A DNA stretch of 64,000 nt. Origin: Bacteroidota bacterium. GTDB taxonomy: Bacteria > Bacteroidota > Rhodothermia > Rhodothermales > UBA10348. Below the pieces are notes generated by a model. That model was not told the origin of the DNA, did no database searches, and saw only the letters and a program-made list of their open reading frames with translations. This document shows positions 1 to 64,000 of this stretch, one piece after another. The DNA lies in NCBI GenBank assembly GCA_029262835.1, contig JAJCYQ010000089.1, forward strand, positions 1 through 64,000, read 5' to 3'. Numbering within the stretch: position 1 is the first letter of the stretch; the number at the start of each line of letters is the position of its first letter. The translations under genes and the position numbers were made by a program.

Positions 1-6
1 CTTTGG

Positions 7-109
7 GTTCGGGCGGCATGACAGCATCTTTTGTGTCGTCACTCCTATGCGTAGCTATGGCTATGCAGACGTCGTGACTCCTTGAATCTGCTGTCATGGC
101 GCTCCGAAC
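7..109. repeat. ~103-bp imperfect inverted repeat with near-palindromic centre GCGTAGCTATGGCTATGC
   Basis: Left arm GTTCGGGCGGCATGACAGCA... matches reverse complement of right arm (GTTCGGAGCGCCATGACAGCA...); centre shared with element at 29143-29303. Confidence 0.6.
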
Positions 110-138
110 GAGAGGTCCGCTACTTCTTCAACGGGCTT

Positions 139-1305
139 CTAAGCGGCTTCGCTCCGGGATACGCACGTCTTGAACTGCTGCGCAGCGACAGCATAGCCGC
201 CCTGCGCTCCGTCCACAAAATGGACCTGGTCGCCAAACATCTTCTCGACCAGGCACGTTACGATGGCGGCGTCCGATACATGCAGGCCGTAGCACAACTG
301 GCCCGAGCGCTCGCGTTCACGCAGGTAGGCCACGAGTTGCAGCCGCTGCTGGGGCGAACCGCTGAACACCATGCGCAGCGTGCCGTCGAACTTGCAGACG
401 TCCGAGCACGCGGTGACGAGTTCCGGGAGCGCTGCCAGCGGCGAGGCCATGCCGGCCGTGCGGCGAAGGAAGAGCAGGATGTGCATCATGCTCTGCTGCA
501 TGAGGATGAGCGCCGTGCGCACGGCCTGGCGCCAGGCTGCCGGATGTCCGTTCGGCCTGGCGCGTGGCACGAGACGGGAAATCAAGCCGGTGTCGAAGGA
601 GGGTTTGAGGCGCTCGGCCGGCAGCGGGTGGCGGTCTGTCTCGGCTCCATAGACGAGCGAAATGTGGGCAATCAGGCGGCGGTATTCCTCGGCGTCCGGC
701 GCACGGGCTACCAGGGAGACCACTTCACCCTTCGTCGCTGGCACCCGTTTCCAGCCGCACCGGATCCCGGAGAAATCAGGATCTGACGCATCAAGGTCAT
801 CCATACGGTAGACAAGTGAATCGCCCGGGTCTTTGACCGCGCGTTCGGCGCGCGCAATGCCGGTGCCGGAGAGCACCATCTGGTCGTAGTGTTCCGATAC
901 GCGGTAGCGACCGAGCGACACGTCCGTTCCCATGGCTCGAAGTTCAGATACAGGCACCATCCCGACATGAAGGTCCATCTGGTACGCGAGTCGGACGGAC
1001 TCCACGACGCCAAGCAGGGCGCGTCCAACGGGAACCCTGTCCCGATCTGACACGAGAAACGTGGCGCCGTCGCCTCCGAACACGAATGGAACGCGGGGCG
1101 AGACGGCAGCGTTTCGCACAGCGGCAATGCTGCTGGCACCCACGAAATTGACATCCCTGTATCTACCTTCAGCTATCAGCCCCGTCGAGCCCCGGACATC
1201 AACGACGACGCACCACCACGTGGCCGGCACCGGACGCAAAAACGCGTCACTGCACAGCTCTTCGAGCGTTGGAATGACCGGGAGCGTCCTGATGAACTGA
1301 TCCAT
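139..1305 (-). CDS. DUF3095 family protein (adenylate-cyclase-like)
   Basis: Motifs VVVDVRGSTGLIAEGRYRDVNFVGASSIAAV and PFVFGGDGATFLV; start moved to MDQFIRTLP at 1305. Confidence 0.8.
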   Translation of the reverse strand: MDQFIRTLPVIPTLEELCSDAFLRPVPATWWCVVVDVRGSTGLIAEGRYRDVNFVGASSIAAVRNAAVSPRVPFVFGGDGATFLVSDRDRVPVGRALLGVVESVRLAYQMDLHVGMVPVSELRAMGTDVSLGRYRVSEHYDQMVLSGTGIARAERAVKDPGDSLVYRMDDLDASDPDFSGIRCGWKRVPATKGEVVSLVARAPDAEEYRRLIAHISLVYGAETDRHPLPAERLKPSFDTGLISRLVPRARPNGHPAAWRQAVRTALILMQQSMMHILLFLRRTAGMASPLAALPELVTACSDVCKFDGTLRMVFSGSPQQRLQLVAYLRERERSGQLCYGLHVSDAAIVTCLVEKMFGDQVHFVDGAQGGYAVAAQQFKTCVSRSEAA

Positions 1306-1411
1306 GCTGTATGTTGGGTCGTTACGTGTTCGTTGAGAGAGTCGCGGTTCCGTTTCGGGGCCATCCCGTCGTATCTTCCCAGCAGGCCATACTGCCGTCC
1401 AAACCGTACCC

Positions 1412-3508
1412 ATGATGCTGCCACTCGCTGTAAACCTGGCCTTTCTCGGCGAAATTGTCGTCCTTTTTGTGGCGGCGGTGGCCATGGCGTATCTGTGCTA
1501 CAGGATTGGCCTGGTGCCCATTGCCGGCTTTCTCATCACGGGCGTCCTTATTGGCCCCACGGCCCTCGGGCTGGTCTCGGACCAGGAGCTCGTAGACGTA
1601 CTCGCCGAAGTGGGCGTGATTCTGCTGCTGTTTACGATCGGTCTGGAGTTCAGCCTCGAGAAATTATCCCGTCTGGCGCGGGCCATCTTCGTGGCCGGTT
1701 CCCTGCAGGGCGCGACGGTCGTCTTTATCGTAACGGGCGTGGCCGTGGCGTTCGGAACGAGCCTGAACATCGGCATTTACACGGGCTTTCTGGTGGCACT
1801 CAGCTCAACGGCCATTGTGCTTGGGCTGCTCACCGATCGCAAGGAAACCGATACGCCCCAGGGCCGGCTGTCCCTGTCCATCTTGATTTTCCAGGACTTT
1901 TCCATCGTAGGTATGGTGCTGCTCGTTCCGCTCCTCTCGGGGGAAGGCGGGTCGACACTCGAGCTGCTATGGATTCTGCTGCGGGCCATTCTGATCATCG
2001 TTGCCATCGTTGTGCTGGCGCGCCGGATTGTGCCCTGGATCCTGGAAAAGGTTGCCCATACGGGGCGACAGGAGATTTTTTTGCTGACGGTTGTGACCAT
2101 CTGCCTGGGCACGGCGGCTCTCGTGAGCCTGTTTGGAGTGAGCCTGGCGCTCGGTGCGTTCATGGCGGGGCTCGTCGTCAGCGAGAGTCACTACAGCGAG
2201 CAGGCGCTGAGCGAAATCCTCCCGCTGCGTACCATTTTCAACGTGGTTTTCTTCGTTTCGGTGGGCATGCTACTCGACATATCGTTCCTCATCGACAATG
2301 CGGGCATTGTGCTCGTCGTCGCGCTGGCCATCCTGGTGCTCAAGATTGTGACGACGTCGGCCAGCGTACTCGTACTCGGGTACCCGATGCGGATTGCGGC
2401 GGCCGTTGGTTTTGGGTTGGCACAGATCGGTGAGTTCTCCTTCGTCCTCGAGCGGGCGGGCCGCTCAGCTGGACTGTCGCCAGCGGGCATGGGCGAAGCC
2501 GGAACGCAGATTTTCATTGCCGCTACCGTGCTTCTCATGCTCGTCACGCCCTTCCAGATTCAGGGGTCAACGCGCTTTGGAGACCGCGTGGCACGCCTTA
2601 TTCCCGGGTCGGGCAGAGCCGGTCGGCGAACAAAGAACGTCCAGACGAATGGTGGCGAGGATACGGTCAATATCGATACGGACGCTTCGTCATCCCAGAC
2701 AGGTGCTTCCACCGCGACCGAACCGCAACACATGGAAGATCACGCCATCATCGTGGGATACGGCCAGGCCGGGCGCCGCCTTGTCCAGGTGCTACAGAAC
2801 AGGGGCATACCATTCATTGTCATCGAAATGAACCCTGAAGCCGTTCGGGAAATGCGGGAAAGTGGTATTCCGACCCTTTACGGGGATGCCGCCGGTGCGC
2901 ACATCCTTGAGGCGGCGGGTATACACGAAGCCAAGATGTGTGTGATCGTTATCAATGATCCGGCCATCACGCCTCGAATTACCCAACAGGCCCGCTACCA
3001 GAACCCGACGTTGCAGATTGTGGTCCGCACGAGGTACCTGGTCGATATGGAGCGACTGCAACGCGTCGGGGCCGATATCGTGGTACCTGAGGAGATGGAG
3101 ACGACGGTCCGCATTTTCTCCCATGTGCTTGGCGCCTACATGATTCCGCCCGATGAGATTGACCGGCAGGTCAAACTGCTGCGCAAGGAGGACTACGGCA
3201 TTGTGCGCGGATCCATCCAGGAAGCCCACCTGATGGTTCTCGAGGGGCTCGATGAGGATGGCCTGCATACCCGGGCGGTGGCTGTCCGCGAAGGCGCCAT
3301 GGCGGCTGGACGCACGCTCAGCGAACTTGAACTGCGCCGCCGGTACGGGCTCACGGTTCTCGCGGTCCGCCGGGACGGAAGGACCACCGCTTCGCCGTCC
3401 GGAGAGTTCGCGCTCCAGGCTGGCGACCGCCTGGTCATGGTGGGCTCAGCGGATCGGTTTGCACGTTGCGCCGATATATTCCGCGTGTCGTCTCAGGAAA
3501 AATCGTAG
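1412..3508 (+). CDS. CPA2-type cation:proton antiporter, KefB-like, with TrkA-N (and TrkA-C-like) domains
   Basis: Multi-TM antiporter N-terminus, VIVGYGQAGRRLVQVLQNRGIPFIVIE Rossmann motif, C-terminal RCK_C-like region. Confidence 0.9.
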   Translation: MMLPLAVNLAFLGEIVVLFVAAVAMAYLCYRIGLVPIAGFLITGVLIGPTALGLVSDQELVDVLAEVGVILLLFTIGLEFSLEKLSRLARAIFVAGSLQGATVVFIVTGVAVAFGTSLNIGIYTGFLVALSSTAIVLGLLTDRKETDTPQGRLSLSILIFQDFSIVGMVLLVPLLSGEGGSTLELLWILLRAILIIVAIVVLARRIVPWILEKVAHTGRQEIFLLTVVTICLGTAALVSLFGVSLALGAFMAGLVVSESHYSEQALSEILPLRTIFNVVFFVSVGMLLDISFLIDNAGIVLVVALAILVLKIVTTSASVLVLGYPMRIAAAVGFGLAQIGEFSFVLERAGRSAGLSPAGMGEAGTQIFIAATVLLMLVTPFQIQGSTRFGDRVARLIPGSGRAGRRTKNVQTNGGEDTVNIDTDASSSQTGASTATEPQHMEDHAIIVGYGQAGRRLVQVLQNRGIPFIVIEMNPEAVREMRESGIPTLYGDAAGAHILEAAGIHEAKMCVIVINDPAITPRITQQARYQNPTLQIVVRTRYLVDMERLQRVGADIVVPEEMETTVRIFSHVLGAYMIPPDEIDRQVKLLRKEDYGIVRGSIQEAHLMVLEGLDEDGLHTRAVAVREGAMAAGRTLSELELRRRYGLTVLAVRRDGRTTASPSGEFALQAGDRLVMVGSADRFARCADIFRVSSQEKS

Positions 3509-4848
3509 TACGGCACGCGCGCTTGGCCGGGTGCACTGTCCTGGCCGGGTGCACCCTCGTGGCCGCTGGCACGCTGTTGACCGACGGGTCCGCCGCGCAA
3601 CTCGACGAATCCATCGGCTGCCGTCATCGCGACCAGGTCACCCGATCCGTTCATCGGTACGCGCACGGCCACACCGTCCGTCCCCAGCCGCACGGGCACA
3701 AACTGCGTCCATCCGGGCCTGGCGGCCGGAATGTCACGCGCGGCTACAAGCGGTCGCGCCGTGCGGAAGGTCTCGGCTGCGCGGTCAGAACCCGCCGGTC
3801 GCGCCGTCTCGAGGGCGGACAGGAATGGCAAAACATACCTGTAGACACTCACGAGCGCCGACACCGGGTTGCCGGGTAAGCCGAATACGAATGCTCCAGA
3901 CGCGGCCTTTCCAAACCAGAGTGGCTTGCCGGGTCGCTGGCGGACCCTGTGGAAGACCTGCCGAACGCCGCACGCGGCGAGCACGCCGGGAACGAGGTCG
4001 AAGCGGCCGGCCGAGACGCCGCCCGTGAGGATGATAACGTCAGCGCTGCCGAGGCCGGAATGCACAGCCCGTTGAAGGGGCTCCGCCTTGTCAAGTGCGT
4101 GCTCCAGGTGGATGTTCCTGTAGCCACGCGCGCCAAGCGCCGCCGCCAGAGCCGGGCCGTTCGACTGTCTGATCTGATGATCTTCCACGGGAGATGCGAC
4201 CGGAACCGCTTCGTCGCCCGTTGTGATGACATGTATGCGGGGCGCGGCCGCGACGCGCACATGCGTGCAGCCGACCGATGCCAGCGCGGCCAGTTCCGGC
4301 GCGCGGACGCGCTGGCCAGATGAAAGAAGGACGTCGCCCGCGCGCCCGTCGCTCGCCCGCGCATGGATATTGCGGCCGGGGGCCGCACGGAGAGCGTCCT
4401 GCAGGTGGGCCGCAGCGATGCGCGCCCATCCATCGTCCACTCGCAGCCACTCAACTGGCAGCACAGCGTCGCATCCATGGGGAAGAGGAGCGCCTGTCAT
4501 GATTTCCAGACACGATTCGGGGTTGGAGAGCACGCCCTGCGGCTCGCCCGCCGCCTGTGTTCCGTCTATACAGAGCGCGTACTCGCCGCGCAAGAGGCGC
4601 CGCTTCATGGCATCTGTGTGTACGGCGATGCCGTCCATGGCTACACGGTCGAACGGTGGAAAGTCGCGATCCGCTACGATTTCCTGCGCGAGCACGCGGC
4701 CCGATGCCTGGCCCAGAGGCAGCGTCTCGACGTGGTCGACGGAGCGTGTCTCATGGCGATTGACAGGCGGGCTGTCGAAGCCCTCGACAGGCGCGGCGCC
4801 GCGAAGCGCCGCCTCCAACAACTGGTCGGCTTCCTGGACGGAGATCAT
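3493..4848 (-). CDS. moeA: molybdopterin molybdenumtransferase MoeA
   Basis: DFPPFDRVAMDGIAV, GDEAVPV, LTGGVSAGRFDLV, GLPGNPVSALV motifs. Confidence 0.92.
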   Translation of the reverse strand: MISVQEADQLLEAALRGAAPVEGFDSPPVNRHETRSVDHVETLPLGQASGRVLAQEIVADRDFPPFDRVAMDGIAVHTDAMKRRLLRGEYALCIDGTQAAGEPQGVLSNPESCLEIMTGAPLPHGCDAVLPVEWLRVDDGWARIAAAHLQDALRAAPGRNIHARASDGRAGDVLLSSGQRVRAPELAALASVGCTHVRVAAAPRIHVITTGDEAVPVASPVEDHQIRQSNGPALAAALGARGYRNIHLEHALDKAEPLQRAVHSGLGSADVIILTGGVSAGRFDLVPGVLAACGVRQVFHRVRQRPGKPLWFGKAASGAFVFGLPGNPVSALVSVYRYVLPFLSALETARPAGSDRAAETFRTARPLVAARDIPAARPGWTQFVPVRLGTDGVAVRVPMNGSGDLVAMTAADGFVELRGGPVGQQRASGHEGAPGQDSAPGQARVPYYDFS

Positions 4849-5951
4849 GGGCTGGGTACGGTTTCAGGGCGCGCCGACGGCCTGCTGCCCGCCGACCGCC
4901 TGTTGAACGCCGGGCGCGTCCAGTCGGCGAGGCGGACGAGGGCGAGCATGATGGGCACTTCAATGAGGACACCAACTACGGTCGCCAACACCGCGCCGCT
5001 CGTGACACCGAACAGGACGATGGCGACGGCCACCGCCATCTCGAAGAAATTACTCGCTCCAATGAGTCCCGCCGGAGCCGCGACAGCGTGCGGAATACGC
5101 CAGGCATAGGCCCAGCCGTAGGCAAGCGCGAAGATGAACAGAGTCTGGACAACGAAGGGCACAGCAATGAGCGCAATGTGCAGCGGACTACCCAGAATCT
5201 GATCGGCCTGGAATGAAAACAGCAGGATGAGCGTGACGAGCAGCGCCAGGATGGTGACCGGTCCGAAGCGTGTCAGGAAGACGCCCTCGAACCACGCCTG
5301 TCCTTTTTTCCGCACAACGACAGTACGCACGAAATAGCCCCCAACGAGCGGGACCACGATGTAGAGCAGCACGGAGTAGAGCAGGGTCTCCCACGGCACA
5401 ATGACATCGGCAACGCCGAGAAGCAGCGCGACAATGGGAACAAAGGCCACGAGCATGATGACGTCGTTGAGAGCGACCTGGACCAGCGTGTACGCAGGAT
5501 CGCCCTTCGAGAGGTAGCTCCAGACAAAAACCATGGCGGTACACGGCGCCGCGCCGAGCAGGATGGCACCGGCTACGTATTCCCGTGCCAGCGACGTCTC
5601 AATAAGCGGGGCGAAGAGGATCTCCAGGAAAAACCAGGCGAAGGCGAACATGGTGAACGGTTTCACCAGCCAGTTCACGGCGAGCGTGACCGTGAGGCCC
5701 TTCGGCTGTCGCCGTACGCCAAGAATGCTGTGGAAGTCAATCTGGAGCATCATGGGAAATATCATCGCCCAGATCAGTATGGCGATCGGCACATTGACCT
5801 GGGCCACAGAGAACTTCGACAGCGCAGCGGGCACGGACGGAACCAGAACGCCGATGGCGACGCCTGCCGCCATGCAGAGTGCAACCCACGCGCTCAGATA
5901 CCGCTCGAAGAACCCGAGGTCCCTGTTCCGTCCTTCTTTGGTTCTACTCAT
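4845..5951 (-). CDS. acr3: ACR3 family arsenite efflux transporter
   Basis: GAAPCTAMVFVWSYL and GASNFFEMAVAVAI motifs, 10-TM pattern. Confidence 0.93.
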   Translation of the reverse strand: MSRTKEGRNRDLGFFERYLSAWVALCMAAGVAIGVLVPSVPAALSKFSVAQVNVPIAILIWAMIFPMMLQIDFHSILGVRRQPKGLTVTLAVNWLVKPFTMFAFAWFFLEILFAPLIETSLAREYVAGAILLGAAPCTAMVFVWSYLSKGDPAYTLVQVALNDVIMLVAFVPIVALLLGVADVIVPWETLLYSVLLYIVVPLVGGYFVRTVVVRKKGQAWFEGVFLTRFGPVTILALLVTLILLFSFQADQILGSPLHIALIAVPFVVQTLFIFALAYGWAYAWRIPHAVAAPAGLIGASNFFEMAVAVAIVLFGVTSGAVLATVVGVLIEVPIMLALVRLADWTRPAFNRRSAGSRPSARPETVPSP

Positions 5952-6846
5952 AGTGAACCTGGCCTACGGCGGCAGCGACTCGTCCGCGGACGGTAATGCT
6001 GAAAAGGGGCGATTCCGTTCCGCCAGACGGCTGACATGTCGGGAGTTCACCGTCCTGCTGCTCTCTGTTCTGCTGCTCGCTTTCCGGCTGCTTGCTTTTC
6101 GGCACCTCGCCGTCCAGTCGGTCGCATTCCACCAGCAGTCCTGCCGGCAGGTCGATGGGGCGATGCTGGACCACTTCGACGCCCACGAAACCGGCATGGA
6201 CCAGCAGGGCAAGGTAGTTTCCCTTCTCAAGTGCGCCTGCCACGCAGCCAGCGTAGAGCTCGGCCGATGCCCGAATGCGCTCTGGAAGATGCCCTTCGCT
6301 CACGACGTCAGATATACAGAAATGCCCCCCAGGGCGCAGGACCCTTGCCATTTCGGCGAATGCCTGGGCCTTGTCAGGAACGAGATTCAGAACACAGTTG
6401 GAGATGACGACATCTACACTGTCGTCGTCGAAGGGGAGCGCTTCGATGTCACCATGTTCAAAGTGGACGTTGTCATAGCCAAGAATCCTGGCATTGTCCC
6501 TCGCCTTTTCCACCATTTCGGGCGTGAAGTCGACGCCGAGCACGCGGCCGCTGTCGCCTACGATGCGGCGCGCCACGAAGGCATCGAGCCCCGCTCCAGC
6601 ACCCAGATCAAGGACGGTCTGACCTACGGACAGGTTGGCATGCTCAACAGGAAGCCCACACCCCAGATTCAGGTCGGCATCGGCTACATAGCCGTCGACG
6701 CCGTCATAGGCATCACCAATCATATTGATGTCGTCGCACGATCCGGTGTCACCACAACAGGAGAGCACGTCACCACGGGCAACGGACGCATACTTTTCCC
6801 GGACGGCGGTGCGAAGGGTCTGATGTGTATCCGCTATTTCTGTCAT
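5944..6846 (-). CDS. arsM: arsenite methyltransferase (ArsM)
   Basis: SAM-methyltransferase fold (VLDLGAGAGLDAFVA), SNCVLNLVPDK, YAGCVAGAL; adjacent acr3/arsR. Confidence 0.92.
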   Translation of the reverse strand: MTEIADTHQTLRTAVREKYASVARGDVLSCCGDTGSCDDINMIGDAYDGVDGYVADADLNLGCGLPVEHANLSVGQTVLDLGAGAGLDAFVARRIVGDSGRVLGVDFTPEMVEKARDNARILGYDNVHFEHGDIEALPFDDDSVDVVISNCVLNLVPDKAQAFAEMARVLRPGGHFCISDVVSEGHLPERIRASAELYAGCVAGALEKGNYLALLVHAGFVGVEVVQHRPIDLPAGLLVECDRLDGEVPKSKQPESEQQNREQQDGELPTCQPSGGTESPLFSITVRGRVAAAVGQVHYE

Positions 6847-6900
6847 TTGATTTAAGAAAGGAGTTTTGCTTGTACTGTAGGGAAGGTGGGCGAAGGTCCG

Positions 6901-7230
6901 TCAGCATGCTTCCGGCGACGCCTGGGTCACGTCCTGGAAATAGCGGTCCAACGAGTCCTTCAGGCGGCCGGCGGCGATGCGGTCAATGCAGTAGCAGGAT
7001 CGCGGGCCGTCGACCTCACCCTGGACCAGGCCAGCTGCTTTGAGCACTTTCAGGTGCTGCGATACCGTAGCCTGCGCGAGCGGCAGAACATCCACGATAT
7101 CGCCGCAAATGCACGTGTCCCGTGCGGCTAGATACTGCAGAATGGCCAGACGCGCGGGATGGCTGATCGCTTTGATCTGTTCGGCCAGTTCGGCCAGCGT
7201 GTCAGGGAAAAGCTCAGATTTTGTCCGCAT
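6901..7230 (-). CDS. arsR: ArsR/SmtB family metalloregulator
   Basis: w[51 protein letters not shown]; start chosen at MRTKSELF because the longer ORF overlaps a promoter/operator-like region. Confidence 0.85.
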
Positions 7231-7254
7231 GCAGATCAAGGGGTTGAAGATGCT

Positions 7255-7285
7255 CGCATCATCGAATATCGAAATTATACGATTA
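7255..7285 (-). promoter_or_regulatory. putative arsR promoter/operator: TATAAT box (7274-7279, minus) next to palindrome TCGAATATCGA (7262-7272)
   Basis: Direct sequence inspection; TATAAT on minus strand immediately followed by TCGATATTCGA. Confidence 0.5.
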
Positions 7286-7373
7286 AACATCAGTGGGTTC
7301 ACTGATCCACGTTAAGTTGCCGTGAAGAAGCCGTACTCGGGTACGGTTCTCATCCTCCCCCGGGGGAAAATAA

Positions 7374-7410
7374 ACAGAGCACTCCAGGCCGAAGCCTGGA
7401 GTGCTCTGTT
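7374..7410 (-). terminator. intrinsic terminator of tRNA-Asn: perfect 16-bp stem with UUCG loop on the minus strand, T-tract
   Basis: ACAGAGCACTCCAGGC-CGAA-GCCTGGAGTGCTCTGT. Confidence 0.85.
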
Positions 7411-7485
7411 TGGCTCCCCGGGTAGGATTCGAACCTACGACCCTGCGGTTAACAGCCGCATGCTCTACCGCTGAGCTACCGAGGA
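7411..7485 (-). tRNA. tRNA-Asn (GTT), CCA encoded
   Basis: TCCTCGGTAGCTCAGCGGTAGAGCATGCGGCTGTTAACCGCAGGGTCGTAGGTTCGAATCCTACCCGGGGAGCCA; cloverleaf and TTCGAATC T-loop. Confidence 0.95.
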
Positions 7486-7931
7486 GTGGAGAGCAACAAA
7501 TATACGGAGACGTTCGCACTCGAAACAACCCTCTTTGCTGTCTTTTCAATGTCGACGGTTGTTTCGCGGTGTGCCATTCGGCGCACAGGTACGAAATGCC
7601 ATCGACTGAGTTTTCTTCTGTATCTGGACGGACGCAGGCTGAGCCTTCAATGGCCGGAAGACCGGCCAACGCACAGGTGAGATACGCGGTGCGGGCACGT
7701 CCCACCCAGGAAGCAGGCTCAGGTTTCAAAGTCTGAAGGATGAGCTTGCGTCTTTGGTCCACCTCCGCCAGCGCAATATGTTGGTGTTTCGAAATCGACA
7801 GGCTCAGCTTTCAACGGCCGCGAATCCGGCCATCCGAGCACCCGGCCAGCAGGAACGCCACCGCCCAGAGTGCCTTCGCGCACGCCGCACCGCACGGCGC
7901 ACCACCCTTCGCGGCGAACGGCCCGCGCCAG

Positions 7932-9920
7932 CTACTCCTGCATCATTACGTTATTCGATCGGTTTACGTCCGGAAGAAATCGGTCGGGGTCAATTTCGGC
8001 GCGCTCGACATCGCCTGCGGGGAAGGAAACGGTCGCGCCTCGCGCGCCGCCAAGCCATGTCGAAACCGGAATCCACTCATCGGCCGTGCGACCGTCGCGG
8101 TAGGTGACGCGGACAGGCGTCGGAAAGGGCGAGAGCCCGAAATCCTCTACGGTTACTTCGACGCCCGTTTCGAGCGAGACCACACTCGCAATGCCCTGGT
8201 CGAGCGTCCACGTTTCGTACAGCATGGTCGTCCAGATCCAGTCCAGATCCATACCCAGAACGTCCTCGAACGTGTTGAACAGGTCGTGTGGCTGTGGGTG
8301 CCGATAGGCCCAGCGCCGTGCGTACTCCGTGTACGCCTCGTAGAAGCGCTCCTGGCCAATCATACCTCGCAGGGCATTGAGCGCCACGGCCGGCTTGTTG
8401 TAGGATGCAATGCCGCGCGCTGCGGTCCCGACTGGATACCGGTCTCCATGACGCATGGGCTCGACCTCCTGGCCCGTTCCGGCAATAAAATAGTAACTCT
8501 GGCTCGCCGGGTCCCAACTGTCATCGCCCCAGAAATCCGCCGTCGCCTCGGCCGTGTTGAACGACGTCAGCCCCTCATCCATCCATGTGTACTGCTTCTC
8601 GTTTTGTCCGACCATCATCGGAAACCACATGTGTGCAATCTCATGGAAGGTCGTGCCAAAGAGCCGGCGGTCATTTCGCGTGCCCCCGATGAGCGTAATC
8701 ATGGGATATTCCATGCCGCCTCCGATGATGCCTTCGACGGTCGTCATGTGGGGCCATGGGTAGGGCATGTCCAGCTGCCGCGACAGGAACTCGATGGAGT
8801 AGCGCGCGAATTCTGCCGAGCGGTCCCAGGCCGGCGTGCCGTCGCGGTAGAGCGCGTGGATCATGGACGTGTTGCCCGCTTCGTCCACGACGGCGTGCGT
8901 CGCATCCCACACAAATCGGGTCGATGCGCCGAACGCGAAATCCCGTACCTGATCGGCCTCAAAATGCCAGGTCAACATGCCCGTCGGGCTGCTCACGAGC
9001 GCCGAACCGGCTTCGAGATCGGCTGCGGTCACCACATGCACGACCTCTTCGCCTTCGGCGGCCTCAGCCAGCCGCGCCAACGTCTGCTCCGAGAGCACAT
9101 CGCGCCGGGAAACCAGATCGCCCGTTGCCCCCACAATCATGTTGTCGGGCACGGTGATCTGCACGTCATAGTCGGCAAAATCCATGTAGAACTCGCCGTT
9201 GCCCATGTACGGATCGGCGGTCCAGCCATTGACGTCGTCATAGACCGCGACCTGGGGATACCAGTATCCGAGGTAGAACACCTCTCCGTCTGTTCCCATG
9301 CGCGGGGCGCCGACTTCAGGGACCTCGAACGTCCACGAAACGCTCACCACGGCCTCGTCTCCGGGTGCGATCGGCTCCGCGCCGCGGAGCGTCATGAGGG
9401 TGCCTTCGATCTCGTAGCCGACCTGACGGAGCGACGTCCGCTCAAGAAGCGGCGCCCCGTCCCAGGCCACACCCGTTACGCGGATGCCCCCGGAAATCGT
9501 CTGCGGCCGGTTTCGCACGACACCCTCTGCATTCAGATTCTGTCGCAGGTGGATGGGCAGCACGAAGAGCGTATCGGGCGATGCATTGAGGTACGTGATG
9601 GCGACGTCTCCCCGAAGCATGCGCGTGTCTGGCGAGAGCGTGGCGCGGATATCGTACGAGACACTATTCATCCAGTAGGCGGCGCCCGGATGCCCTGAGC
9701 GCGTCCGCGTGCCCGCGTTCACGGCGGCCGTGAACCCCGGCTCTTCAAGCACAGGATAGGGAACGGGGCGTGGGGCGGGCTCGGACGCCATCCAGGATTG
9801 GGCCTGGGCCACGTGAGGACCGGCCGGAAACAGGCCGCCAAAAAACAGGCCGCCCGGAAAAGCAGGCATCAGGTTTGTGGCCAGGACGACGACGAATGCG
9901 GGCAGGAGCAGCTTTTTCAT
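7932..9920 (-). CDS. M1 family metallopeptidase, secreted
   Basis: HEIAHMWFPMMVG zinc motif, GGGMEYPMITLIGG exopeptidase motif, signal peptide from MKKLLLPAF. Confidence 0.92.
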   Translation of the reverse strand: MKKLLLPAFVVVLATNLMPAFPGGLFFGGLFPAGPHVAQAQSWMASEPAPRPVPYPVLEEPGFTAAVNAGTRTRSGHPGAAYWMNSVSYDIRATLSPDTRMLRGDVAITYLNASPDTLFVLPIHLRQNLNAEGVVRNRPQTISGGIRVTGVAWDGAPLLERTSLRQVGYEIEGTLMTLRGAEPIAPGDEAVVSVSWTFEVPEVGAPRMGTDGEVFYLGYWYPQVAVYDDVNGWTADPYMGNGEFYMDFADYDVQITVPDNMIVGATGDLVSRRDVLSEQTLARLAEAAEGEEVVHVVTAADLEAGSALVSSPTGMLTWHFEADQVRDFAFGASTRFVWDATHAVVDEAGNTSMIHALYRDGTPAWDRSAEFARYSIEFLSRQLDMPYPWPHMTTVEGIIGGGMEYPMITLIGGTRNDRRLFGTTFHEIAHMWFPMMVGQNEKQYTWMDEGLTSFNTAEATADFWGDDSWDPASQSYYFIAGTGQEVEPMRHGDRYPVGTAARGIASYNKPAVALNALRGMIGQERFYEAYTEYARRWAYRHPQPHDLFNTFEDVLGMDLDWIWTTMLYETWTLDQGIASVVSLETGVEVTVEDFGLSPFPTPVRVTYRDGRTADEWIPVSTWLGGARGATVSFPAGDVERAEIDPDRFLPDVNRSNNVMMQE

Positions 9921-10017
9921 GGCGAAAGGATATCTTTTCGCCTCAACGTAGCGGGTTCGCGCGTCACAAGCCGTAGGGCGGGCATGGACCCAGCCGTAGG
10001 GGTTATCCCGGGTGCCG

Positions 10018-10059
10018 CCGAGGCGCCATGTCCGAGGCGCCATGTCCGAGGCGCCATGC
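10018..10059. repeat. 3 x 14-bp tandem repeat CCGAGGCGCCATG(T/C)
   Basis: Units 10018-10031, 10032-10045, 10046-10059, near identical. Confidence 0.9.
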
Positions 10060-10065
10060 CACGCG

Positions 10066-12339
10066 TCAGAGCAGGACCAGGTACGTCAATTTCGCAATGG
10101 CTACGCGGTTGTTGAGCAGCAGATCGGCCCGCGGATCGAATACGTCACTCCCGTCAGCCGGCACGTGATAACTCGTATTGAAGACCAGGAAGAGGTCCGA
10201 GCCCGGCGTATGGATCCAGTCAATCCGGATGTTTGCCGTCACGTTGCGCGAAAAGTTGTCATACTGGATGAGCGCCTTGGCGAACAGCTTACGGCTCACG
10301 CTTCCCAGGATATCGATAGATGCGGTCGTTGCGTTGAACTCGCCCCCCGAGATCGGGAGATCGACGGTCGAATAGCGCAGGCTGCCGCCGAGTGTGAGGT
10401 GCTTCGATTGCCGAAAGCCGCCGGATGCGTTCCAGTCCGTGCGCGTTCCGTGGAAAAAGTCCCCGGTCTCCAGTCCAGCTGAGAGGGAGAGGCGGCGACC
10501 GGGATCGGACGTGAAGCTGACGCCGACCCGATTGAAGGTGTAGTCGCCGGGCACAATTTCGGCGTCCGGACGGATGAAAAAGGACGCTTCAAGACGCTCG
10601 AACTCCCGGCTGCCGGTAATGCGGAAGCTGTCGCGCTGGCGGAGCTGAAAGCCCACGGACGGGTTCACGCTCCAGGACTGCTTGTCGCCGTCCTGCCCGG
10701 TGATGTATGTGCCCATCGTGTGGCCGGTGATTTGCCGGAAGGGACCGTTTTCCAGGAAGGGCGACCATGTCAGCGTACTGACGGTCTGGCGCATGTCTCG
10801 GCGGCGGACGAAGCCGAGGCCCGGATTGAAGTCTGTACTCACGCTCGTGTAGGAGAGGCTGCCGCCGTAGACGGCGTTTCGCAGGCTGAGACTCACGCGG
10901 CCTGCCTGTTCGCCGTCCGAGACGTCATCCGATGCGGCGACGCCTGTGTACCAGGCCTCGAACTCACTTCGGCTCCAGAAGCGGACCTGGGTGTCGGCGC
11001 CATAGGCCCTGTTCCATTCGCCACCCCGATCGAGCGAGGTGAATATAGCGCCGGCTGTGGCGCGCGGGCGGACCTCGGTCCGCGCGCGCGCCACAAAATT
11101 GTTCGCCGAGCGCGATCCGAGCAGATCGCTCATTTCATCGCCCGTTTCAATGTTGAGTACGCCCACCGACACGCGGCCTACCTGGCCTGTGGCCCGCGCG
11201 CCCGCCAGAATGCGCTCGGTCAGGCCAATGCGCCGTGAGAAAAACGTCTGCGTCGAGCGCGAGGAGCCGTGCTCGAAGAGGCCCGAGCGCTCCAGGAAGA
11301 ACTGCCTTTTTTCCGGAAAGAACAGGCTGAAGCGCGTCAGGTTGACCTGGGCGTTGTCAGCTTCGACCTGGGCAAAATCCGTGTTGACCGTCGCATCTAT
11401 CGTGATATTCGACGTCATACCATACTTCACGTCGAATCCGACCTCATTGTTGAGGTCCGAGTTCGTGTTGTCGACCGTCAGGTCGGGGCGGACTTTTTGC
11501 GCGCCGCTCACGATATACGGCGTGAACTCGATGTTCTTGCCGCGGCGGACATTTTTTATTCCCGTCAGGCGGCCATACTCGCTGACAGTTCGCATGTCGT
11601 CGCTGTAATCCGAACCGTAGGAGAGCGGAATGAGGGGCCAGTTGAGCGTTTCGTTTTTGCGGTTGATTTTTCGGCGCATGAAGAGGCCGAACTCCAGTTC
11701 ATCGCCGTCCGGAAAGCGGAGCTGGCGGAAAGGGATGGAGACCTCGAGCGTCCAGCCCTCCTCGTTGATGACCGTTTCACTCGTAAAGACGGCATCCCAC
11801 GAATAGGAATCGAGCGTGATCGATTCGTCGGCGATCATGGCATCGTCCTGCGTGCCGAGCGCATTCATTTCGAACAGATAGGCATTCCGGCCATCGAGGA
11901 ACGTATCGAGGCCGATGTACGCGTGGTCGTCGCGGTCATTGCGCCCGCCGCGTTCCATGTTCTTGGCGCGGATGAGCTCGGGATTCTTGTCCTTGAAGCT
12001 GAAAGCGAAATAGAGAAAATCGCGGTCATACGCCACTTTGGCCCAGGTTTCTTCTGTCGGAGCGGCCCCTTCATTCGGCCAGCGCTGCACGAAGTCCGTG
12101 ACCGGGTCAATGAACTGCCAGGCGTCGTCGTCCAGGCGACCGTCTATCCGGGGTGCGTCTTCAACGAAAACAGCTTCGATGGATGGAAGCGCACGGGAGT
12201 CCGTGTCTGACGTGGCCTGGGCATGCGCGGACGGGGTCCCGAGCAGCATGGCGGCGACGGCAATTGTCGCGATAGCGGCGAGCGGTGAGGGAACGCGCAC
12301 TACTACAGCAGGCGCCTTTGCGGCGGAATGGAAGGGCAT
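10066..12339 (-). CDS. DUF5916 family protein with CBM9-like N-terminal domain
   Basis: PRIDGRLDDDAWQ...DRDFLYFAFSFKDKNPELIR and beta-barrel-like C-terminus ending NNRVAIAKLTYLVLL. Confidence 0.85.
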   Translation of the reverse strand: MPFHSAAKAPAVVVRVPSPLAAIATIAVAAMLLGTPSAHAQATSDTDSRALPSIEAVFVEDAPRIDGRLDDDAWQFIDPVTDFVQRWPNEGAAPTEETWAKVAYDRDFLYFAFSFKDKNPELIRAKNMERGGRNDRDDHAYIGLDTFLDGRNAYLFEMNALGTQDDAMIADESITLDSYSWDAVFTSETVINEEGWTLEVSIPFRQLRFPDGDELEFGLFMRRKINRKNETLNWPLIPLSYGSDYSDDMRTVSEYGRLTGIKNVRRGKNIEFTPYIVSGAQKVRPDLTVDNTNSDLNNEVGFDVKYGMTSNITIDATVNTDFAQVEADNAQVNLTRFSLFFPEKRQFFLERSGLFEHGSSRSTQTFFSRRIGLTERILAGARATGQVGRVSVGVLNIETGDEMSDLLGSRSANNFVARARTEVRPRATAGAIFTSLDRGGEWNRAYGADTQVRFWSRSEFEAWYTGVAASDDVSDGEQAGRVSLSLRNAVYGGSLSYTSVSTDFNPGLGFVRRRDMRQTVSTLTWSPFLENGPFRQITGHTMGTYITGQDGDKQSWSVNPSVGFQLRQRDSFRITGSREFERLEASFFIRPDAEIVPGDYTFNRVGVSFTSDPGRRLSLSAGLETGDFFHGTRTDWNASGGFRQSKHLTLGGSLRYSTVDLPISGGEFNATTASIDILGSVSRKLFAKALIQYDNFSRNVTANIRIDWIHTPGSDLFLVFNTSYHVPADGSDVFDPRADLLLNNRVAIAKLTYLVLL

Positions 12340-12527
12340 ACGGCTCGTGTTCTTGGGTGAGCCGGGAATATATGACACGGGAAGGAGCCCCACGAAGGGA
12401 GATGACACTTTTCCGCCGGACTGCACCCATCCGTCGTTTCAACACGCTTTTAAATCAGGGTGAAATGACGGGAAGGGATTGAACGCTCTGCGCCGCTACC
12501 GTATTATTGCAGTCTTGTCACCGAATT

Positions 12528-12612
12528 GCCCTGGTGGCGGAATTGGTAGACGCGCTAGATTCAGGTTCTAGTGAGCATTACGCTCGTGGAGGTTCGAGTC
12601 CTCTCCAGGGCA
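12528..12612 (+). tRNA. tRNA-Leu (CAG)
   Basis: GCCCTGGTGGCGGAATTGGTAGACGCGCTAGATTCAGGTTCTAGTG...GGTTCGAGTCCTCTCCAGGGCA; anticodon loop TTCAGGT, long variable arm. Confidence 0.95.
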
Positions 12613-12643
12613 CCTGGCGCATTCGCCTCGCAGCGAAGCGTTC

Positions 12644-12678
12644 GTTCGGCCGGGCCATGTGGCCCGGCCGAACTTTTT
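12644..12678 (+). terminator. intrinsic terminator downstream of tRNA-Leu
   Basis: GTTCGGCCGGGCC-ATGT-GGCCCGGCCGAAC followed by TTTTT. Confidence 0.9.
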
Positions 12679-12731
12679 GTATGCGGTGGCAGTCCCTCGA
12701 TGGGCGCTGTGACTACGTGCTCAGCGGCCCG

Positions 12732-13280
12732 CTATTTCCATTTGATGCTGCACCCGATCGGGTCGGTCACGGGTGTCGGCGCGGGGTGGCCGTCGAGGAC
12801 CGCTTCAATGGCATCGTCCAACTCGTGTGTTGTGGCGCGCCCGGCCTGCTGCGGCGTATCGACGGCCCGGCCCCTGTAGGCGAGCTTGTGCGCCGCATCG
12901 AACAGAAAAAAGTGCGGCGTGCGTTCGGCGCCGAATGCGCGGGCCACATCCTGGCTCTCGTCGCGCGCATAGACCCACGGAAAGCGGAGCTGCTCCATGC
13001 GCGCTTTCATGTGCGCAAAGTCGTCGGCCGGGTGGGTCAGGGCGTTGTTCGAGTTGATGCCAATAAAGCGGACGCCGCGCCCCGCAAACGTCTCGGCAGT
13101 GCGCCGCGTCGATTCATCCGATCCAATCACGTACGGGCAGTGGTTGCACGTGAAGAACACGACCAGTGCACGGGCATCGTCAAAGTCAGAGGAGGCGTAG
13201 GTGCGGCCGTCGGTCGCGGGAAGGTTGAAGGTGGGGAGTGGATCGCCAATCTGGAGCATGGTTGTTGTCTGGATTTGCAA
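12732..13280 (-). CDS. thioredoxin/AhpC-TSA family protein
   Basis: [14 protein letters not shown] CxxC-type motif; [28 protein letters not shown]. Confidence 0.88.
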
Positions 13281-13481
13281 CGGCAGAAATGTTGTGTGCG
13301 CGGCTGGCGCGTGTCACCAATCGGATACGATCGGATGCGCCGCGTGTTCGCCCGGAAGCCCGGAGCATCTACGCTGTGCTTCTATGGGGATTCCCCCTAC
13401 ATCCGGATCGTAGCTCCTCCGTCATGCCGCGCCCTATCGCATCCGTATAGTAACAGTGGATCAACAGCGAGAGGTACCATC

Positions 13482-14426
13482 ATGATGCGCACAATTCTGG
13501 TTCCCACCGACTTCTCATCGAGCGCCGACAGCGCGCTTGCCTACGCCTTCCAATTCGCGGAGGTTTACGATGCTGACGTGCATATCCTGCATATCGTCGA
13601 GCGTCCCATGGCGACGATCCCGGACCTGCCGCCAGAAGTCGTTACGATGGCCCAGGACAAGGCGATGGATGCCATGGCGCAGCTTCTGCGGCGTCACGGG
13701 AAGACCGAGAAGGATGTCACCATCACCGTCAAGCCCGAGCGTCTGACGGCGTCCATTCCGGAAATGATAGGTGCTTTCGCCGAGGAGAACCGGTGTGATC
13801 TGCTCGTGCTCGGTACGCACGGACGTCGCGGCGCCCGCCGACTGCTGCTCGGCAGCGTAGCTGAAGAGGTCATACGGCATGCGCGCATTCCGGCGCTCAC
13901 CGTGCGGGAAGGGGAGGAGCCCACTCCCGGAGACAGGCAGCGTCACATTCTGGTGCCCATTGACCTGTCCGACAGCACGGATGCCGCCATCCGCGTAGCG
14001 ACCGACGTAGCCCTCAAGTTCAAGGCGCGCATAGAGCTCCTGCATGTGGTCGACATCGGATTCTACCCGTACTACGGCCTGTTGGAAGATCCGGTCGCCG
14101 AGCTCGAGCAGAAGGCGCTCGACGTGGCCGGCAAGGAGCTCGAGAAGCGAGCCAGTGCGCTGCGGGATGCCGGCATCGATGTTGAGGTGCATCGCCGCAA
14201 AGGCCATGTGGCCGAACGTATTCTGGCCTTTACGTCGGAAAACGATCTGGATCTGGTCGTGATGGCCTCACACGGCCGCTCGGGCGTGGACCGCGTCCTG
14301 CTTGGCAGCGTAGCCGAACGCGTGTTGCGGGCCGCGCACGTTCCCGTCATGGTCGCGCCGTCGGACAGCAAGAAAGAGGCCGCGTTCAATCATGAAACAC
14401 CAGCATTGAGGGCTGATATATCATAA
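13482..14426 (+). CDS. universal stress protein with two Usp domains
   Basis: ILVPTDFSSSADSAL and second HILVPIDLSDSTDAAIRVATDVA; MASHGRSGVDRVLLGSVAERVLR. Confidence 0.93.
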   Translation: MMRTILVPTDFSSSADSALAYAFQFAEVYDADVHILHIVERPMATIPDLPPEVVTMAQDKAMDAMAQLLRRHGKTEKDVTITVKPERLTASIPEMIGAFAEENRCDLLVLGTHGRRGARRLLLGSVAEEVIRHARIPALTVREGEEPTPGDRQRHILVPIDLSDSTDAAIRVATDVALKFKARIELLHVVDIGFYPYYGLLEDPVAELEQKALDVAGKELEKRASALRDAGIDVEVHRRKGHVAERILAFTSENDLDLVVMASHGRSGVDRVLLGSVAERVLRAAHVPVMVAPSDSKKEAAFNHETPALRADIS

Positions 14427-14446
14427 ATATATCTATGATATATCAG
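14413..14446. terminator. AT-rich perfect 13-bp inverted repeat between convergent genes, containing both stop codons
   Basis: CTGATATATCATA-AATATATC-TATGATATATCAG. Confidence 0.5.
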
Positions 14447-14976
14447 TCGCGACGCGCTTCTTCGTAGTCGATTGACAGGATATGAAACTGCGGGGATCGG
14501 GGGTCCGGGGAAATACGCACGGTATCGCCAGGTGCATGGCCCGTGAGGGCCCTGGCAATGGGTGAGGTGAACGATACGTCCTCCGTGCGCGGACCGGCTT
14601 CGTCGACGCCAACAATGCGAAGTTCCTTCTCCTCACCGTCCATGGGGCCGCCCGAGATGCGCACGCGCACACGCGCTCCGAAGCGGACTACGTCCGCAGG
14701 CTGATCGGCCGGATCAATGACGCGCGCCGTTGCCATGCGCTCGCGCAGCGCGGCCAGTTGGCCATTGACAAGGGTGCGCTGGCGAATCCGGTCGTGGTCG
14801 TGGGGATCGCCCGACTGCAGGGCGTCGCGTTCGGCCTCAAGCCCAGCACGCTCTTCTTCAAGCAGGCGCATGCCGCGCGGGGTCACATAATTGGTGGCAC
14901 CCGGAGGCAGCGGGGCACGCGGTGCGATATAGACATCGCCCAGTTCATTGTCTTCACTACGGAAGGCTCTGTTCAT
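14443..14976 (-). CDS. GreA/GreB family elongation factor
   Basis: NYVTPRGMRLLEEERAGLEAER...SFTSPIARALTGHAPGDTV. Confidence 0.87.
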   Translation of the reverse strand: MNRAFRSEDNELGDVYIAPRAPLPPGATNYVTPRGMRLLEEERAGLEAERDALQSGDPHDHDRIRQRTLVNGQLAALRERMATARVIDPADQPADVVRFGARVRVRISGGPMDGEEKELRIVGVDEAGPRTEDVSFTSPIARALTGHAPGDTVRISPDPRSPQFHILSIDYEEARRD

Positions 14977-15485
14977 TCTTGGTCAATGCGCTCCAGCCAT
15001 ATACTGGCCTTCATATTCGGGTTGTCCAGATCATGGGCAACGAGCCGGCCCTCCTCCTGGATCCATACCGTGTCGCTACCGGTCGAAAACGAGTCGGTGT
15101 CGCCCATCAGCAAGTTGCCGTCCTCATTGATGGACCAGGCGCTGTACTCCACGTCGGTCTCGACCTGTACGTCGGGATCAGTCACAATACGGAGTTCACC
15201 ATTTTCTTCAAAATAGAACTGGATGTCCACTTCCGAGATGAGCGACGTGGCCATGGCAAGCGCGGCGCGGCTGATGGCATTTCCGCCGTCTCCGTCCTCG
15301 TTGGCGTCGGTATTGGCCTTGCCGCCGAGCTCGATCTGCATGCGCCATACAGTGCCAGTGAGGTCCTTGTCGCGCAGGCGCTGGGCGTCGGCCGTGGAGG
15401 CAGTAAAGAGCGCTGAGGCAAAAATGAGGAGGGCGCTGACCATAGAGAGGAGGATCGGCGCGAAGGCGGAAGGGGTGCGTGTCAT
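14973..15485 (-). CDS. hypothetical secreted protein
   Basis: ORF with N-terminal signal-like segment; no family recognised. Confidence 0.65.
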   Translation of the reverse strand: MTRTPSAFAPILLSMVSALLIFASALFTASTADAQRLRDKDLTGTVWRMQIELGGKANTDANEDGDGGNAISRAALAMATSLISEVDIQFYFEENGELRIVTDPDVQVETDVEYSAWSINEDGNLLMGDTDSFSTGSDTVWIQEEGRLVAHDLDNPNMKASIWLERIDQE

Positions 15486-15489
15486 GGTA

Positions 15490-17013
15490 TCAGGAGTGTT
15501 TGGACTCCGCCGTATATCGGACCTCGGCGCCGGAAAGTTGCACCCTCAGCATGAGCAGGGCGGCGACGACGAAGGAGGAGCCGCCCGTAATGAGGACGAA
15601 GATGGCCTGGCCGCCGAACACATGGTCGAGCAGCGCCCCGTAGATGGTGCTCGCCATGATCTGCGGCAGCACGATGAAGAAATTGAAGATGCCCATGTAG
15701 ATGCCGAATTTGCCCCTCGGCAGCGCATCTGTCAAAATGGCGTAGGGCATGGCCAGGATGCTGGCCCACGCCATGCCGACGCCGATCATGGATATGAAGA
15801 GCGCGTTTGGACCCGGCATGAAATAAATACTGACAAGGCCGGCGCCGCCCGCGAGCAGGCCCACGATATGCGTCCGCGATCGTCCCAGTTTTCGGGCCAG
15901 CACAGGAAGGGCAAAGGCGAAGAGCGCTGCCACCCCGTTGTAGGCGCCGAAGAGCACGCCCACCCAGTCGGCGCCGTCGTTATAGGCCTGGCTGGTGGTG
16001 TCGGTGGCCGCAAAAATGTGGCTCGTGATGGCGGGCGTCATGTAGATGAACATGGAGAAGAGCCCGAACCACGAGAAAAACTGCACCCACGCGAGCTGCC
16101 GCATGGTTGGTGGCATCTGGAAGAGGTCATTGAAGACCTCAACGAAGCCGCCGGTACGGCCACGACGCGTGCGCGCGGCAACAAGCCAGAGCAGAGCGGC
16201 GAAGATCATGAGGCCGACGCCAAGGATATAGAGCTCCTTCTCCAGACTGCCGCTGACGTACACGAGCGCGGTCAAAAGCGCGCCGCCCATGAACCAACGC
16301 GGCGCGAGGCGGCTGTAGTGCTCGGCCGGAAGCAGGCCGTGGGTGGGGGCGCGCGGCGCGCTGTCGGCCGCATCGAAGGCGGCCATTTCTTCGGGCGAAT
16401 ATTCCCGTACGCTGAATACCGTCCAGGCGACCGCGGCCAGGAAGACCGCACCTCCCACGTAGAAGGCGTAGACCACAGAAGGCGGAATGGTGCCAGCCGG
16501 CGCGGTGTTCGAGACGCCGAGCCAGTTCGTGAGCATCCACGGAAAGAGCGATGCCACCACGGAGCCGAATCCAATGAAAAAGCTCTGCATGGCAAAGCCC
16601 ATCGTGCGCTGCTCGCTCGGAAGCATATCGCCAACGAAGGCCCGAAACGGCTCCATGGATACATTGATCGACGCATCCAGAATCCAGAGTAGTCCTGCCG
16701 CCATCCAGAGGGTGGGCGAGTTCGGCATGGCAATGAGCGAGAGCGATGCCAGAATGGCCCCCACCAGGAAATAGGGCCTGCGCCGCCCGAGCCGGCCCCA
16801 CGTCCTGTCGCTCATGTGGCCTATGATGGGCTGCACGATGAGGCCCGTCACCGGCGCCGCGATCCAGAGGATGGCAATGCTGTCGACCTCGGCGCCCAGC
16901 GTCTGGAAAATGCGGCTCAGGTTCGCCAGCTGCAGCCCCCAGCCGAACTGGATGCCGAGGAATCCAAAACTGATGTTCCAGATCTGCCAGAAGGACAGGT
17001 GGGGTTTGTTCAT
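15490..17013 (-). CDS. MFS transporter (SLC45/GPH sugar-cation type)
   Basis: FLGIQFGWGLQLANLSRIFQTLGA, PIIGHMSDRTWGRLGRRRPYFLVGA motifs. Confidence 0.9.
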   Translation of the reverse strand: MNKPHLSFWQIWNISFGFLGIQFGWGLQLANLSRIFQTLGAEVDSIAILWIAAPVTGLIVQPIIGHMSDRTWGRLGRRRPYFLVGAILASLSLIAMPNSPTLWMAAGLLWILDASINVSMEPFRAFVGDMLPSEQRTMGFAMQSFFIGFGSVVASLFPWMLTNWLGVSNTAPAGTIPPSVVYAFYVGGAVFLAAVAWTVFSVREYSPEEMAAFDAADSAPRAPTHGLLPAEHYSRLAPRWFMGGALLTALVYVSGSLEKELYILGVGLMIFAALLWLVAARTRRGRTGGFVEVFNDLFQMPPTMRQLAWVQFFSWFGLFSMFIYMTPAITSHIFAATDTTSQAYNDGADWVGVLFGAYNGVAALFAFALPVLARKLGRSRTHIVGLLAGGAGLVSIYFMPGPNALFISMIGVGMAWASILAMPYAILTDALPRGKFGIYMGIFNFFIVLPQIMASTIYGALLDHVFGGQAIFVLITGGSSFVVAALLMLRVQLSGAEVRYTAESKHS

Positions 17014-17053
17014 ATAGTGCGCCGGAAAGACGGACGAGCGGGGGGTACAGAGA

Positions 17054-18745
17054 TTATTCGGAGCCGATTGTGCGGCGGTAGTGGGCCTCGTCGCCGGTCA
17101 TTTCCCAGCGAACGAGCGACGTGGGAATGATGCCGGAGGCCATGAAGCCGTCCATGAAGCCTTGCATGGTGAAGTTGTCGCCCTCTTGGCGGGCCACGAC
17201 GCGCATGAGGTCTTCGATTTCGACTTTCCCGGTGATGTAGCTCGAGCCGTAACCTGGCTGCTGAAGGTAGAGGTGCTGCTCGAACGCGACGAGCTCACCG
17301 TCGGCGCGCATCCATCCACGCGGCGTCCACTCGACGGCGAACTCGGAGGCCTCGGCCATGGTCAGCTCGTTTCCGTGCATGTACAGCCCACCGAGCGCAC
17401 GGGCGGCCCGCTGGCCGAGCATGATGTAGATGAGTTCTTTCGCGCGCGGCCGGTCATCCATGAGTCCTGCCGTCATCATCATCTCCTCAAGCCCCGTCGC
17501 GAGGCCTTCGCTGCGACCATCATAGATGTTGTAGAGCGGGAGAGCCGAGCGGATAATGCGCTCGTGCGGATCGTTGTCGAGCATGGCAAGCTCGATCCAG
17601 TGGAACATGTGCGGACGCATGGGCATGGCGTCGTGCATGTTGATCTGCGTGAAAAAGGAGCGATCATCGAATTCGGCCACGAAGCTGCCAATGTGGTCGA
17701 CCATGGCCTGCCGCATGTATGGACGCGTCGACACGAAGCCGTCGTCCAGGAACGCCATGAACTCGTCGACGGCCTGCATCATTTCGCGCATGTACTCGGC
17801 TTCCGAATCGAAGTCGCGTCGGGGGGGCTCCCGGCGGTTGTTGTGTTCGGCGAGCTTCAGGTAGGCCCAGCTCCGGGCCAGTTCGCGCTCCATGATGGTG
17901 ACCTCCTCTTCCCACGACCACGGCATGAGGTGCACGTTTCGGAGGTACCAGGTATAATTCTCCTTCCCAATCCCGGATGGCCCGGTTTTGGAGGGCAGCT
18001 CGGCCTCGAGCCAATCGCCAAAAGCCTGCGTGGCGGCGAGGGCGTCATCCACGGCCGCCTGTACATTGGCGTGGTCGGTAGAGGCGCGGATGGCCATGAG
18101 CGCACCTTCCTGTTCGCGGATGACGCGGATACCGCCAAACCACAGGTCACGGGCATTTCCCGTCAGATTGGTTCTGGCCTGCTCATAGAAGGCCGGTATC
18201 ATCCCGATTTTCTGTGCAGCCGTTTCGGCGTCGGCGGCCGAGAGTGGCTTCTCGAGGGCCCACCAGTCAAAGTAGGCATGATTTTCAGGTCCCTCATGCG
18301 CCGGAACGTCGCTGCGCGACATATAGATGACCTTGTAGAAACCAGGATCGCGCTGCCACGGCATGCGCACGCGGTGTTCGAAGTCAAGGCCGTTCATTTC
18401 GGCGCGGACGAGTTCAAAGTCGACGCGATCGGGGGTCGACCAGCCGGTCGTGTCGAACGCTTCGAGCGCGCGCTGCCAGTCGGCGAGCGCGGCGTGGCGG
18501 GCCTCCATGGTCAATGCGGTGTAGTCTGGCACGCCATTTTCGAGGGGTGGCCGCTCGAAATCCCGCCAGGCGAGGAAAAATTCCTCGAGCTCGGCATGCG
18601 TAGCGCCGGGAGTTGGGGGTGCTTCCATTTCGAGGCTGACGGCTGTGCCGCTCGGGCCCTCGGTACCTGAACTGCAGGCAGCGAGAAAGAGAAGCGCGGC
18701 GGTCGCGGTCAGAAGGCGGAGGGAGGGGGTGCGTTGAGGCAACAT
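17054..18745 (-). CDS. DUF885 family lipoprotein (putative metallopeptidase-like)
   Basis: Lipobox LFLAACSSG; DUF885-like architecture. Confidence 0.82.
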   Translation of the reverse strand: MLPQRTPSLRLLTATAALLFLAACSSGTEGPSGTAVSLEMEAPPTPGATHAELEEFFLAWRDFERPPLENGVPDYTALTMEARHAALADWQRALEAFDTTGWSTPDRVDFELVRAEMNGLDFEHRVRMPWQRDPGFYKVIYMSRSDVPAHEGPENHAYFDWWALEKPLSAADAETAAQKIGMIPAFYEQARTNLTGNARDLWFGGIRVIREQEGALMAIRASTDHANVQAAVDDALAATQAFGDWLEAELPSKTGPSGIGKENYTWYLRNVHLMPWSWEEEVTIMERELARSWAYLKLAEHNNRREPPRRDFDSEAEYMREMMQAVDEFMAFLDDGFVSTRPYMRQAMVDHIGSFVAEFDDRSFFTQINMHDAMPMRPHMFHWIELAMLDNDPHERIIRSALPLYNIYDGRSEGLATGLEEMMMTAGLMDDRPRAKELIYIMLGQRAARALGGLYMHGNELTMAEASEFAVEWTPRGWMRADGELVAFEQHLYLQQPGYGSSYITGKVEIEDLMRVVARQEGDNFTMQGFMDGFMASGIIPTSLVRWEMTGDEAHYRRTIGSE

Positions 18746-18865
18746 GGGCGTGGTGGGTCAAATTGGAACAAGCTCCTGCAAACTGGAGACTTCAGGGAAT
18801 ATACATTTTGAGGTGCATCATAGTCGACTGGCTTCCAGGGCCTGCGCCAGGCATCCGATCCATTA

Positions 18866-19333
18866 TCAGTCTTCCGTATGCATTTTTTCGCATAGCTGGA
18901 GCGCCCTGCGAATCCGGGTCTCCGTTTTCTTGCCTGATGCCACCCACGCGGCGAGGCCCCGCTGGCGCCCGAGAGTCATGGAACTGAACGCTCCAGCCGC
19001 ATGGTCGTCCTGGCGGAGTGCTTCCGCCAATTCGTCGCAAATGTCAATCCTGTCCGGTTCGGGGTCGGTCTCCATGGCAACGATGGCCATATCTCCGGGC
19101 GCGACGCCCATGGACTTGAGCGTGTCAAGCCCCAGCATGACGGCGTGGCACGGCTCGGGCTCCGCGGGCACACGGAACAGAAAGCGCCGCGCGGTTACCC
19201 CGCCGACGTGCACGAGAACCCGACGGGTCGGCCCGCGGAGTAATTGCTGGGCGATATCGTCGGGTACGGGCAGATAGTGATAGGGCGGCGACGCCTCGTG
19301 CCGCAGCACAGGAGATGGAAACTCGTGCTTCAC
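18866..19333 (-). CDS. YdeI/OmpD-associated (DUF1905-containing) protein
   Basis: YHYLPVPDDIAQQL...RRVLVHVGG... and C-terminal AWVASGKKTETRIRRALQLCEKM; GTG start overlaps upstream stop. Confidence 0.75.
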   Translation of the reverse strand: MKHEFPSPVLRHEASPPYHYLPVPDDIAQQLLRGPTRRVLVHVGGVTARRFLFRVPAEPEPCHAVMLGLDTLKSMGVAPGDMAIVAMETDPEPDRIDICDELAEALRQDDHAAGAFSSMTLGRQRGLAAWVASGKKTETRIRRALQLCEKMHTED

Positions 19334-20229
19334 AATGCAGCGTCGAGCAGCCGGGCGAGCCGAACAGCCGCCGTCTGCATGCGGGTTTCGATGATGGTGA
19401 TATTCCGGGCGCGGTAAGCTTCGTCCACTTCGCCGCTCGCGCCGAAGTCGTAGGCCGTTTCGCGCATAATGGTATGCGATTCTTCCGCCCAGCGTGCGGG
19501 GTTGAGCGTGTCCCACGCCTCGCGGTCCGCGTCGTCGATATCGAAATAGAGATGCGATGCCATGTCGACCCAGTTCCCATAGGTCTGCTCAATGAGCACG
19601 AAGTCCCACACGCGGTGCACGTTGGAGGGCTCGCCGAAGGCGGTGACGGCCGTATCGTTACCGCCCCGGTCGAAGCCGTACCCGGCGTGCATGGGCTGGT
19701 GGAGATCGCCTACGAAGTGGGCGAGGAACTTCAGCGCCACGAGCCGCTCGGCGAAAGGCGCGTCGGGCTGCTCGAGTGTGGCCAGTGTCTCGGTGATGGC
19801 CTCGACGGCGCAGAAGGTATCCGCACAATCACGCTCCAGGCGGAATGCCGTGGCCTCACGCGGGAGGTTCACGTAGTGGGCCGTTGTATACCGGTCGTAG
19901 GATGGATCATCGCCACGCACCTGGTCGGCCCACAGGCAGCTCTCCATGAAGCGGTCAAACGCTCTGTCGCCGTCGAGCAGGGTCCGAACGGCCTGCCGCG
20001 TTTCAGGCTTCATTTCCCACCACGCCATGAGGCAGATGGCCTTGTGGCCGTCGCGTCCCCAGAGCGAAATACCTGGCGCCGGCAACTGGCTGTCCGGTCC
20101 CGCCACTCCGGTCATGGTTCCCGCGGCGCTGTTGGGTCCTGCCCCACCGGCGGCGGCTGCGGCCGAAGGGATCGAGAACAAGCAGAGTACGACGATTGGC
20201 AGGACGAGGGAGAAATCAGAGCGGCGCAT
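19330..20229 (-). CDS. S1/P1 nuclease family protein
   Basis: WGRDGHKAICLMAWW, HYVNLPREA, FLAHFVGDLHQPMHAGYGFDRGGNDTAV. Confidence 0.92.
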   Translation of the reverse strand: MRRSDFSLVLPIVVLCLFSIPSAAAAAGGAGPNSAAGTMTGVAGPDSQLPAPGISLWGRDGHKAICLMAWWEMKPETRQAVRTLLDGDRAFDRFMESCLWADQVRGDDPSYDRYTTAHYVNLPREATAFRLERDCADTFCAVEAITETLATLEQPDAPFAERLVALKFLAHFVGDLHQPMHAGYGFDRGGNDTAVTAFGEPSNVHRVWDFVLIEQTYGNWVDMASHLYFDIDDADREAWDTLNPARWAEESHTIMRETAYDFGASGEVDEAYRARNITIIETRMQTAAVRLARLLDAAL

Positions 20230-20341
20230 GTATCTAAAAGACGGATATGTGGAAAACGGAGTCAGGAATGCAGATTATTGGGGCGTCGGAGCCCAGGATC
20301 AGGAAACGCAGCACGCCGGAGCCCAGCACGCAACTGAGGCC

Positions 20342-20761
20342 TCAGCGCCAGGAGCCAAGAAGCGCGCCCATCGCGAGCAGCGCCGCGAGGTTATACGCCA
20401 TGTTGAGGGTCCAGTTGACCACGGATTTGCCTTCGAAGGCGACCTCCTGCCAGGAGGCGAATACCACAAAACCCAGCCACATCCAGAAGGCGCCCTGCAT
20501 GCCGAACGCCCATCCGGTTGCAGCGAATGCTTCTTCCCACGCATTCAGGATGTGCGCCAGCACGAAGGCCGCCAGGACGCTTACAACCCACGTCACCCCA
20601 AAATTCTTCCACGGGTTGAATCCGGCGCGGAGCTCTTCTTCGGTCTTGCCGACGAGCTGCATCCAGAGTTTTCCAAACAGGGGTCCGTACCAGAGGAATC
20701 CGATGACCTGGGGCAGGAGCGAGGCGACGAGAACGGCGAGAAGGTTTGGGGAGTAATCCAT
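20342..20761 (-). CDS. DUF1761 domain-containing membrane protein
   Basis: LLPQVIGFLWYGPLFGKLWMQLVGKTEEEL; small multi-TM protein. Confidence 0.82.
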   Translation of the reverse strand: MDYSPNLLAVLVASLLPQVIGFLWYGPLFGKLWMQLVGKTEEELRAGFNPWKNFGVTWVVSVLAAFVLAHILNAWEEAFAATGWAFGMQGAFWMWLGFVVFASWQEVAFEGKSVVNWTLNMAYNLAALLAMGALLGSWR

Positions 20762-20843
20762 GGCACAAAGCACGCGCGGTGCGGCGGGTGGTACATATGG
20801 CAAAGTAACGCCCGACGCCAGCACAAATGCAATGGCGGCCGGG

Positions 20844-21665
20844 TCACTCGGCCGCGTCGTCCGGTGGCGGCCCGCCGAGCGTCTCGGCAATCCGGGCATG
20901 AAAGGTATCTGGATCAATTCCCGACAGGGCGCCTTTGCATACGCTCTTGACGTGCGGCGGAAAATCGGCCCGCGCACTCATGACCCATTCCAGATAACTG
21001 CGATCGCGTGTGGCGACTTCGAGCATGCTTCGCCCGGCCCACTTGCCGAACCCGAACACGACTTCTCCTGCGCTCCAGACCAGATGATTGGTCGGGCCGG
21101 TCCAGGAAGCTTTCTCGGGCTGGGTGAGCGCCGCCAGGTCCTCCCATGTCGATTCCTCGAGATTGAACGTCCGGCGCATGCCGCGCAGGACCTTGACAGC
21201 CGCCTGCACATCGGCCTCCGCCGAATGGGCATCCTCGAGCGATCCACCAACAAATCGGCGATAGGCGTCGGTGAGCGTACGGGGCTCGAGCGCCTGCCAG
21301 ATCCTCAGCGGATCCACGACAAGTTTGTCAGAAAGGTCAAGGGGCCGGCCCATACGCTTGAATTCGGCTTCCACGAAGCGGATGTCAAAGCGTACATTGT
21401 ACCCGACCAGCACGTTCGATGCCGCGAGGAACTGCTCTACCTGATCGGCGATCTCTGGAAATCGGGGAGCGTCGGCAAGGTCTTCCATGGAAATACCGTG
21501 CACAGCCTGGGCTCCCGGCGTGATGGAAATATCCGGCTTCACGCGCAGCGTCAGCGCGCGCTCCTTGCCGGCTTCGTAGAGACACATGGAAATTTCCACG
21601 ATCTGATCGGTATCCGGATTTTTTCCGGTCGTCTCCACGTCGAAGGCGATCATTATTTTATTCAT
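20844..21665 (-). CDS. 3'-5' exonuclease (DnaQ/RNase T-type)
   Basis: IAFDVETTGKNPDTDQIVEIS, VGYNVRFDIRFV, HSAEADVQAAVKVL (DEDDh-type ExoI-III motifs). Confidence 0.9.
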   Translation of the reverse strand: MNKIMIAFDVETTGKNPDTDQIVEISMCLYEAGKERALTLRVKPDISITPGAQAVHGISMEDLADAPRFPEIADQVEQFLAASNVLVGYNVRFDIRFVEAEFKRMGRPLDLSDKLVVDPLRIWQALEPRTLTDAYRRFVGGSLEDAHSAEADVQAAVKVLRGMRRTFNLEESTWEDLAALTQPEKASWTGPTNHLVWSAGEVVFGFGKWAGRSMLEVATRDRSYLEWVMSARADFPPHVKSVCKGALSGIDPDTFHARIAETLGGPPPDDAAE

Positions 21666-21858
21666 TGCACTGCCCGCTGCATCTATCGAATTCAGTTATC
21701 CATACCGCCCGGCGCTGGTCGAAGAGACGGAGCGCGCCCTTCGTGCCGGTGAGCGGCTGACCGCGTTCAAGATACTGATTGCGCCGTCGGCCAGCGAGGC
21801 CCGGAATTTCCGCCAGGCGCTGGCACGCGCTGGCGTATCGCTCTTCAATATCGAGGCG

Positions 21859-24477
21859 GTGACGGTGCGCTCCCTGGCACGACTCATGCTGCGCACCGTA
21901 CCAGGCGCGGAGCCGACCGCATTCTGGGGGGTAGATGCGGCGCAGGTCGTTGTATCCCAATGTATTGATGTCATAGATGCGCCTGCAGGTCATGTCCTGC
22001 GGCGCTCCCCTGCGACCGCCGTCCGGCTGCTCTCGGCCCTGCGCGTGCGGGGAGTAGATGCCGGCGCATGGACCGGGGCGGGTGGCGATCCGCTGGTGGC
22101 GGAGCTCCTGATGGCGTACACCGACCTCTTTGAGCGTCACGGGGCGCTCGATCCTACGGGCGTGCTGCTTCGCGCGGCGGAGGTGGCGCCAGCGTTCGTT
22201 CAGATAAGAAAGCCCACGCTGCTTTTGAAGCTGGACGACATCCATCCCATGCCGGCAGAGCGCGTGCTCCTGGAGCGGCTCGAAGACCTCGTGCCTGCGG
22301 TGGAGACCGTGGGACGCGTGGACGATGCGCACGCGGAGTGCGCCCCGATGCGCCGCCTGGTGGCCCGGGACCGTGACGATGAAGCGGCGCGGGTGCTGGG
22401 CGACATTCTGGCGTCTGGCACTCCGTTCGATGAAATCCAGATTGCCATGGCGCAGCCGGTTATGTACGAATCGCGCCTGGCTGCGGCGGCTCGCTCGCAC
22501 GGTATTCCCGCCGTTGTAGATCATGGCGTCCGGTTATTTGATACGCCGCCTGGACGACACGTGCGGGCGCTGCTCCTGTGGCTGGCCGATGACCTGCGGC
22601 CGGACCGCGCTCTGGCGTGCGCCCGGCTCGGCCTATTCAACCAGGACAAGGTCTCGGTGGGCAGGCGGCGGGACGTGGAACGGCTTCTGGACCAGTGGCC
22701 AGTGGACGTCAGGGCACTGCTCTCGCCAACCTATAGGAGCCTGGTCATGAAAGCCGCGTCGCGCCAGCGCGGTGCGGTCGACAGCCTCGTCCATTTTGCC
22801 AGCACATTCCTGCAGGAAATGCTCGATGCGACGGGCCAGCTCCGATCTGACGTCTCGCTTTCGCACGTCATGCGCTGGATACGCCACGTTCTCGCAGCCG
22901 CGCCGGAGCGGGATGGCACGTGGGCCGACCTGCTCAACTCGGCGCTCCGGGGGCGCGCGGCGCAGGTCCTGCCGGCGTCATTCACCATGTCTGTGTCCAA
23001 GGCGGCCGATGTCCTGCTTCGGAGCCTGGAGGGTGTCCGCATGCCCGGCGAGCGACTCCTCGGCGGGTCTCTGCCCGGCGAAAGTCAAGTGGATGTGGAC
23101 GCATCCTGCGGACGACTCCTGATTGTACCTCTTGAGCAGGCCGCACTCTCTTTGCGCCGGAAGACCTGGGTCGTGGGGATGGACGACCGGGCGCGCTCTG
23201 GCGCCGCGGCCGATGACACGGCTGGGCTGCCTCGCACGAGCCTGGATGTGCTCCGCCGCCTGGGACACGAAACGCCTCACGACCAGGCGGCGCCCGTTCC
23301 AATTGGTCATCTGCTGGACCGCCTGTCCGGGCGGACAGCGCAGACTACCATCTGCACGGCGCGCTACGACGTCCGCGAAATGCGTGAGCTCTTCCCGCAT
23401 GCTGCGTGCTCTGGGAGAGTCTTCGCGCCGGGCGTGCCAGCGTCCATGGCGCTTGCGCCTGTTCTGGCACCGGGCGCCGAGGAAGGAGTGCTCCGGGCGG
23501 TGGCGGCCCGGGAGAAGCGGGCCGGTCCGTTCTGGACCGTGCAGAACGGCATTATTGGGCAAACGGGCATGCCCGTAGAAAACGGAGTCGTGCGCACAGC
23601 GTCGGCCTCATCACTTGAAAGGCTTTCCGAGTGTCCCTACCGGTACTTCATTACCGATGTGCTCCGCGTGCGGGCCGACGAGCAGCGCACAGAGTGGATT
23701 ACGGCGGCCGAACGCGGAAGCCTGATGCACGACGTATTCCGAGATGCGTTCGCCCATGGACTGCTGGCCTCGGCCGGCGGGATGGACACCGTGTCGGAAC
23801 TCGTACGGGAGCGTCTCAGGGAGCACGCCCGGCTGTCACCGCCGCCGGGCGCTTATACGCTCCGCGCCACAGAAGTGGAGCTGGTTTCCATGGCGCGGAC
23901 GCTCAGGGCGCTGACAGTGGAAGAAGCGGCCCAGTGGACGCAGATCGCAGCCGAGTGGGATTTTGACGACGTCGATGTGGGTCCCTGGCGTCTTCGCGGA
24001 CGCATTGACCGTGTGGACGTCAGTCCGCGCGGCACGGAGCGCATTCTGGACTACAAGACGGGTTCATCCAGCCCGTACGAGCCTTCGAAACTCAAGAAGC
24101 TGCAGCATCGGCTCCAGTGGTATGTCTATGCGCTCGTTCGCCAGCACGCTGCGCAGGCGGAGGTAGACGTTTCCGGCTACCTGTTCATGAAGGACGGGGA
24201 GTGGGCGGCGCTCCAGAGCGTCGAGCATCCACTCGAATATGATGGCATGGTGCACCTCGAACATCTCGCCGACCGCGTCAATGCCGGTTGGTATCCGCAG
24301 GCAGCCGGCCACCCGGATTCTCCATGCCTGTTCTGTGATGTACATGCGGTCTGCGGTGATGTCAGCATGGTGGGGGATATGCTGAAAAAGAAAACGGCGC
24401 CCGACGCCGCGTTTGCCGATCGACTGGCTACGTGGTGGTACGCCGATAAACAGCTTGACCGCGGAGTGGCATCATGA
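21859..24477 (+). CDS. PD-(D/E)XK nuclease / AddB-like helicase-nuclease subunit (N-terminus probably extends upstream to ~21650-21670)
   Basis: C-terminal nuclease ILDYKTGSS; Fe-S staple Cys pattern SECPYRYF...CLFCDVHAVCG; adjacent AddA-like gene. Confidence 0.85.
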   Translation: MTVRSLARLMLRTVPGAEPTAFWGVDAAQVVVSQCIDVIDAPAGHVLRRSPATAVRLLSALRVRGVDAGAWTGAGGDPLVAELLMAYTDLFERHGALDPTGVLLRAAEVAPAFVQIRKPTLLLKLDDIHPMPAERVLLERLEDLVPAVETVGRVDDAHAECAPMRRLVARDRDDEAARVLGDILASGTPFDEIQIAMAQPVMYESRLAAAARSHGIPAVVDHGVRLFDTPPGRHVRALLLWLADDLRPDRALACARLGLFNQDKVSVGRRRDVERLLDQWPVDVRALLSPTYRSLVMKAASRQRGAVDSLVHFASTFLQEMLDATGQLRSDVSLSHVMRWIRHVLAAAPERDGTWADLLNSALRGRAAQVLPASFTMSVSKAADVLLRSLEGVRMPGERLLGGSLPGESQVDVDASCGRLLIVPLEQAALSLRRKTWVVGMDDRARSGAAADDTAGLPRTSLDVLRRLGHETPHDQAAPVPIGHLLDRLSGRTAQTTICTARYDVREMRELFPHAACSGRVFAPGVPASMALAPVLAPGAEEGVLRAVAAREKRAGPFWTVQNGIIGQTGMPVENGVVRTASASSLERLSECPYRYFITDVLRVRADEQRTEWITAAERGSLMHDVFRDAFAHGLLASAGGMDTVSELVRERLREHARLSPPPGAYTLRATEVELVSMARTLRALTVEEAAQWTQIAAEWDFDDVDVGPWRLRGRIDRVDVSPRGTERILDYKTGSSSPYEPSKLKKLQHRLQWYVYALVRQHAAQAEVDVSGYLFMKDGEWAALQSVEHPLEYDGMVHLEHLADRVNAGWYPQAAGHPDSPCLFCDVHAVCGDVSMVGDMLKKKTAPDAAFADRLATWWYADKQLDRGVAS

Positions 24478-27400
24478 GCCGTTTGGACGACTGGAAAGCG
24501 CGGGCCATCATCCGCGGTACGCCCGGCGCGTCGGGGCCCGTGGCATCCGACCCGTGGCTGGACGTCGAGCACAATATGATTGTGCGGGCGGGAGCAGGAT
24601 CGGGTAAGACGACGGCGCTCGTGGAGCGCGTGCTCGCCTACCTGCGGCTGGGTGAGGAGCCGTCATCGATCGTGGCCATCACATTCACGCGAAAGGCGGC
24701 GGCCGAACTGCAGGGGCGCATACACGCCGCGGTGGACCATGCGGTGACCTCCGGCGGGCACGAGGACGACCGCCTGCAGCTGCAGCGTGCGCGTCGTCGA
24801 CTAGACGAGATGCATATTGGCACCATCCATGGATTTTCGTCGCAGCTGCTCAGGCAGTACGCCGATATGGCGGGCGTGCCTCCGGATTTCCGGCAGGTCG
24901 AAGAAGAGGAAGAGGAGGACATGCGGAGCCGATTCTGGAGCGCGTTTCTGGCGGGCGAGGATGAAAACGACGATTTGGTGCGCCTTCGGGAAGCGGGCGT
25001 CAGCCGGGCGTCGCTCCTTGACCTGTTCGGACGCCTCGTCGAGAATGCAGACCTGGAGCCGGTCCAGAGTGGGCCGATCGACATTGATTTCAGTCGCGCC
25101 TCCGAGGCGGCTCGTCAGATCATGGATGACCTGGAGTCCATTTCGTGGGTCGGCAACAGTCCGGACGCCGTTCAGCGTGGACTTCGGAAAGCGCGGTTCA
25201 TGCTGGAGATGCGCGAGGAAATGTCGCTCGCACAGACGGCCGAATGGCTGCGCCTGTTCACGGGCATGGTAAAGAAGGATCAGCTTTCCTTGACGCTGAA
25301 CCGATGGGACCGTCCCCAGAAGTTCATGAAAGCCGTGCGGGACGGCACGGAGCACGACGAGGCGCCGTGGCACGTGCTCCCGCGCATTCGGGAGGAGATC
25401 ATGCCGCCGCTGACCGCGTGGGACGTGGACGTTCATGGTCGCGCCATCCGGCTTGTGTCACGCGCCGTCTCGGATTACGCGGCGTACAGGCAGGCGGAGG
25501 GGCGACTCACCATTTCAGACCCCATCCACATCCTGAATAATCTGCTTCGCGCATCCCCGGACGTTCGCCGCGACGTACAGACGCAATACCAGCGTATTCT
25601 GGTCGATGAATTCCAGGACACAGATCCCGTACAGGCCTCTGTGATTTTTCATATGGTGGCTTCTGACCGGGATGATGACGACTGGGCACGGAACCGGCTG
25701 TTGCCCGGGCGCCTGCTCCTCGTTGGTGACGACAAACAGTCCATATACCGGTTCCGCCGGGCCGATTTCGAAGTGTTCGCCCGGTGCGAAGAGGCTATCG
25801 TCTCGCAGGGGGGGCGAAGCCTCGTCCTCGGCACGAACTTCCGCTCGACCGCTGCAGTCTGCCACTGGATAAATGAGGCCATGGAGCCGCTGTTTCCTCC
25901 TTCCGACCTCGAAGGACGCCGTGAACAGGCCCCGTGGGAGCCGCTTCGGCCGCGTGTGCCCGAGGAAAATGACGCGGCACCGGACGACTCGGCTCCCGGG
26001 CGCGATGCGGCCGTCGGGTCGCTGGTACTCAATCCAAAGCTGACCGCCGCGGATGGTGTTGCAGCGGAAGCGCGCACCATTGCCAGGATGATCCGCGAAC
26101 AGCTCGATTCGGGGGCGTATGCCTCGCCTGGAGACGTAATGATCCTGCTTCGGCGCAACAAGTATGTGTCGCGCTACGTGGCCGAGGTGGCTGCTGCGGG
26201 CTTGCCCGTTCGGGTTACCGGTGGGCGGGCTGTTGGCGGAAGTGATGTGCTACCTGCCGTGTGCAGCATTCTGGAGGCAATTGTCCGCCAGGGAGACGAA
26301 TTGGCCGGTGTGGCAGCCCTGCGCACCCCCTTCTTTGCTGTCTCTGATGCTGATCTGATGGCCTGGCGCAGAGACGAGGGGCGGTTCGATGGTCTGGCGG
26401 AGCCTGCCGTGGACAAAAGCGGTGAGCCTCAAACCGTTGCGCCTCAATCCGGGGAGCCTCAGAATGTGTTCGTTCATTCCGTCGTGCACGCCCGCCGCGT
26501 GCTCAACCGGATCGGTAATCGGTTCAGGACGCTCCCGCCGTGGGAGGCGCTGCGCGCGACGGCCGACGAAGAGGGCTGGTGGGACATGCTTGCAGCGCGT
26601 GAGACCGAGGCCGTCGATACCGGTACGTTGCAGAAAATTCTCGCCCTGTTTGCTTCTGCCGAGGATCGTGGTCTCGACTGGATCGAGGCTACGAGCGAAC
26701 TGCTCCAGTACCGCAGCGGGAATCGAGCCATGAAACTGCACGCTGCCAAAGGTGACGACGGAGTCCAGATCCTGACCGTTCATCAGGCCAAGGGGCTGCA
26801 GGCACAGTGCGTTTTCCTGGCCGATCCGGGTCAGCCGAAATCGGCGGGCCGGGCACCGAGTGAGCACACATTCACCGAGAACGGCTCGTCATACATTGCT
26901 CTCGCACTGAGAGAGCCGGGAGTGTTCAGACCGAAAAACACCTACGAGCCGCCGAACTGGGCCGAGGCCGTTCGTGCAGAAGAGCTCTTCGCCAGGGCTG
27001 AACATGTACGACTGCTCTATGTCGCCTGTACGCGTGCGGCGCGCCAACTGATTGTCTGTCACCGCGACGGAGGAAAGCCAGGAGTCTGGGACGACCTGAT
27101 TCCCGCGCTCCGCGACGCTCCCGTACTCGCTCACATCCAGGATGTACCCGTCCGGGTGGAACCGTCCAGTAGCAGAGATGGCGCCGATCGGAAGCGGGGG
27201 CGGATCCTTGATCGCATGCGCGTGGCCATAGCCGCTGGCACGGAACCGACCCATATCCTGTTGCGGCCCAGTGACAAAGAGGAGACGGACGGGGTCCAAG
27301 CGGGTGCAATGGGTCCTACGGGAGCTGGGGTGGAAGGCACGGGCGATGCGCCGGCCGAAGACATGATTCCAACCCGTATCGGCATGGAGGGCAAGGACTT

Positions 27401-27869
27401 TGGCCAGGCCGTGCACCTGGGGCTTGAGCGCATGGTGGTCGACTTTCTCGGAGGGCACGATCCTGACCCTCATCAGATCGCCGTCGCGAGTCTACGCGCC
27501 GTATTGGAGAGAGAGCCCTCCCGAGTGTCGCTCGACGCCGTAACCGATGCGCTGACGGGCTTCAGAAGCGGAGCGCTCTGGCGCCTTGTGACACAGGCGG
27601 ACGAAGTGCTCACCGAAGTGTCCTTCACGACGCCCCTGCCAGGAAGTCCTGTCCGGATTGTGTCGGGCACCGTAGATCTGGCGCTCCGAAGCGGCGACGA
27701 CTGGCTGATCGTGGATTACAAGACCGATGCTCTTTCAGCGGCGGCGATCGCGTCGCGTTACCAGCCGCAGCTCGACCTGTACGCCAAGTGCTGGCAGGAG
27801 ATGTTTCCCGGGCGCACGGTGAAGACGGCCATCTGGTCGACGGCGTCGCAGGCCCGGATTGATCTGTAA
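24474..27869 (+). CDS. UvrD-type helicase with C-terminal nuclease, AddA-like
   Basis: Walker A AGAGSGKTTALVERVLAYL, DEFQDTDPVQ, GDDKQSIYRFRRAD, TVHQAKGLQ, WLIVDYKTDAL; ATGA overlap with upstream gene. Confidence 0.93.
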   Translation: MSRLDDWKARAIIRGTPGASGPVASDPWLDVEHNMIVRAGAGSGKTTALVERVLAYLRLGEEPSSIVAITFTRKAAAELQGRIHAAVDHAVTSGGHEDDRLQLQRARRRLDEMHIGTIHGFSSQLLRQYADMAGVPPDFRQVEEEEEEDMRSRFWSAFLAGEDENDDLVRLREAGVSRASLLDLFGRLVENADLEPVQSGPIDIDFSRASEAARQIMDDLESISWVGNSPDAVQRGLRKARFMLEMREEMSLAQTAEWLRLFTGMVKKDQLSLTLNRWDRPQKFMKAVRDGTEHDEAPWHVLPRIREEIMPPLTAWDVDVHGRAIRLVSRAVSDYAAYRQAEGRLTISDPIHILNNLLRASPDVRRDVQTQYQRILVDEFQDTDPVQASVIFHMVASDRDDDDWARNRLLPGRLLLVGDDKQSIYRFRRADFEVFARCEEAIVSQGGRSLVLGTNFRSTAAVCHWINEAMEPLFPPSDLEGRREQAPWEPLRPRVPEENDAAPDDSAPGRDAAVGSLVLNPKLTAADGVAAEARTIARMIREQLDSGAYASPGDVMILLRRNKYVSRYVAEVAAAGLPVRVTGGRAVGGSDVLPAVCSILEAIVRQGDELAGVAALRTPFFAVSDADLMAWRRDEGRFDGLAEPAVDKSGEPQTVAPQSGEPQNVFVHSVVHARRVLNRIGNRFRTLPPWEALRATADEEGWWDMLAARETEAVDTGTLQKILALFASAEDRGLDWIEATSELLQYRSGNRAMKLHAAKGDDGVQILTVHQAKGLQAQCVFLADPGQPKSAGRAPSEHTFTENGSSYIALALREPGVFRPKNTYEPPNWAEAVRAEELFARAEHVRLLYVACTRAARQLIVCHRDGGKPGVWDDLIPALRDAPVLAHIQDVPVRVEPSSSRDGADRKRGRILDRMRVAIAAGTEPTHILLRPSDKEETDGVQAGAMGPTGAGVEGTGDAPAEDMIPTRIGMEGKDFGQAVHLGLERMVVDFLGGHDPDPHQIAVASLRAVLEREPSRVSLDAVTDALTGFRSGALWRLVTQADEVLTEVSFTTPLPGSPVRIVSGTVDLALRSGDDWLIVDYKTDALSAAAIASRYQPQLDLYAKCWQEMFPGRTVKTAIWSTASQARIDL

Positions 27870-27921
27870 AAAGCCGGAAAGCCCCCAGGGGCTCTGGCGT
27901 AGTGTTAACAGCCCCTATGGT

Positions 27922-29076
27922 TCAGGCGCGCTCGAGGGCGGGTTCGGGGGAAGGCTCCATCGAGAGCGTCTCGTTCATGAACTGTTTCCAGTCCTGCATG
28001 TCCTGGCTGACGGACCGCCTCAGTTCAACCATGCGTTCCTTCAAATGCAGCACTTCTTCGTCCTTTCGCTTTTTGGCCTGGGCGTATGCATCAGAGACGG
28101 TTTTGAGCGCGGTGTATTGCGTTGTGAGCTGCGTCGACATCTCCTCCACACGCGCTGCCAGGGCGTCGTGGTGAGCCTGGCCGAGAGAACGGATGTGCTC
28201 GAGCAGCATCTGCTTGTCGGCGTTGATGAGTTTCCGCTTGATGGTCAGGTGGTTGACCTGCTTGACGTCACGCGCCAGGCCCACTTTCTTGAGCACCCAG
28301 ATCACGTACTTCGGCGGGTCGAACTGGTACCAGCGAATACCATTGCGGTAGTCACCGGCGAACGTGTGATGATAGTTGTGGTAGCCTTCTCCGAACGTAA
28401 GGAGCGAGAGGATGAAGTTGTTGACCGCCGAATGTTCGGTAGAGTACGGCTTCGATCCCCACATGTGGGCGAGAGAGTTTATGAACCACGTACAGTGGTG
28501 TACCAGGAAGAGCCGCGCCAGAAATCCGATCACGAACGCGCCGAAAAGGTCTCCAGTCAGCGCCCAGAGCGCCGCAACGGCCACGATGTTGACGAGCACC
28601 ATGAGCGGCGCGAAGTACTTGTGCTGAAAACGGAGGACGGGGTCTTTCAACAGGTCGTGGACCCAGCGGTCGCGGACGAGGCGGCGACCTGTGAACATCC
28701 AGAGCATGTGAGAATGCCAGAAACCCTTCTCCGCATTGTAGGGGTCGTCGTCCGAATCCACATGTTTGTGGTGCATACGGTGGTCTGATGACCACTGGAG
28801 TACGCTGCCCTGGACAGCCAGCGTGCCGAAGAACAGGAGAACACTTTCAATGACCCGGTTGGTCTTGTAGGTTCTATGGGCGTAGAGCCGGTGGTAACCT
28901 GTCGTAATGGCCATCAGGGAGAGCGTCCAGAGCGCCCATGATCCCAGGATCAGTTCCCAGGACGGAACGCGGTCCATCAGATAGACGGGAAGAAGAATGA
29001 GAAGGGCGACATGATAGCCACCAATAAAGAGCAGATTGGTCCAATCAATGCGGGTGTCGGGCGTTTCCGAGGGCAT
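27922..29076 (-). CDS. acyl-CoA (fatty acid) desaturase
   Basis: Histidine boxes HRLYAHRTY, HRMHHKHVD, EGYHNYHHTF. Confidence 0.94.
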   Translation of the reverse strand: MPSETPDTRIDWTNLLFIGGYHVALLILLPVYLMDRVPSWELILGSWALWTLSLMAITTGYHRLYAHRTYKTNRVIESVLLFFGTLAVQGSVLQWSSDHRMHHKHVDSDDDPYNAEKGFWHSHMLWMFTGRRLVRDRWVHDLLKDPVLRFQHKYFAPLMVLVNIVAVAALWALTGDLFGAFVIGFLARLFLVHHCTWFINSLAHMWGSKPYSTEHSAVNNFILSLLTFGEGYHNYHHTFAGDYRNGIRWYQFDPPKYVIWVLKKVGLARDVKQVNHLTIKRKLINADKQMLLEHIRSLGQAHHDALAARVEEMSTQLTTQYTALKTVSDAYAQAKKRKDEEVLHLKERMVELRRSVSQDMQDWKQFMNETLSMEPSPEPALERA

Positions 29077-29142
29077 ATCTAATCTGGGGATGGGAGGAGA
29101 CACAGCCTTCCGAACGCATGCCCGTGCCCGAGGATCCAACCA

Positions 29143-29303
29143 GTGTCGCGTCACGTCTGGAATGTCGGTCGGATGCGTGAGAACGCCTGCTTGCTGACAA
29201 GGCGCCCGAGTGAGGCGTAGCCATAGCTACGGCGAGTGAGGGGAACGCAGTCAGCGGGAAGGCGGGCCACGCAGACCCCGACAGATCAGGCGTGACGTGA
29301 CAC
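29143..29303. repeat. ~161-bp imperfect inverted repeat with palindromic centre CGTAGCCATAGCTACG
   Basis: Outer arms GTGTCGCGTCACG / CGTGACGTGACAC; middle arms CGCCTGCTTGCTGAC / GTCAGCGGGAAGGCGG; exactly centred palindrome flanked by GAGTGAGG direct repeats. Confidence 0.75.
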
Positions 29304-29305
29304 CA

Positions 29306-30124
29306 TCATGATCCTGTTTTCTGGAGGATACGACCCGCCAGCCGCTCCATCAAGCTGCGACAGCTGGCATCCTGCAGGGTCCTCAGCGGCTCGTCGCCGT
29401 CCGATAGGTCATAGGCGTGCGGATAGCAGGACAGCGGCCCCTCCAGCAGATACTGCCTGAAACCCTGTTCGACGTCCGGCATGGCCAGAACACCGACCCA
29501 GGCCTGCGTCAAAACGACATTCGTATCTCCGAGTACGGGCAGACCGAGTACGTGTGCTCCCCAGTAGGCCGGATGATCGTCCAGGAACCCGACCGGGATG
29601 AATCCGATGTCGGCATGCGATCGGAGCAATTCGAGAAGGCGGCGCCCGTCCGATCCAGCCCCGTAGATGGCAATGGGCATTCCGAAAAGGCCAGAAGCCA
29701 GCAGTACCCGTTTTACGGCGCGGCGCGCGATCGGTAAGAGGAGGAGGACGGACGGAAGCGTGAAGGCCACGGTCGCCACGTTTGGAGCAGCAAACAGCAC
29801 CCAGAGGCCGAATACGGCGAGGAGAGTGCCCAGCTGGCGGCTGAGCTCTGCCCTCCGGTCGAGACCCCATCCGGGGTAGAGGCCCCGTATGGCGAAGCCT
29901 GTAAGGCACGCCAGAGCGACCACTGCGGGAAGCGCCGCCAGCTGCACGAGCGCTGCCAGAATCAGTAGATCGCCCGCGAAGAGGAAGGCGGCGTTGTGAG
30001 CACGTCTGACGTGCATGGCCTTCCTGGGAACGGTTTTCCGCTGGGCGGCGAGCTCCAGGTGTGCCACGAGGCAGTCATCTACGCTTCCCCGCTTCAAGGG
30101 GCGGTTCTGTACCAGTAGTTGCAT
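29306..30124 (-). CDS. membrane protein resembling the N-terminal TM and CoA-binding-like half of WbaP-type sugar-1-P transferases, without catalytic domain
   Basis: GLYPGWGLDRRAELSRQLGT and IYGAGSDGRRLLELLRSHADIGFIPVGFLDD...LGLPVLGDT; no C-terminal bacterial sugar transferase domain. Confidence 0.65.
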   Translation of the reverse strand: MQLLVQNRPLKRGSVDDCLVAHLELAAQRKTVPRKAMHVRRAHNAAFLFAGDLLILAALVQLAALPAVVALACLTGFAIRGLYPGWGLDRRAELSRQLGTLLAVFGLWVLFAAPNVATVAFTLPSVLLLLPIARRAVKRVLLASGLFGMPIAIYGAGSDGRRLLELLRSHADIGFIPVGFLDDHPAYWGAHVLGLPVLGDTNVVLTQAWVGVLAMPDVEQGFRQYLLEGPLSCYPHAYDLSDGDEPLRTLQDASCRSLMERLAGRILQKTGS

Positions 30125-30239
30125 GCGGGTTGGAATCCTGAACGGGTGTTTCCCATCCATTATCCATAACCGTGCCACTTTATCCAACCCGTGAAATATG
30201 GTACGCGACGCACGTGGGAACGGGTGGTTGTCTCATGAT

Positions 30240-30471
30240 TGGTCCCATAGCGGGAGCAGCACTCCTGTGGGGGATGGGACTACAACGACTCGTACGTTGC
30301 CCCCTGCATCCCCGTATACGTGACAGGTTGTAGAATAGCCTCCGTAACCGACCGGTTCAACCGGTACAACCTGCCAGTGGACAACGGCACACGGTCGGTT
30401 CATCACCTCTCAGTGATGATTGGTTCTGGGTGAGTGGCCCGGCCTTCTCGCGAAGGCCGGGCCACTTTTTT
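30240..30471 (+). ncRNA. candidate structured non-coding RNA / switch-like RNA ending in an intrinsic terminator
   Basis: No plausible CDS; multiple perfect complementary segments (CTACAAC/GTTGTAG, CAGGTTGTA/TACAACCTG, AACCGACCG/CGGTCGGTT); plus-strand terminator 30434-30471. Confidence 0.45.
30434..30471 (+). terminator. strong intrinsic terminator, plus strand
   Basis: GTGGCCCGGCCTTC-TCGC-GAAGGCCGGGCCAC followed by TTTTTT. Confidence 0.9.
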
Positions 30472-30532
30472 GTCCGCAGAAACGCGGGGCATACTCTCGG
30501 ATCTTGGCACTTTGAAGAGGTCGTGCGCCGCC

Positions 30533-32176
30533 CTACTGTACAATCAGCTGCCGGGTCTTGTCGAAGACCGTTCCCGAGAATCCCTCGACGGTCATGCGGT
30601 AGAAGTAGAGTCCCGCGGGCAAATCATCGACCCGAAGGGACGTCGTATGCCACGATCCGCCGTCCATGAAGGTATCCTGGAGAACACGGAGCTCTCGTCC
30701 TGCTGTATCGAAGAGGTGGATGCGGACGAACCCGTCGTGGGGGGCGAAATAGCGGAACGTAGCCGCACCCGTTGTTGGGTTCGGCCACGCGTCGGTAAGC
30801 GTGAACTGCAGCGGCGTATCGACACGAACTACAGTTGTCGCCAGTTCCTGACGGCGCCCATCGACCGAGCGGCCAACGATACTGTAGGCAATATCGATGT
30901 CTTCTGGAGCGGTCGCGTCGACATACGAACCGCTCTCAGCGCCCAGTTCGGCGAGCACGGTCGTGCTGCGACCTATGCTGCGCTCAATGACGATAGAAGA
31001 CAGTGTACCCGCATCCAGGACATCCCAGGAAAGGTGCACACTGCCGTCCTTCACGTCAGCGGCTGTCACTGCTGCAGCACCAATCGGAGCGTTGCCGTCA
31101 ATGAGCAGCTGCGCCACGTCGGCACGCAATTCGGGCAAGAGCACATAATTGTTGTCACCGGGGCAGGCCGTCGAAGAGAAGTCCCGATGCCCCCGAATGA
31201 GTTCGGGTTCAATACCGTATCGCTCGCTCAGGAAAGCAAACAGCGTGGTGTACGTGCTGAGTGCTTCGGGAGTGATCTGTTCTGCACACTGGGAGCCTTC
31301 GGGTGGATGATAGCATCCAAGTATCGATACGCCGATGTTTCCCGTGTTCACGCCTCCAACGTGGGCACCGAGTGCCAGGACGGGCACCTGGTCCAGCGAC
31401 GTGGATCCATCCAGGAACGGGCGTCCCTGGTAGAGCCGCCCGCCACGATCAATCAGGAACTGGTACCCGATGTCACTCCAGCCGCGTCCGTTCTGGTGAA
31501 AATCCTGGATTGACTTGACCGCAGCAATGCCCTCGGCACGCGTCGTGGCCGACCAGCCGGCGGCGTGGTGGAACGTCATATACCGGAAGGCCCCGGTCGT
31601 CAGGGGAGACGGGCTGCCGCCCTTGAAGGAAACGGCACCCCATTCGGCGCGCGTGATAAGCGGCGGAGGAATGATGTCGCCTGTTGATTTCCCGGCCACG
31701 GCTACGAGTCCCTCCGGCACATTCCGGTCGACGTCGAGCGTGTTGTCGAAGACGCCCGACTCCCGGATGACTGTGATGGCGGACGGATCGGCAAGCACCC
31801 GGATCTCGTACCTGGTGGCGCCGATCACTCCGTCACGGTATAAACCTGCGAGAAACGTACCGCCAGCGGGGCTTGCAGTTACATGAGCCGCCTCCCAATC
31901 GCTCCAGGACGCACCACCATCGTCCGAAAAACGCACGTCAACTTCTACGTCCGGGGCCGTGGAGCCAATTTCAACAGCGACCCCCGAAAACGGTACCGGC
32001 ACCGGATCCGATACCCTCGAAACGGAGACCCGTTTGCCGAGCGGGGCCGTTTCGACTGGGCCGAGCGCAACCTCGGCATCGACCATATCATGGATAATCT
32101 GGGAGGAGGCTGTCGGTACTAGAAGAAGCAGCACGAGTAGTGCTGAAAGGCCATGGAAACGCATGCGGCTAGACAT
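30533..32176 (-). CDS. peptidoglycan-recognition-type N-acetylmuramoyl-L-alanine amidase with T9SS C-terminal sorting domain
   Basis: ITRAEWGA, TFHHAAGWS, DIGYQFLIDRGGRLYQGRP, RGHRDFSSTACPGDN; C-term AWPNPTTGAATFRYF...LPAGLYFYRM. Confidence 0.92.
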   Translation of the reverse strand: MSSRMRFHGLSALLVLLLLVPTASSQIIHDMVDAEVALGPVETAPLGKRVSVSRVSDPVPVPFSGVAVEIGSTAPDVEVDVRFSDDGGASWSDWEAAHVTASPAGGTFLAGLYRDGVIGATRYEIRVLADPSAITVIRESGVFDNTLDVDRNVPEGLVAVAGKSTGDIIPPPLITRAEWGAVSFKGGSPSPLTTGAFRYMTFHHAAGWSATTRAEGIAAVKSIQDFHQNGRGWSDIGYQFLIDRGGRLYQGRPFLDGSTSLDQVPVLALGAHVGGVNTGNIGVSILGCYHPPEGSQCAEQITPEALSTYTTLFAFLSERYGIEPELIRGHRDFSSTACPGDNNYVLLPELRADVAQLLIDGNAPIGAAAVTAADVKDGSVHLSWDVLDAGTLSSIVIERSIGRSTTVLAELGAESGSYVDATAPEDIDIAYSIVGRSVDGRRQELATTVVRVDTPLQFTLTDAWPNPTTGAATFRYFAPHDGFVRIHLFDTAGRELRVLQDTFMDGGSWHTTSLRVDDLPAGLYFYRMTVEGFSGTVFDKTRQLIVQ

Positions 32177-32189
32177 GTTGAGAATCTGA

Positions 32190-33242
32190 TCAGAATTGCA
32201 GATTGAACGTGTACCAGTGCGTCTGTTCCAATCGTCCGAAATCCGCGTAGGCATAGTCGAATCGGGCACGGATACTTCGGTCAATTCGCAGGTTGAGCCC
32301 GCCACCGAAAGTAAGTCCCTGTTCACCATCTGTTTCGAACAGGTTTTTATAGCCCACCCGCAGCGAAATAAGGTCCCTGAAAATGAACTCCGAGCCAAGG
32401 TTCATGTATTCACTGTTGTCGTTGGGATGCGCGGCATCGACCAGTGCGACGACGCGGTAATCGGCGTTCCGTACGGCGTCCCAAGCCAGTCCGACGCGGA
32501 ACAGAAGGGGAAGCGTGAACTCCTCGGCCAGGAACTCGGCATTGACAATTTCCACGTTGCCCTGTTCCTCGGGCGCCGGATCGGTGCTGAACAGGATATC
32601 GCGACCGGACATCTGCATGCGCGGACCGAAGTTGGCCATCGAGGCGCCGAGTCGGAGGCGTTCGTAGGGCGTGGTGAAGAGGACACCGATGTCAAGGGCC
32701 GTGGCGGTGGCCGTGGAGTGCCAGATCTTTTCCCGGATGTACTTGACGGTACCTCCGATGGAAAACCGATCGGTGAGCGCCCGGGCGTAAGTGAGTTGGA
32801 TAGCGTAATCCTGTTTCTTGAAGAGCTCCCCGGTCCCGAGGGGCTCCTCGACCGTGCGGACCGCCATGTCGCCGGAATCCAGAAAGAGCAGTGAGGCAGC
32901 CACCGTGCCCATGGCTCCAAGATCGATCCCGACCGCAGCATAGTTGTAGTCGATATCAGCCAGATACTGCGTGTGCGACAACTGCACCGCCGAGCCGTTC
33001 ATCCGAGCCAGCCCGGCCGGATTCCAATAGAGCGCCGAGAGGTCGCTGGCTTCGGCCACGAACGTGCCGCCAAGCGAAATGGCCCGCGCTCCGACGCCAA
33101 GTTTGAGGAACTGCGCCGATGTCGTGCCGACCTTGGTTATGGTTTCGGTCTCGCCGTTTTCCAGCACATTCTGCGCCTGGACGGTCGGCGAGAGCGCCAA
33201 AAGGGCAGCGACGAGGACGAGGATGGATGTAGTTTGCGTCAT
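32190..33242 (-). CDS. PorV/PorQ family outer-membrane protein
   Basis: FLKLGVGARAISLGGTFVAEASDLSALYWNPAGLA; beta-barrel C-terminus ending F. Confidence 0.9.
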   Translation of the reverse strand: MTQTTSILVLVAALLALSPTVQAQNVLENGETETITKVGTTSAQFLKLGVGARAISLGGTFVAEASDLSALYWNPAGLARMNGSAVQLSHTQYLADIDYNYAAVGIDLGAMGTVAASLLFLDSGDMAVRTVEEPLGTGELFKKQDYAIQLTYARALTDRFSIGGTVKYIREKIWHSTATATALDIGVLFTTPYERLRLGASMANFGPRMQMSGRDILFSTDPAPEEQGNVEIVNAEFLAEEFTLPLLFRVGLAWDAVRNADYRVVALVDAAHPNDNSEYMNLGSEFIFRDLISLRVGYKNLFETDGEQGLTFGGGLNLRIDRSIRARFDYAYADFGRLEQTHWYTFNLQF

Positions 33243-33250
33243 GGTAGTCG

Positions 33251-36200
33251 TTATTTGATGACGGCAAATTTCCCGATGTACGATCCACCGTCCCAGTCGA
33301 CGTGGAATATGTACAGGCCGTATGCGATGTTCATGTTGTCTTTCGTGCGCAGGTCCCAGAACTGCTTGCCGTCATCGACTGCCGAGTCTCGTTCAATAGT
33401 GTCGACCAGTTCGCCAGAGAGTGTATAGATCCGGATCGTGGCCTTCGCCGGTACATTCGCGAAATAAAGGCGCCTGTCGCCGCGGGCCGATCGCGACACC
33501 GGGTTGGTCGGCTCGATCGTATTGGTCATTACGTACGGGTTCGGGACGGCATATATGCATTCGCCCCGCTCGTCGTCGCAGTTGAAAACCTTCTCCCGCG
33601 ATGTGGCGACATCATCACGCGCGCCGACCGTCCTGAACGTAAAAGAGTCGTTTTCGCGGAATGGTTTTTCCGTGCGTACGAAGAAAACGTCACCGTCGCC
33701 CGGCGTTTCGTCGACGTTTTCGAGCGCCACCTGCCAGGTGGCTGTCAGCGTGCCATCAATGGATTCCAGGAAAATAATGGGTTCATTCACATCCCAGGTG
33801 CCAGAGCGGTTCAGGTCCGGCGTGAATACCTGCAATTCCGTATTGGCTTCAGTGAGGTTCACCACGCGAAACGGTATGGGGATATTGTTGCTGAAACTGT
33901 TGCCAATGTCGGAGTTTGAGAACGTGATTTCATAGTCAGCGGGCTGCGGAATGCGTCCGGGACCTGATGTGGCAACACGAACCTGGAAGGGAATATTCCT
34001 TCCGCCCTGACTCCAACCGGTCTGTCCGTCCTCTATGGCCAAGTCCACGTCCTGTACGAAGACGTGGAGGCCATCGAACACCGGGTTACCTTCCTCGCTG
34101 TTGATTAGTGCGCTCTCGGCAATTGGCCGGTGCGTGAACGTGGCGGTCAGTGAGTCTCCATCAGCGACCTGGCCCGCAAAAATCAATACACTTCCGCTGG
34201 CTTCAATAAGTTCATAATCCACGTCCTCAGCGAGCTGCGTGCCATTGGAGGTGCGCAGCACGAAGGAGTCGGCATTGATATTGGGGACTCCCAGGGACGA
34301 CGTCTTCCCCGTCAGTGCCCGAATGCTTACGGTTCGCGGGTTCTGGTCGGTGACGGAGTAAACAGTGGCTCCGTCACGTTTGTTGAAGTCAATACGGTAG
34401 TTTCCGTCGGGCGGAACCGCCATGGGGTCCAGTATCTCTATGGATATATCGCCCGTGGCGTGCCCGGTTTCGTGTTGGATACCGCCGGCCTCGACAATGG
34501 ACGGAGCCAGGTAGCCTGCTGTTACTGGCCTCGGGACGACACTGACGGTGTTGACATCGAATATGAACGATTCATCGACCGGATTGAACGTGACAGTTTT
34601 GGATGTTTCACTCGGCGGAATGCCGTCAGGGCTGTCGATGTCGCCCGAGAAGCCCCTGTCGTAGGCCGTTACCGCGTAGTAGTAGGTCTGGCCATTGACC
34701 ACACGGTTGGTGTCGACGAAAGTGTGGAAGAGTCCGGTGTCATTGCCGAGATTGAATGACACGCCACGTCCTGGAAATGGGATGGACGATGGGCCCGTAA
34801 GTCCGTTGTCCAGATCAAACTTGGCTTCCACTCCATTCGTAGTGGTGAGCGGTTGGAACAGGAAAGCCGAACCGTTGATGTCCGTGATCTTCTGCTGGTC
34901 ACTGAAAGACGGGTCGGTTGAGCGGTATATGGCATACCCTTCAAAGTCCTTGTCCCGCGAAAGCGGATCCACGGAGTCTTCCGCGATGGCGTCCCAGTAA
35001 AGCGTCACTTTCTGGTCGCCCGGAACGGCTCTCAGGTTTGGTTTGGCTGGGGGACGGGCGAAGCGGTACCCGACGTCAAAGATCTGCTGCGCCGTTTCGG
35101 CGTTCAGGCGGAGGTCGTTGAGCGACTCGCCAAGGACGAGGGCAATGGAAAAACGCTTCGTTTCACCAGCACGCAAGGGGAAATAGCCCGAGCCGTAGAT
35201 GAAGACGTTGTCTCCCGGCTCCTCGGGGATCTCACTGAAGTTGCCTGGCTCCACGAATTGCCAGACGCGCTCGTCGTTGCTGACTCGATTGCCCGCGAAG
35301 GGTGGCGACGCGAACGACGTCAGACCAATCATATCCGATTCGTCGATATCGGTAAACTCGAAGTTTGGCTCGCCGGGCTTGGTGATGTCAAAGAGGTCAC
35401 CGGCCGTGGGGAGTCCATCGCCCTCTCCCTCGTCTCCGGTACCTGGAATACCGTCAATGCCTACATCATCCGTTTCCGGGTCCCAGTCATTGTCGTTGTC
35501 AATGCCATCGGTCCACGACTCGTCGATCATGCCGTCGCCATCGTTGTCAATGCCATCACCCTCGAAGCGCACGCCGTCAATGATTTCCGTTCCAAGGCCT
35601 GGGCTCTCGAGGAATTTGTATCCGAAGAAGCCAGGAACGCGGCCTGGAATGTCCGAGCGTCCGTCTGCATCGAAGGCGAAGACCATGTTCAGGCTGGGGT
35701 CGAAAAAGGCCAGGTCATCTGGCCAGTCGCCGGGTCCACCGATGTGCGGATCGCCCCACATGCCGAACACTACCTTGTCGAGATCCTTCTCCGACTTGTT
35801 CGTGATCTTGTACACCATGAAGATGGTGTCTTCAGCGAGTGGGTTGGCCCACTGGTAGAGGCGGACCTCTACTTCGAGTCCAAGGCCCCGTTTGGTAGAG
35901 TCCGACGCAAACGGGTAGTACTTGAACTCCCGGTTGCTGTAGTCGTTCATGAAATAGAGCGCTTCCTTGTCGGCGTTGGAAGCTCCCTGCTGGAGGGCAC
36001 CTGGCCACACGAATTCCTTCAGGTTCTCATTGAACCAATCATCGGGCCAGGAATCGGGCTTACCGTCGAGGTTCTTGTCTTCGGCATCGGACACAGGGAT
36101 GAGAGCCGAATTCGGATTAACGACATTAAGTCCGTCAAAATTGCCGACAGGCTCTGCACACGGAATAGGCTGCCAGCCCCACTGCTCGGTGCCGTCCGGG

Positions 36201-36679
36201 CTGACTTCGCCGCCATTCGATACGAGGCCATCGGAGATAATGTGCATGACATAAACCTGGTCGCCGTTTTCATCGCGCACAGGCTGCCCATTTTCATCGA
36301 CCAGAGGAACGGACTTAGGATCTCTCACGTCATTGTCGTCAATGATCTCCGCTCCCACGAACGGACCGAACTCGAAACCATATCCCAGACCGTTCCACAC
36401 GATGTCCGTGATGGTGTTACCGGGGGAACTGATGGAACCGAAGTTGAGCACCTGGGTGGTAATGCGGTTGCCGTTCAGGATCACGTCGCGGCGCGTGGCA
36501 AAGGCCTCTTCCTGACACTCGGAGATGGCCTGTGTACCACCCTTGTTGGTTTGTTGGTTGATCCAGGTCCGGAGATCACTGTAGGACTGGCCGCGGGTAC
36601 GTTCCTGTCCCTGGGCGGGGGCGGACAGAAGAGATATCGCAAATAATACCCCGAAAAAGCGTAAAAAAAGACGTGTCAT
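33251..36679 (-). CDS. large secreted protein, FN3-like region, T9SS-type C-terminal sorting domain
   Basis: Signal peptide; GDGIDNDGDGMIDES repeats; C-term AKATIRIYTLSGELVDTIERDS...NIAYGLYIFHVDW. Confidence 0.8.
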   Translation of the reverse strand: MTRLFLRFFGVLFAISLLSAPAQGQERTRGQSYSDLRTWINQQTNKGGTQAISECQEEAFATRRDVILNGNRITTQVLNFGSISSPGNTITDIVWNGLGYGFEFGPFVGAEIIDDNDVRDPKSVPLVDENGQPVRDENGDQVYVMHIISDGLVSNGGEVSPDGTEQWGWQPIPCAEPVGNFDGLNVVNPNSALIPVSDAEDKNLDGKPDSWPDDWFNENLKEFVWPGALQQGASNADKEALYFMNDYSNREFKYYPFASDSTKRGLGLEVEVRLYQWANPLAEDTIFMVYKITNKSEKDLDKVVFGMWGDPHIGGPGDWPDDLAFFDPSLNMVFAFDADGRSDIPGRVPGFFGYKFLESPGLGTEIIDGVRFEGDGIDNDGDGMIDESWTDGIDNDNDWDPETDDVGIDGIPGTGDEGEGDGLPTAGDLFDITKPGEPNFEFTDIDESDMIGLTSFASPPFAGNRVSNDERVWQFVEPGNFSEIPEEPGDNVFIYGSGYFPLRAGETKRFSIALVLGESLNDLRLNAETAQQIFDVGYRFARPPAKPNLRAVPGDQKVTLYWDAIAEDSVDPLSRDKDFEGYAIYRSTDPSFSDQQKITDINGSAFLFQPLTTTNGVEAKFDLDNGLTGPSSIPFPGRGVSFNLGNDTGLFHTFVDTNRVVNGQTYYYAVTAYDRGFSGDIDSPDGIPPSETSKTVTFNPVDESFIFDVNTVSVVPRPVTAGYLAPSIVEAGGIQHETGHATGDISIEILDPMAVPPDGNYRIDFNKRDGATVYSVTDQNPRTVSIRALTGKTSSLGVPNINADSFVLRTSNGTQLAEDVDYELIEASGSVLIFAGQVADGDSLTATFTHRPIAESALINSEEGNPVFDGLHVFVQDVDLAIEDGQTGWSQGGRNIPFQVRVATSGPGRIPQPADYEITFSNSDIGNSFSNNIPIPFRVVNLTEANTELQVFTPDLNRSGTWDVNEPIIFLESIDGTLTATWQVALENVDETPGDGDVFFVRTEKPFRENDSFTFRTVGARDDVATSREKVFNCDDERGECIYAVPNPYVMTNTIEPTNPVSRSARGDRRLYFANVPAKATIRIYTLSGELVDTIERDSAVDDGKQFWDLRTKDNMNIAYGLYIFHVDWDGGSYIGKFAVIK

Positions 36680-36701
36680 GGGATGACGTGGGTGTCGCAG
36701 G

Positions 36702-39461
36702 TTAGAAGTTCAGCGTGGCGCCAACGCGGATTTCACGGGGAGCAGAGAAGAAATTGGGGCGGTTCTCGTACTCTTCGAGCGATTGGATGCCCGGAAGCCC
36801 CAGCTGGACGGCACTTTCCCAGGCGGCGAATACGCCGCGCTGGTCGGAGAGGGAGCGCGTGGCACGTCCGGTGTCCGAAAACACAAAGTTCTCGTTCAGC
36901 CGGTCCAGCACATTGAATATGCGGGCAAAAACACGCAAACTGGCCCGGTCGTTCAGTTCCACCGTGCGGTGCATCTGCATGTCGAGCTTGGTCGTCGTTG
37001 GCTTGCGTTCCTGATTCGGTAGCTGGTCTATTTTCTGGTCAATCAGGAGCGGCGTATACGGGTAGCCCGACGCAAGTTGACCAATGAACGACACGCCCCA
37101 CGCCCTGCCGGGCGAGATGGTGACGGTGCTCGAGAGGATGTGGCGCTGGTCGAAGTCGAGCGGGATCAGTTCGAATTCTGTTTCCTTGCCCGAGAGCGTA
37201 TTGAAAAAGAAGGCATTGGCATCGTCGTTGTTGCCCTCTGCGACCTGGAATGTATAGTCGAGCGTGGCTGCAAGGTAGCCGCCCGGTGCCCGGCGTTTGG
37301 TGAGTGCCAGGGTGAATCCTTTCACGTTGGCGTAATCCCGGTTCTGGTAGATGGCGAACTGGTCCTCTCCGGAAATTGTGGAAAATCGGATGTTCTGCAG
37401 CGCCAGGTAGTCCCGGATGTCCTTGAAGAAGCCCGTCACGTCAAAGGCGAGGGTCTCTGTCAATTGCTGCTGCAGTCCTATTTCATACTGGACAGAGCGC
37501 TCTGGTCGCAGGTTGGTATTGCCAAATGTGGGCGCCGTGCCTACCGGAAATTCGAACTCCGGGTTCACGTACATATTGCGCAGGCGTGGCATCTGGGCAA
37601 AGTGGCCGTACGAAAAGTGGATGATGCCACGGTTGGTGATGGGGAAGGAAACGCCGAGACGAGGCATCAGGATATTCACGACGTCGGCTTGCTGGAGTTC
37701 GCTGTTGCGCGTTTGTGGATCCAGCAAGTTCGGGATGAAGAGCCCGTGTGGATTGAAGCGTTCATACCGCAGACCGGCATTGATGATGAAGTCTGAAAAC
37801 TCCAGCTTGTCCTGTGCGTAGGCGCTGATCTGCACGACTTTCTGATCCTCGTAGAAGTCGTGGGCCGGAGTTGTAACCTCAGGTACGGAAGGCTCCAGGT
37901 ACTGATCGCCGTCGAACAGGATGGTCATGTTGCGACGGTCCAGGTAGTGCAGGTTATACTCAAAACCCGCCTTCGTTTCATGTATGGCCCCAATTTGGCG
38001 CGTGTAGTCGGTTTTCAGCCGGTAAGAATCGGAACGTTCACGCACGCGACCTTTCTGATTGCCCCCCATGAGGAAGTTGTTGCCGGGAAAGCCGACGATG
38101 GCCCCGGTCGAGACGTACCTGGGGTCATTGGGGTCATCGTAGAGGTAGTTCTTCGCTTCGTTGTTGGCGTAGGAAAAACGGACCGTATAGAAAGATTTGT
38201 CGTTCAGCGAGTGGGTCCAGGCCACACCGTGATTGGTACCGGTATCCCGGAATGTGGACACGCCGTCTGGATTCAATCGGTAGGCAAAATTGAATGGTGT
38301 TCGCTTGCCGCCGTCCGAAATGAACGAGTATTCCAGCTTGGTACCGGGCCAGAACTTCGTGTTCAGTTTGGCCACCAGGTTGTGGCCTTCTGCGGGGTTC
38401 ATGCTCACCGTTTCTCCAGGAATCGGCTCGTCTTCTCCATACTCGTACCACGGACGGCCCTGGATCTCATAATACCAGGCGGGGCCGTCGTAGTCTGGGA
38501 TGAACTCCCGGATCTGATTGATGAGTCCAGGGTCGCCGTTGAAGTTGGCAGAATCCGACGGCAGGAACGTGCGGCGTCCGTAGATGTGGCCATCGTCATT
38601 GTCTATGCGACCCGAAACGAAAAACTTGACGCGTTTCGCGAAAGGCACAGGGCCGCTGAACGTACCTTCAAGTGTATAGACATTGGCGCGGAGCTCGTTG
38701 TCGCTGAAGAAGACATCATCGTGCGTCGTGAAATTGTTGCCCCCATAAACGCTGATGGAGCCTTCCACTTTGTCGCCGCCCTCTTTTGTGACCAGGTTTA
38801 CAATGCCCGACATGGCCTTGCCGTACTCTGCATTGAATGCGCCTGAAATGACGGTCATTTCCTGGATGGCGTCGGCCGCAACGGACGTAGCCAGGCCATT
38901 CGTCTCGAACGGGTTGCCGACAGACATGCCGTCGACCAGGTAGGCGACCTCGTTGCTTCGTCCTCCACGGATATGGATGGCGCCACCAGGACCTGTCGTG
39001 ACGCCCGCCTGCGTCGTGAGGACACCGAAGAAGCCTTCAACCGGAAGCGCCTCAATTTCTTCCGCGTTGGTAGTTGTTTTGGACGACGTGAGATCTTTCT
39101 GCACGAGCGGACGCTCTGCCTGGACCACAATCTCTTCACCGCCTATCACCTCTTCCGACATCTCAACGTCGTAACGCGTTGTCTGACCTGTAGTTACACG
39201 CAAGCCTGTCACCTGCTGGGCAGCGAAGCCGATGTATGAGAAACGCAGCGCATACTCGCCCGGGCGAAGGTTGAGCAGCACATAGTTGCCGTCAGCATCC
39301 GTGACCGTGCCCTGGGTGGTGCCTTCGATGATCACATTGACGCCGATCAAGGCCTCGCCCGTCTCACCATCCGTGATCTTACCTGCAATCTTTCCCTGGC
39401 CTGCGGCAACATGGATGCCAAGAAAACAGCCCAGTATGAGCAAAAAACCCGCTTTGTACAT
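36702..39461 (-). CDS. TonB-dependent receptor with carboxypeptidase-like regulatory domain
   Basis: GKITDGETGEALIGVNVIIEGTTQGTVTDADGNYVL, plug-domain IHIRGGRSNEVAYLVDGM, beta-barrel. Confidence 0.93.
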   Translation of the reverse strand: MYKAGFLLILGCFLGIHVAAGQGKIAGKITDGETGEALIGVNVIIEGTTQGTVTDADGNYVLLNLRPGEYALRFSYIGFAAQQVTGLRVTTGQTTRYDVEMSEEVIGGEEIVVQAERPLVQKDLTSSKTTTNAEEIEALPVEGFFGVLTTQAGVTTGPGGAIHIRGGRSNEVAYLVDGMSVGNPFETNGLATSVAADAIQEMTVISGAFNAEYGKAMSGIVNLVTKEGGDKVEGSISVYGGNNFTTHDDVFFSDNELRANVYTLEGTFSGPVPFAKRVKFFVSGRIDNDDGHIYGRRTFLPSDSANFNGDPGLINQIREFIPDYDGPAWYYEIQGRPWYEYGEDEPIPGETVSMNPAEGHNLVAKLNTKFWPGTKLEYSFISDGGKRTPFNFAYRLNPDGVSTFRDTGTNHGVAWTHSLNDKSFYTVRFSYANNEAKNYLYDDPNDPRYVSTGAIVGFPGNNFLMGGNQKGRVRERSDSYRLKTDYTRQIGAIHETKAGFEYNLHYLDRRNMTILFDGDQYLEPSVPEVTTPAHDFYEDQKVVQISAYAQDKLEFSDFIINAGLRYERFNPHGLFIPNLLDPQTRNSELQQADVVNILMPRLGVSFPITNRGIIHFSYGHFAQMPRLRNMYVNPEFEFPVGTAPTFGNTNLRPERSVQYEIGLQQQLTETLAFDVTGFFKDIRDYLALQNIRFSTISGEDQFAIYQNRDYANVKGFTLALTKRRAPGGYLAATLDYTFQVAEGNNDDANAFFFNTLSGKETEFELIPLDFDQRHILSSTVTISPGRAWGVSFIGQLASGYPYTPLLIDQKIDQLPNQERKPTTTKLDMQMHRTVELNDRASLRVFARIFNVLDRLNENFVFSDTGRATRSLSDQRGVFAAWESAVQLGLPGIQSLEEYENRPNFFSAPREIRVGATLNF

Positions 39462-39510
39462 GATCTCTGTCAGGGTGTGTTGAGATATCTGTTGCACCGG
39501 CGAAAAAAAT

Positions 39511-39536
39511 GGGGAGGCCCCTCGCGGGGCCTCCCC
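39511..39536 (-). terminator. intrinsic terminator (minus strand): 11-bp perfect stem + T-tract
   Basis: GGGGAGGCCCC-TCGC-GGGGCCTCCCC; minus strand followed by ATTTTTTT. Confidence 0.85.
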
Positions 39537-39558
39537 AAAGATAATGCTTCGGGGCCTG

Positions 39559-41418
39559 TTACTTCACCAGAACGACGGACTTGCTCTGGCGGAAGTTACC
39601 GTACTCCAGCGTGTAGAAGTACGTGCCACTGGCCGCCATGGCGCCAGCATCGGTGGTGCCATCCCAGTAGACCTCATGTGTTCCTTTGGCGCGCACGTCG
39701 TTGCTGACGAGCGTACGGACTACGCGTCCCTGTGAGTCATAGACGTTCACACTGACCGCCTTCTGTATGGGAAGCGTGAAGCGGATGCTGGTTGAACCGC
39801 GGAACGGGTTCGGATAGCTCTGCTCCAGGATGTAGTCTGAGGGGAGGACGACGTCCGTGTCTTCAATCGCGACATTTACGCCGTCACTCGTCAGGATGCG
39901 CAGAAAGACGCGCTCATTGGCGCGCGCCGATACAACCACGTCTGTCTCGGTGGAGTCAGCCGGATTGAACGTACGGTTGATGGTGAACAGGCTGTCGTCC
40001 ACACCTTGCATTCCAACGGCCAGTTCGTTCCAACCATCGCCATCTGCATCTCCAAGAAACGCGAGCTTGGAAACGAACTCTGGACCTTGGCCACCATCTT
40101 CACGGAACTCTGTGATGACACCGGCAGAGTCCCTGGTCACCGTACTGAACACATCGAGGGGCTCTCCAATGCGGATGTCGATGGGTTCGGTATAGCTGGC
40201 GGGATCTTCAACGTCGCCACCAATATACTCGGACACACGCAACCAAGCAGGAGCCTGACCCTGCTCGAATTGACCGGGAGTGTAGGAAGGGCCACCTGCA
40301 ATGAGGTCGGGATTACCATCCTGGTCGAGATCACCGATCGTCAAGCCGAGTGAGGACAGGCCCGGGATGGTATTGAAGGAAACGTTGTCAGACGTCACTT
40401 CAAGTGCACTTTCACCAGCTTCATAATTCAGAACGGAAACGGCACCAGTCTGCAGGTTGGGGCAGTACACTTCGGTGTCTCCGTCAGCATTCATGTCAAA
40501 CCCGAAGCAACCGAAGAAGGCGACATGATCTCCGACACCGGCAGATGCCTGCAGATTGATATTGGGGTCTCCGTCAGCCGGGAGGACATACGTGTCAGGA
40601 CCGGTCACCGACATGTTGGTGAAGTTGTAGCTGTTCCACGACATCATTGCTACGTCCATCGTGCCATCTCCATTCAGGTCGCCAGGTACAATGCCATAAG
40701 GGCTACCGCCACCGCGAGCTACGGGATCGAAGTCTTCGGTCGCCCGCGACGAGACCGTGGCCTCCTGGACGAAAGTCTCAAAGCCGGAACCAATGTCACC
40801 GGTCACACCGATGACCATCCATACATCAGAGGAATTGGCTCCCCCGTTATTTCCGAAGTAGAGTTCATCGAATCCGTCTCCGTCCAGATCCATGGCACCC
40901 ATCTGCTCTGCTCTCCAGCGGTCCAGAGGTTCGCCGTCAAAATCGTACTTGACCGGGGTGGTCGAGAACGTGTCGTCCCCCGTGGCTTCGAAGAAGAACA
41001 ATCCGATTCCGGCAAGAGGATTGTCATCCGTGAACGAAGAGCCGGACGGGATGATGATCTCGCCGAATCCGTCACCATCAAGATCGCCACCGGTCATGGT
41101 CCGGATATTGCCGGTCGAACTGGTTGAGTCTTCCAGGGATGGCGTCGAGAATATCAACTCCCAGGTGTCAGCTCCTTTGTTCTCGAAGACATGGACGCGT
41201 CCTCCCAAGGTGTAATCGGACAGGAGCACCTCGACCAGGCCGTCGCCATCCAGGTCGAAGGGGCCGTCGACTTGGCGTGCTCCGGAGTGAGTGGTACTGA
41301 AGGGCCCATCAACAGATGGGGCCACGCCCCAAGAAAAATCGGAAGTGACGACCTGGGCGGAAGCGCTTCCGGCAAACATGAACAGCACGGCAAGCGAAAA
41401 AACAGTAACGAATCGCAT
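39559..41418 (-). CDS. FG-GAP/VCBS-repeat protein with T9SS C-terminal sorting domain
   Basis: Repeated DLDGDGF/DLNGDGTMDVAM motifs; C-term LEQSYPNPFRGSTSIRFTLP...GTYFYTLEYG. Confidence 0.88.
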   Translation of the reverse strand: MRFVTVFSLAVLFMFAGSASAQVVTSDFSWGVAPSVDGPFSTTHSGARQVDGPFDLDGDGLVEVLLSDYTLGGRVHVFENKGADTWELIFSTPSLEDSTSSTGNIRTMTGGDLDGDGFGEIIIPSGSSFTDDNPLAGIGLFFFEATGDDTFSTTPVKYDFDGEPLDRWRAEQMGAMDLDGDGFDELYFGNNGGANSSDVWMVIGVTGDIGSGFETFVQEATVSSRATEDFDPVARGGGSPYGIVPGDLNGDGTMDVAMMSWNSYNFTNMSVTGPDTYVLPADGDPNINLQASAGVGDHVAFFGCFGFDMNADGDTEVYCPNLQTGAVSVLNYEAGESALEVTSDNVSFNTIPGLSSLGLTIGDLDQDGNPDLIAGGPSYTPGQFEQGQAPAWLRVSEYIGGDVEDPASYTEPIDIRIGEPLDVFSTVTRDSAGVITEFREDGGQGPEFVSKLAFLGDADGDGWNELAVGMQGVDDSLFTINRTFNPADSTETDVVVSARANERVFLRILTSDGVNVAIEDTDVVLPSDYILEQSYPNPFRGSTSIRFTLPIQKAVSVNVYDSQGRVVRTLVSNDVRAKGTHEVYWDGTTDAGAMAASGTYFYTLEYGNFRQSKSVVLVK

Positions 41419-41533
41419 GTATTTGTGTGGGTTGGTGAAAAATGGGTAAGACCCTGCCGGCACCGGGTAGGCTGGCGGAGTCGCAAATGTTTACATTAAT
41501 ACTACACACACCTGACCTCTCTGTCAACCTTGG

Positions 41534-43366
41534 ATGTCGATGCCGAACCGATTAACGGTGTTCTTTCTTGCCTTCCTTACCCTGCACGCGCCCGATGTTC
41601 TTCGGGCACAGGACGTGACGGACAAGTGGGAAATGAGGGGCGCCTGGATTGCGACGGTCATCAACCTGGACTGGCCATCGAACGCGTCGCTCTCTGTGGC
41701 GTCCCAGCAGGCCGAACTCACGACAATATTCAATGGTTTGGAGGACCGGGGAATCAACGCCGTCTTTTTCCAGGTCCGTTCGGAAGCCGACGCCATGTAT
41801 GCTTCGAGTCTCGAACCCTGGTCCCGCTATCTGACGGGACTCCAGGGGCGCGCTCCCAACCCCGTATGGGACCCATTGGAAACAGCCGTCGAGTTGGCGC
41901 ACGCCCGAGGGATGGAGCTGCACGCGTGGGTAAACCCGTTTCGGGCCGTCCGGCAGACGAACGCTTATCCGATTGATCCAGGGCACATATCGGAAACCAA
42001 CCCCGAGTGGATACTGGAGGTTGGTACCCAGAAGCTGCTGGATCCGGGTAATCCAGATGCGCGCGCTTTTGTGATCGACGTCGTTCGGGATATCCTGGTT
42101 AGATATGATGTCGACGGCATCCACTTTGACGACTATTTCTATCCGTACACGCCGGTAATCGGTGCCCAGGACGATGCCACACATGCCGCCTATAATCCTG
42201 GGGGCCTGCCGAAGGGCGACTGGCGTCGAGAGAACATCAATATCTTCATGCGAGACGTGTATACCGCCGTAGTAGAAACGAACCCCGAAGCTCTCTTCGG
42301 CGTGAGCCCGTTTGGGATCTGGCGCAACGGGGTGCCCTCGGGGATCACGGGGCTGGACGCATACAATGTGGTTTTCGCCGATCCTCTGGCCTGGTTTGAA
42401 GACGGATCCATCGACTATCTGGTGCCCCAGCTGTATTGGCAGTTCGGCGGCGGTCAGGACTTCGGTACGCTCGTTGACTGGTGGCCAGCGCAGGCACAGG
42501 CCGCCGCCAACCCACGGCCCATTTACGTCGGCCATGCTGTCTACAAAATGGATACGAGCGACAGCTTCAATTGCTGTTATGCGGCCGATGAACTCTCGCG
42601 GCAGATCCGGCGGGCCCGGGCCACAACGGGTGTGGCAGGGTCCGTGCACTTCCGTGCGGCCGACCTTCTCACGTCCACGAATCAGGGGTTCTCGGACACA
42701 CTGGCTACCGATCTGTACGCAGTGCCTGCGTTTCGAGGCCCACTGGGACACCGAGACGCGTTCCCACCCGGGGCGCCCGACAACTTGTCGGCGCTCTCGG
42801 CGGCCGGTACGGTCCTTCTCTCATGGGATCCGTCCTTTTTCGGAACGCCAGCCCGGCGTTTCGCCGTATATCGTGTCATTGGTGAGGAGCCGGTGGACGT
42901 GCGTGCCGTGACGAACAATCCGGAGCATCTCGTAGCCCTTACCTACGAGCCCCAATTCAGCGAGCCCGTGCCCGTGGGGGGAGAGCCTGGAGCGCCGAAT
43001 ACGGCCTATTATATTGTGACGGCGCTTACATTCAACAATGTGGAAGGCCCGGAGAGCAACGTGGTCAGCATTGCAACGAGTACGGCTACAGAGGCTGTTG
43101 TGCCGGATTCGCGGCTGGTGGTGGATGTGTACCCGAATCCAGCTCGCCGTCACGTCCAGATCGTTGTAGGCGGCAGGCACTACGCGGACGTGCCCCGCAT
43201 CCGCATATATGACGTCGCAGGACGGCTCGTTACCTCGCTGTCGGGAACGGAGACCACGTGGGATCTGTCCGCTCAATCCGGGGGACGCGTGGCGCCGGGG
43301 CTGTACCTGATCACCGTCCAGTTCGGTACGCAGCGGCAGACGCGGACGGTGCTGGTTACACCATGA
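41534..43366 (+). CDS. family 10-like glycoside hydrolase (GHL10/DUF187) with T9SS C-terminal sorting domain
   Basis: MRGAWIATVINLDWPS, MELHAWVNPFR, YDVDGIHFDDYFYPY; C-term VYPNPARRHVQIVV. Confidence 0.9.
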   Translation: MSMPNRLTVFFLAFLTLHAPDVLRAQDVTDKWEMRGAWIATVINLDWPSNASLSVASQQAELTTIFNGLEDRGINAVFFQVRSEADAMYASSLEPWSRYLTGLQGRAPNPVWDPLETAVELAHARGMELHAWVNPFRAVRQTNAYPIDPGHISETNPEWILEVGTQKLLDPGNPDARAFVIDVVRDILVRYDVDGIHFDDYFYPYTPVIGAQDDATHAAYNPGGLPKGDWRRENINIFMRDVYTAVVETNPEALFGVSPFGIWRNGVPSGITGLDAYNVVFADPLAWFEDGSIDYLVPQLYWQFGGGQDFGTLVDWWPAQAQAAANPRPIYVGHAVYKMDTSDSFNCCYAADELSRQIRRARATTGVAGSVHFRAADLLTSTNQGFSDTLATDLYAVPAFRGPLGHRDAFPPGAPDNLSALSAAGTVLLSWDPSFFGTPARRFAVYRVIGEEPVDVRAVTNNPEHLVALTYEPQFSEPVPVGGEPGAPNTAYYIVTALTFNNVEGPESNVVSIATSTATEAVVPDSRLVVDVYPNPARRHVQIVVGGRHYADVPRIRIYDVAGRLVTSLSGTETTWDLSAQSGGRVAPGLYLITVQFGTQRQTRTVLVTP

Positions 43367-44204
43367 GCCGGTCCTTCAGGATTTTCGAGCGTTCGCGGCT
43401 GGCAATGACCTCGTGTCCGCCGGTCAGAACGAGCTTGAATCGGCCGGAGAACCATGATATCAGTTCCTTGATGTGGCGTTGCTGGACAATGGCCGACCGG
43501 TGCACGCGCATGAACTGATCCGGATCGAGGAGCTGCTCGAGTTGGTCCAACGTGTAGGACACGATATGTTGTTTGAGGCGGGGCCGGGGGGTGTCCGTCT
43601 CCCGGTCAATGAGAAATACCCGCGTAATCCCTTCTGAAATTTCGACCGATACCAGATCGGAGACGGGGACAATAAGAATGCGGTCCCGGTACGGGATGGA
43701 CAGCTGCTCGAGGTACTCGGCATCTTTGGCCGAGGCCTGCTCGTCCCGACGGGCGCTGCCGGATGGATCCTCGACGGCCGATGCATCCATCCAGTCGAGC
43801 AGTCGTGCCAGCCTGTTTTCGAGTTCCGTGCGCGAGGCAGGGGCGGCGAGTACGCGCGCGGCCCGCTCGACGGCGCTGGCGAACCGGTCCTTGGGGATGG
43901 GTTTCAGGAGATAGTCGACCGCGTTGGCCTCAAAGGCTTTGATCGCGTATTCGTCGTAGGCGGTCGTGAAGACGACGACCGGGCGGGTGCCCGGCTCCAG
44001 GCGGTCCAGCACGTCGAAACCATCGTATCCGGGCATCTGGATATCGAGGAACGCCAGATCCGGTTTTTCGCGGCCAAGCAGTTCCAGCGCCGACGGCCCG
44101 TCGTCGGCCTCGCCCACAACGTGGATGTTGTCGTGATCGGAAATCAGTTTGCGCAGACGCTGCCGCGCGGGGGCTTCGTCGTCAATGATTACGGTTCGGA
44201 TCAT
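43356..44204 (-). CDS. LytTR-family response regulator
   Basis: REC MIRTVIIDDEAPARQRLRKLI...DLAFLDIQMPGYDGFDVL; LytTR PDQFMRVHRSAIVQQRHIKEL. Confidence 0.94.
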   Translation of the reverse strand: MIRTVIIDDEAPARQRLRKLISDHDNIHVVGEADDGPSALELLGREKPDLAFLDIQMPGYDGFDVLDRLEPGTRPVVVFTTAYDEYAIKAFEANAVDYLLKPIPKDRFASAVERAARVLAAPASRTELENRLARLLDWMDASAVEDPSGSARRDEQASAKDAEYLEQLSIPYRDRILIVPVSDLVSVEISEGITRVFLIDRETDTPRPRLKQHIVSYTLDQLEQLLDPDQFMRVHRSAIVQQRHIKELISWFSGRFKLVLTGGHEVIASRERSKILKDRLMV

Positions 44205-46713
44205 GGGATGGTGTGCTGTTTGGTATACAAAGACGGGCCGTCGTGCCTTCGCCGGCCGTGCTGGCCAGTTGGAGGAGGTCGTCACGCCCGTAAAGCTGCG
44301 TCATGCGTTCAAATACGTTGGATAGGCCAATTCCGAAAAAAGGTTGCCGGCCGCTGGAAAAGCCCGTCTCCGGGAACAGAGCCGGTATGCCGGCACCCGA
44401 GTCCCGAACTTCGACAACGACCATGGACATATCGGCGTCCGTGGGTTCCGCGACGCGGGCCGAAATGGTGAGGCGGCCTGCGCCGCGTACTTTCTCTATT
44501 CCGTGCTTGATGGCATTCTCGACCATGGTCTGCACGGCGAAGGCGGGCACGGGATGCGCGCAGGCACTGGATTCAATGGACACGTCGACCTCGAGTCGGT
44601 CTCCGAAGCGTGCCTGTTCAATGTTCAGGTACCGATGGACGAGCTGGATTTCGTCGGAGAGCGGAACGAAGGGTTTGCTGCCTGTCTGGAGGGTATACCG
44701 GAAAATGGCGGCCAGGTTTTCCACCACCTCTTCTGCTGTCGATGGCTGCTCCTCGATGAGCGAAAGGATGGTATTGAGGGCATTGAACAGGAAATGCGGG
44801 TTGATCTGGGCGCGGAGTGCCACCAGGTGCGCCTCGGAGCTTTCCGATGCCAGGCGCTTTTCGCGTTCAACCATCTGGAGGCGCTCGGCGGCCAGTCCGA
44901 CGTGCACGGCAAACGAGCGCAGCTGCTCGAGGTCTTCCAGGTTGTAGACGGCGCGTCGCGCGGTTTTGGTCGCCAGAATGAACATCCCGACGGGCCGGCC
45001 GTCTCCGCGGACGGGGATGGCGAGTGCGGCTCCGTATTCCATGAGGGTACGGTGCGCGCGCGCGGGCAGCGTGTGGGTGCTGAGCTCCGGGTTGCGCGCC
45101 CAGATGGCCGGGTTGGCACGGAAGTGGGGCCAGAGCGAGAGAAACACCTGTTCGGTCACATACGGGGCGGTCGGATTGAAATTGCCCATGACCCAGGTCT
45201 CGGGTTCGGAGGGTGATTTCAGAAAGAGTACGGCGCTTCGGGCGCCGAATGCGCTCGCCGCGACGCGGACGGCTTCGGTGGCGAGCGTCTCTGCATCCAG
45301 ATAGTCCGTGATGCCTTCAATGAACCGCGAAACGGCCTTTCGCGCGCGTGAACGCTCCGCACTGAATATCCGGGTCACCTGCACGCGCAGTCCCCGTCCG
45401 AGCCGTTCGAAGGCAATCAGTAATATGACCACGAGAAGGCCTTCGATCACGATCCGGGAGTTACCCTCCCGATCCAGCCACGTATCGAGCGCGGTGACGC
45501 CGCCCACGAACGTGAAAAAGATGAGGCCGAGGGCCAGCGTGTAGACGAACGTGCGTGAGAGAATGTCGTCCACCTTGCCGTATCGAAGTGTACCGATGGT
45601 ATAGATCGTCACCGGCACGACGGCCAGGAGTTGGGCCGACACGATGATCCAGCCGGTTACCTGCTCGGTGAGCGCCGTAAGCAGTGGGATGACGCCGAGT
45701 ACGGCGAGGGCGACGACCACGGAGACGAATACGATGACGGAGCTGCCTGCCCGACCCCAGCCCTCTATGTGCTCCGGGTTGTGGCGGGCGGGATCGGCGA
45801 GGAGCGCGGCGGCGGCACTGACTCCGATGTAGCACGACGCGTAGAACAGGATGGGAACGAGCAGATCTTCCACGCTGACCGGACCGAGGGCGCCCCTGGC
45901 AAGCGTGACAAGGACCACCAAAACGAGCACAAAGGGGACAAGCAGCAGGAGCGGGCGCATCCAGCGTCCTGACCGCGACAGGACACCGGTGTCGGTCGTT
46001 ACCTTGAGCACGAGGAACAGTGGAAATCCGATCCAACCGGTCAGTCCGACGGTTGTAAGCACCTGGAAAAGGGTATCGTACGCGGTGCCGGCATGTGGCG
46101 GGCCGAGAAGTTCCACGAGCAGCATGCGGGCGAGGTTACCGAAAATCCAGAGGGAGGAGACAGCAATGAGAGCGAGCTCAAGGCGGGCGGCACGGTTGTG
46201 ACGGGCGAGTGGACCGGCGATGAACAGTCCAAGCAGGTGCAGGAACGATCCGAGCGTGAAGCCCCAGAGCGAAAATTGCCACAGTGTACCGGAGCGTGGA
46301 TAGAGGAACGTCGGGTGCCGCGCGAGTTCTACAGAGGCTTCTACAAATTCGTTGCCGCGCGTGAGCAGGTAGGTGCGCGTCGTGCCCGGGCCGAGGAATG
46401 CAATGGAGTTTTTAAGGTCCTCGGCGTAGAAATACTGCTGATTGTCCCAGAGGAAGAGCACATCCCCATCCCGGATGCCCGCCTCATATCCGGGACCCGC
46501 CGGGAAAACATATTCGGCCGTGATGGCTCCGTCGTCATCTTCCCATACGATCCAATCGGATGCCCGGGCGCCGGAATCCATGGGTGTGTTGGCATCCTGC
46601 TGGTAGGAGGCTACTTCATACCAGTCGAGCCCGACCTGCACGAGCGGCCAGGCCGAGAGCACGGCTGCAAAGAGAAGCAGCGCATGGAGAATATGGGAGC
46701 GGGCGGAGGTCAT
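44182..46713 (-). CDS. LytS-like sensor histidine kinase with GAF-like region
   Basis: LRAQINPHFLFNALNTILSLIEEQP (His_kinase), HATPase motifs, multi-TM N-terminus; adjacent LytTR regulator. Confidence 0.92.
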   Translation of the reverse strand: MTSARSHILHALLLFAAVLSAWPLVQVGLDWYEVASYQQDANTPMDSGARASDWIVWEDDDGAITAEYVFPAGPGYEAGIRDGDVLFLWDNQQYFYAEDLKNSIAFLGPGTTRTYLLTRGNEFVEASVELARHPTFLYPRSGTLWQFSLWGFTLGSFLHLLGLFIAGPLARHNRAARLELALIAVSSLWIFGNLARMLLVELLGPPHAGTAYDTLFQVLTTVGLTGWIGFPLFLVLKVTTDTGVLSRSGRWMRPLLLLVPFVLVLVVLVTLARGALGPVSVEDLLVPILFYASCYIGVSAAAALLADPARHNPEHIEGWGRAGSSVIVFVSVVVALAVLGVIPLLTALTEQVTGWIIVSAQLLAVVPVTIYTIGTLRYGKVDDILSRTFVYTLALGLIFFTFVGGVTALDTWLDREGNSRIVIEGLLVVILLIAFERLGRGLRVQVTRIFSAERSRARKAVSRFIEGITDYLDAETLATEAVRVAASAFGARSAVLFLKSPSEPETWVMGNFNPTAPYVTEQVFLSLWPHFRANPAIWARNPELSTHTLPARAHRTLMEYGAALAIPVRGDGRPVGMFILATKTARRAVYNLEDLEQLRSFAVHVGLAAERLQMVEREKRLASESSEAHLVALRAQINPHFLFNALNTILSLIEEQPSTAEEVVENLAAIFRYTLQTGSKPFVPLSDEIQLVHRYLNIEQARFGDRLEVDVSIESSACAHPVPAFAVQTMVENAIKHGIEKVRGAGRLTISARVAEPTDADMSMVVVEVRDSGAGIPALFPETGFSSGRQPFFGIGLSNVFERMTQLYGRDDLLQLASTAGEGTTARLCIPNSTPSHDPNRNH

Positions 46714-46783
46714 GGAACGAGTATAGGGACGTATTCATTGTAGTTCCATCCACAAATGCATCCGTTTCAATTCGCCTTCCGAC

Positions 46784-47575
46784 ATGCTGATCGACTCGCA
46801 CGTACATATCAACCACGCCAAATTCTCGGACGATCGCGAGTCCGCCCTGGACCGGGCCCGCGAGGCGGGTGTGAAGGCGTTTCTGGTTCCCGGTATTGAT
46901 ATGGCATCGCTTCATTCGGCGTTCGAACTGGCGTCGCGGCATGATGATGTACACGTCATGGTCGGCATCCACCCGAGTCACGTCCGGGAAGTGGATGACG
47001 CTGCGTGGGACGAGGTCGAGCGCCTCGCGACCGACCCGCGGGTGGTAGCCATCGGGGAAACCGGTCTCGACTACTACTGGGATACATCATTCAATGACAT
47101 CCAGCACGACTTCCTGCGCAGGCACATCCGCCTGGCGGCGCGTCTTGGCCTGCCACTTGTTTTCCACAACCGGGATGCATCGGAAGACTTGGTCCGCATT
47201 GTAGGTGAGGAAAAAGAGGCACACGACAAGCCGGATCTCATACACGGCGTCTTCCACTGCTTTGGCGGTCCTTCGTGGTTGTCGCGCGCCGTACTGGACC
47301 TGGGCTTTCACGTAGGCATCGGGGGGACGTTCACGTTCAAGAATGCCGGCGTCCCCGACGCCGTCCGGGATATTCCGATGAATCGGATACTGGTTGAGAC
47401 GGACAGCCCGTTCCTGGCGCCCGTCCCGCACAGGGGGAAACGCAATGAGCCGGCCTATGTGCGACTCGTGGCCGAGGCGCTCGCCATCGACAGGGGAATG
47501 GCGCTGGAGGATGTAGTAAGGGAAACCGGGCAGAACGCAGAGCGCCTGTTCAGACTGAGTAATCGTCGCCTGTGA
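46784..47575 (+). CDS. TatD family metal-dependent hydrolase
   Basis: MLIDSHVHINHAKF, AIGETGLDYYWD, ILVETDSPFLAPVPHRGKRNEP. Confidence 0.94.
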   Translation: MLIDSHVHINHAKFSDDRESALDRAREAGVKAFLVPGIDMASLHSAFELASRHDDVHVMVGIHPSHVREVDDAAWDEVERLATDPRVVAIGETGLDYYWDTSFNDIQHDFLRRHIRLAARLGLPLVFHNRDASEDLVRIVGEEKEAHDKPDLIHGVFHCFGGPSWLSRAVLDLGFHVGIGGTFTFKNAGVPDAVRDIPMNRILVETDSPFLAPVPHRGKRNEPAYVRLVAEALAIDRGMALEDVVRETGQNAERLFRLSNRRL

Positions 47576-48803
47576 TCTCGACGCGGCTTCCGCTACGGAC
47601 GGCGTCACTACCTCGGATGGCAACGACGGTCGATTCGTACGACCGCTGCCAGTTTGCCACGGCGTCGAATGGGCCATAGAAGTAATTGTCCATGAACGCT
47701 TTGAGTGCCCAGTAGAGCGGCGTTTCGGCGTTCGGGTCATCGGCCGCCGGGTCCTGCCCGAGGGCCTCCAGCTTGGTGGCGTTGGCGAGCAGCGCAATGC
47801 CGGTTTCCTTGTAGAACCGGTCCTTCCGCGCGTAGACTTCCCATCCGAGCATGGGCGCATCGACCTCCTTGAACATCCACGCCTTGCTGTCACGCAGGAT
47901 GATGGTGGAGTCCGAGCCGTAGAAAAGGTCGTACATGCCATCGAACCCCGAGACGAGCGTGGCATCGTACATGAAATTCTGCCCATCTTCGTAGCTGACG
48001 ATGGCCTGGATGGTGTCGGCCACGTCCCGGCCATCCTTCCAGAACATGGTCCCACCGAATCCGGAGATCGATTTGGGGCGCGCGCCCAGGATCCAACTGG
48101 CCGTATCGACCTGCTGGATACCTACCTCGCCGAAAAGGCCGAGCGACACGTCTGCATTGAGCCGCCAGTTGAGCGCGCGTTCGCGCTCGCGGCTGGCCGA
48201 TGTGCGTCGCCAGCTGTCTTTCATGTGCCACTGGGAACGGGCCATGGCGCTCTGCCCGAGGGCCCCGCTGCGGATGAATCCAAAAACAGAACGGTACTGG
48301 GGCTCCGTGCCATAGAGGAGCCCGCCCTGGAACACCTGGTCGCTGGCCGTGCGGGCGGCACGGGCAATGGCTCGGGCATCGTCAAGCGTATGTGCGAGCG
48401 GGGCCTCGCAGTACACATGCTTGCCCGCCTCGAGCGCATGGAGCACGATGTCGCGGTGCATGTGCGTGGGCGTGGCAATGAAGACGGCTTCGATGTCCGG
48501 ATTGTCGAGCAGTTCCCGGTAATCGGCGTGCGTGGCGACGCCCGGATGATCGCGCCCGACGCGGCGAAGCATGATCGGGTAATTGTCGGCTATGGCCCGG
48601 AGGTCGGCTTCCTCGATTCGCGTGAGTGCGGCAGCGATTTCGCGCCCCCATTCGCCAAAACCGATGACGCCGCAGGCGACGGTCTCCACGTCGCGCCGTG
48701 GGGAGCGCGGGGCGGTCGGCTCGGCGCGTGGAATACGATGAATGGCCGCTGCACTGGCCGCCAGTGAGCCCATCTTGAGGAAGTGTCGGCGCGAAAGAGA
48801 CAT
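47550..48803 (-). CDS. Tat-exported Gfo/Idh/MocA family oxidoreductase
   Basis: SRRHFLKMGS twin-Arg signal; GVIGFGEWG; GKHVYCEAPLAHTLDDA. Confidence 0.9.
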   Translation of the reverse strand: MSLSRRHFLKMGSLAASAAAIHRIPRAEPTAPRSPRRDVETVACGVIGFGEWGREIAAALTRIEEADLRAIADNYPIMLRRVGRDHPGVATHADYRELLDNPDIEAVFIATPTHMHRDIVLHALEAGKHVYCEAPLAHTLDDARAIARAARTASDQVFQGGLLYGTEPQYRSVFGFIRSGALGQSAMARSQWHMKDSWRRTSASRERERALNWRLNADVSLGLFGEVGIQQVDTASWILGARPKSISGFGGTMFWKDGRDVADTIQAIVSYEDGQNFMYDATLVSGFDGMYDLFYGSDSTIILRDSKAWMFKEVDAPMLGWEVYARKDRFYKETGIALLANATKLEALGQDPAADDPNAETPLYWALKAFMDNYFYGPFDAVANWQRSYESTVVAIRGSDAVRSGSRVEITGDDYSV

Positions 48804-48815
48804 GTCTATTGACGG

Positions 48816-48860
48816 TTTTTCAGAGAGATAGTCTTCGGGGAGGTACTATTCGGGGAGATA
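48816..48860. repeat. 3 x 15-bp degenerate tandem repeat (consensus NTNTTCRGRGAGRTA)
   Basis: TTTTTCAGAGAGATA / GTCTTCGGGGAGGTA / CTATTCGGGGAGATA. Confidence 0.75.
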
Positions 48861-48908
48861 CGGCGCTTTGCGATAAGATAACCCAGTGTGCATTCTGAAT
48901 TCCCGGAA

Positions 48909-49934
48909 TCAGAATTCCCAGAACCAGCATTCCCGAATGCCGTCTGGCCAGCTGGATGCGTGCCGGAGCGCCGGCTCGACAAGTACTGCCGTCGCCCACG
49001 CATCGGCGAGGGCTGCGCCGTCGGCGCGCACCGCGGCGAGGCGGGCCTCTGTGAGGGGCTGACCGCTGCGCGGATCCATGACGTGGCCAATGCGGCGCTC
49101 GCCGTCGTGGCCCGACCGGCTGAAACTGGCCGATACGCCGAGCGCTTCATTCTCCATTTCGATCGTGATGAGCGGTCTGCGGGCTGTGCCGCAGGGAGCT
49201 CGGCCGTGAGGGAGAGCACTGGCCTCTGGATGCGCCACGCCCACGAGGAAAGGCCCCCCTATAGCCAGGATGCTGCTCGTTCCGCCGTGAATGAGTGCCC
49301 TCGAAGCGCCCACCTCGTCCGCCATGTACAGCATTTCATCGAGGGCAATACCCTTTCCAATTCCTCCAAAGTCGAGCGATACGTCGCTCGAGTCGAAGAA
49401 TACCTCCGGCCGCTCGGCCGAGATGTGCACGCGATGCCACTGGCTGGCCGCGGCGGCGCGTCCGAGAGTGTCTGGCGTTGGGCGAACGCCAGGGTCAGTT
49501 TGCTGGTTGTCGTCCGGGTTCCGATCGTCCGGGCCGTGGTCGGTGCGGTTGCGATCGGTGCGGCCACCCTGCATGCCCCAGGCTTCCAGGAGCGGGAATG
49601 CGGCCGCGCTGAAGGCACCGCCGCTCCGGCGGGTCACCTCATCCGAGAGCTGGAGCGTACGATACAGGAGTGGCGAGACGGGCACGGGGCCGCGCGCGGC
49701 GCGCGCATTCACGCGGAAGAGCTCGCTCGCCGGGTCGTAGCGCGAGAGCGCCCGCTCGACGCGCCCGGCTTCGCCGAGCAGCGCCTCACCGATTGCCCGC
49801 AGTCGCGCGCGGCCCGTGACTTGCGAATCGTCGTCTCTCGGCTCGGCCTCGAGCAGGCATTCGAACCGGGTGGCCATCGCGCGCCGGGATGTGCGCACGG
49901 AGAGCACGCAGCGCGGGCCATTGCCGAAAACCAT
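48909..49934 (-). CDS. apbE: FAD:protein FMN transferase (ApbE)
   Basis: SLDFGGIGKGIALDEML, GHVMDPRSGQPLTEARLAAVRADGAALADAWATAVLV. Confidence 0.92.
   Translation of the reverse strand: MVFGNGPRCVLSVRTSRRAMATRFECLLEAEPRDDDSQVTGRARLRAIGEALLGEAGRVERALSRYDPASELFRVNARAARGPVPVSPLLYRTLQLSDEVTRRSGGAFSAAAFPLLEAWGMQGGRTDRNRTDHGPDDRNPDDNQQTDPGVRPTPDTLGRAAAASQWHRVHISAERPEVFFDSSDVSLDFGGIGKGIALDEMLYMADEVGASRALIHGGTSSILAIGGPFLVGVAHPEASALPHGRAPCGTARRPLITIEMENEALGVSASFSRSGHDGERRIGHVMDPRSGQPLTEARLAAVRADGAALADAWATAVLVEPALRHASSWPDGIRECWFWEF
49494..49568. repeat. 5 x 15-bp tandem repeat within apbE encoding pentapeptides (GGRTD)(RNRTD)(HGPDD)(RNPDD)(NQQTD)
   Basis: Direct reading of nucleotide and peptide periodicity. 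Confidence 0.85.
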
Positions 49935-49944
49935 CTGTTACCTG

Positions 49945-51378
49945 TTACGATTCAGGGAACGTGCCGTAGGTCGGAATGTCCAGTTTCGTACCCGTTCCAG
50001 TGTGGAAAACGCGGTTTTCGCGGTCCAGGTAAATAGCTTCGCCATAGCGCTCGGACGCTTCCGCCATGGAAATGATGGCCTGCGTAATCAGCGCCACATC
50101 GATATTGCCGTTCGTCTGTTTATCAGAACGGATGGCATCGAAAAGGTTGGCCACGTGTGCGGGAATATGCGGCCCAGGCTCCAGGTTCTCGTACGACTCA
50201 GGATCCACCAGGTCGGCGAACGGCCGCTCCGGGCGGAGTTCGACGGAATTACCTCCGAAATAAAGGGTGGCTTCGTGGCCGCGGATGACCTGGCCCACGC
50301 CCTGTTCGTTGACCGTCGATCCTGCAATGAGCATGCAGAGTCCGGACGGGAATTCAGCAAGCAACTGTGTGTTGTCCGTAACAGATCGGTCGTCGGGACC
50401 GAGCATGGACTGCGTCACAATGTTGTTGCCAATACACACCACGCGCTTCGGAAATTCCGTGATGTTCGCCGCAATCACGAGCGGATGGATCATGTGGGCC
50501 AGCAGATCGCCCAGGATGCCGGCGCAGTAGGGGAGGTATTTGCGCCAGCGGTGGTAGTGCTCCCGATTGAAATCGATTTTGTTGTTTACCGGGCCGAGCC
50601 AGTGCTCCCAGTCCATGGTGCCGGGTGTGACGCCCTCATCGAGCGCGTAATAGTTCCATTCGCCGTCGGGCGAGTTTCGCATGTAGGAGTTCTGCGCGAA
50701 CGTCGGAGGCCCGATTTTGCCTGCACGGATGAGTTCCGCTGCCTTGTGCCACTTGGCTTCAGTGGTATACTGGGATCCTATCTGGAATTTGAGACCCGTA
50801 TCCTGGACCACGTCAGCCACGTTGAAGGCCTCATCCAGGTAGCGCGTCATGGGCTTTTCGCAGTACACATGTTTGCCGGCTCGAAGAGCATCGATGGCGA
50901 CCTGCGCATGCCAGTGATCGACTGTTCCGATGAAGACCACGTCCACGTCCTTGTTTTCCACAAGGCGACGGTGATCTTCGTATGTCTCGACAGAGTAGTC
51001 ACCAAGATTCCGCGACTGGCGGACTGAATCGAGCAGGCCTCGTGCCTGTTCACGGCGCCCCGAATACAGATCACAGACGGCCATGCCTACCGCATTGTAG
51101 TCGTAATTGTGCCACGTTTCGCCTTCGCTGCCCGCGTTGGCGACGGTACGCACATGCGCGCTGAAACCCTGTCCGCCAACCCCCACGAACCCGATGTTGA
51201 GCCTGTCGTTGGCGCCGAGCACAGAGCCGGGGGCAGGGGCCGCCGAGACGCGGGCGGCCGCGTGGCCAGCCGGAAGCCCGGAGGCCAGGGCACCACCCGC
51301 AGCCAGGGCGCTTTTCTTGAGAAAAGACCGGCGCGATGCGGCGGCAGGAGTTTTCCGGGAGTCTTCAGGCGTGGACAT
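49945..51378 (-). CDS. Tat-exported Gfo/Idh/MocA family oxidoreductase
   Basis: RRSFLKKSALAAGG twin-Arg signal; GFVGVGGQG; GKHVYCEKPMTRYLDEAFNV. Confidence 0.9.
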   Translation of the reverse strand: MSTPEDSRKTPAAASRRSFLKKSALAAGGALASGLPAGHAAARVSAAPAPGSVLGANDRLNIGFVGVGGQGFSAHVRTVANAGSEGETWHNYDYNAVGMAVCDLYSGRREQARGLLDSVRQSRNLGDYSVETYEDHRRLVENKDVDVVFIGTVDHWHAQVAIDALRAGKHVYCEKPMTRYLDEAFNVADVVQDTGLKFQIGSQYTTEAKWHKAAELIRAGKIGPPTFAQNSYMRNSPDGEWNYYALDEGVTPGTMDWEHWLGPVNNKIDFNREHYHRWRKYLPYCAGILGDLLAHMIHPLVIAANITEFPKRVVCIGNNIVTQSMLGPDDRSVTDNTQLLAEFPSGLCMLIAGSTVNEQGVGQVIRGHEATLYFGGNSVELRPERPFADLVDPESYENLEPGPHIPAHVANLFDAIRSDKQTNGNIDVALITQAIISMAEASERYGEAIYLDRENRVFHTGTGTKLDIPTYGTFPES

Positions 51379-51457
51379 GGGATTTTTACAGATAGGGAAG
51401 TGACGTGTGCCGTAAAATAACACGGCGACCCTCAATGTCCAGACCCCTGGTGTACGT

Positions 51458-52093
51458 ATGCTTCCAATCGCTGTTTTTTCCCATGCCCGACGGCGTCGTC
51501 GCGTTCATGCTGTCCTCCAGCTTGTGGCCGGGGTGCTTCTCCTTGGATCGCTTACGGCGCCGCGCTCGGCGGCCCAGGATACGGCCGATCCTGACGCCGG
51601 CGCCGTGCAGTCGCTGGTTTTTGCCGACTCGTCATACATCGTCGTCGATGGCACGTCCAACCGGTCGGACTGGACGGTCCATGCGCCAGCATTCAGCGCG
51701 GATGTCCGCACCTCCCCGGACGGCGCCCCGGCCTCTGTCACGCTCACGGTGGACGTCCAGGCCATGGAAAGCCGAAAGAGCACCATCATGGATCGCCTCA
51801 TGCGCGGCGCGCTGGACGCTGACACCCACGACACCATCTCGTTCGTGTCAGACTCCATCGACCCGTCGGACGAGGGAGCCTTCGCGGCCCGCGGCGAACT
51901 GGAACTGGCGGGAACGAAACAACCTGTCACCGTAGCGGTCACGCGCGGCGTGAACACTACAGGACAGGTTGTCTGGGAGGGAAGCGTACCGCTTCTCATG
52001 ACCGACTTCGGCATCAAGCCACCGAAGGCCATGTTCGGTGCGCTGCACACGGGTAACGAAGTGACGGTTCGCTTCCGACTGGTTGAAGAGTAG
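51458..52093 (+). CDS. YceI family protein
   Basis: SNRSDWTVHAPAFSADV, DFGIKPPKAMFGALHTGNEVTVRFRL. Confidence 0.87.
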   Translation: MLPIAVFSHARRRRRVHAVLQLVAGVLLLGSLTAPRSAAQDTADPDAGAVQSLVFADSSYIVVDGTSNRSDWTVHAPAFSADVRTSPDGAPASVTLTVDVQAMESRKSTIMDRLMRGALDADTHDTISFVSDSIDPSDEGAFAARGELELAGTKQPVTVAVTRGVNTTGQVVWEGSVPLLMTDFGIKPPKAMFGALHTGNEVTVRFRLVEE

Positions 52094-52104
52094 GGCGCTC
52101 GGCC

Positions 52105-54036
52105 TTATTTCGCGGGCTCCTCGTCCTCGTCATCGACCACTTCGTAGTCCACGTCCTTGACTTCGGCATCCGCTTCAGGCTCGGCAGCTGACTCGCCGTC
52201 CGCTCCGTCACCTGATGCGCCGGCGGACTCGGCCTGCTGCGCCGCGTACATTTCCTGGCTGGCATCGGCCCAGGCCGCATTGAGCTCTTCAATGGCGGGC
52301 TCAAGGCCAGCTACATCCTTGGCTTCGTGCAGCTTCTTGACCTCACTGACGGCTGCCTCAATGCGCGACTTTTTGTCAGCAGGCAGCTTTTCGCCGTACT
52401 CGGACAGGTTTTTTTCCGTCTGTAGAACGAGCGCATCGGCCGAATTCAGTTTTTCGATCTCTTCCTTGCGCTTTTTGTCCTCGTCGGCGTGCGCCTTCGC
52501 ATCGGTCCGCATCTTCTCGATTTCCTGCTCGGTGAGTCCCGAAGAGGCCTCAATGCGGATGGATTGCTCCTTGCCGCTGGCGTTGTCTTTTGCACTCACA
52601 TTCAGGATCCCGTTGGCATCGATGTCGAATGACACTTCGATCTGAGGCACACCGCGGGGAGCGGGCGGAATGCCATCCAGGTGGAAGCGCCCAATGGTAC
52701 GGTTGTCCGATGCCATGGACCGGTCTCCCTGAAGTACATGGATTTCCACGGACGGCTGGTTGTCGGCTGCCGTGGAGAAGGTCTCGCTTTTCTTGGTCGG
52801 AATAGTGGTATTGGCCGGAATGAGCACGGTCGATACGCCGCCCAGCGTCTCAATGCCCAGGTTGAGCGGGGTCACGTCGAGCAAAAGCACATCGCTCACG
52901 TCTCCCGACAGGACACCGCCCTGGATGGCGGCGCCGATGGCGACCACCTCGTCCGGGTTGACCGAGCGGTTGGGCGCTTTGCCGAAAAAGGTTTCGGCCG
53001 CCTTCTGGATGGCCGGAATACGGGTCGATCCGCCGACCAGAATGACCTGGTCCACCTTGTCTTTCGAGATACCGGCATCCTTGAGGGCCTTTTCCATCGG
53101 AGGAATGGTCCGCTTCACGAGGTCATCGACCAGGTCTTCGAACTTGGCGCGCGAGAGATCCATGGTAAGATGCTTGGGACCATCCTGCGTCGCCGTGATG
53201 AAGGGCAGGTTGACGGTCGTTGCGGATGAGCTGGAGAGTTCGATCTTGGCCTTTTCGGCGGCCTCCTTCAGTCGCTGAAGCGCCATGGCATCCGAACGTA
53301 GATCAATCCCTTCATCCTTCTTGAACTGGTCTGCGATGTAATCAATGACGCGCTGGTCGAAATCGTCACCCCCGAGGTGGGTATCGCCGTTGGTCGAGCG
53401 GACCTCGAACACGCCGTCGCCAAGCTCCAGGATGGAAATGTCGTACGTACCGCCACCCAGGTCGAAGACGGCCACGATTTCCTCGGACTCCTTCTTGTCG
53501 AGGCCGTAGGCAAGGGCTGCTGCGGTCGGCTCATTGATAATGCGGCGTACGGTCAGGCCAGCGATCTCACCGGCTTCCTTCGTAGCGGTACGCTGGGCGT
53601 CGTTGAAGTAGGCGGGCACCGTGATTACGGCCTCCGTAACCTTTTCCCCCAGATAGTCTTCGGCCGTCTGCTTCAGTTTCTGCAGGACCATGGCTGAGAT
53701 CTCCTGCGGCGTGTAGACGCGGTCGTCGATCTTGACGCGGGCTGTGTGGTTGTCGCCCTCGACCACGTCGTAGGGGACGGTTTTCAGTTCGCTCGTGACC
53801 TCACCATGCTTGCGTCCCATGAACCGCTTGATCGAAAAGATCGTGTGGTTCGGATTGGTAATGGCCTGCCGCTTGGCAGGGGCGCCGACGAGGCGTTCGC
53901 CATCCTTCTTGAACGCTACAATGGACGGCGTCGTGCGTGCGCCCTCGGCGTTCGTGATTACAACGGGCTCTCCACCCTCCATGACGGAGACAACGGAGTT
54001 CGTGGTGCCCAGGTCAATGCCAATGATTTTACCCAT
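52105..54036 (-). CDS. dnaK: molecular chaperone DnaK
   Basis: [27 protein letters not shown], full Hsp70 signatures. Confidence 0.99.
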
Positions 54037-54190
54037 GATGCTTCAATTCGGTGTTCGGTCAGAGTGTCAGTGGCAACATGCTACAAGAACAATGCCGTTT
54101 TGAAAATGCCGACATATTGTCAGGGCGGATTTCGACTGACTTCCAGTCGCGTCACTGGTATATTGATCCGACGCCCCAACAACCAGCCGC

Positions 54191-54751
54191 ATGAAGCACG
54201 TTCCCAATGCGTTGACCGTGGTACGTATCCTGGTCACGCCGGTCCTGCTCTATTTACTGTACATCGGAGGCGCTTCGGGTCATGCCTGGGCGCTGGTGCT
54301 CTTCGTAGCGGCTTCGCTCTCGGACTGGCTCGACGGAAAATTGGCCAGGCTCTTCTCTGTCCGGTCGCGTCTTGGCCAGTTCCTGGACCCCGTGGCCGAC
54401 AAGGTGCTTGTACTGGGCACGTTTGGTATGCTGTCCTGGCTCTACCCGGGCATTGTACCGCTCTGGGCTGTTCTGCTGATTGCTTTTCGGGATGCGGCCG
54501 TGACGCTGCTTCGAGGCGTGTACGAACGAAAAGGAAAAAGCCTGGCCACGAGCCGATCGGCCAAGTGGAAGACGGCGGCACAACTCACGTTCCTGATTGG
54601 TTTCCTGGTGCTCCTCACAGCTGAACACATCCCGGGGGCCGTCGGACAGGGGGCTGGACTTGTGCTGGGGAGTGCTGCCCTTGTCTATGCGCTTGTCGGC
54701 GTGGTGCTTGTGACGCTTTACACCGGATATCTCTATTTCAGACCCTCATGA
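54191..54751 (+). CDS. pgsA: CDP-alcohol phosphatidyltransferase, PgsA-like
   Basis: SDWLDGKLARLFSVRSRLGQFLDPVADKVL (CDP-OH-P transferase motif). Confidence 0.88.
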   Translation: MKHVPNALTVVRILVTPVLLYLLYIGGASGHAWALVLFVAASLSDWLDGKLARLFSVRSRLGQFLDPVADKVLVLGTFGMLSWLYPGIVPLWAVLLIAFRDAAVTLLRGVYERKGKSLATSRSAKWKTAAQLTFLIGFLVLLTAEHIPGAVGQGAGLVLGSAALVYALVGVVLVTLYTGYLYFRPS

Positions 54752-55425
54752 ATCCTGGAACTGGAACACGCGCTCGGGAGGACGTGGCGCGCTGGTTGGC
54801 CACTGAACTCCTTCGTATCGGTGCTGTCGTGCTGCGGCCCGAAGAGCCTTTCACCTGGGCGTCCGGTCGGCGGGCACCTGTGTACTGTGATAACCGCCTG
54901 ACGCTCGGCTATCCGGCGCTTCGCCGCGCCATCTGCGGTGCATTTGCCGACCAGATCGATGAGAATGGTTGGGAAGTCGATGCCGTAGTGGGCACGGCAA
55001 CGGCCGGCATTGCGCACGCGGCCTGGCTGGCAGATCGCCTGGATCTGCCCATGGCCTACGTCCGTTCCGCAGCCAAAGGGCACGGGCGGCAGAACCGGGT
55101 CGAGGGCAGGCTCCCCGAGCGCGCCCGTGTTGTCGTGATCGAGGATCTCGTATCGACCGGTATGTCATCGACGGCCGTGCTGCCGCCGCTCCTGGAGGCG
55201 GGCTGCACGGTGCACAGCATTATGGCCATTTTCACCTATGGGCTGGCGGCGGCGGAAAAGGCGTTTCGGGCCGCTGGCGTTCCGCTCGTGACCCTGTCCT
55301 CCTTTCCTGTTCTTATTGATGCGGCGCGCGATGGGTCCCTGCTGGCGGCCAGCGACGTGGCTTCACTCGAAGCGTGGTACCGCGACCCGTCGGCATGGTC
55401 CGTGGCGCATGGGGGGCAGGCCTGA
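54748..55425 (+). CDS. pyrE: orotate phosphoribosyltransferase
   Basis: TWASGRRAPVYCDNRLTL, GTATAGIAHAAWLAD, VVVIEDLVSTGMSS. Confidence 0.94.
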   Translation: MNPGTGTRAREDVARWLATELLRIGAVVLRPEEPFTWASGRRAPVYCDNRLTLGYPALRRAICGAFADQIDENGWEVDAVVGTATAGIAHAAWLADRLDLPMAYVRSAAKGHGRQNRVEGRLPERARVVVIEDLVSTGMSSTAVLPPLLEAGCTVHSIMAIFTYGLAAAEKAFRAAGVPLVTLSSFPVLIDAARDGSLLAASDVASLEAWYRDPSAWSVAHGGQA

Positions 55426-55426
55426 C

Positions 55427-56680
55427 ATGACAGCTACCATCATTACAATTGGCGACGAACTGCTGATTGGGCAGATCGTGAATACCAATGCGGCCTGGAT
55501 CGGTGAGCAGCTTACACTCGGCGGCGTGGAGGTCATCCGCTCGGTCACCGTCGGCGATTCCCGCAAAATCATCCAGGATGAACTCGGCCGGGCGCTCGAA
55601 AAGGGCCGGATTGTAATCCTGACCGGAGGACTCGGCCCGACGCACGACGATGTCACGAAGCACGCCGTTGCCGAATTTTTCGGCGATCGTCTGACGCTGC
55701 GCCAGGAGGTACTGGATGCCGTCGAAGCCCGCTTCGCGTCGCGTGGCATTCCTGTGCTCGACGTGAACCGCGACCAGGCCATCGCTCCCGAGTCTTTCCA
55801 GGCCATTGTGAACACGGCCGGTACGGCTCCTGCGCTGCTTCGGCGGACGAAAACGCCCAAAGGGGAAGGACTTGTGGCGCTGTTGCCGGGCGTGCCGCAC
55901 GAAATGCAGCATTTCATGGAAGATGCGGTGCTTCCGGAAATCGAAACGCTCGGCGAACATGGGGCCATTGCCCACCGGACACTGCTTACGGCAGGACTTG
56001 GGGAATCGCTGGTCCATGAGCGGCTCCATGGTATCGATGAGTTGCTGACGGACGGCGTATCGCTGGCCTACCTGCCGAACCTCCACGGTGTGCGCGTGCG
56101 TATTACCGTGCGGGCGGCGACGCCGCGAGAGGCATCGGCGCGGCGCGATGAACTGAGTGACTGGATTCTGGACCGGCTCGGCGTGCTCGTGTACGGAGAG
56201 GGCGAAGATACCCTCGAGGCATCGCTTGGACGCGCGCTTATCCGGCACGGATACGCCATTGCTGTTGCCGAAAGCTGTACGGGCGGTCTCATTGCCCACA
56301 GACTCACGAATGTGCCGGGCGCATCGGCCTATATGGTCGGCGGCATTGTTTCGTACGGAAACTCGGTCAAATCAGGCCTTCTGGGGGTCGATGCGGACGT
56401 CCTGGTCACCCACGGCGCCGTGAGTGAGCAGGTAGCGCGCTCCATGGCGGAAGGCGTGCGGCAGGCTCTCGGCGCGGATGTCGCCATCAGCACGACCGGC
56501 ATCATGGGGCCCGGTGGCGGCTCGGCGGACAAACCTGTCGGCACAGTGTGGGTGGGACTGGCGCTACCGGGCCGGACGGAGGCCCGACTGTTGCGCCTTG
56601 GAACGAGTCGGCTGCGAAACAAGGAGCGCGCGGCAGCGCGGGCCATCAACGAACTCCGTATCCTGTTGAAAGAAAGTTGA
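55427..56680 (+). CDS. cinA: CinA family competence/damage-inducible, nicotinamide-nucleotide amidase
   Basis: TIGDELLIGQIVNTNAAWIGEQL, ILTGGLGPTHDDVTK, VAESCTGGLIAHRLTNVPGAS. Confidence 0.95.
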   Translation: MTATIITIGDELLIGQIVNTNAAWIGEQLTLGGVEVIRSVTVGDSRKIIQDELGRALEKGRIVILTGGLGPTHDDVTKHAVAEFFGDRLTLRQEVLDAVEARFASRGIPVLDVNRDQAIAPESFQAIVNTAGTAPALLRRTKTPKGEGLVALLPGVPHEMQHFMEDAVLPEIETLGEHGAIAHRTLLTAGLGESLVHERLHGIDELLTDGVSLAYLPNLHGVRVRITVRAATPREASARRDELSDWILDRLGVLVYGEGEDTLEASLGRALIRHGYAIAVAESCTGGLIAHRLTNVPGASAYMVGGIVSYGNSVKSGLLGVDADVLVTHGAVSEQVARSMAEGVRQALGADVAISTTGIMGPGGGSADKPVGTVWVGLALPGRTEARLLRLGTSRLRNKERAAARAINELRILLKES

Positions 56681-56748
56681 CGACGGAGCCTGGACGTGGG
56701 GGGTTATGTTCGGTTGGAAATTGTGTCAAGAAGCGTGTTGAAGAGACA

Positions 56749-56764
56749 TGACAGTACGTTGTCA
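56749..56764. promoter_or_regulatory. candidate operator upstream of recA: TGACA-GTACGT-TGTCA
   Basis: Perfect 5-bp arms with 6-bp spacer, ~150 bp upstream of recA ATG. Confidence 0.3.
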
Positions 56765-56826
56765 CAGGCAGGCCCTATCATGTGTGTGTCATGTGTGCGT
56801 ATATTGGGTCCAGACACGGCCCCACA

Positions 56827-56882
56827 GTGTCACGAAGACAACGTCACGTAGACCGTGTCACGCAGACAGTGCCACGAAGACA
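56827..56882. repeat. 4 x 14-bp degenerate tandem repeat immediately upstream of recA
   Basis: GTGTCACGAAGACA / ACGTCACGTAGACC / GTGTCACGCAGACA / GTGCCACGAAGACA. Confidence 0.85.
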
Positions 56883-56916
56883 GCTCCCCGAAACCGGAAA
56901 CAGAAACCTGGAAATC

Positions 56917-57960
56917 ATGAGTACGCAGGAAACAGCCAAACAGCGCGCCTTGGATCTGGCGCTCAAGCAAATCGAGAAGACGTATGGAAAAGGCGCCATC
57001 ATGCGCCTCGGCGACACGCCGGATGTCCGGATCGGTGCCATTTCCACGGGGTCGCTCGCACTCGATGCGGCGCTCGGAGTCGGTGGCGTGCCGCGTGGCC
57101 GCGTTATCGAGATCTATGGGCCGGAGTCGTCCGGTAAAACCACACTGGCGACGCATATCATTGCTGAGGCCCAGAAACTGGGCGGATCCTGTGCCTTTAT
57201 TGACGCCGAACACGCGTTCGATGCTACATACGCCGAAAAGTTGGGTGTGGACATCGACACCATGCTCGTTTCGCAGCCCGATACCGGCGAGGATGCCCTA
57301 AACATCTGTGACACGCTTGTTCGCAGTGGTGCGCTCGACGTGATTGTGATTGACTCCGTGGCGGCGCTCGTTCCCCGCGCCGAAATAGAAGGCGACATGG
57401 GAGACAGCCATGTCGGGCTCCAGGCACGCCTCATGAGCCAGGCCCTCCGGAAACTGACGGGTACCCTTAACCGGACGAAGACGGCTCTTATCTTCATCAA
57501 CCAGATCCGGGAAAAAATCGGCGTCATGTTCGGCAACCCGGAAACCACCTCCGGTGGTCGGGCCCTCAAGTTCTACGCTTCGGTTCGCATGGACATCCGG
57601 CGCATTGGAGCGGTCAAGGACGGAGCGGATGTCACAGGAAACCGGACGCGCGTGAAGATTGTCAAAAACAAGGTGGCGCCTCCGTTCAAACAGGCAGAGT
57701 TCGACATCATCTATGGCGAGGGGATTTCGTCTCGGGGTGAACTCATTGACCTTGGGGTGGATAACGACATCGTGACGAAATCCGGTTCGTGGTATTCCTA
57801 TGGTGACATCAAGATCGGGCAGGGTCGTGACGCGGCCAAGCAGTGGCTCACCGACAACCCAACGCTCCATGACGAAATTGCAGGACGCGTGCGGGAGGCC
57901 ATTGGTATGGTCACGTTCTCGGCCACGAACGGTGTCGAAGAAGTCGAAGAAGCGGGGTAA
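56917..57960 (+). CDS. recA: recombinase RecA
   Basis: [36 protein letters not shown], full-length RecA. Confidence 0.99.
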
Positions 57961-58627
57961 CCGCGCGCCGGATTGGCGCCAGGTCAGCCGGCTACTGATA
58001 TTCGCGGTTCTCGGCGGCCTGTTTGGCGTGGGCCTCGGCGGCCTGGTACCGTCCATCGTTGCAGCACAGGTCCAGGACCACACGGCCCCAAACCGCGATG
58101 TCCGCTGGCTCATGCGGCTGCACGACGCCGACTCGCCGTGGGTTGCGCGGCCGCTCCATGTGGCGCACCGCTCGGCCTGGCCTGCGTTTGCACTCTCGAC
58201 GCCCGCGGCTTTCGTAGCCGCCGAACTGGGGACCACGTGGTCGTCGACCGACGCGCTCGCGCTCGGCGCTTCGGCGACGGTGGCGGCAGGCGGGGCCATC
58301 GCGCTCAAGCGCATCTTCAGGCGGGATCGGCCGTACGTGAGCCATGCATTCGTTGATCCGTATCACAGGCGGGCTGAGGGGTACCCGGGTCCCCGGTTCC
58401 TGTCCGATTCCGCCTCCATGCCTTCCGGCCATGCCGCACTCGCCGCTTCCATCGCCGTGTCTTCCATGTGGTCTCAGCACAGTCCACAGTACGTCGCCAT
58501 CGGTTCGGTATGGGCCGCGTCGGTTGCGGCGTCGCGGGTCTGGTTGGGGGTACACTATCCGTCGGATGTTCTCGCGGGCACGATTCTCGGGGCCTCCGTG
58601 GCAACCGCCGTCCATTTTTTACGATAA
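57932..58627 (+). CDS. PAP2-family phosphatase
   Basis: [10 protein letters not shown]...[14 protein letters not shown]...[19 protein letters not shown] start overlapping recA 3' end. Confidence 0.87.
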
Positions 58628-58661
58628 CGTGCTGTCACGGGCAGGACGAATACCGGGGCGA

Positions 58662-61169
58662 ATGCGGGCGCCCGCGCTGAGGCGCGTAGCTTCGGGGCGC
58701 GTGGTTTCGTGCCCTGCGGCGGTCGCGATGGCCTTTCTGCTGCTAATGGCCGGCTGGGTGGCTCCGGTGTGGGCGCAGGAGAGCGGGCGTGAGCCGCACC
58801 AGGTCATTATTCTCGAGGGACACGTACGGGACAACGTGACCGGAGAGGCGCTTCCAGGCGCGACGGTCCAGGTCGAGGGGACCTACACAGGAACAGTGAC
58901 CAACCGGGACGGCGCGTTCGCCCTGGCCACGAAGTCGCTTCCCGTGATACTTGAAATACGCTTCATTGGATATGTGACGGAGCGCGTGGAAGTCGCGCCA
59001 GCCGCGGCCGAGCGGCTGGAAGTCCGGCTTCGCCCCACGTCTGTTGTAATGCCCGAACTTGTCGTGTCCGCCGAAGACCCCGCCATCGGAATCATGCGCA
59101 AGGTAATCCGCCGCAAGGCCGAGCAGAAGGAGTTACTGGAGAGTTACGCGGTCGACGCCTACAACCGGTTCCGGATCGAGAACGACACGGGGATCGTGTC
59201 CATCTGGGAGAGCTTTACGAAAGCGTGGTGGCACAGGGAGAAAGGCATCAGGGAGGTATCCCTCTGGCAGGAGCAGACGCGGAATGCCCTCCTGGACGAT
59301 GCCCTGCCGGCGGCTATCTTTGTCGTCAATCTGTCCGACGATGACATAGACGTTGCCGGGCACCGGCTCATGGGGGTCACGCATCCTCGGGCGGTGTCCA
59401 TGTACGATTTCCGGCTCGATACGCTGCGCGCCATCGACGACCAGCTGGTTTACGATATCAGGGTGGCACCCCGTTCCGATCGGGGCTCCGGGTTTGTGGG
59501 GAAGATTTCGATTCTCGATGAGGAGTGGGTCATGATCCGGGCCGAACTCAGCCCGGGTGAGTCGTTTCTTTTTCCGCCTCCGATCAAGCAGATAGATGTC
59601 ACCTACGAGCAGCAGTTTTCCAGATTTTCAGGAGATTACTGGCTACCGGCGTATCTGGCCTCGGATGTCGATGTCAAGATCGAGCTCGGCATCATGCTGT
59701 CCTTTCCGGAAATACGGGTCCGGCAGTTCTCGCGCCTGTCGGACTTCCGGATCAATGTCCCCGTGCCCGATTCGCTGTACAGTTCCGAGGATCTGATCGT
59801 TGTTGACACCGCGCGGGTGGAGAGCGTGCGTCCGGCGGCTCTCGTGGCCATTCCGCTCACGCCCGGCGAAGAGCGGGCCTACGCAACGCTGGACTCTACC
59901 GTCACCATGGAAGATGCGTTTGCCCCGGGAGGGCTTCTCGGCCGATTGAGCCGATTGGGTGGCGATGGCGGCGGCGCGGGGCGTGACGATGCGGGCAGCC
60001 GGCGGCTCAGCGAGGGGGGCGTACTCTCGGCCGCGAGCGTGCGCCCGGCCATGTGGTACAACCGTGTCGAGGGCCTGCATTCCGGCGCCGAGGTGGTGCT
60101 GAGCCTGCCGCGGACTGTCCGCCTTGCGGCCCAGGCGGGCTATAATGGCGCCTCTAGGGACTGGACACGCGGCGCATGGATAGAAGCCGGAAGAAAGGTT
60201 GTATGGCACGCCGCGGTCTTTGACGACGTGGACATGCGCATCCAGAGCCGACTCAAGAGCCGCGTCCTGAACAGCCTCACGGTGCTGGCAGGCGAGCCGG
60301 ACTACTTTGACTACGTGTCGCGGCGTGGCGTGGAGGCCGGCTTCCGTGCCGCCAATTTCCGGGCCGACAAGCTCCGTGATTGGTGGGTAGAGGCCGGTGT
60401 GAATCATACCGATTACGCTTCCGAGCCCGTTCGTGTTACCGACACGTTCCTGGGCACCGACGTAGAACAGGTGCAGAATGCTGCCATTCAGCCGGGTACA
60501 CTTACGCGGGCCCGTGTCAGTGCAGGACGTAACCTGGAATTCATTCCCTTCGGACTGGGCGCGAGTCGACGGGTGGAATTCGACCTGGAGGTCGGGCTGG
60601 GAGGGTCCATGCCCGGCAGCGGGTCGTATGTGCGGGCGGAAACCGAGATGTACTGGCGCTTTGCGACGTTCAACAGGCGGCGCCTGCTGCCGCAGGCACT
60701 CGACGTGCGGCTGCTTGCAGGCGTCATGTCAAGCACGACGCCCCTCGTGCGGCACGGTCTGATTGACGGCTCATCGCGTTTCACGGAGTTCGGGGCGCTG
60801 CGGACGCGGGAGGACAGGCCGTATGAGGGGACCCGTTATGGGCTCCTGGCGTGGGAGCACACCCTGCGGACCATTCCTTTTGAAATGCTGGGTTGGGGCT
60901 GGGCGGTAGAGCGCAACTGGAACGTCGTTGTGCACGGCGCGCACGGCGCATCGTGGGCGCCACGCGCGGCGGGCCGTTCTGGCCAGGTGTTGGCCGGGAC
61001 GACGGTCCCGTCTGGCGTGCACGCATTGGATACGCATACTCCCGGCTACGGGCATCACGAAATAGGCGCATCGCTCTCAGGCATTCTTACGCTCTTTCGG
61101 CTCGATGCGGCCTGGCGACTCGACGAGCAGGCGTTTCGGCTTGGTGCGTCGATTTCTCGCATTTTTTGA
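58662..61169 (+). CDS. carboxypeptidase-like regulatory domain / DUF5686 family outer-membrane protein
   Basis: GHVRDNVTGEALPGATVQVEGTYTGTVTNRDGAFAL; long beta-barrel-like C-terminus. Confidence 0.85.
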   Translation: MRAPALRRVASGRVVSCPAAVAMAFLLLMAGWVAPVWAQESGREPHQVIILEGHVRDNVTGEALPGATVQVEGTYTGTVTNRDGAFALATKSLPVILEIRFIGYVTERVEVAPAAAERLEVRLRPTSVVMPELVVSAEDPAIGIMRKVIRRKAEQKELLESYAVDAYNRFRIENDTGIVSIWESFTKAWWHREKGIREVSLWQEQTRNALLDDALPAAIFVVNLSDDDIDVAGHRLMGVTHPRAVSMYDFRLDTLRAIDDQLVYDIRVAPRSDRGSGFVGKISILDEEWVMIRAELSPGESFLFPPPIKQIDVTYEQQFSRFSGDYWLPAYLASDVDVKIELGIMLSFPEIRVRQFSRLSDFRINVPVPDSLYSSEDLIVVDTARVESVRPAALVAIPLTPGEERAYATLDSTVTMEDAFAPGGLLGRLSRLGGDGGGAGRDDAGSRRLSEGGVLSAASVRPAMWYNRVEGLHSGAEVVLSLPRTVRLAAQAGYNGASRDWTRGAWIEAGRKVVWHAAVFDDVDMRIQSRLKSRVLNSLTVLAGEPDYFDYVSRRGVEAGFRAANFRADKLRDWWVEAGVNHTDYASEPVRVTDTFLGTDVEQVQNAAIQPGTLTRARVSAGRNLEFIPFGLGASRRVEFDLEVGLGGSMPGSGSYVRAETEMYWRFATFNRRRLLPQALDVRLLAGVMSSTTPLVRHGLIDGSSRFTEFGALRTREDRPYEGTRYGLLAWEHTLRTIPFEMLGWGWAVERNWNVVVHGAHGASWAPRAAGRSGQVLAGTTVPSGVHALDTHTPGYGHHEIGASLSGILTLFRLDAAWRLDEQAFRLGASISRIF

Positions 61170-61202
61170 GGTCAGGGCGCTTCTGGGTTGTCTTAACACG
61201 CC

Positions 61203-62084
61203 CTACTCTTCCTGCGCAATCCATCCGCTCCACGACGGGGCGAAGAGGCGGGGTTCGGCGAGCCCGGCTGCCGCCGCGGCGAGGATCAGGTGGCATGCCG
61301 TGACGCCCGATCCGCAGTACACCACGCTGTCATCGGCGGCGGCTACATCGCGCCAGGCGCGCGCCAGTTCGCCGGCGGGCAGAAGGTGGCCGTCCGGCGT
61401 GAGCAGCGACTTGAATGGCAGATTCCTGGCGCCGGGTATGTGTCCAGCCACAGGGTCAATGGGTTCTTCGATGCCGGCATAGCGACGGGCATCTCGAGCA
61501 TCGACCAGGAGTCCGCGGGCAGCGGCCTCGAGGACATCCCGGCGCCCGGCGACGGGCCACGGCCGGCAGGCGGGCCAGGGTTTTGGCGAAGACGGGGCTT
61601 CGGATGTGCTCCGAGCTGCGTGTGCGGTGTGCGTATCGGGCGATTCACCCGCCTCGAGCACACCACCAGCCGCGCGCCATGCCGAAAGCCCGCCGTCCAG
61701 GATGCGCACGCTTCGGGCGCCCTGGGTGCGGAGCATCCACCATAGGCGGGCCGCGATCGCACCGCCTGCGTCGTCGTAAATGACGAACTGCGATGTGGGC
61801 CCTGTGCCATGGCCTGCCAACCAGGCGCAGAACCGCTCGGGGTCCGGTAGGGGGTGGCGGCCCTCCGTAGCGGGCAACGAGAGGTCCGAGAGGTCACGGT
61901 TCAGGTCGGCGTACCGCGCGCCCGGAACGTGGCCGTCGAGGTACGCCTGCTCGCCGGCGCGGACGTCGGCCAGACTGAAACGGGCATCAAAAATAACGAG
62001 GTCTGGAGTGCGCTGCCAGGTAAGTTGCAGCAGTTCGGTGGCGGTGATGAGCGGTGATGGATTCGGCATGAACGGAGTGGGCAT
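61203..62084 (-). CDS. sulfurtransferase (tandem rhodanese, thiosulfate/3-mercaptopyruvate type)
   Basis: FDARFSLADVRAGEQAYLDGHVPGARY, IPGARNLPFKSLL, YCGSGVTACHLILA. Confidence 0.92.
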   Translation of the reverse strand: MPTPFMPNPSPLITATELLQLTWQRTPDLVIFDARFSLADVRAGEQAYLDGHVPGARYADLNRDLSDLSLPATEGRHPLPDPERFCAWLAGHGTGPTSQFVIYDDAGGAIAARLWWMLRTQGARSVRILDGGLSAWRAAGGVLEAGESPDTHTAHAARSTSEAPSSPKPWPACRPWPVAGRRDVLEAAARGLLVDARDARRYAGIEEPIDPVAGHIPGARNLPFKSLLTPDGHLLPAGELARAWRDVAAADDSVVYCGSGVTACHLILAAAAAGLAEPRLFAPSWSGWIAQEE

Positions 62085-62154
62085 CTGAGGCGGCAAGTGA
62101 GAACAGCGTAACGTACTTTGCGCACGTACACAACACAAGTCATGTGCCCAATCC

Positions 62155-64000
62155 ATGAGTGAACAGGCCGCTCAAAAGCGGGTCCAGGGGCAGACGCCCC
62201 TCATGCGGCAGTTCTTCTCCATCAAATCCAGGCATCCGGACACGATTCTGCTGTTCCGGATGGGGGATTTTTATGAGACGTTCGGGGATGATGCCAAGGA
62301 AGTCCATGCCGTGCTTGGGATTACGCTGACCAAGAGGTCCAATGGCGCAGCTGCCGATGTGGCGCTCGCCGGGTTTCCGCACCACGCCCTTGACACGTAT
62401 CTCCCCAAACTCGTGCGGGCAGGTTACCGTGTGGCCATCTGTGAGCAACTCGAAGATCCGAAGCAGGCCAAGAAAATCGTCAAGCGTGACGTCGTAGAAG
62501 TGGTGACGCCGGGCGTCGCGTTCCGGGACAATCTGCTGACGCCGTCGAGAGCCACCTACGTGGCGGCCGTGCACTTCGCGTGGCGCGGGCGGGGGCAGGC
62601 ACGCATGGAAATGGCGGGCATCGCCTTCGCCGATGTATCGACAGGCGAGTTCCGTGTGGCGGAAGTCGGGGCGGCTCTTGCAGCCAGTTTTCTGGATTCC
62701 ATTTCTCCGGGCGAGATCATCCTGACAAGAGAGACGCGGTCGCGCCTCGAGGAGGGGGCTTCCGTGAGGCGGGCGTTCACGCTCATGGACGACTGGGTGT
62801 TCACGCACGAGGGTAGTATGGAGCGGCTGACGGCTCATTTTGGGACGCATTCCCTCAAGGGGTTCGGTGTGGAGGATCTGGACGTCGGCCTCGTGGCGGC
62901 GGGCGCGGTACTCCACTATATGCAGGAGGCCCAGAAAGGAGCGCTGCCCCACATGCGCCGACTGGAGGCCCACCGCAGCCAGGCCTACATGACGCTCGAT
63001 GCGCAGACCCGGCGCAACATGGAACTGGTCTCGTCTCTTGAGGCGGGCGAAGACGGATCGCTCGTCGCCATCCTGGACAGGACGGCAACTCCCATGGGGG
63101 CCCGGATGCTGCGGCACTGGTTGCTGCGCCCGCTGCGGGAGCTGCCGGCTGTTGAGCGGCGCCAGGATGCGGTCCGGGTCCTCGTGGAGCGCCCAGAACT
63201 CCGGGACCGCCTCGTCGAACTTCTTGTCCCCGTTGGAGATCTCGAGCGCATGCTCGCGCGCGTCTGCATGGGTCGCTGTTCTCCCCGGGACCTGATGGGA
63301 TTGGGCCGCGCGCTGCGGTGCGTGCCGGATATACAGGCCGAACTGGCGTTGGGCGGGAGTCCGGACCATCCCGGCACTGCGGGCGAGCTGGGGGGCATCC
63401 GTGACGGGCTCGAGCCCTGCCCGGAAGTGGCGTCGCTGATCGACGAGGCACTGGTCGATGACCCGCCGGCCACGCTTCGGGACGGTGGCGTCATCCGCAC
63501 GGGGTATAACGAAGAGCTGGACGAATTGCGCCAACTGGCGGGCAGCGGCAAAGAATTTCTGGCAGGGCTTCAGAAGCGGGAAGCGGAGCGCACCGGCATT
63601 GGTTCGCTCAAGATCGGATTCAACAAAGTCTTTGGGTACTACCTGGAAGTGACCCACACGCACCGGGACAAAGTGCCGGCTGAATGGATCCGCAAGCAGA
63701 CGCTCGTCTCGGCCGAGCGGTACATTACGGAAGAACTCAAGGAATACGAGGAGAAAATCCTGGGCGCAGAAGAGCGGATGGAGGTCCTTGAGGCGCGTCT
63801 TTTTGAGGATGTGCGCGAGCACGTAGCTGGTTATGGCGCTCCCATGCAGACTACCGCGCGACTCATTGCCAGGCTCGATGTCCTGGTATCGCTCGCTCTG
63901 ACGGCCGTCGAAGAAGACTGGACGCGTCCCGAGGTTGACGAGAGCACCGTCATCGATATCCGGGACGGTCGCCACCCCGTCGTGGAGCGCAGCCTGCCGC
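62155..64000 (+). CDS. mutS: DNA mismatch repair protein MutS (5' part; runs off window; absent from ORF track)
   Basis: Manual translation: MSEQAAQKRVQGQTPLMRQFFSIKSRHPDTILLFRMGDFYETFGDDAKE... LAGFPHHALDTYLPKLVRAGYRVAICEQ... FGYYLEVTHTHRDKVP... VIDIRDGRHPVVE. Confidence 0.97.
   Translation, partial: MSEQAAQKRVQGQTPLMRQFFSIKSRHPDTILLFRMGDFYETFGDDAKEVHAVLGITLTKRSNGAAADVALAGFPHHALDTYLPKLVRAGYRVAICEQLEDPKQAKKIVKRDVVEVVTPGVAFRDNLLTPSRATYVAAVHFAWRGRGQARMEMAGIAFADVSTGEFRVAEVGAALAASFLDSISPGEIILTRETRSRLEEGASVRRAFTLMDDWVFTHEGSMERLTAHFGTHSLKGFGVEDLDVGLVAAGAVLHYMQEAQKGALPHMRRLEAHRSQAYMTLDAQTRRNMELVSSLEAGEDGSLVAILDRTATPMGARMLRHWLLRPLRELPAVERRQDAVRVLVERPELRDRLVELLVPVGDLERMLARVCMGRCSPRDLMGLGRALRCVPDIQAELALGGSPDHPGTAGELGGIRDGLEPCPEVASLIDEALVDDPPATLRDGGVIRTGYNEELDELRQLAGSGKEFLAGLQKREAERTGIGSLKIGFNKVFGYYLEVTHTHRDKVPAEWIRKQTLVSAERYITEELKEYEEKILGAEERMEVLEARLFEDVREHVAGYGAPMQTTARLIARLDVLVSLALTAVEEDWTRPEVDESTVIDIRDGRHPVVERSLP

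Follow-up and report, generated by a model that had tools for sequence, protein, structure and literature searches.

FnrS of the enterobacteria is an anaerobically controlled sRNA that serves an oxygen regulon under Fnr as its RNA arm, and the regulator of the RoxS/RsaE sRNAs, ResD/SrrA, is of the OmpR type. RoxS/RsaE of Bacillus and Staphylococcus belongs to the ResDE and NO regulon and acts on redox and respiration mRNAs via C-rich single-stranded regions (PMC4409812), and the PaiI sRNA of Pseudomonas aeruginosa is NarXL-dependent (PMC5703892). Among oxygen-sensing two-component systems, FixL-FixJ is a close parallel to the one considered here; the FixJ site is TAAGTAATTTCCCTTA, with footprints at -69/-44 and -57/-31 of fixK (PMC4999443). 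We found no report in the literature of an sRNA under FixJ, and no described sRNA in Rhodothermales.

The locus described here lies in a 64,000-nucleotide stretch of a Rhodothermales contig (the window), and genome comparison leads us to conclude that its positions 30344-30471 encode a genuine small regulatory RNA, absent from earlier catalogues, of an uncultured Rhodothermales family. It is probably switched on at low oxygen, since its promoter has the same sites as oxygen-regulator and low-oxygen-respiration genes. Like RoxS/RsaE, it would answer to a two-component system of respiration or NO, but the two are unrelated in sequence and structure. FnrS differs in being under Fnr rather than two-component control, and also has no sequence relation to the RNA. 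PaiI comes from a different phylum, no homology to it was found, and its regulator is linked to NarX, whereas in the Rhodothermales the regulator has a haem kinase of FixL type as its partner by linkage, and the induction is a predicted one. Coordinates are collected in Table 1.

Table 1. Features of the sRNA locus (window positions)
Feature	Position	Strand	Description
Response-regulator palindrome GTGGGGGATGGGACTAC	30267-30283		Putative site, 17 bp; 62-64 bp upstream of -10
CCTGCAT box	30303-30309	+	Counterpart of conserved CCTACAT, 27-28 bp upstream of -10, where a -35 would stand; probably a half-site of the regulator
-10 box TAGAAT	30331-30336	+	TANNNT in 18/19 homologues, 11-13 bp before hairpin 1
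sRNA gene	30344-30471	+	About 128 nt: hairpin 1, invariant core, linker, terminator; match to covariance model R1, which includes the window sequence itself, E 1.4e-19
Hairpin 1	30346-30400	+	Basal helix 30346-30354 with 30392-30400; interior freely variable among relatives
Hairpin 2a, CAUCAC-CUCUCA-GUGAUG	30401-30418	+	U/C-rich loop 30407-30412
Alternative hairpin 2b	30403-30433	+	UCACCU (30403-30408)/GGGUGA (30428-30433) enclosing UCAGU (30410-30414)/AUUGG (30419-30423)
Invariant linker AUUGGUUCUGGGUGA	30419-30433	+	Unpaired when hairpin 2a forms; may be a segment for pairing or for protein binding
Intrinsic terminator	30432-30471	+	16-bp stem, TCGC loop, U tract

The interval 30188-30532 lies between two minus-strand genes, as the initial annotation had it, and the next credible plus-strand gene begins at 41534, in keeping with the earlier statement that there is none before 41.5 kb. 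The perfect terminator reported there is likewise borne out, with a stem of 14-16 bp (30432-30447/30452-30467), a TCGC loop and a T6 run ending at 30471; it is present only on the plus strand, and the fold of 30230-30475 is more stable than those of shuffled sequences (z -3.3). No credible ORF had been seen in the region, and the homologues indeed have none in common. Short chance ORFs do overlap the sRNA in single genomes, and these might suggest a short mRNA, a leader or an attenuator instead of a free-standing RNA; such an origin is highly improbable, however, given that the homologues preserve no frame across the core, that the terminator closes the RNA 11 kb short of the next plus-strand gene, and that in most genomes the gene 3′ of the sRNA runs towards it on the minus strand. 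A coding gene was discarded, its frame not being conserved. The locus thus has what marks a stand-alone bacterial sRNA, namely its own promoter, an intrinsic terminator, a conserved structure and no conserved ORF, and the proposal that this is a structured RNA in its own right, ended by a terminator of its own and with no gene downstream, is strongly supported by the homologues, the covariation and the conserved promoter.

The amidase and PorV-like genes downstream of the sRNA are constant across genera. The gene upstream (29306-30187, minus strand) is CoA_binding_3-like in the window and in two sister species, and its place is taken in other genera by a sugar-nucleotide epimerase-like gene or a fatty acid desaturase. 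At 155-189 bp upstream of the core, homologues L006-L015 share the box TTATCGACC, with CATAAG or CTAAA after it. The window's copy lacks this box, which may serve as promoter for the divergently oriented epimerase gene. We note also a LytTR-like response regulator gene (43356-44285, minus strand) near the end of the sRNA's gene neighbourhood.

The homologue search and covariation test suggested in the initial annotation found both conservation and covariation in relatives. When 60 related genomes were searched by blastn with 30190-30475, matches were found in 20, concentrated on 30394-30433; most of the genomes compared here are MAGs. The exact core pattern occurs on only 16 contigs in the genomes of 84,980 species, and those with informative titles are Rhodothermales or Bacteroidetes/Bacteroidota MAGs. 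A covariance model built from 19 sequences gives solid members, one copy each, in 19 of the 114 genomes of the order (E 1e-14 to 1e-25), and the 245 genomes of the class that were searched add no other solid one. All but one of the 19 come from the window's own Rhodothermales family. The exception, in genome G047 of another family, is the most distant homologue and has no recognisable palindrome or -10 box; it lies at an unrelated locus (L091, on contig C23 of that genome), upstream of an asparaginyl-tRNA synthetase-like gene, and the locus together with the missing palindrome suggests that the RNA gene was relocated or transferred. Weak model matches of 28-34 bits in genus g9 are not members, being either a different RNA-like element or chance terminators. 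That genus does contain a second conserved RNA-like element (L061:1501-1621; L083-L087), found in six genomes, with multiple hairpins (CCGACCCCTGAGCAAGGTCGG, CTGATACTC..GAGTTTCAG), a strong terminator and a linker, TTGGTTCGGTATGGAGC, whose TTGGTTC..AGC is similar to the linker of the sRNA at 30344-30471; it has no match in Rfam.

A search of the window and seven homologous loci against Rfam 15 gave nothing at the gathering threshold, and the best sub-threshold matches of the sRNA region (20-22 bits against cut-offs of 42-47) are attributable to chance. The earlier suggestion of a 6S-like RNA fails, as there is no 6S (RF00013) match in the window, nor at E up to 10 in 30100-30560 or in the genome. 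The size and terminator are a loose fit to a diverged housekeeping RNA (6S, SRP, RNase P or tmRNA), but in view of these results, and of a patchy spread over the order and a promoter of regulated type, both of them untypical of such RNAs, we consider this identity the least probable of all.

Over the whole structure of 22 pairs, 96.9 % of the alignment cells pair and 10 pairs have changed on both sides, against 4.8 in shuffles; when the partner is slid by 1-3 columns as a control, pairing is at most 41 %. The covariation comes mostly from hairpin 1 and the terminator. The basal helix of hairpin 1, AACCGACCG (30346-30354) with CGGTCGGTT (30392-30400), had been recognized from the window's letters; it exists and covaries in relatives, with 96.8 % of cells paired and three of five pairs changed on both sides, and the terminator helix has six of 11 pairs so changed. 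The CATCAC/GTGATG helix (30401-30406/30413-30418) was also correctly picked out, and as hairpin 2a it is near-invariant, with 98.2 % of cells paired. Core columns 74-101 (approximately 30404-30431) are almost letter-identical in all 19 sequences, and covariation is thus unable to test the core; within the same 19 sequences the linker, columns 89-103 of alignment A1, is nearly all invariant.

Upstream of the RNA the -10 box, the CCTACA box and the palindrome stand at fixed distances in 18 of the 19 members (G047 excepted), and no TTGACA -35 was found upstream of the sRNA in the homologues, a layout from which we infer a promoter of activator-dependent type. The palindrome consensus among the sRNA promoters is GTARGGNNTTNNMYTAC. 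The window's copy is degenerate (11.2 bits, versus approximately 15-24 in nearly all other members), with perfect copies in sister species, and is the only match of at least 10 bits in the window. The three elements of fixed spacing, with the -10 box 13 bp upstream, place the start of the sRNA at about 30344 rather than at 30190 as had been proposed, and GTTGTAG, CTACAAC, GGGGATG and CATCCCC are therefore promoter DNA. This removes several of the helices in the initial annotation. GTTGTAG/CTACAAC lies wholly at or upstream of 30333 and has a pairing probability near zero even in a long fold, CAGGTTGTA/TACAACCTG includes promoter bases at or upstream of 30333 and is likewise near zero in the long fold, and GGGGATG/CATCCCC also involves bases of that region. 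The alternative helices 30280-30333 and 30324-30373, wholly or partly promoter and outside the RNA, were accordingly dropped. Since these helices use bases of the -10 box or palindrome upstream of the start, the claimed A-B-A′-B′ pseudoknot, whose partner helix CAGGTTGTA/TACAACCTG is partly in the promoter, does not hold. The hairpin ACCGG-TTCAA-CCGGT is broken in sister sequence L002 (ATCGGTTCAACAGGC).

A matrix for the palindrome, trained on sRNA promoters only, finds matches at 16 of 29 loci of one NarL/DevR/FixJ-type response-regulator family and at none of 58 background pieces (Fisher p 6e-10); one of the 29 (in genome G004) includes the sRNA promoter itself, plus two further sites. None of 300 palindrome-preserving column permutations reaches 16 such loci. 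The near-consensus pattern GTARKGNNTNNNMYTAC occurs only twice in the window's 3.4-Mb genome, and one of these copies lies 16 bp after the stop codon of a member of the family, RR1, upstream of a TonB gene. A second palindrome (L098:10306-10322, 17.1 bits) is located about 1 kb after RR1, between tonB and a weakly matched nitroreductase-like gene, and recurs in several genomes. RR1 is closest to DevR and NarL, is 75 % identical to its G004 homologue, and is present without the sRNA in some genomes (genera g6, g7 and g10). Its paralogue RR2 is divergent from a ccoNOP-ccoG cbb3 oxidase operon (ccoN TIGR00780 above cutoff), with palindromes between RR2 and ccoN (L129:8368-8426, within L129:6809-9216, contig C23 of the window's genome). 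The arrangement recurs in several other genomes, and these palindromes are a candidate hypoxia regulon that may be readable in many Rhodothermales genomes. In G004 the sRNA is off its usual locus, between two LuxR-type response regulator copies that are RR1-like, beside narGHJI and an RIC/ScdA Fe-S repair gene (TIGR03652). The sRNA promoter thus carries, by association (the matrix enrichment at RR1/RR2 and the cco, nar and ric context), a putative site of a respiration two-component regulator.

In the window's genome RR1 adjoins a histidine kinase with a haem PAS of FixL type and a HisKA_3/HATPase module. At E 1e-29 the PAS matches solved FixL haem domains, PDB 8js5 and 1dp6 among them, and the alignment takes in the RHD haem-ligand region, which places it among FixL-type haem-PAS sensor domains and predicts haem binding. 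The FixL equivalog NF041777 scores 132.8 bits against a curated cut-off of 850, and the FixJ equivalog NF006900 72.1 bits against 255; by these matches the likeness to FixL is limited to the sensor domain. The system is like FixL-FixJ in the haem PAS with its RHD motif, in palindromes very similar to TAAGTAATTTCCCTTA in sequence and promoter position, and in a linked cbb3 oxidase locus, but differs in its kinase half, a HisKA_3 of the DesK/NarX/DevS type, and in its regulator, which is nearer to DevR/NarL than to FixJ. That the RNA is real and its palindrome is bound by a regulator outside this FixL/DevR-like system seems rather unlikely: the evidence for RR1/RR2 is indeed one of association, and sites of the LuxR family can look alike, but the matrix is enriched at RR1/RR2 loci, RR copies flank the sRNA in G004, and the palindromes are similar to FixJ sites.

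The RNA family, its covarying structure, the geometry of its promoter and the association of the palindrome with the regulators and with the cco and nar/ric loci were all computed, and on this basis we think it likely that the RNA, about 128 nt long, is a stand-alone sRNA that acts in trans and is activated, via RR1 and/or RR2, by a two-component system sensing oxygen. The signal would probably be falling oxygen, because RR1 is encoded beside the FixL-type haem PAS histidine kinase, and falling oxygen (possibly NO or nitrate) would relieve or activate this kinase. The phosphorylated NarL/DevR/FixJ-type regulator (RR1 and/or RR2) would then bind the palindrome near -68 and the CCTACA half-site near -37 and, if it activates rather than represses, would drive expression of the sRNA up to the terminator at 30471; it would also activate cco and, in G004, the ric/nar neighbourhood, control presumably running in this direction. 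The sRNA may act in trans on mRNAs by base pairing through its invariant core, that is, the loop CUCUCA and the linker AUUGGUUCUGGGUGA, and so tune the switch to microaerobic or anaerobic respiration.

The targets of such pairing can be named only as leads. Matches to the loop complement TGAGAGGTN{0,8}ATG are at control level near start codons, and no gene recurs. A search for the linker complement (at most two mismatches) gave 18 non-self matches in genome G000 against eight in the control; three of those in G000 fall on start codons, namely those of sufC, of a probable outer-membrane protein of 285 aa and of a lipoprotein, G015 has none, and one duplex only is clearly better than shuffles. 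The sufC start region and the two envelope-protein starts are the best, though weak, target leads, and no recurrent mRNA target emerged from the loop- and linker-complement searches. We also considered whether AUCACCUC copies the 3′ end of 16S, which would make the RNA an anti-Shine-Dalgarno mimic. Bacteroidota 16S ends in ...GGAACACCUCC, so that the sRNA would have only CACCUC in common with it; the pattern GGNTGGATCACCTCCT is absent from the six genomes searched, and this candidate was dropped.

The same sRNA under the same regulator could instead be a protein-binding sponge or scaffold, with the invariant core as the protein-binding element. Some 30 nt of the RNA are near-invariant even though hairpin 1 is unrecognisable in sequence across genomes, and this, with the lack of a recurrent mRNA target in the searches, lends the idea a modest chance; however, no known protein-binding consensus was recognised in the core, and multi-target trans-acting sRNAs also have invariant seeds.

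The trans-acting RNA that we favour may have a further property. Mutually exclusive folds had been proposed from the window, and while they do not stand for the helices then named, which are mostly promoter DNA, they may survive elsewhere, in the invariant core 30401-30433. The RNAalifold consensus prefers hairpin 2b in the core, and in the window sequence hairpins 2b and 2a, which exclude one another, have energies of -8.7 and -8.2 kcal/mol, respectively. Hairpin 2b shows no covariation in the alignment, and the few core variants mildly favour 2a. It is conceivable, if doubtful, that the core is a built-in two-state switch, in which 2a would expose the linker and the CUCUCA loop and 2b would bury the linker, the two being of near-equal energy in most members, and that the activity of this oxygen-regulon sRNA is toggled, for example, by a protein or a partner RNA.

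As a family the sRNA appears to be new, but its presumed function is of a kind already known from FnrS, PaiI and RoxS; the controller proposed for it is unusual, and its core may be bistable. The RNA gives the Rhodothermales a concrete sRNA family, together with a proposed full path from a haem-PAS kinase through a DevR/NarL-type regulator and a palindrome to the sRNA, the cbb3 oxidase and the nitrate-respiration loci. If this is true, oxygen-responsive sRNAs arose under another, FixL/DevR-like, type of control, and the palindrome would define, for a group that has been little studied, a hypoxia regulon open to testing.
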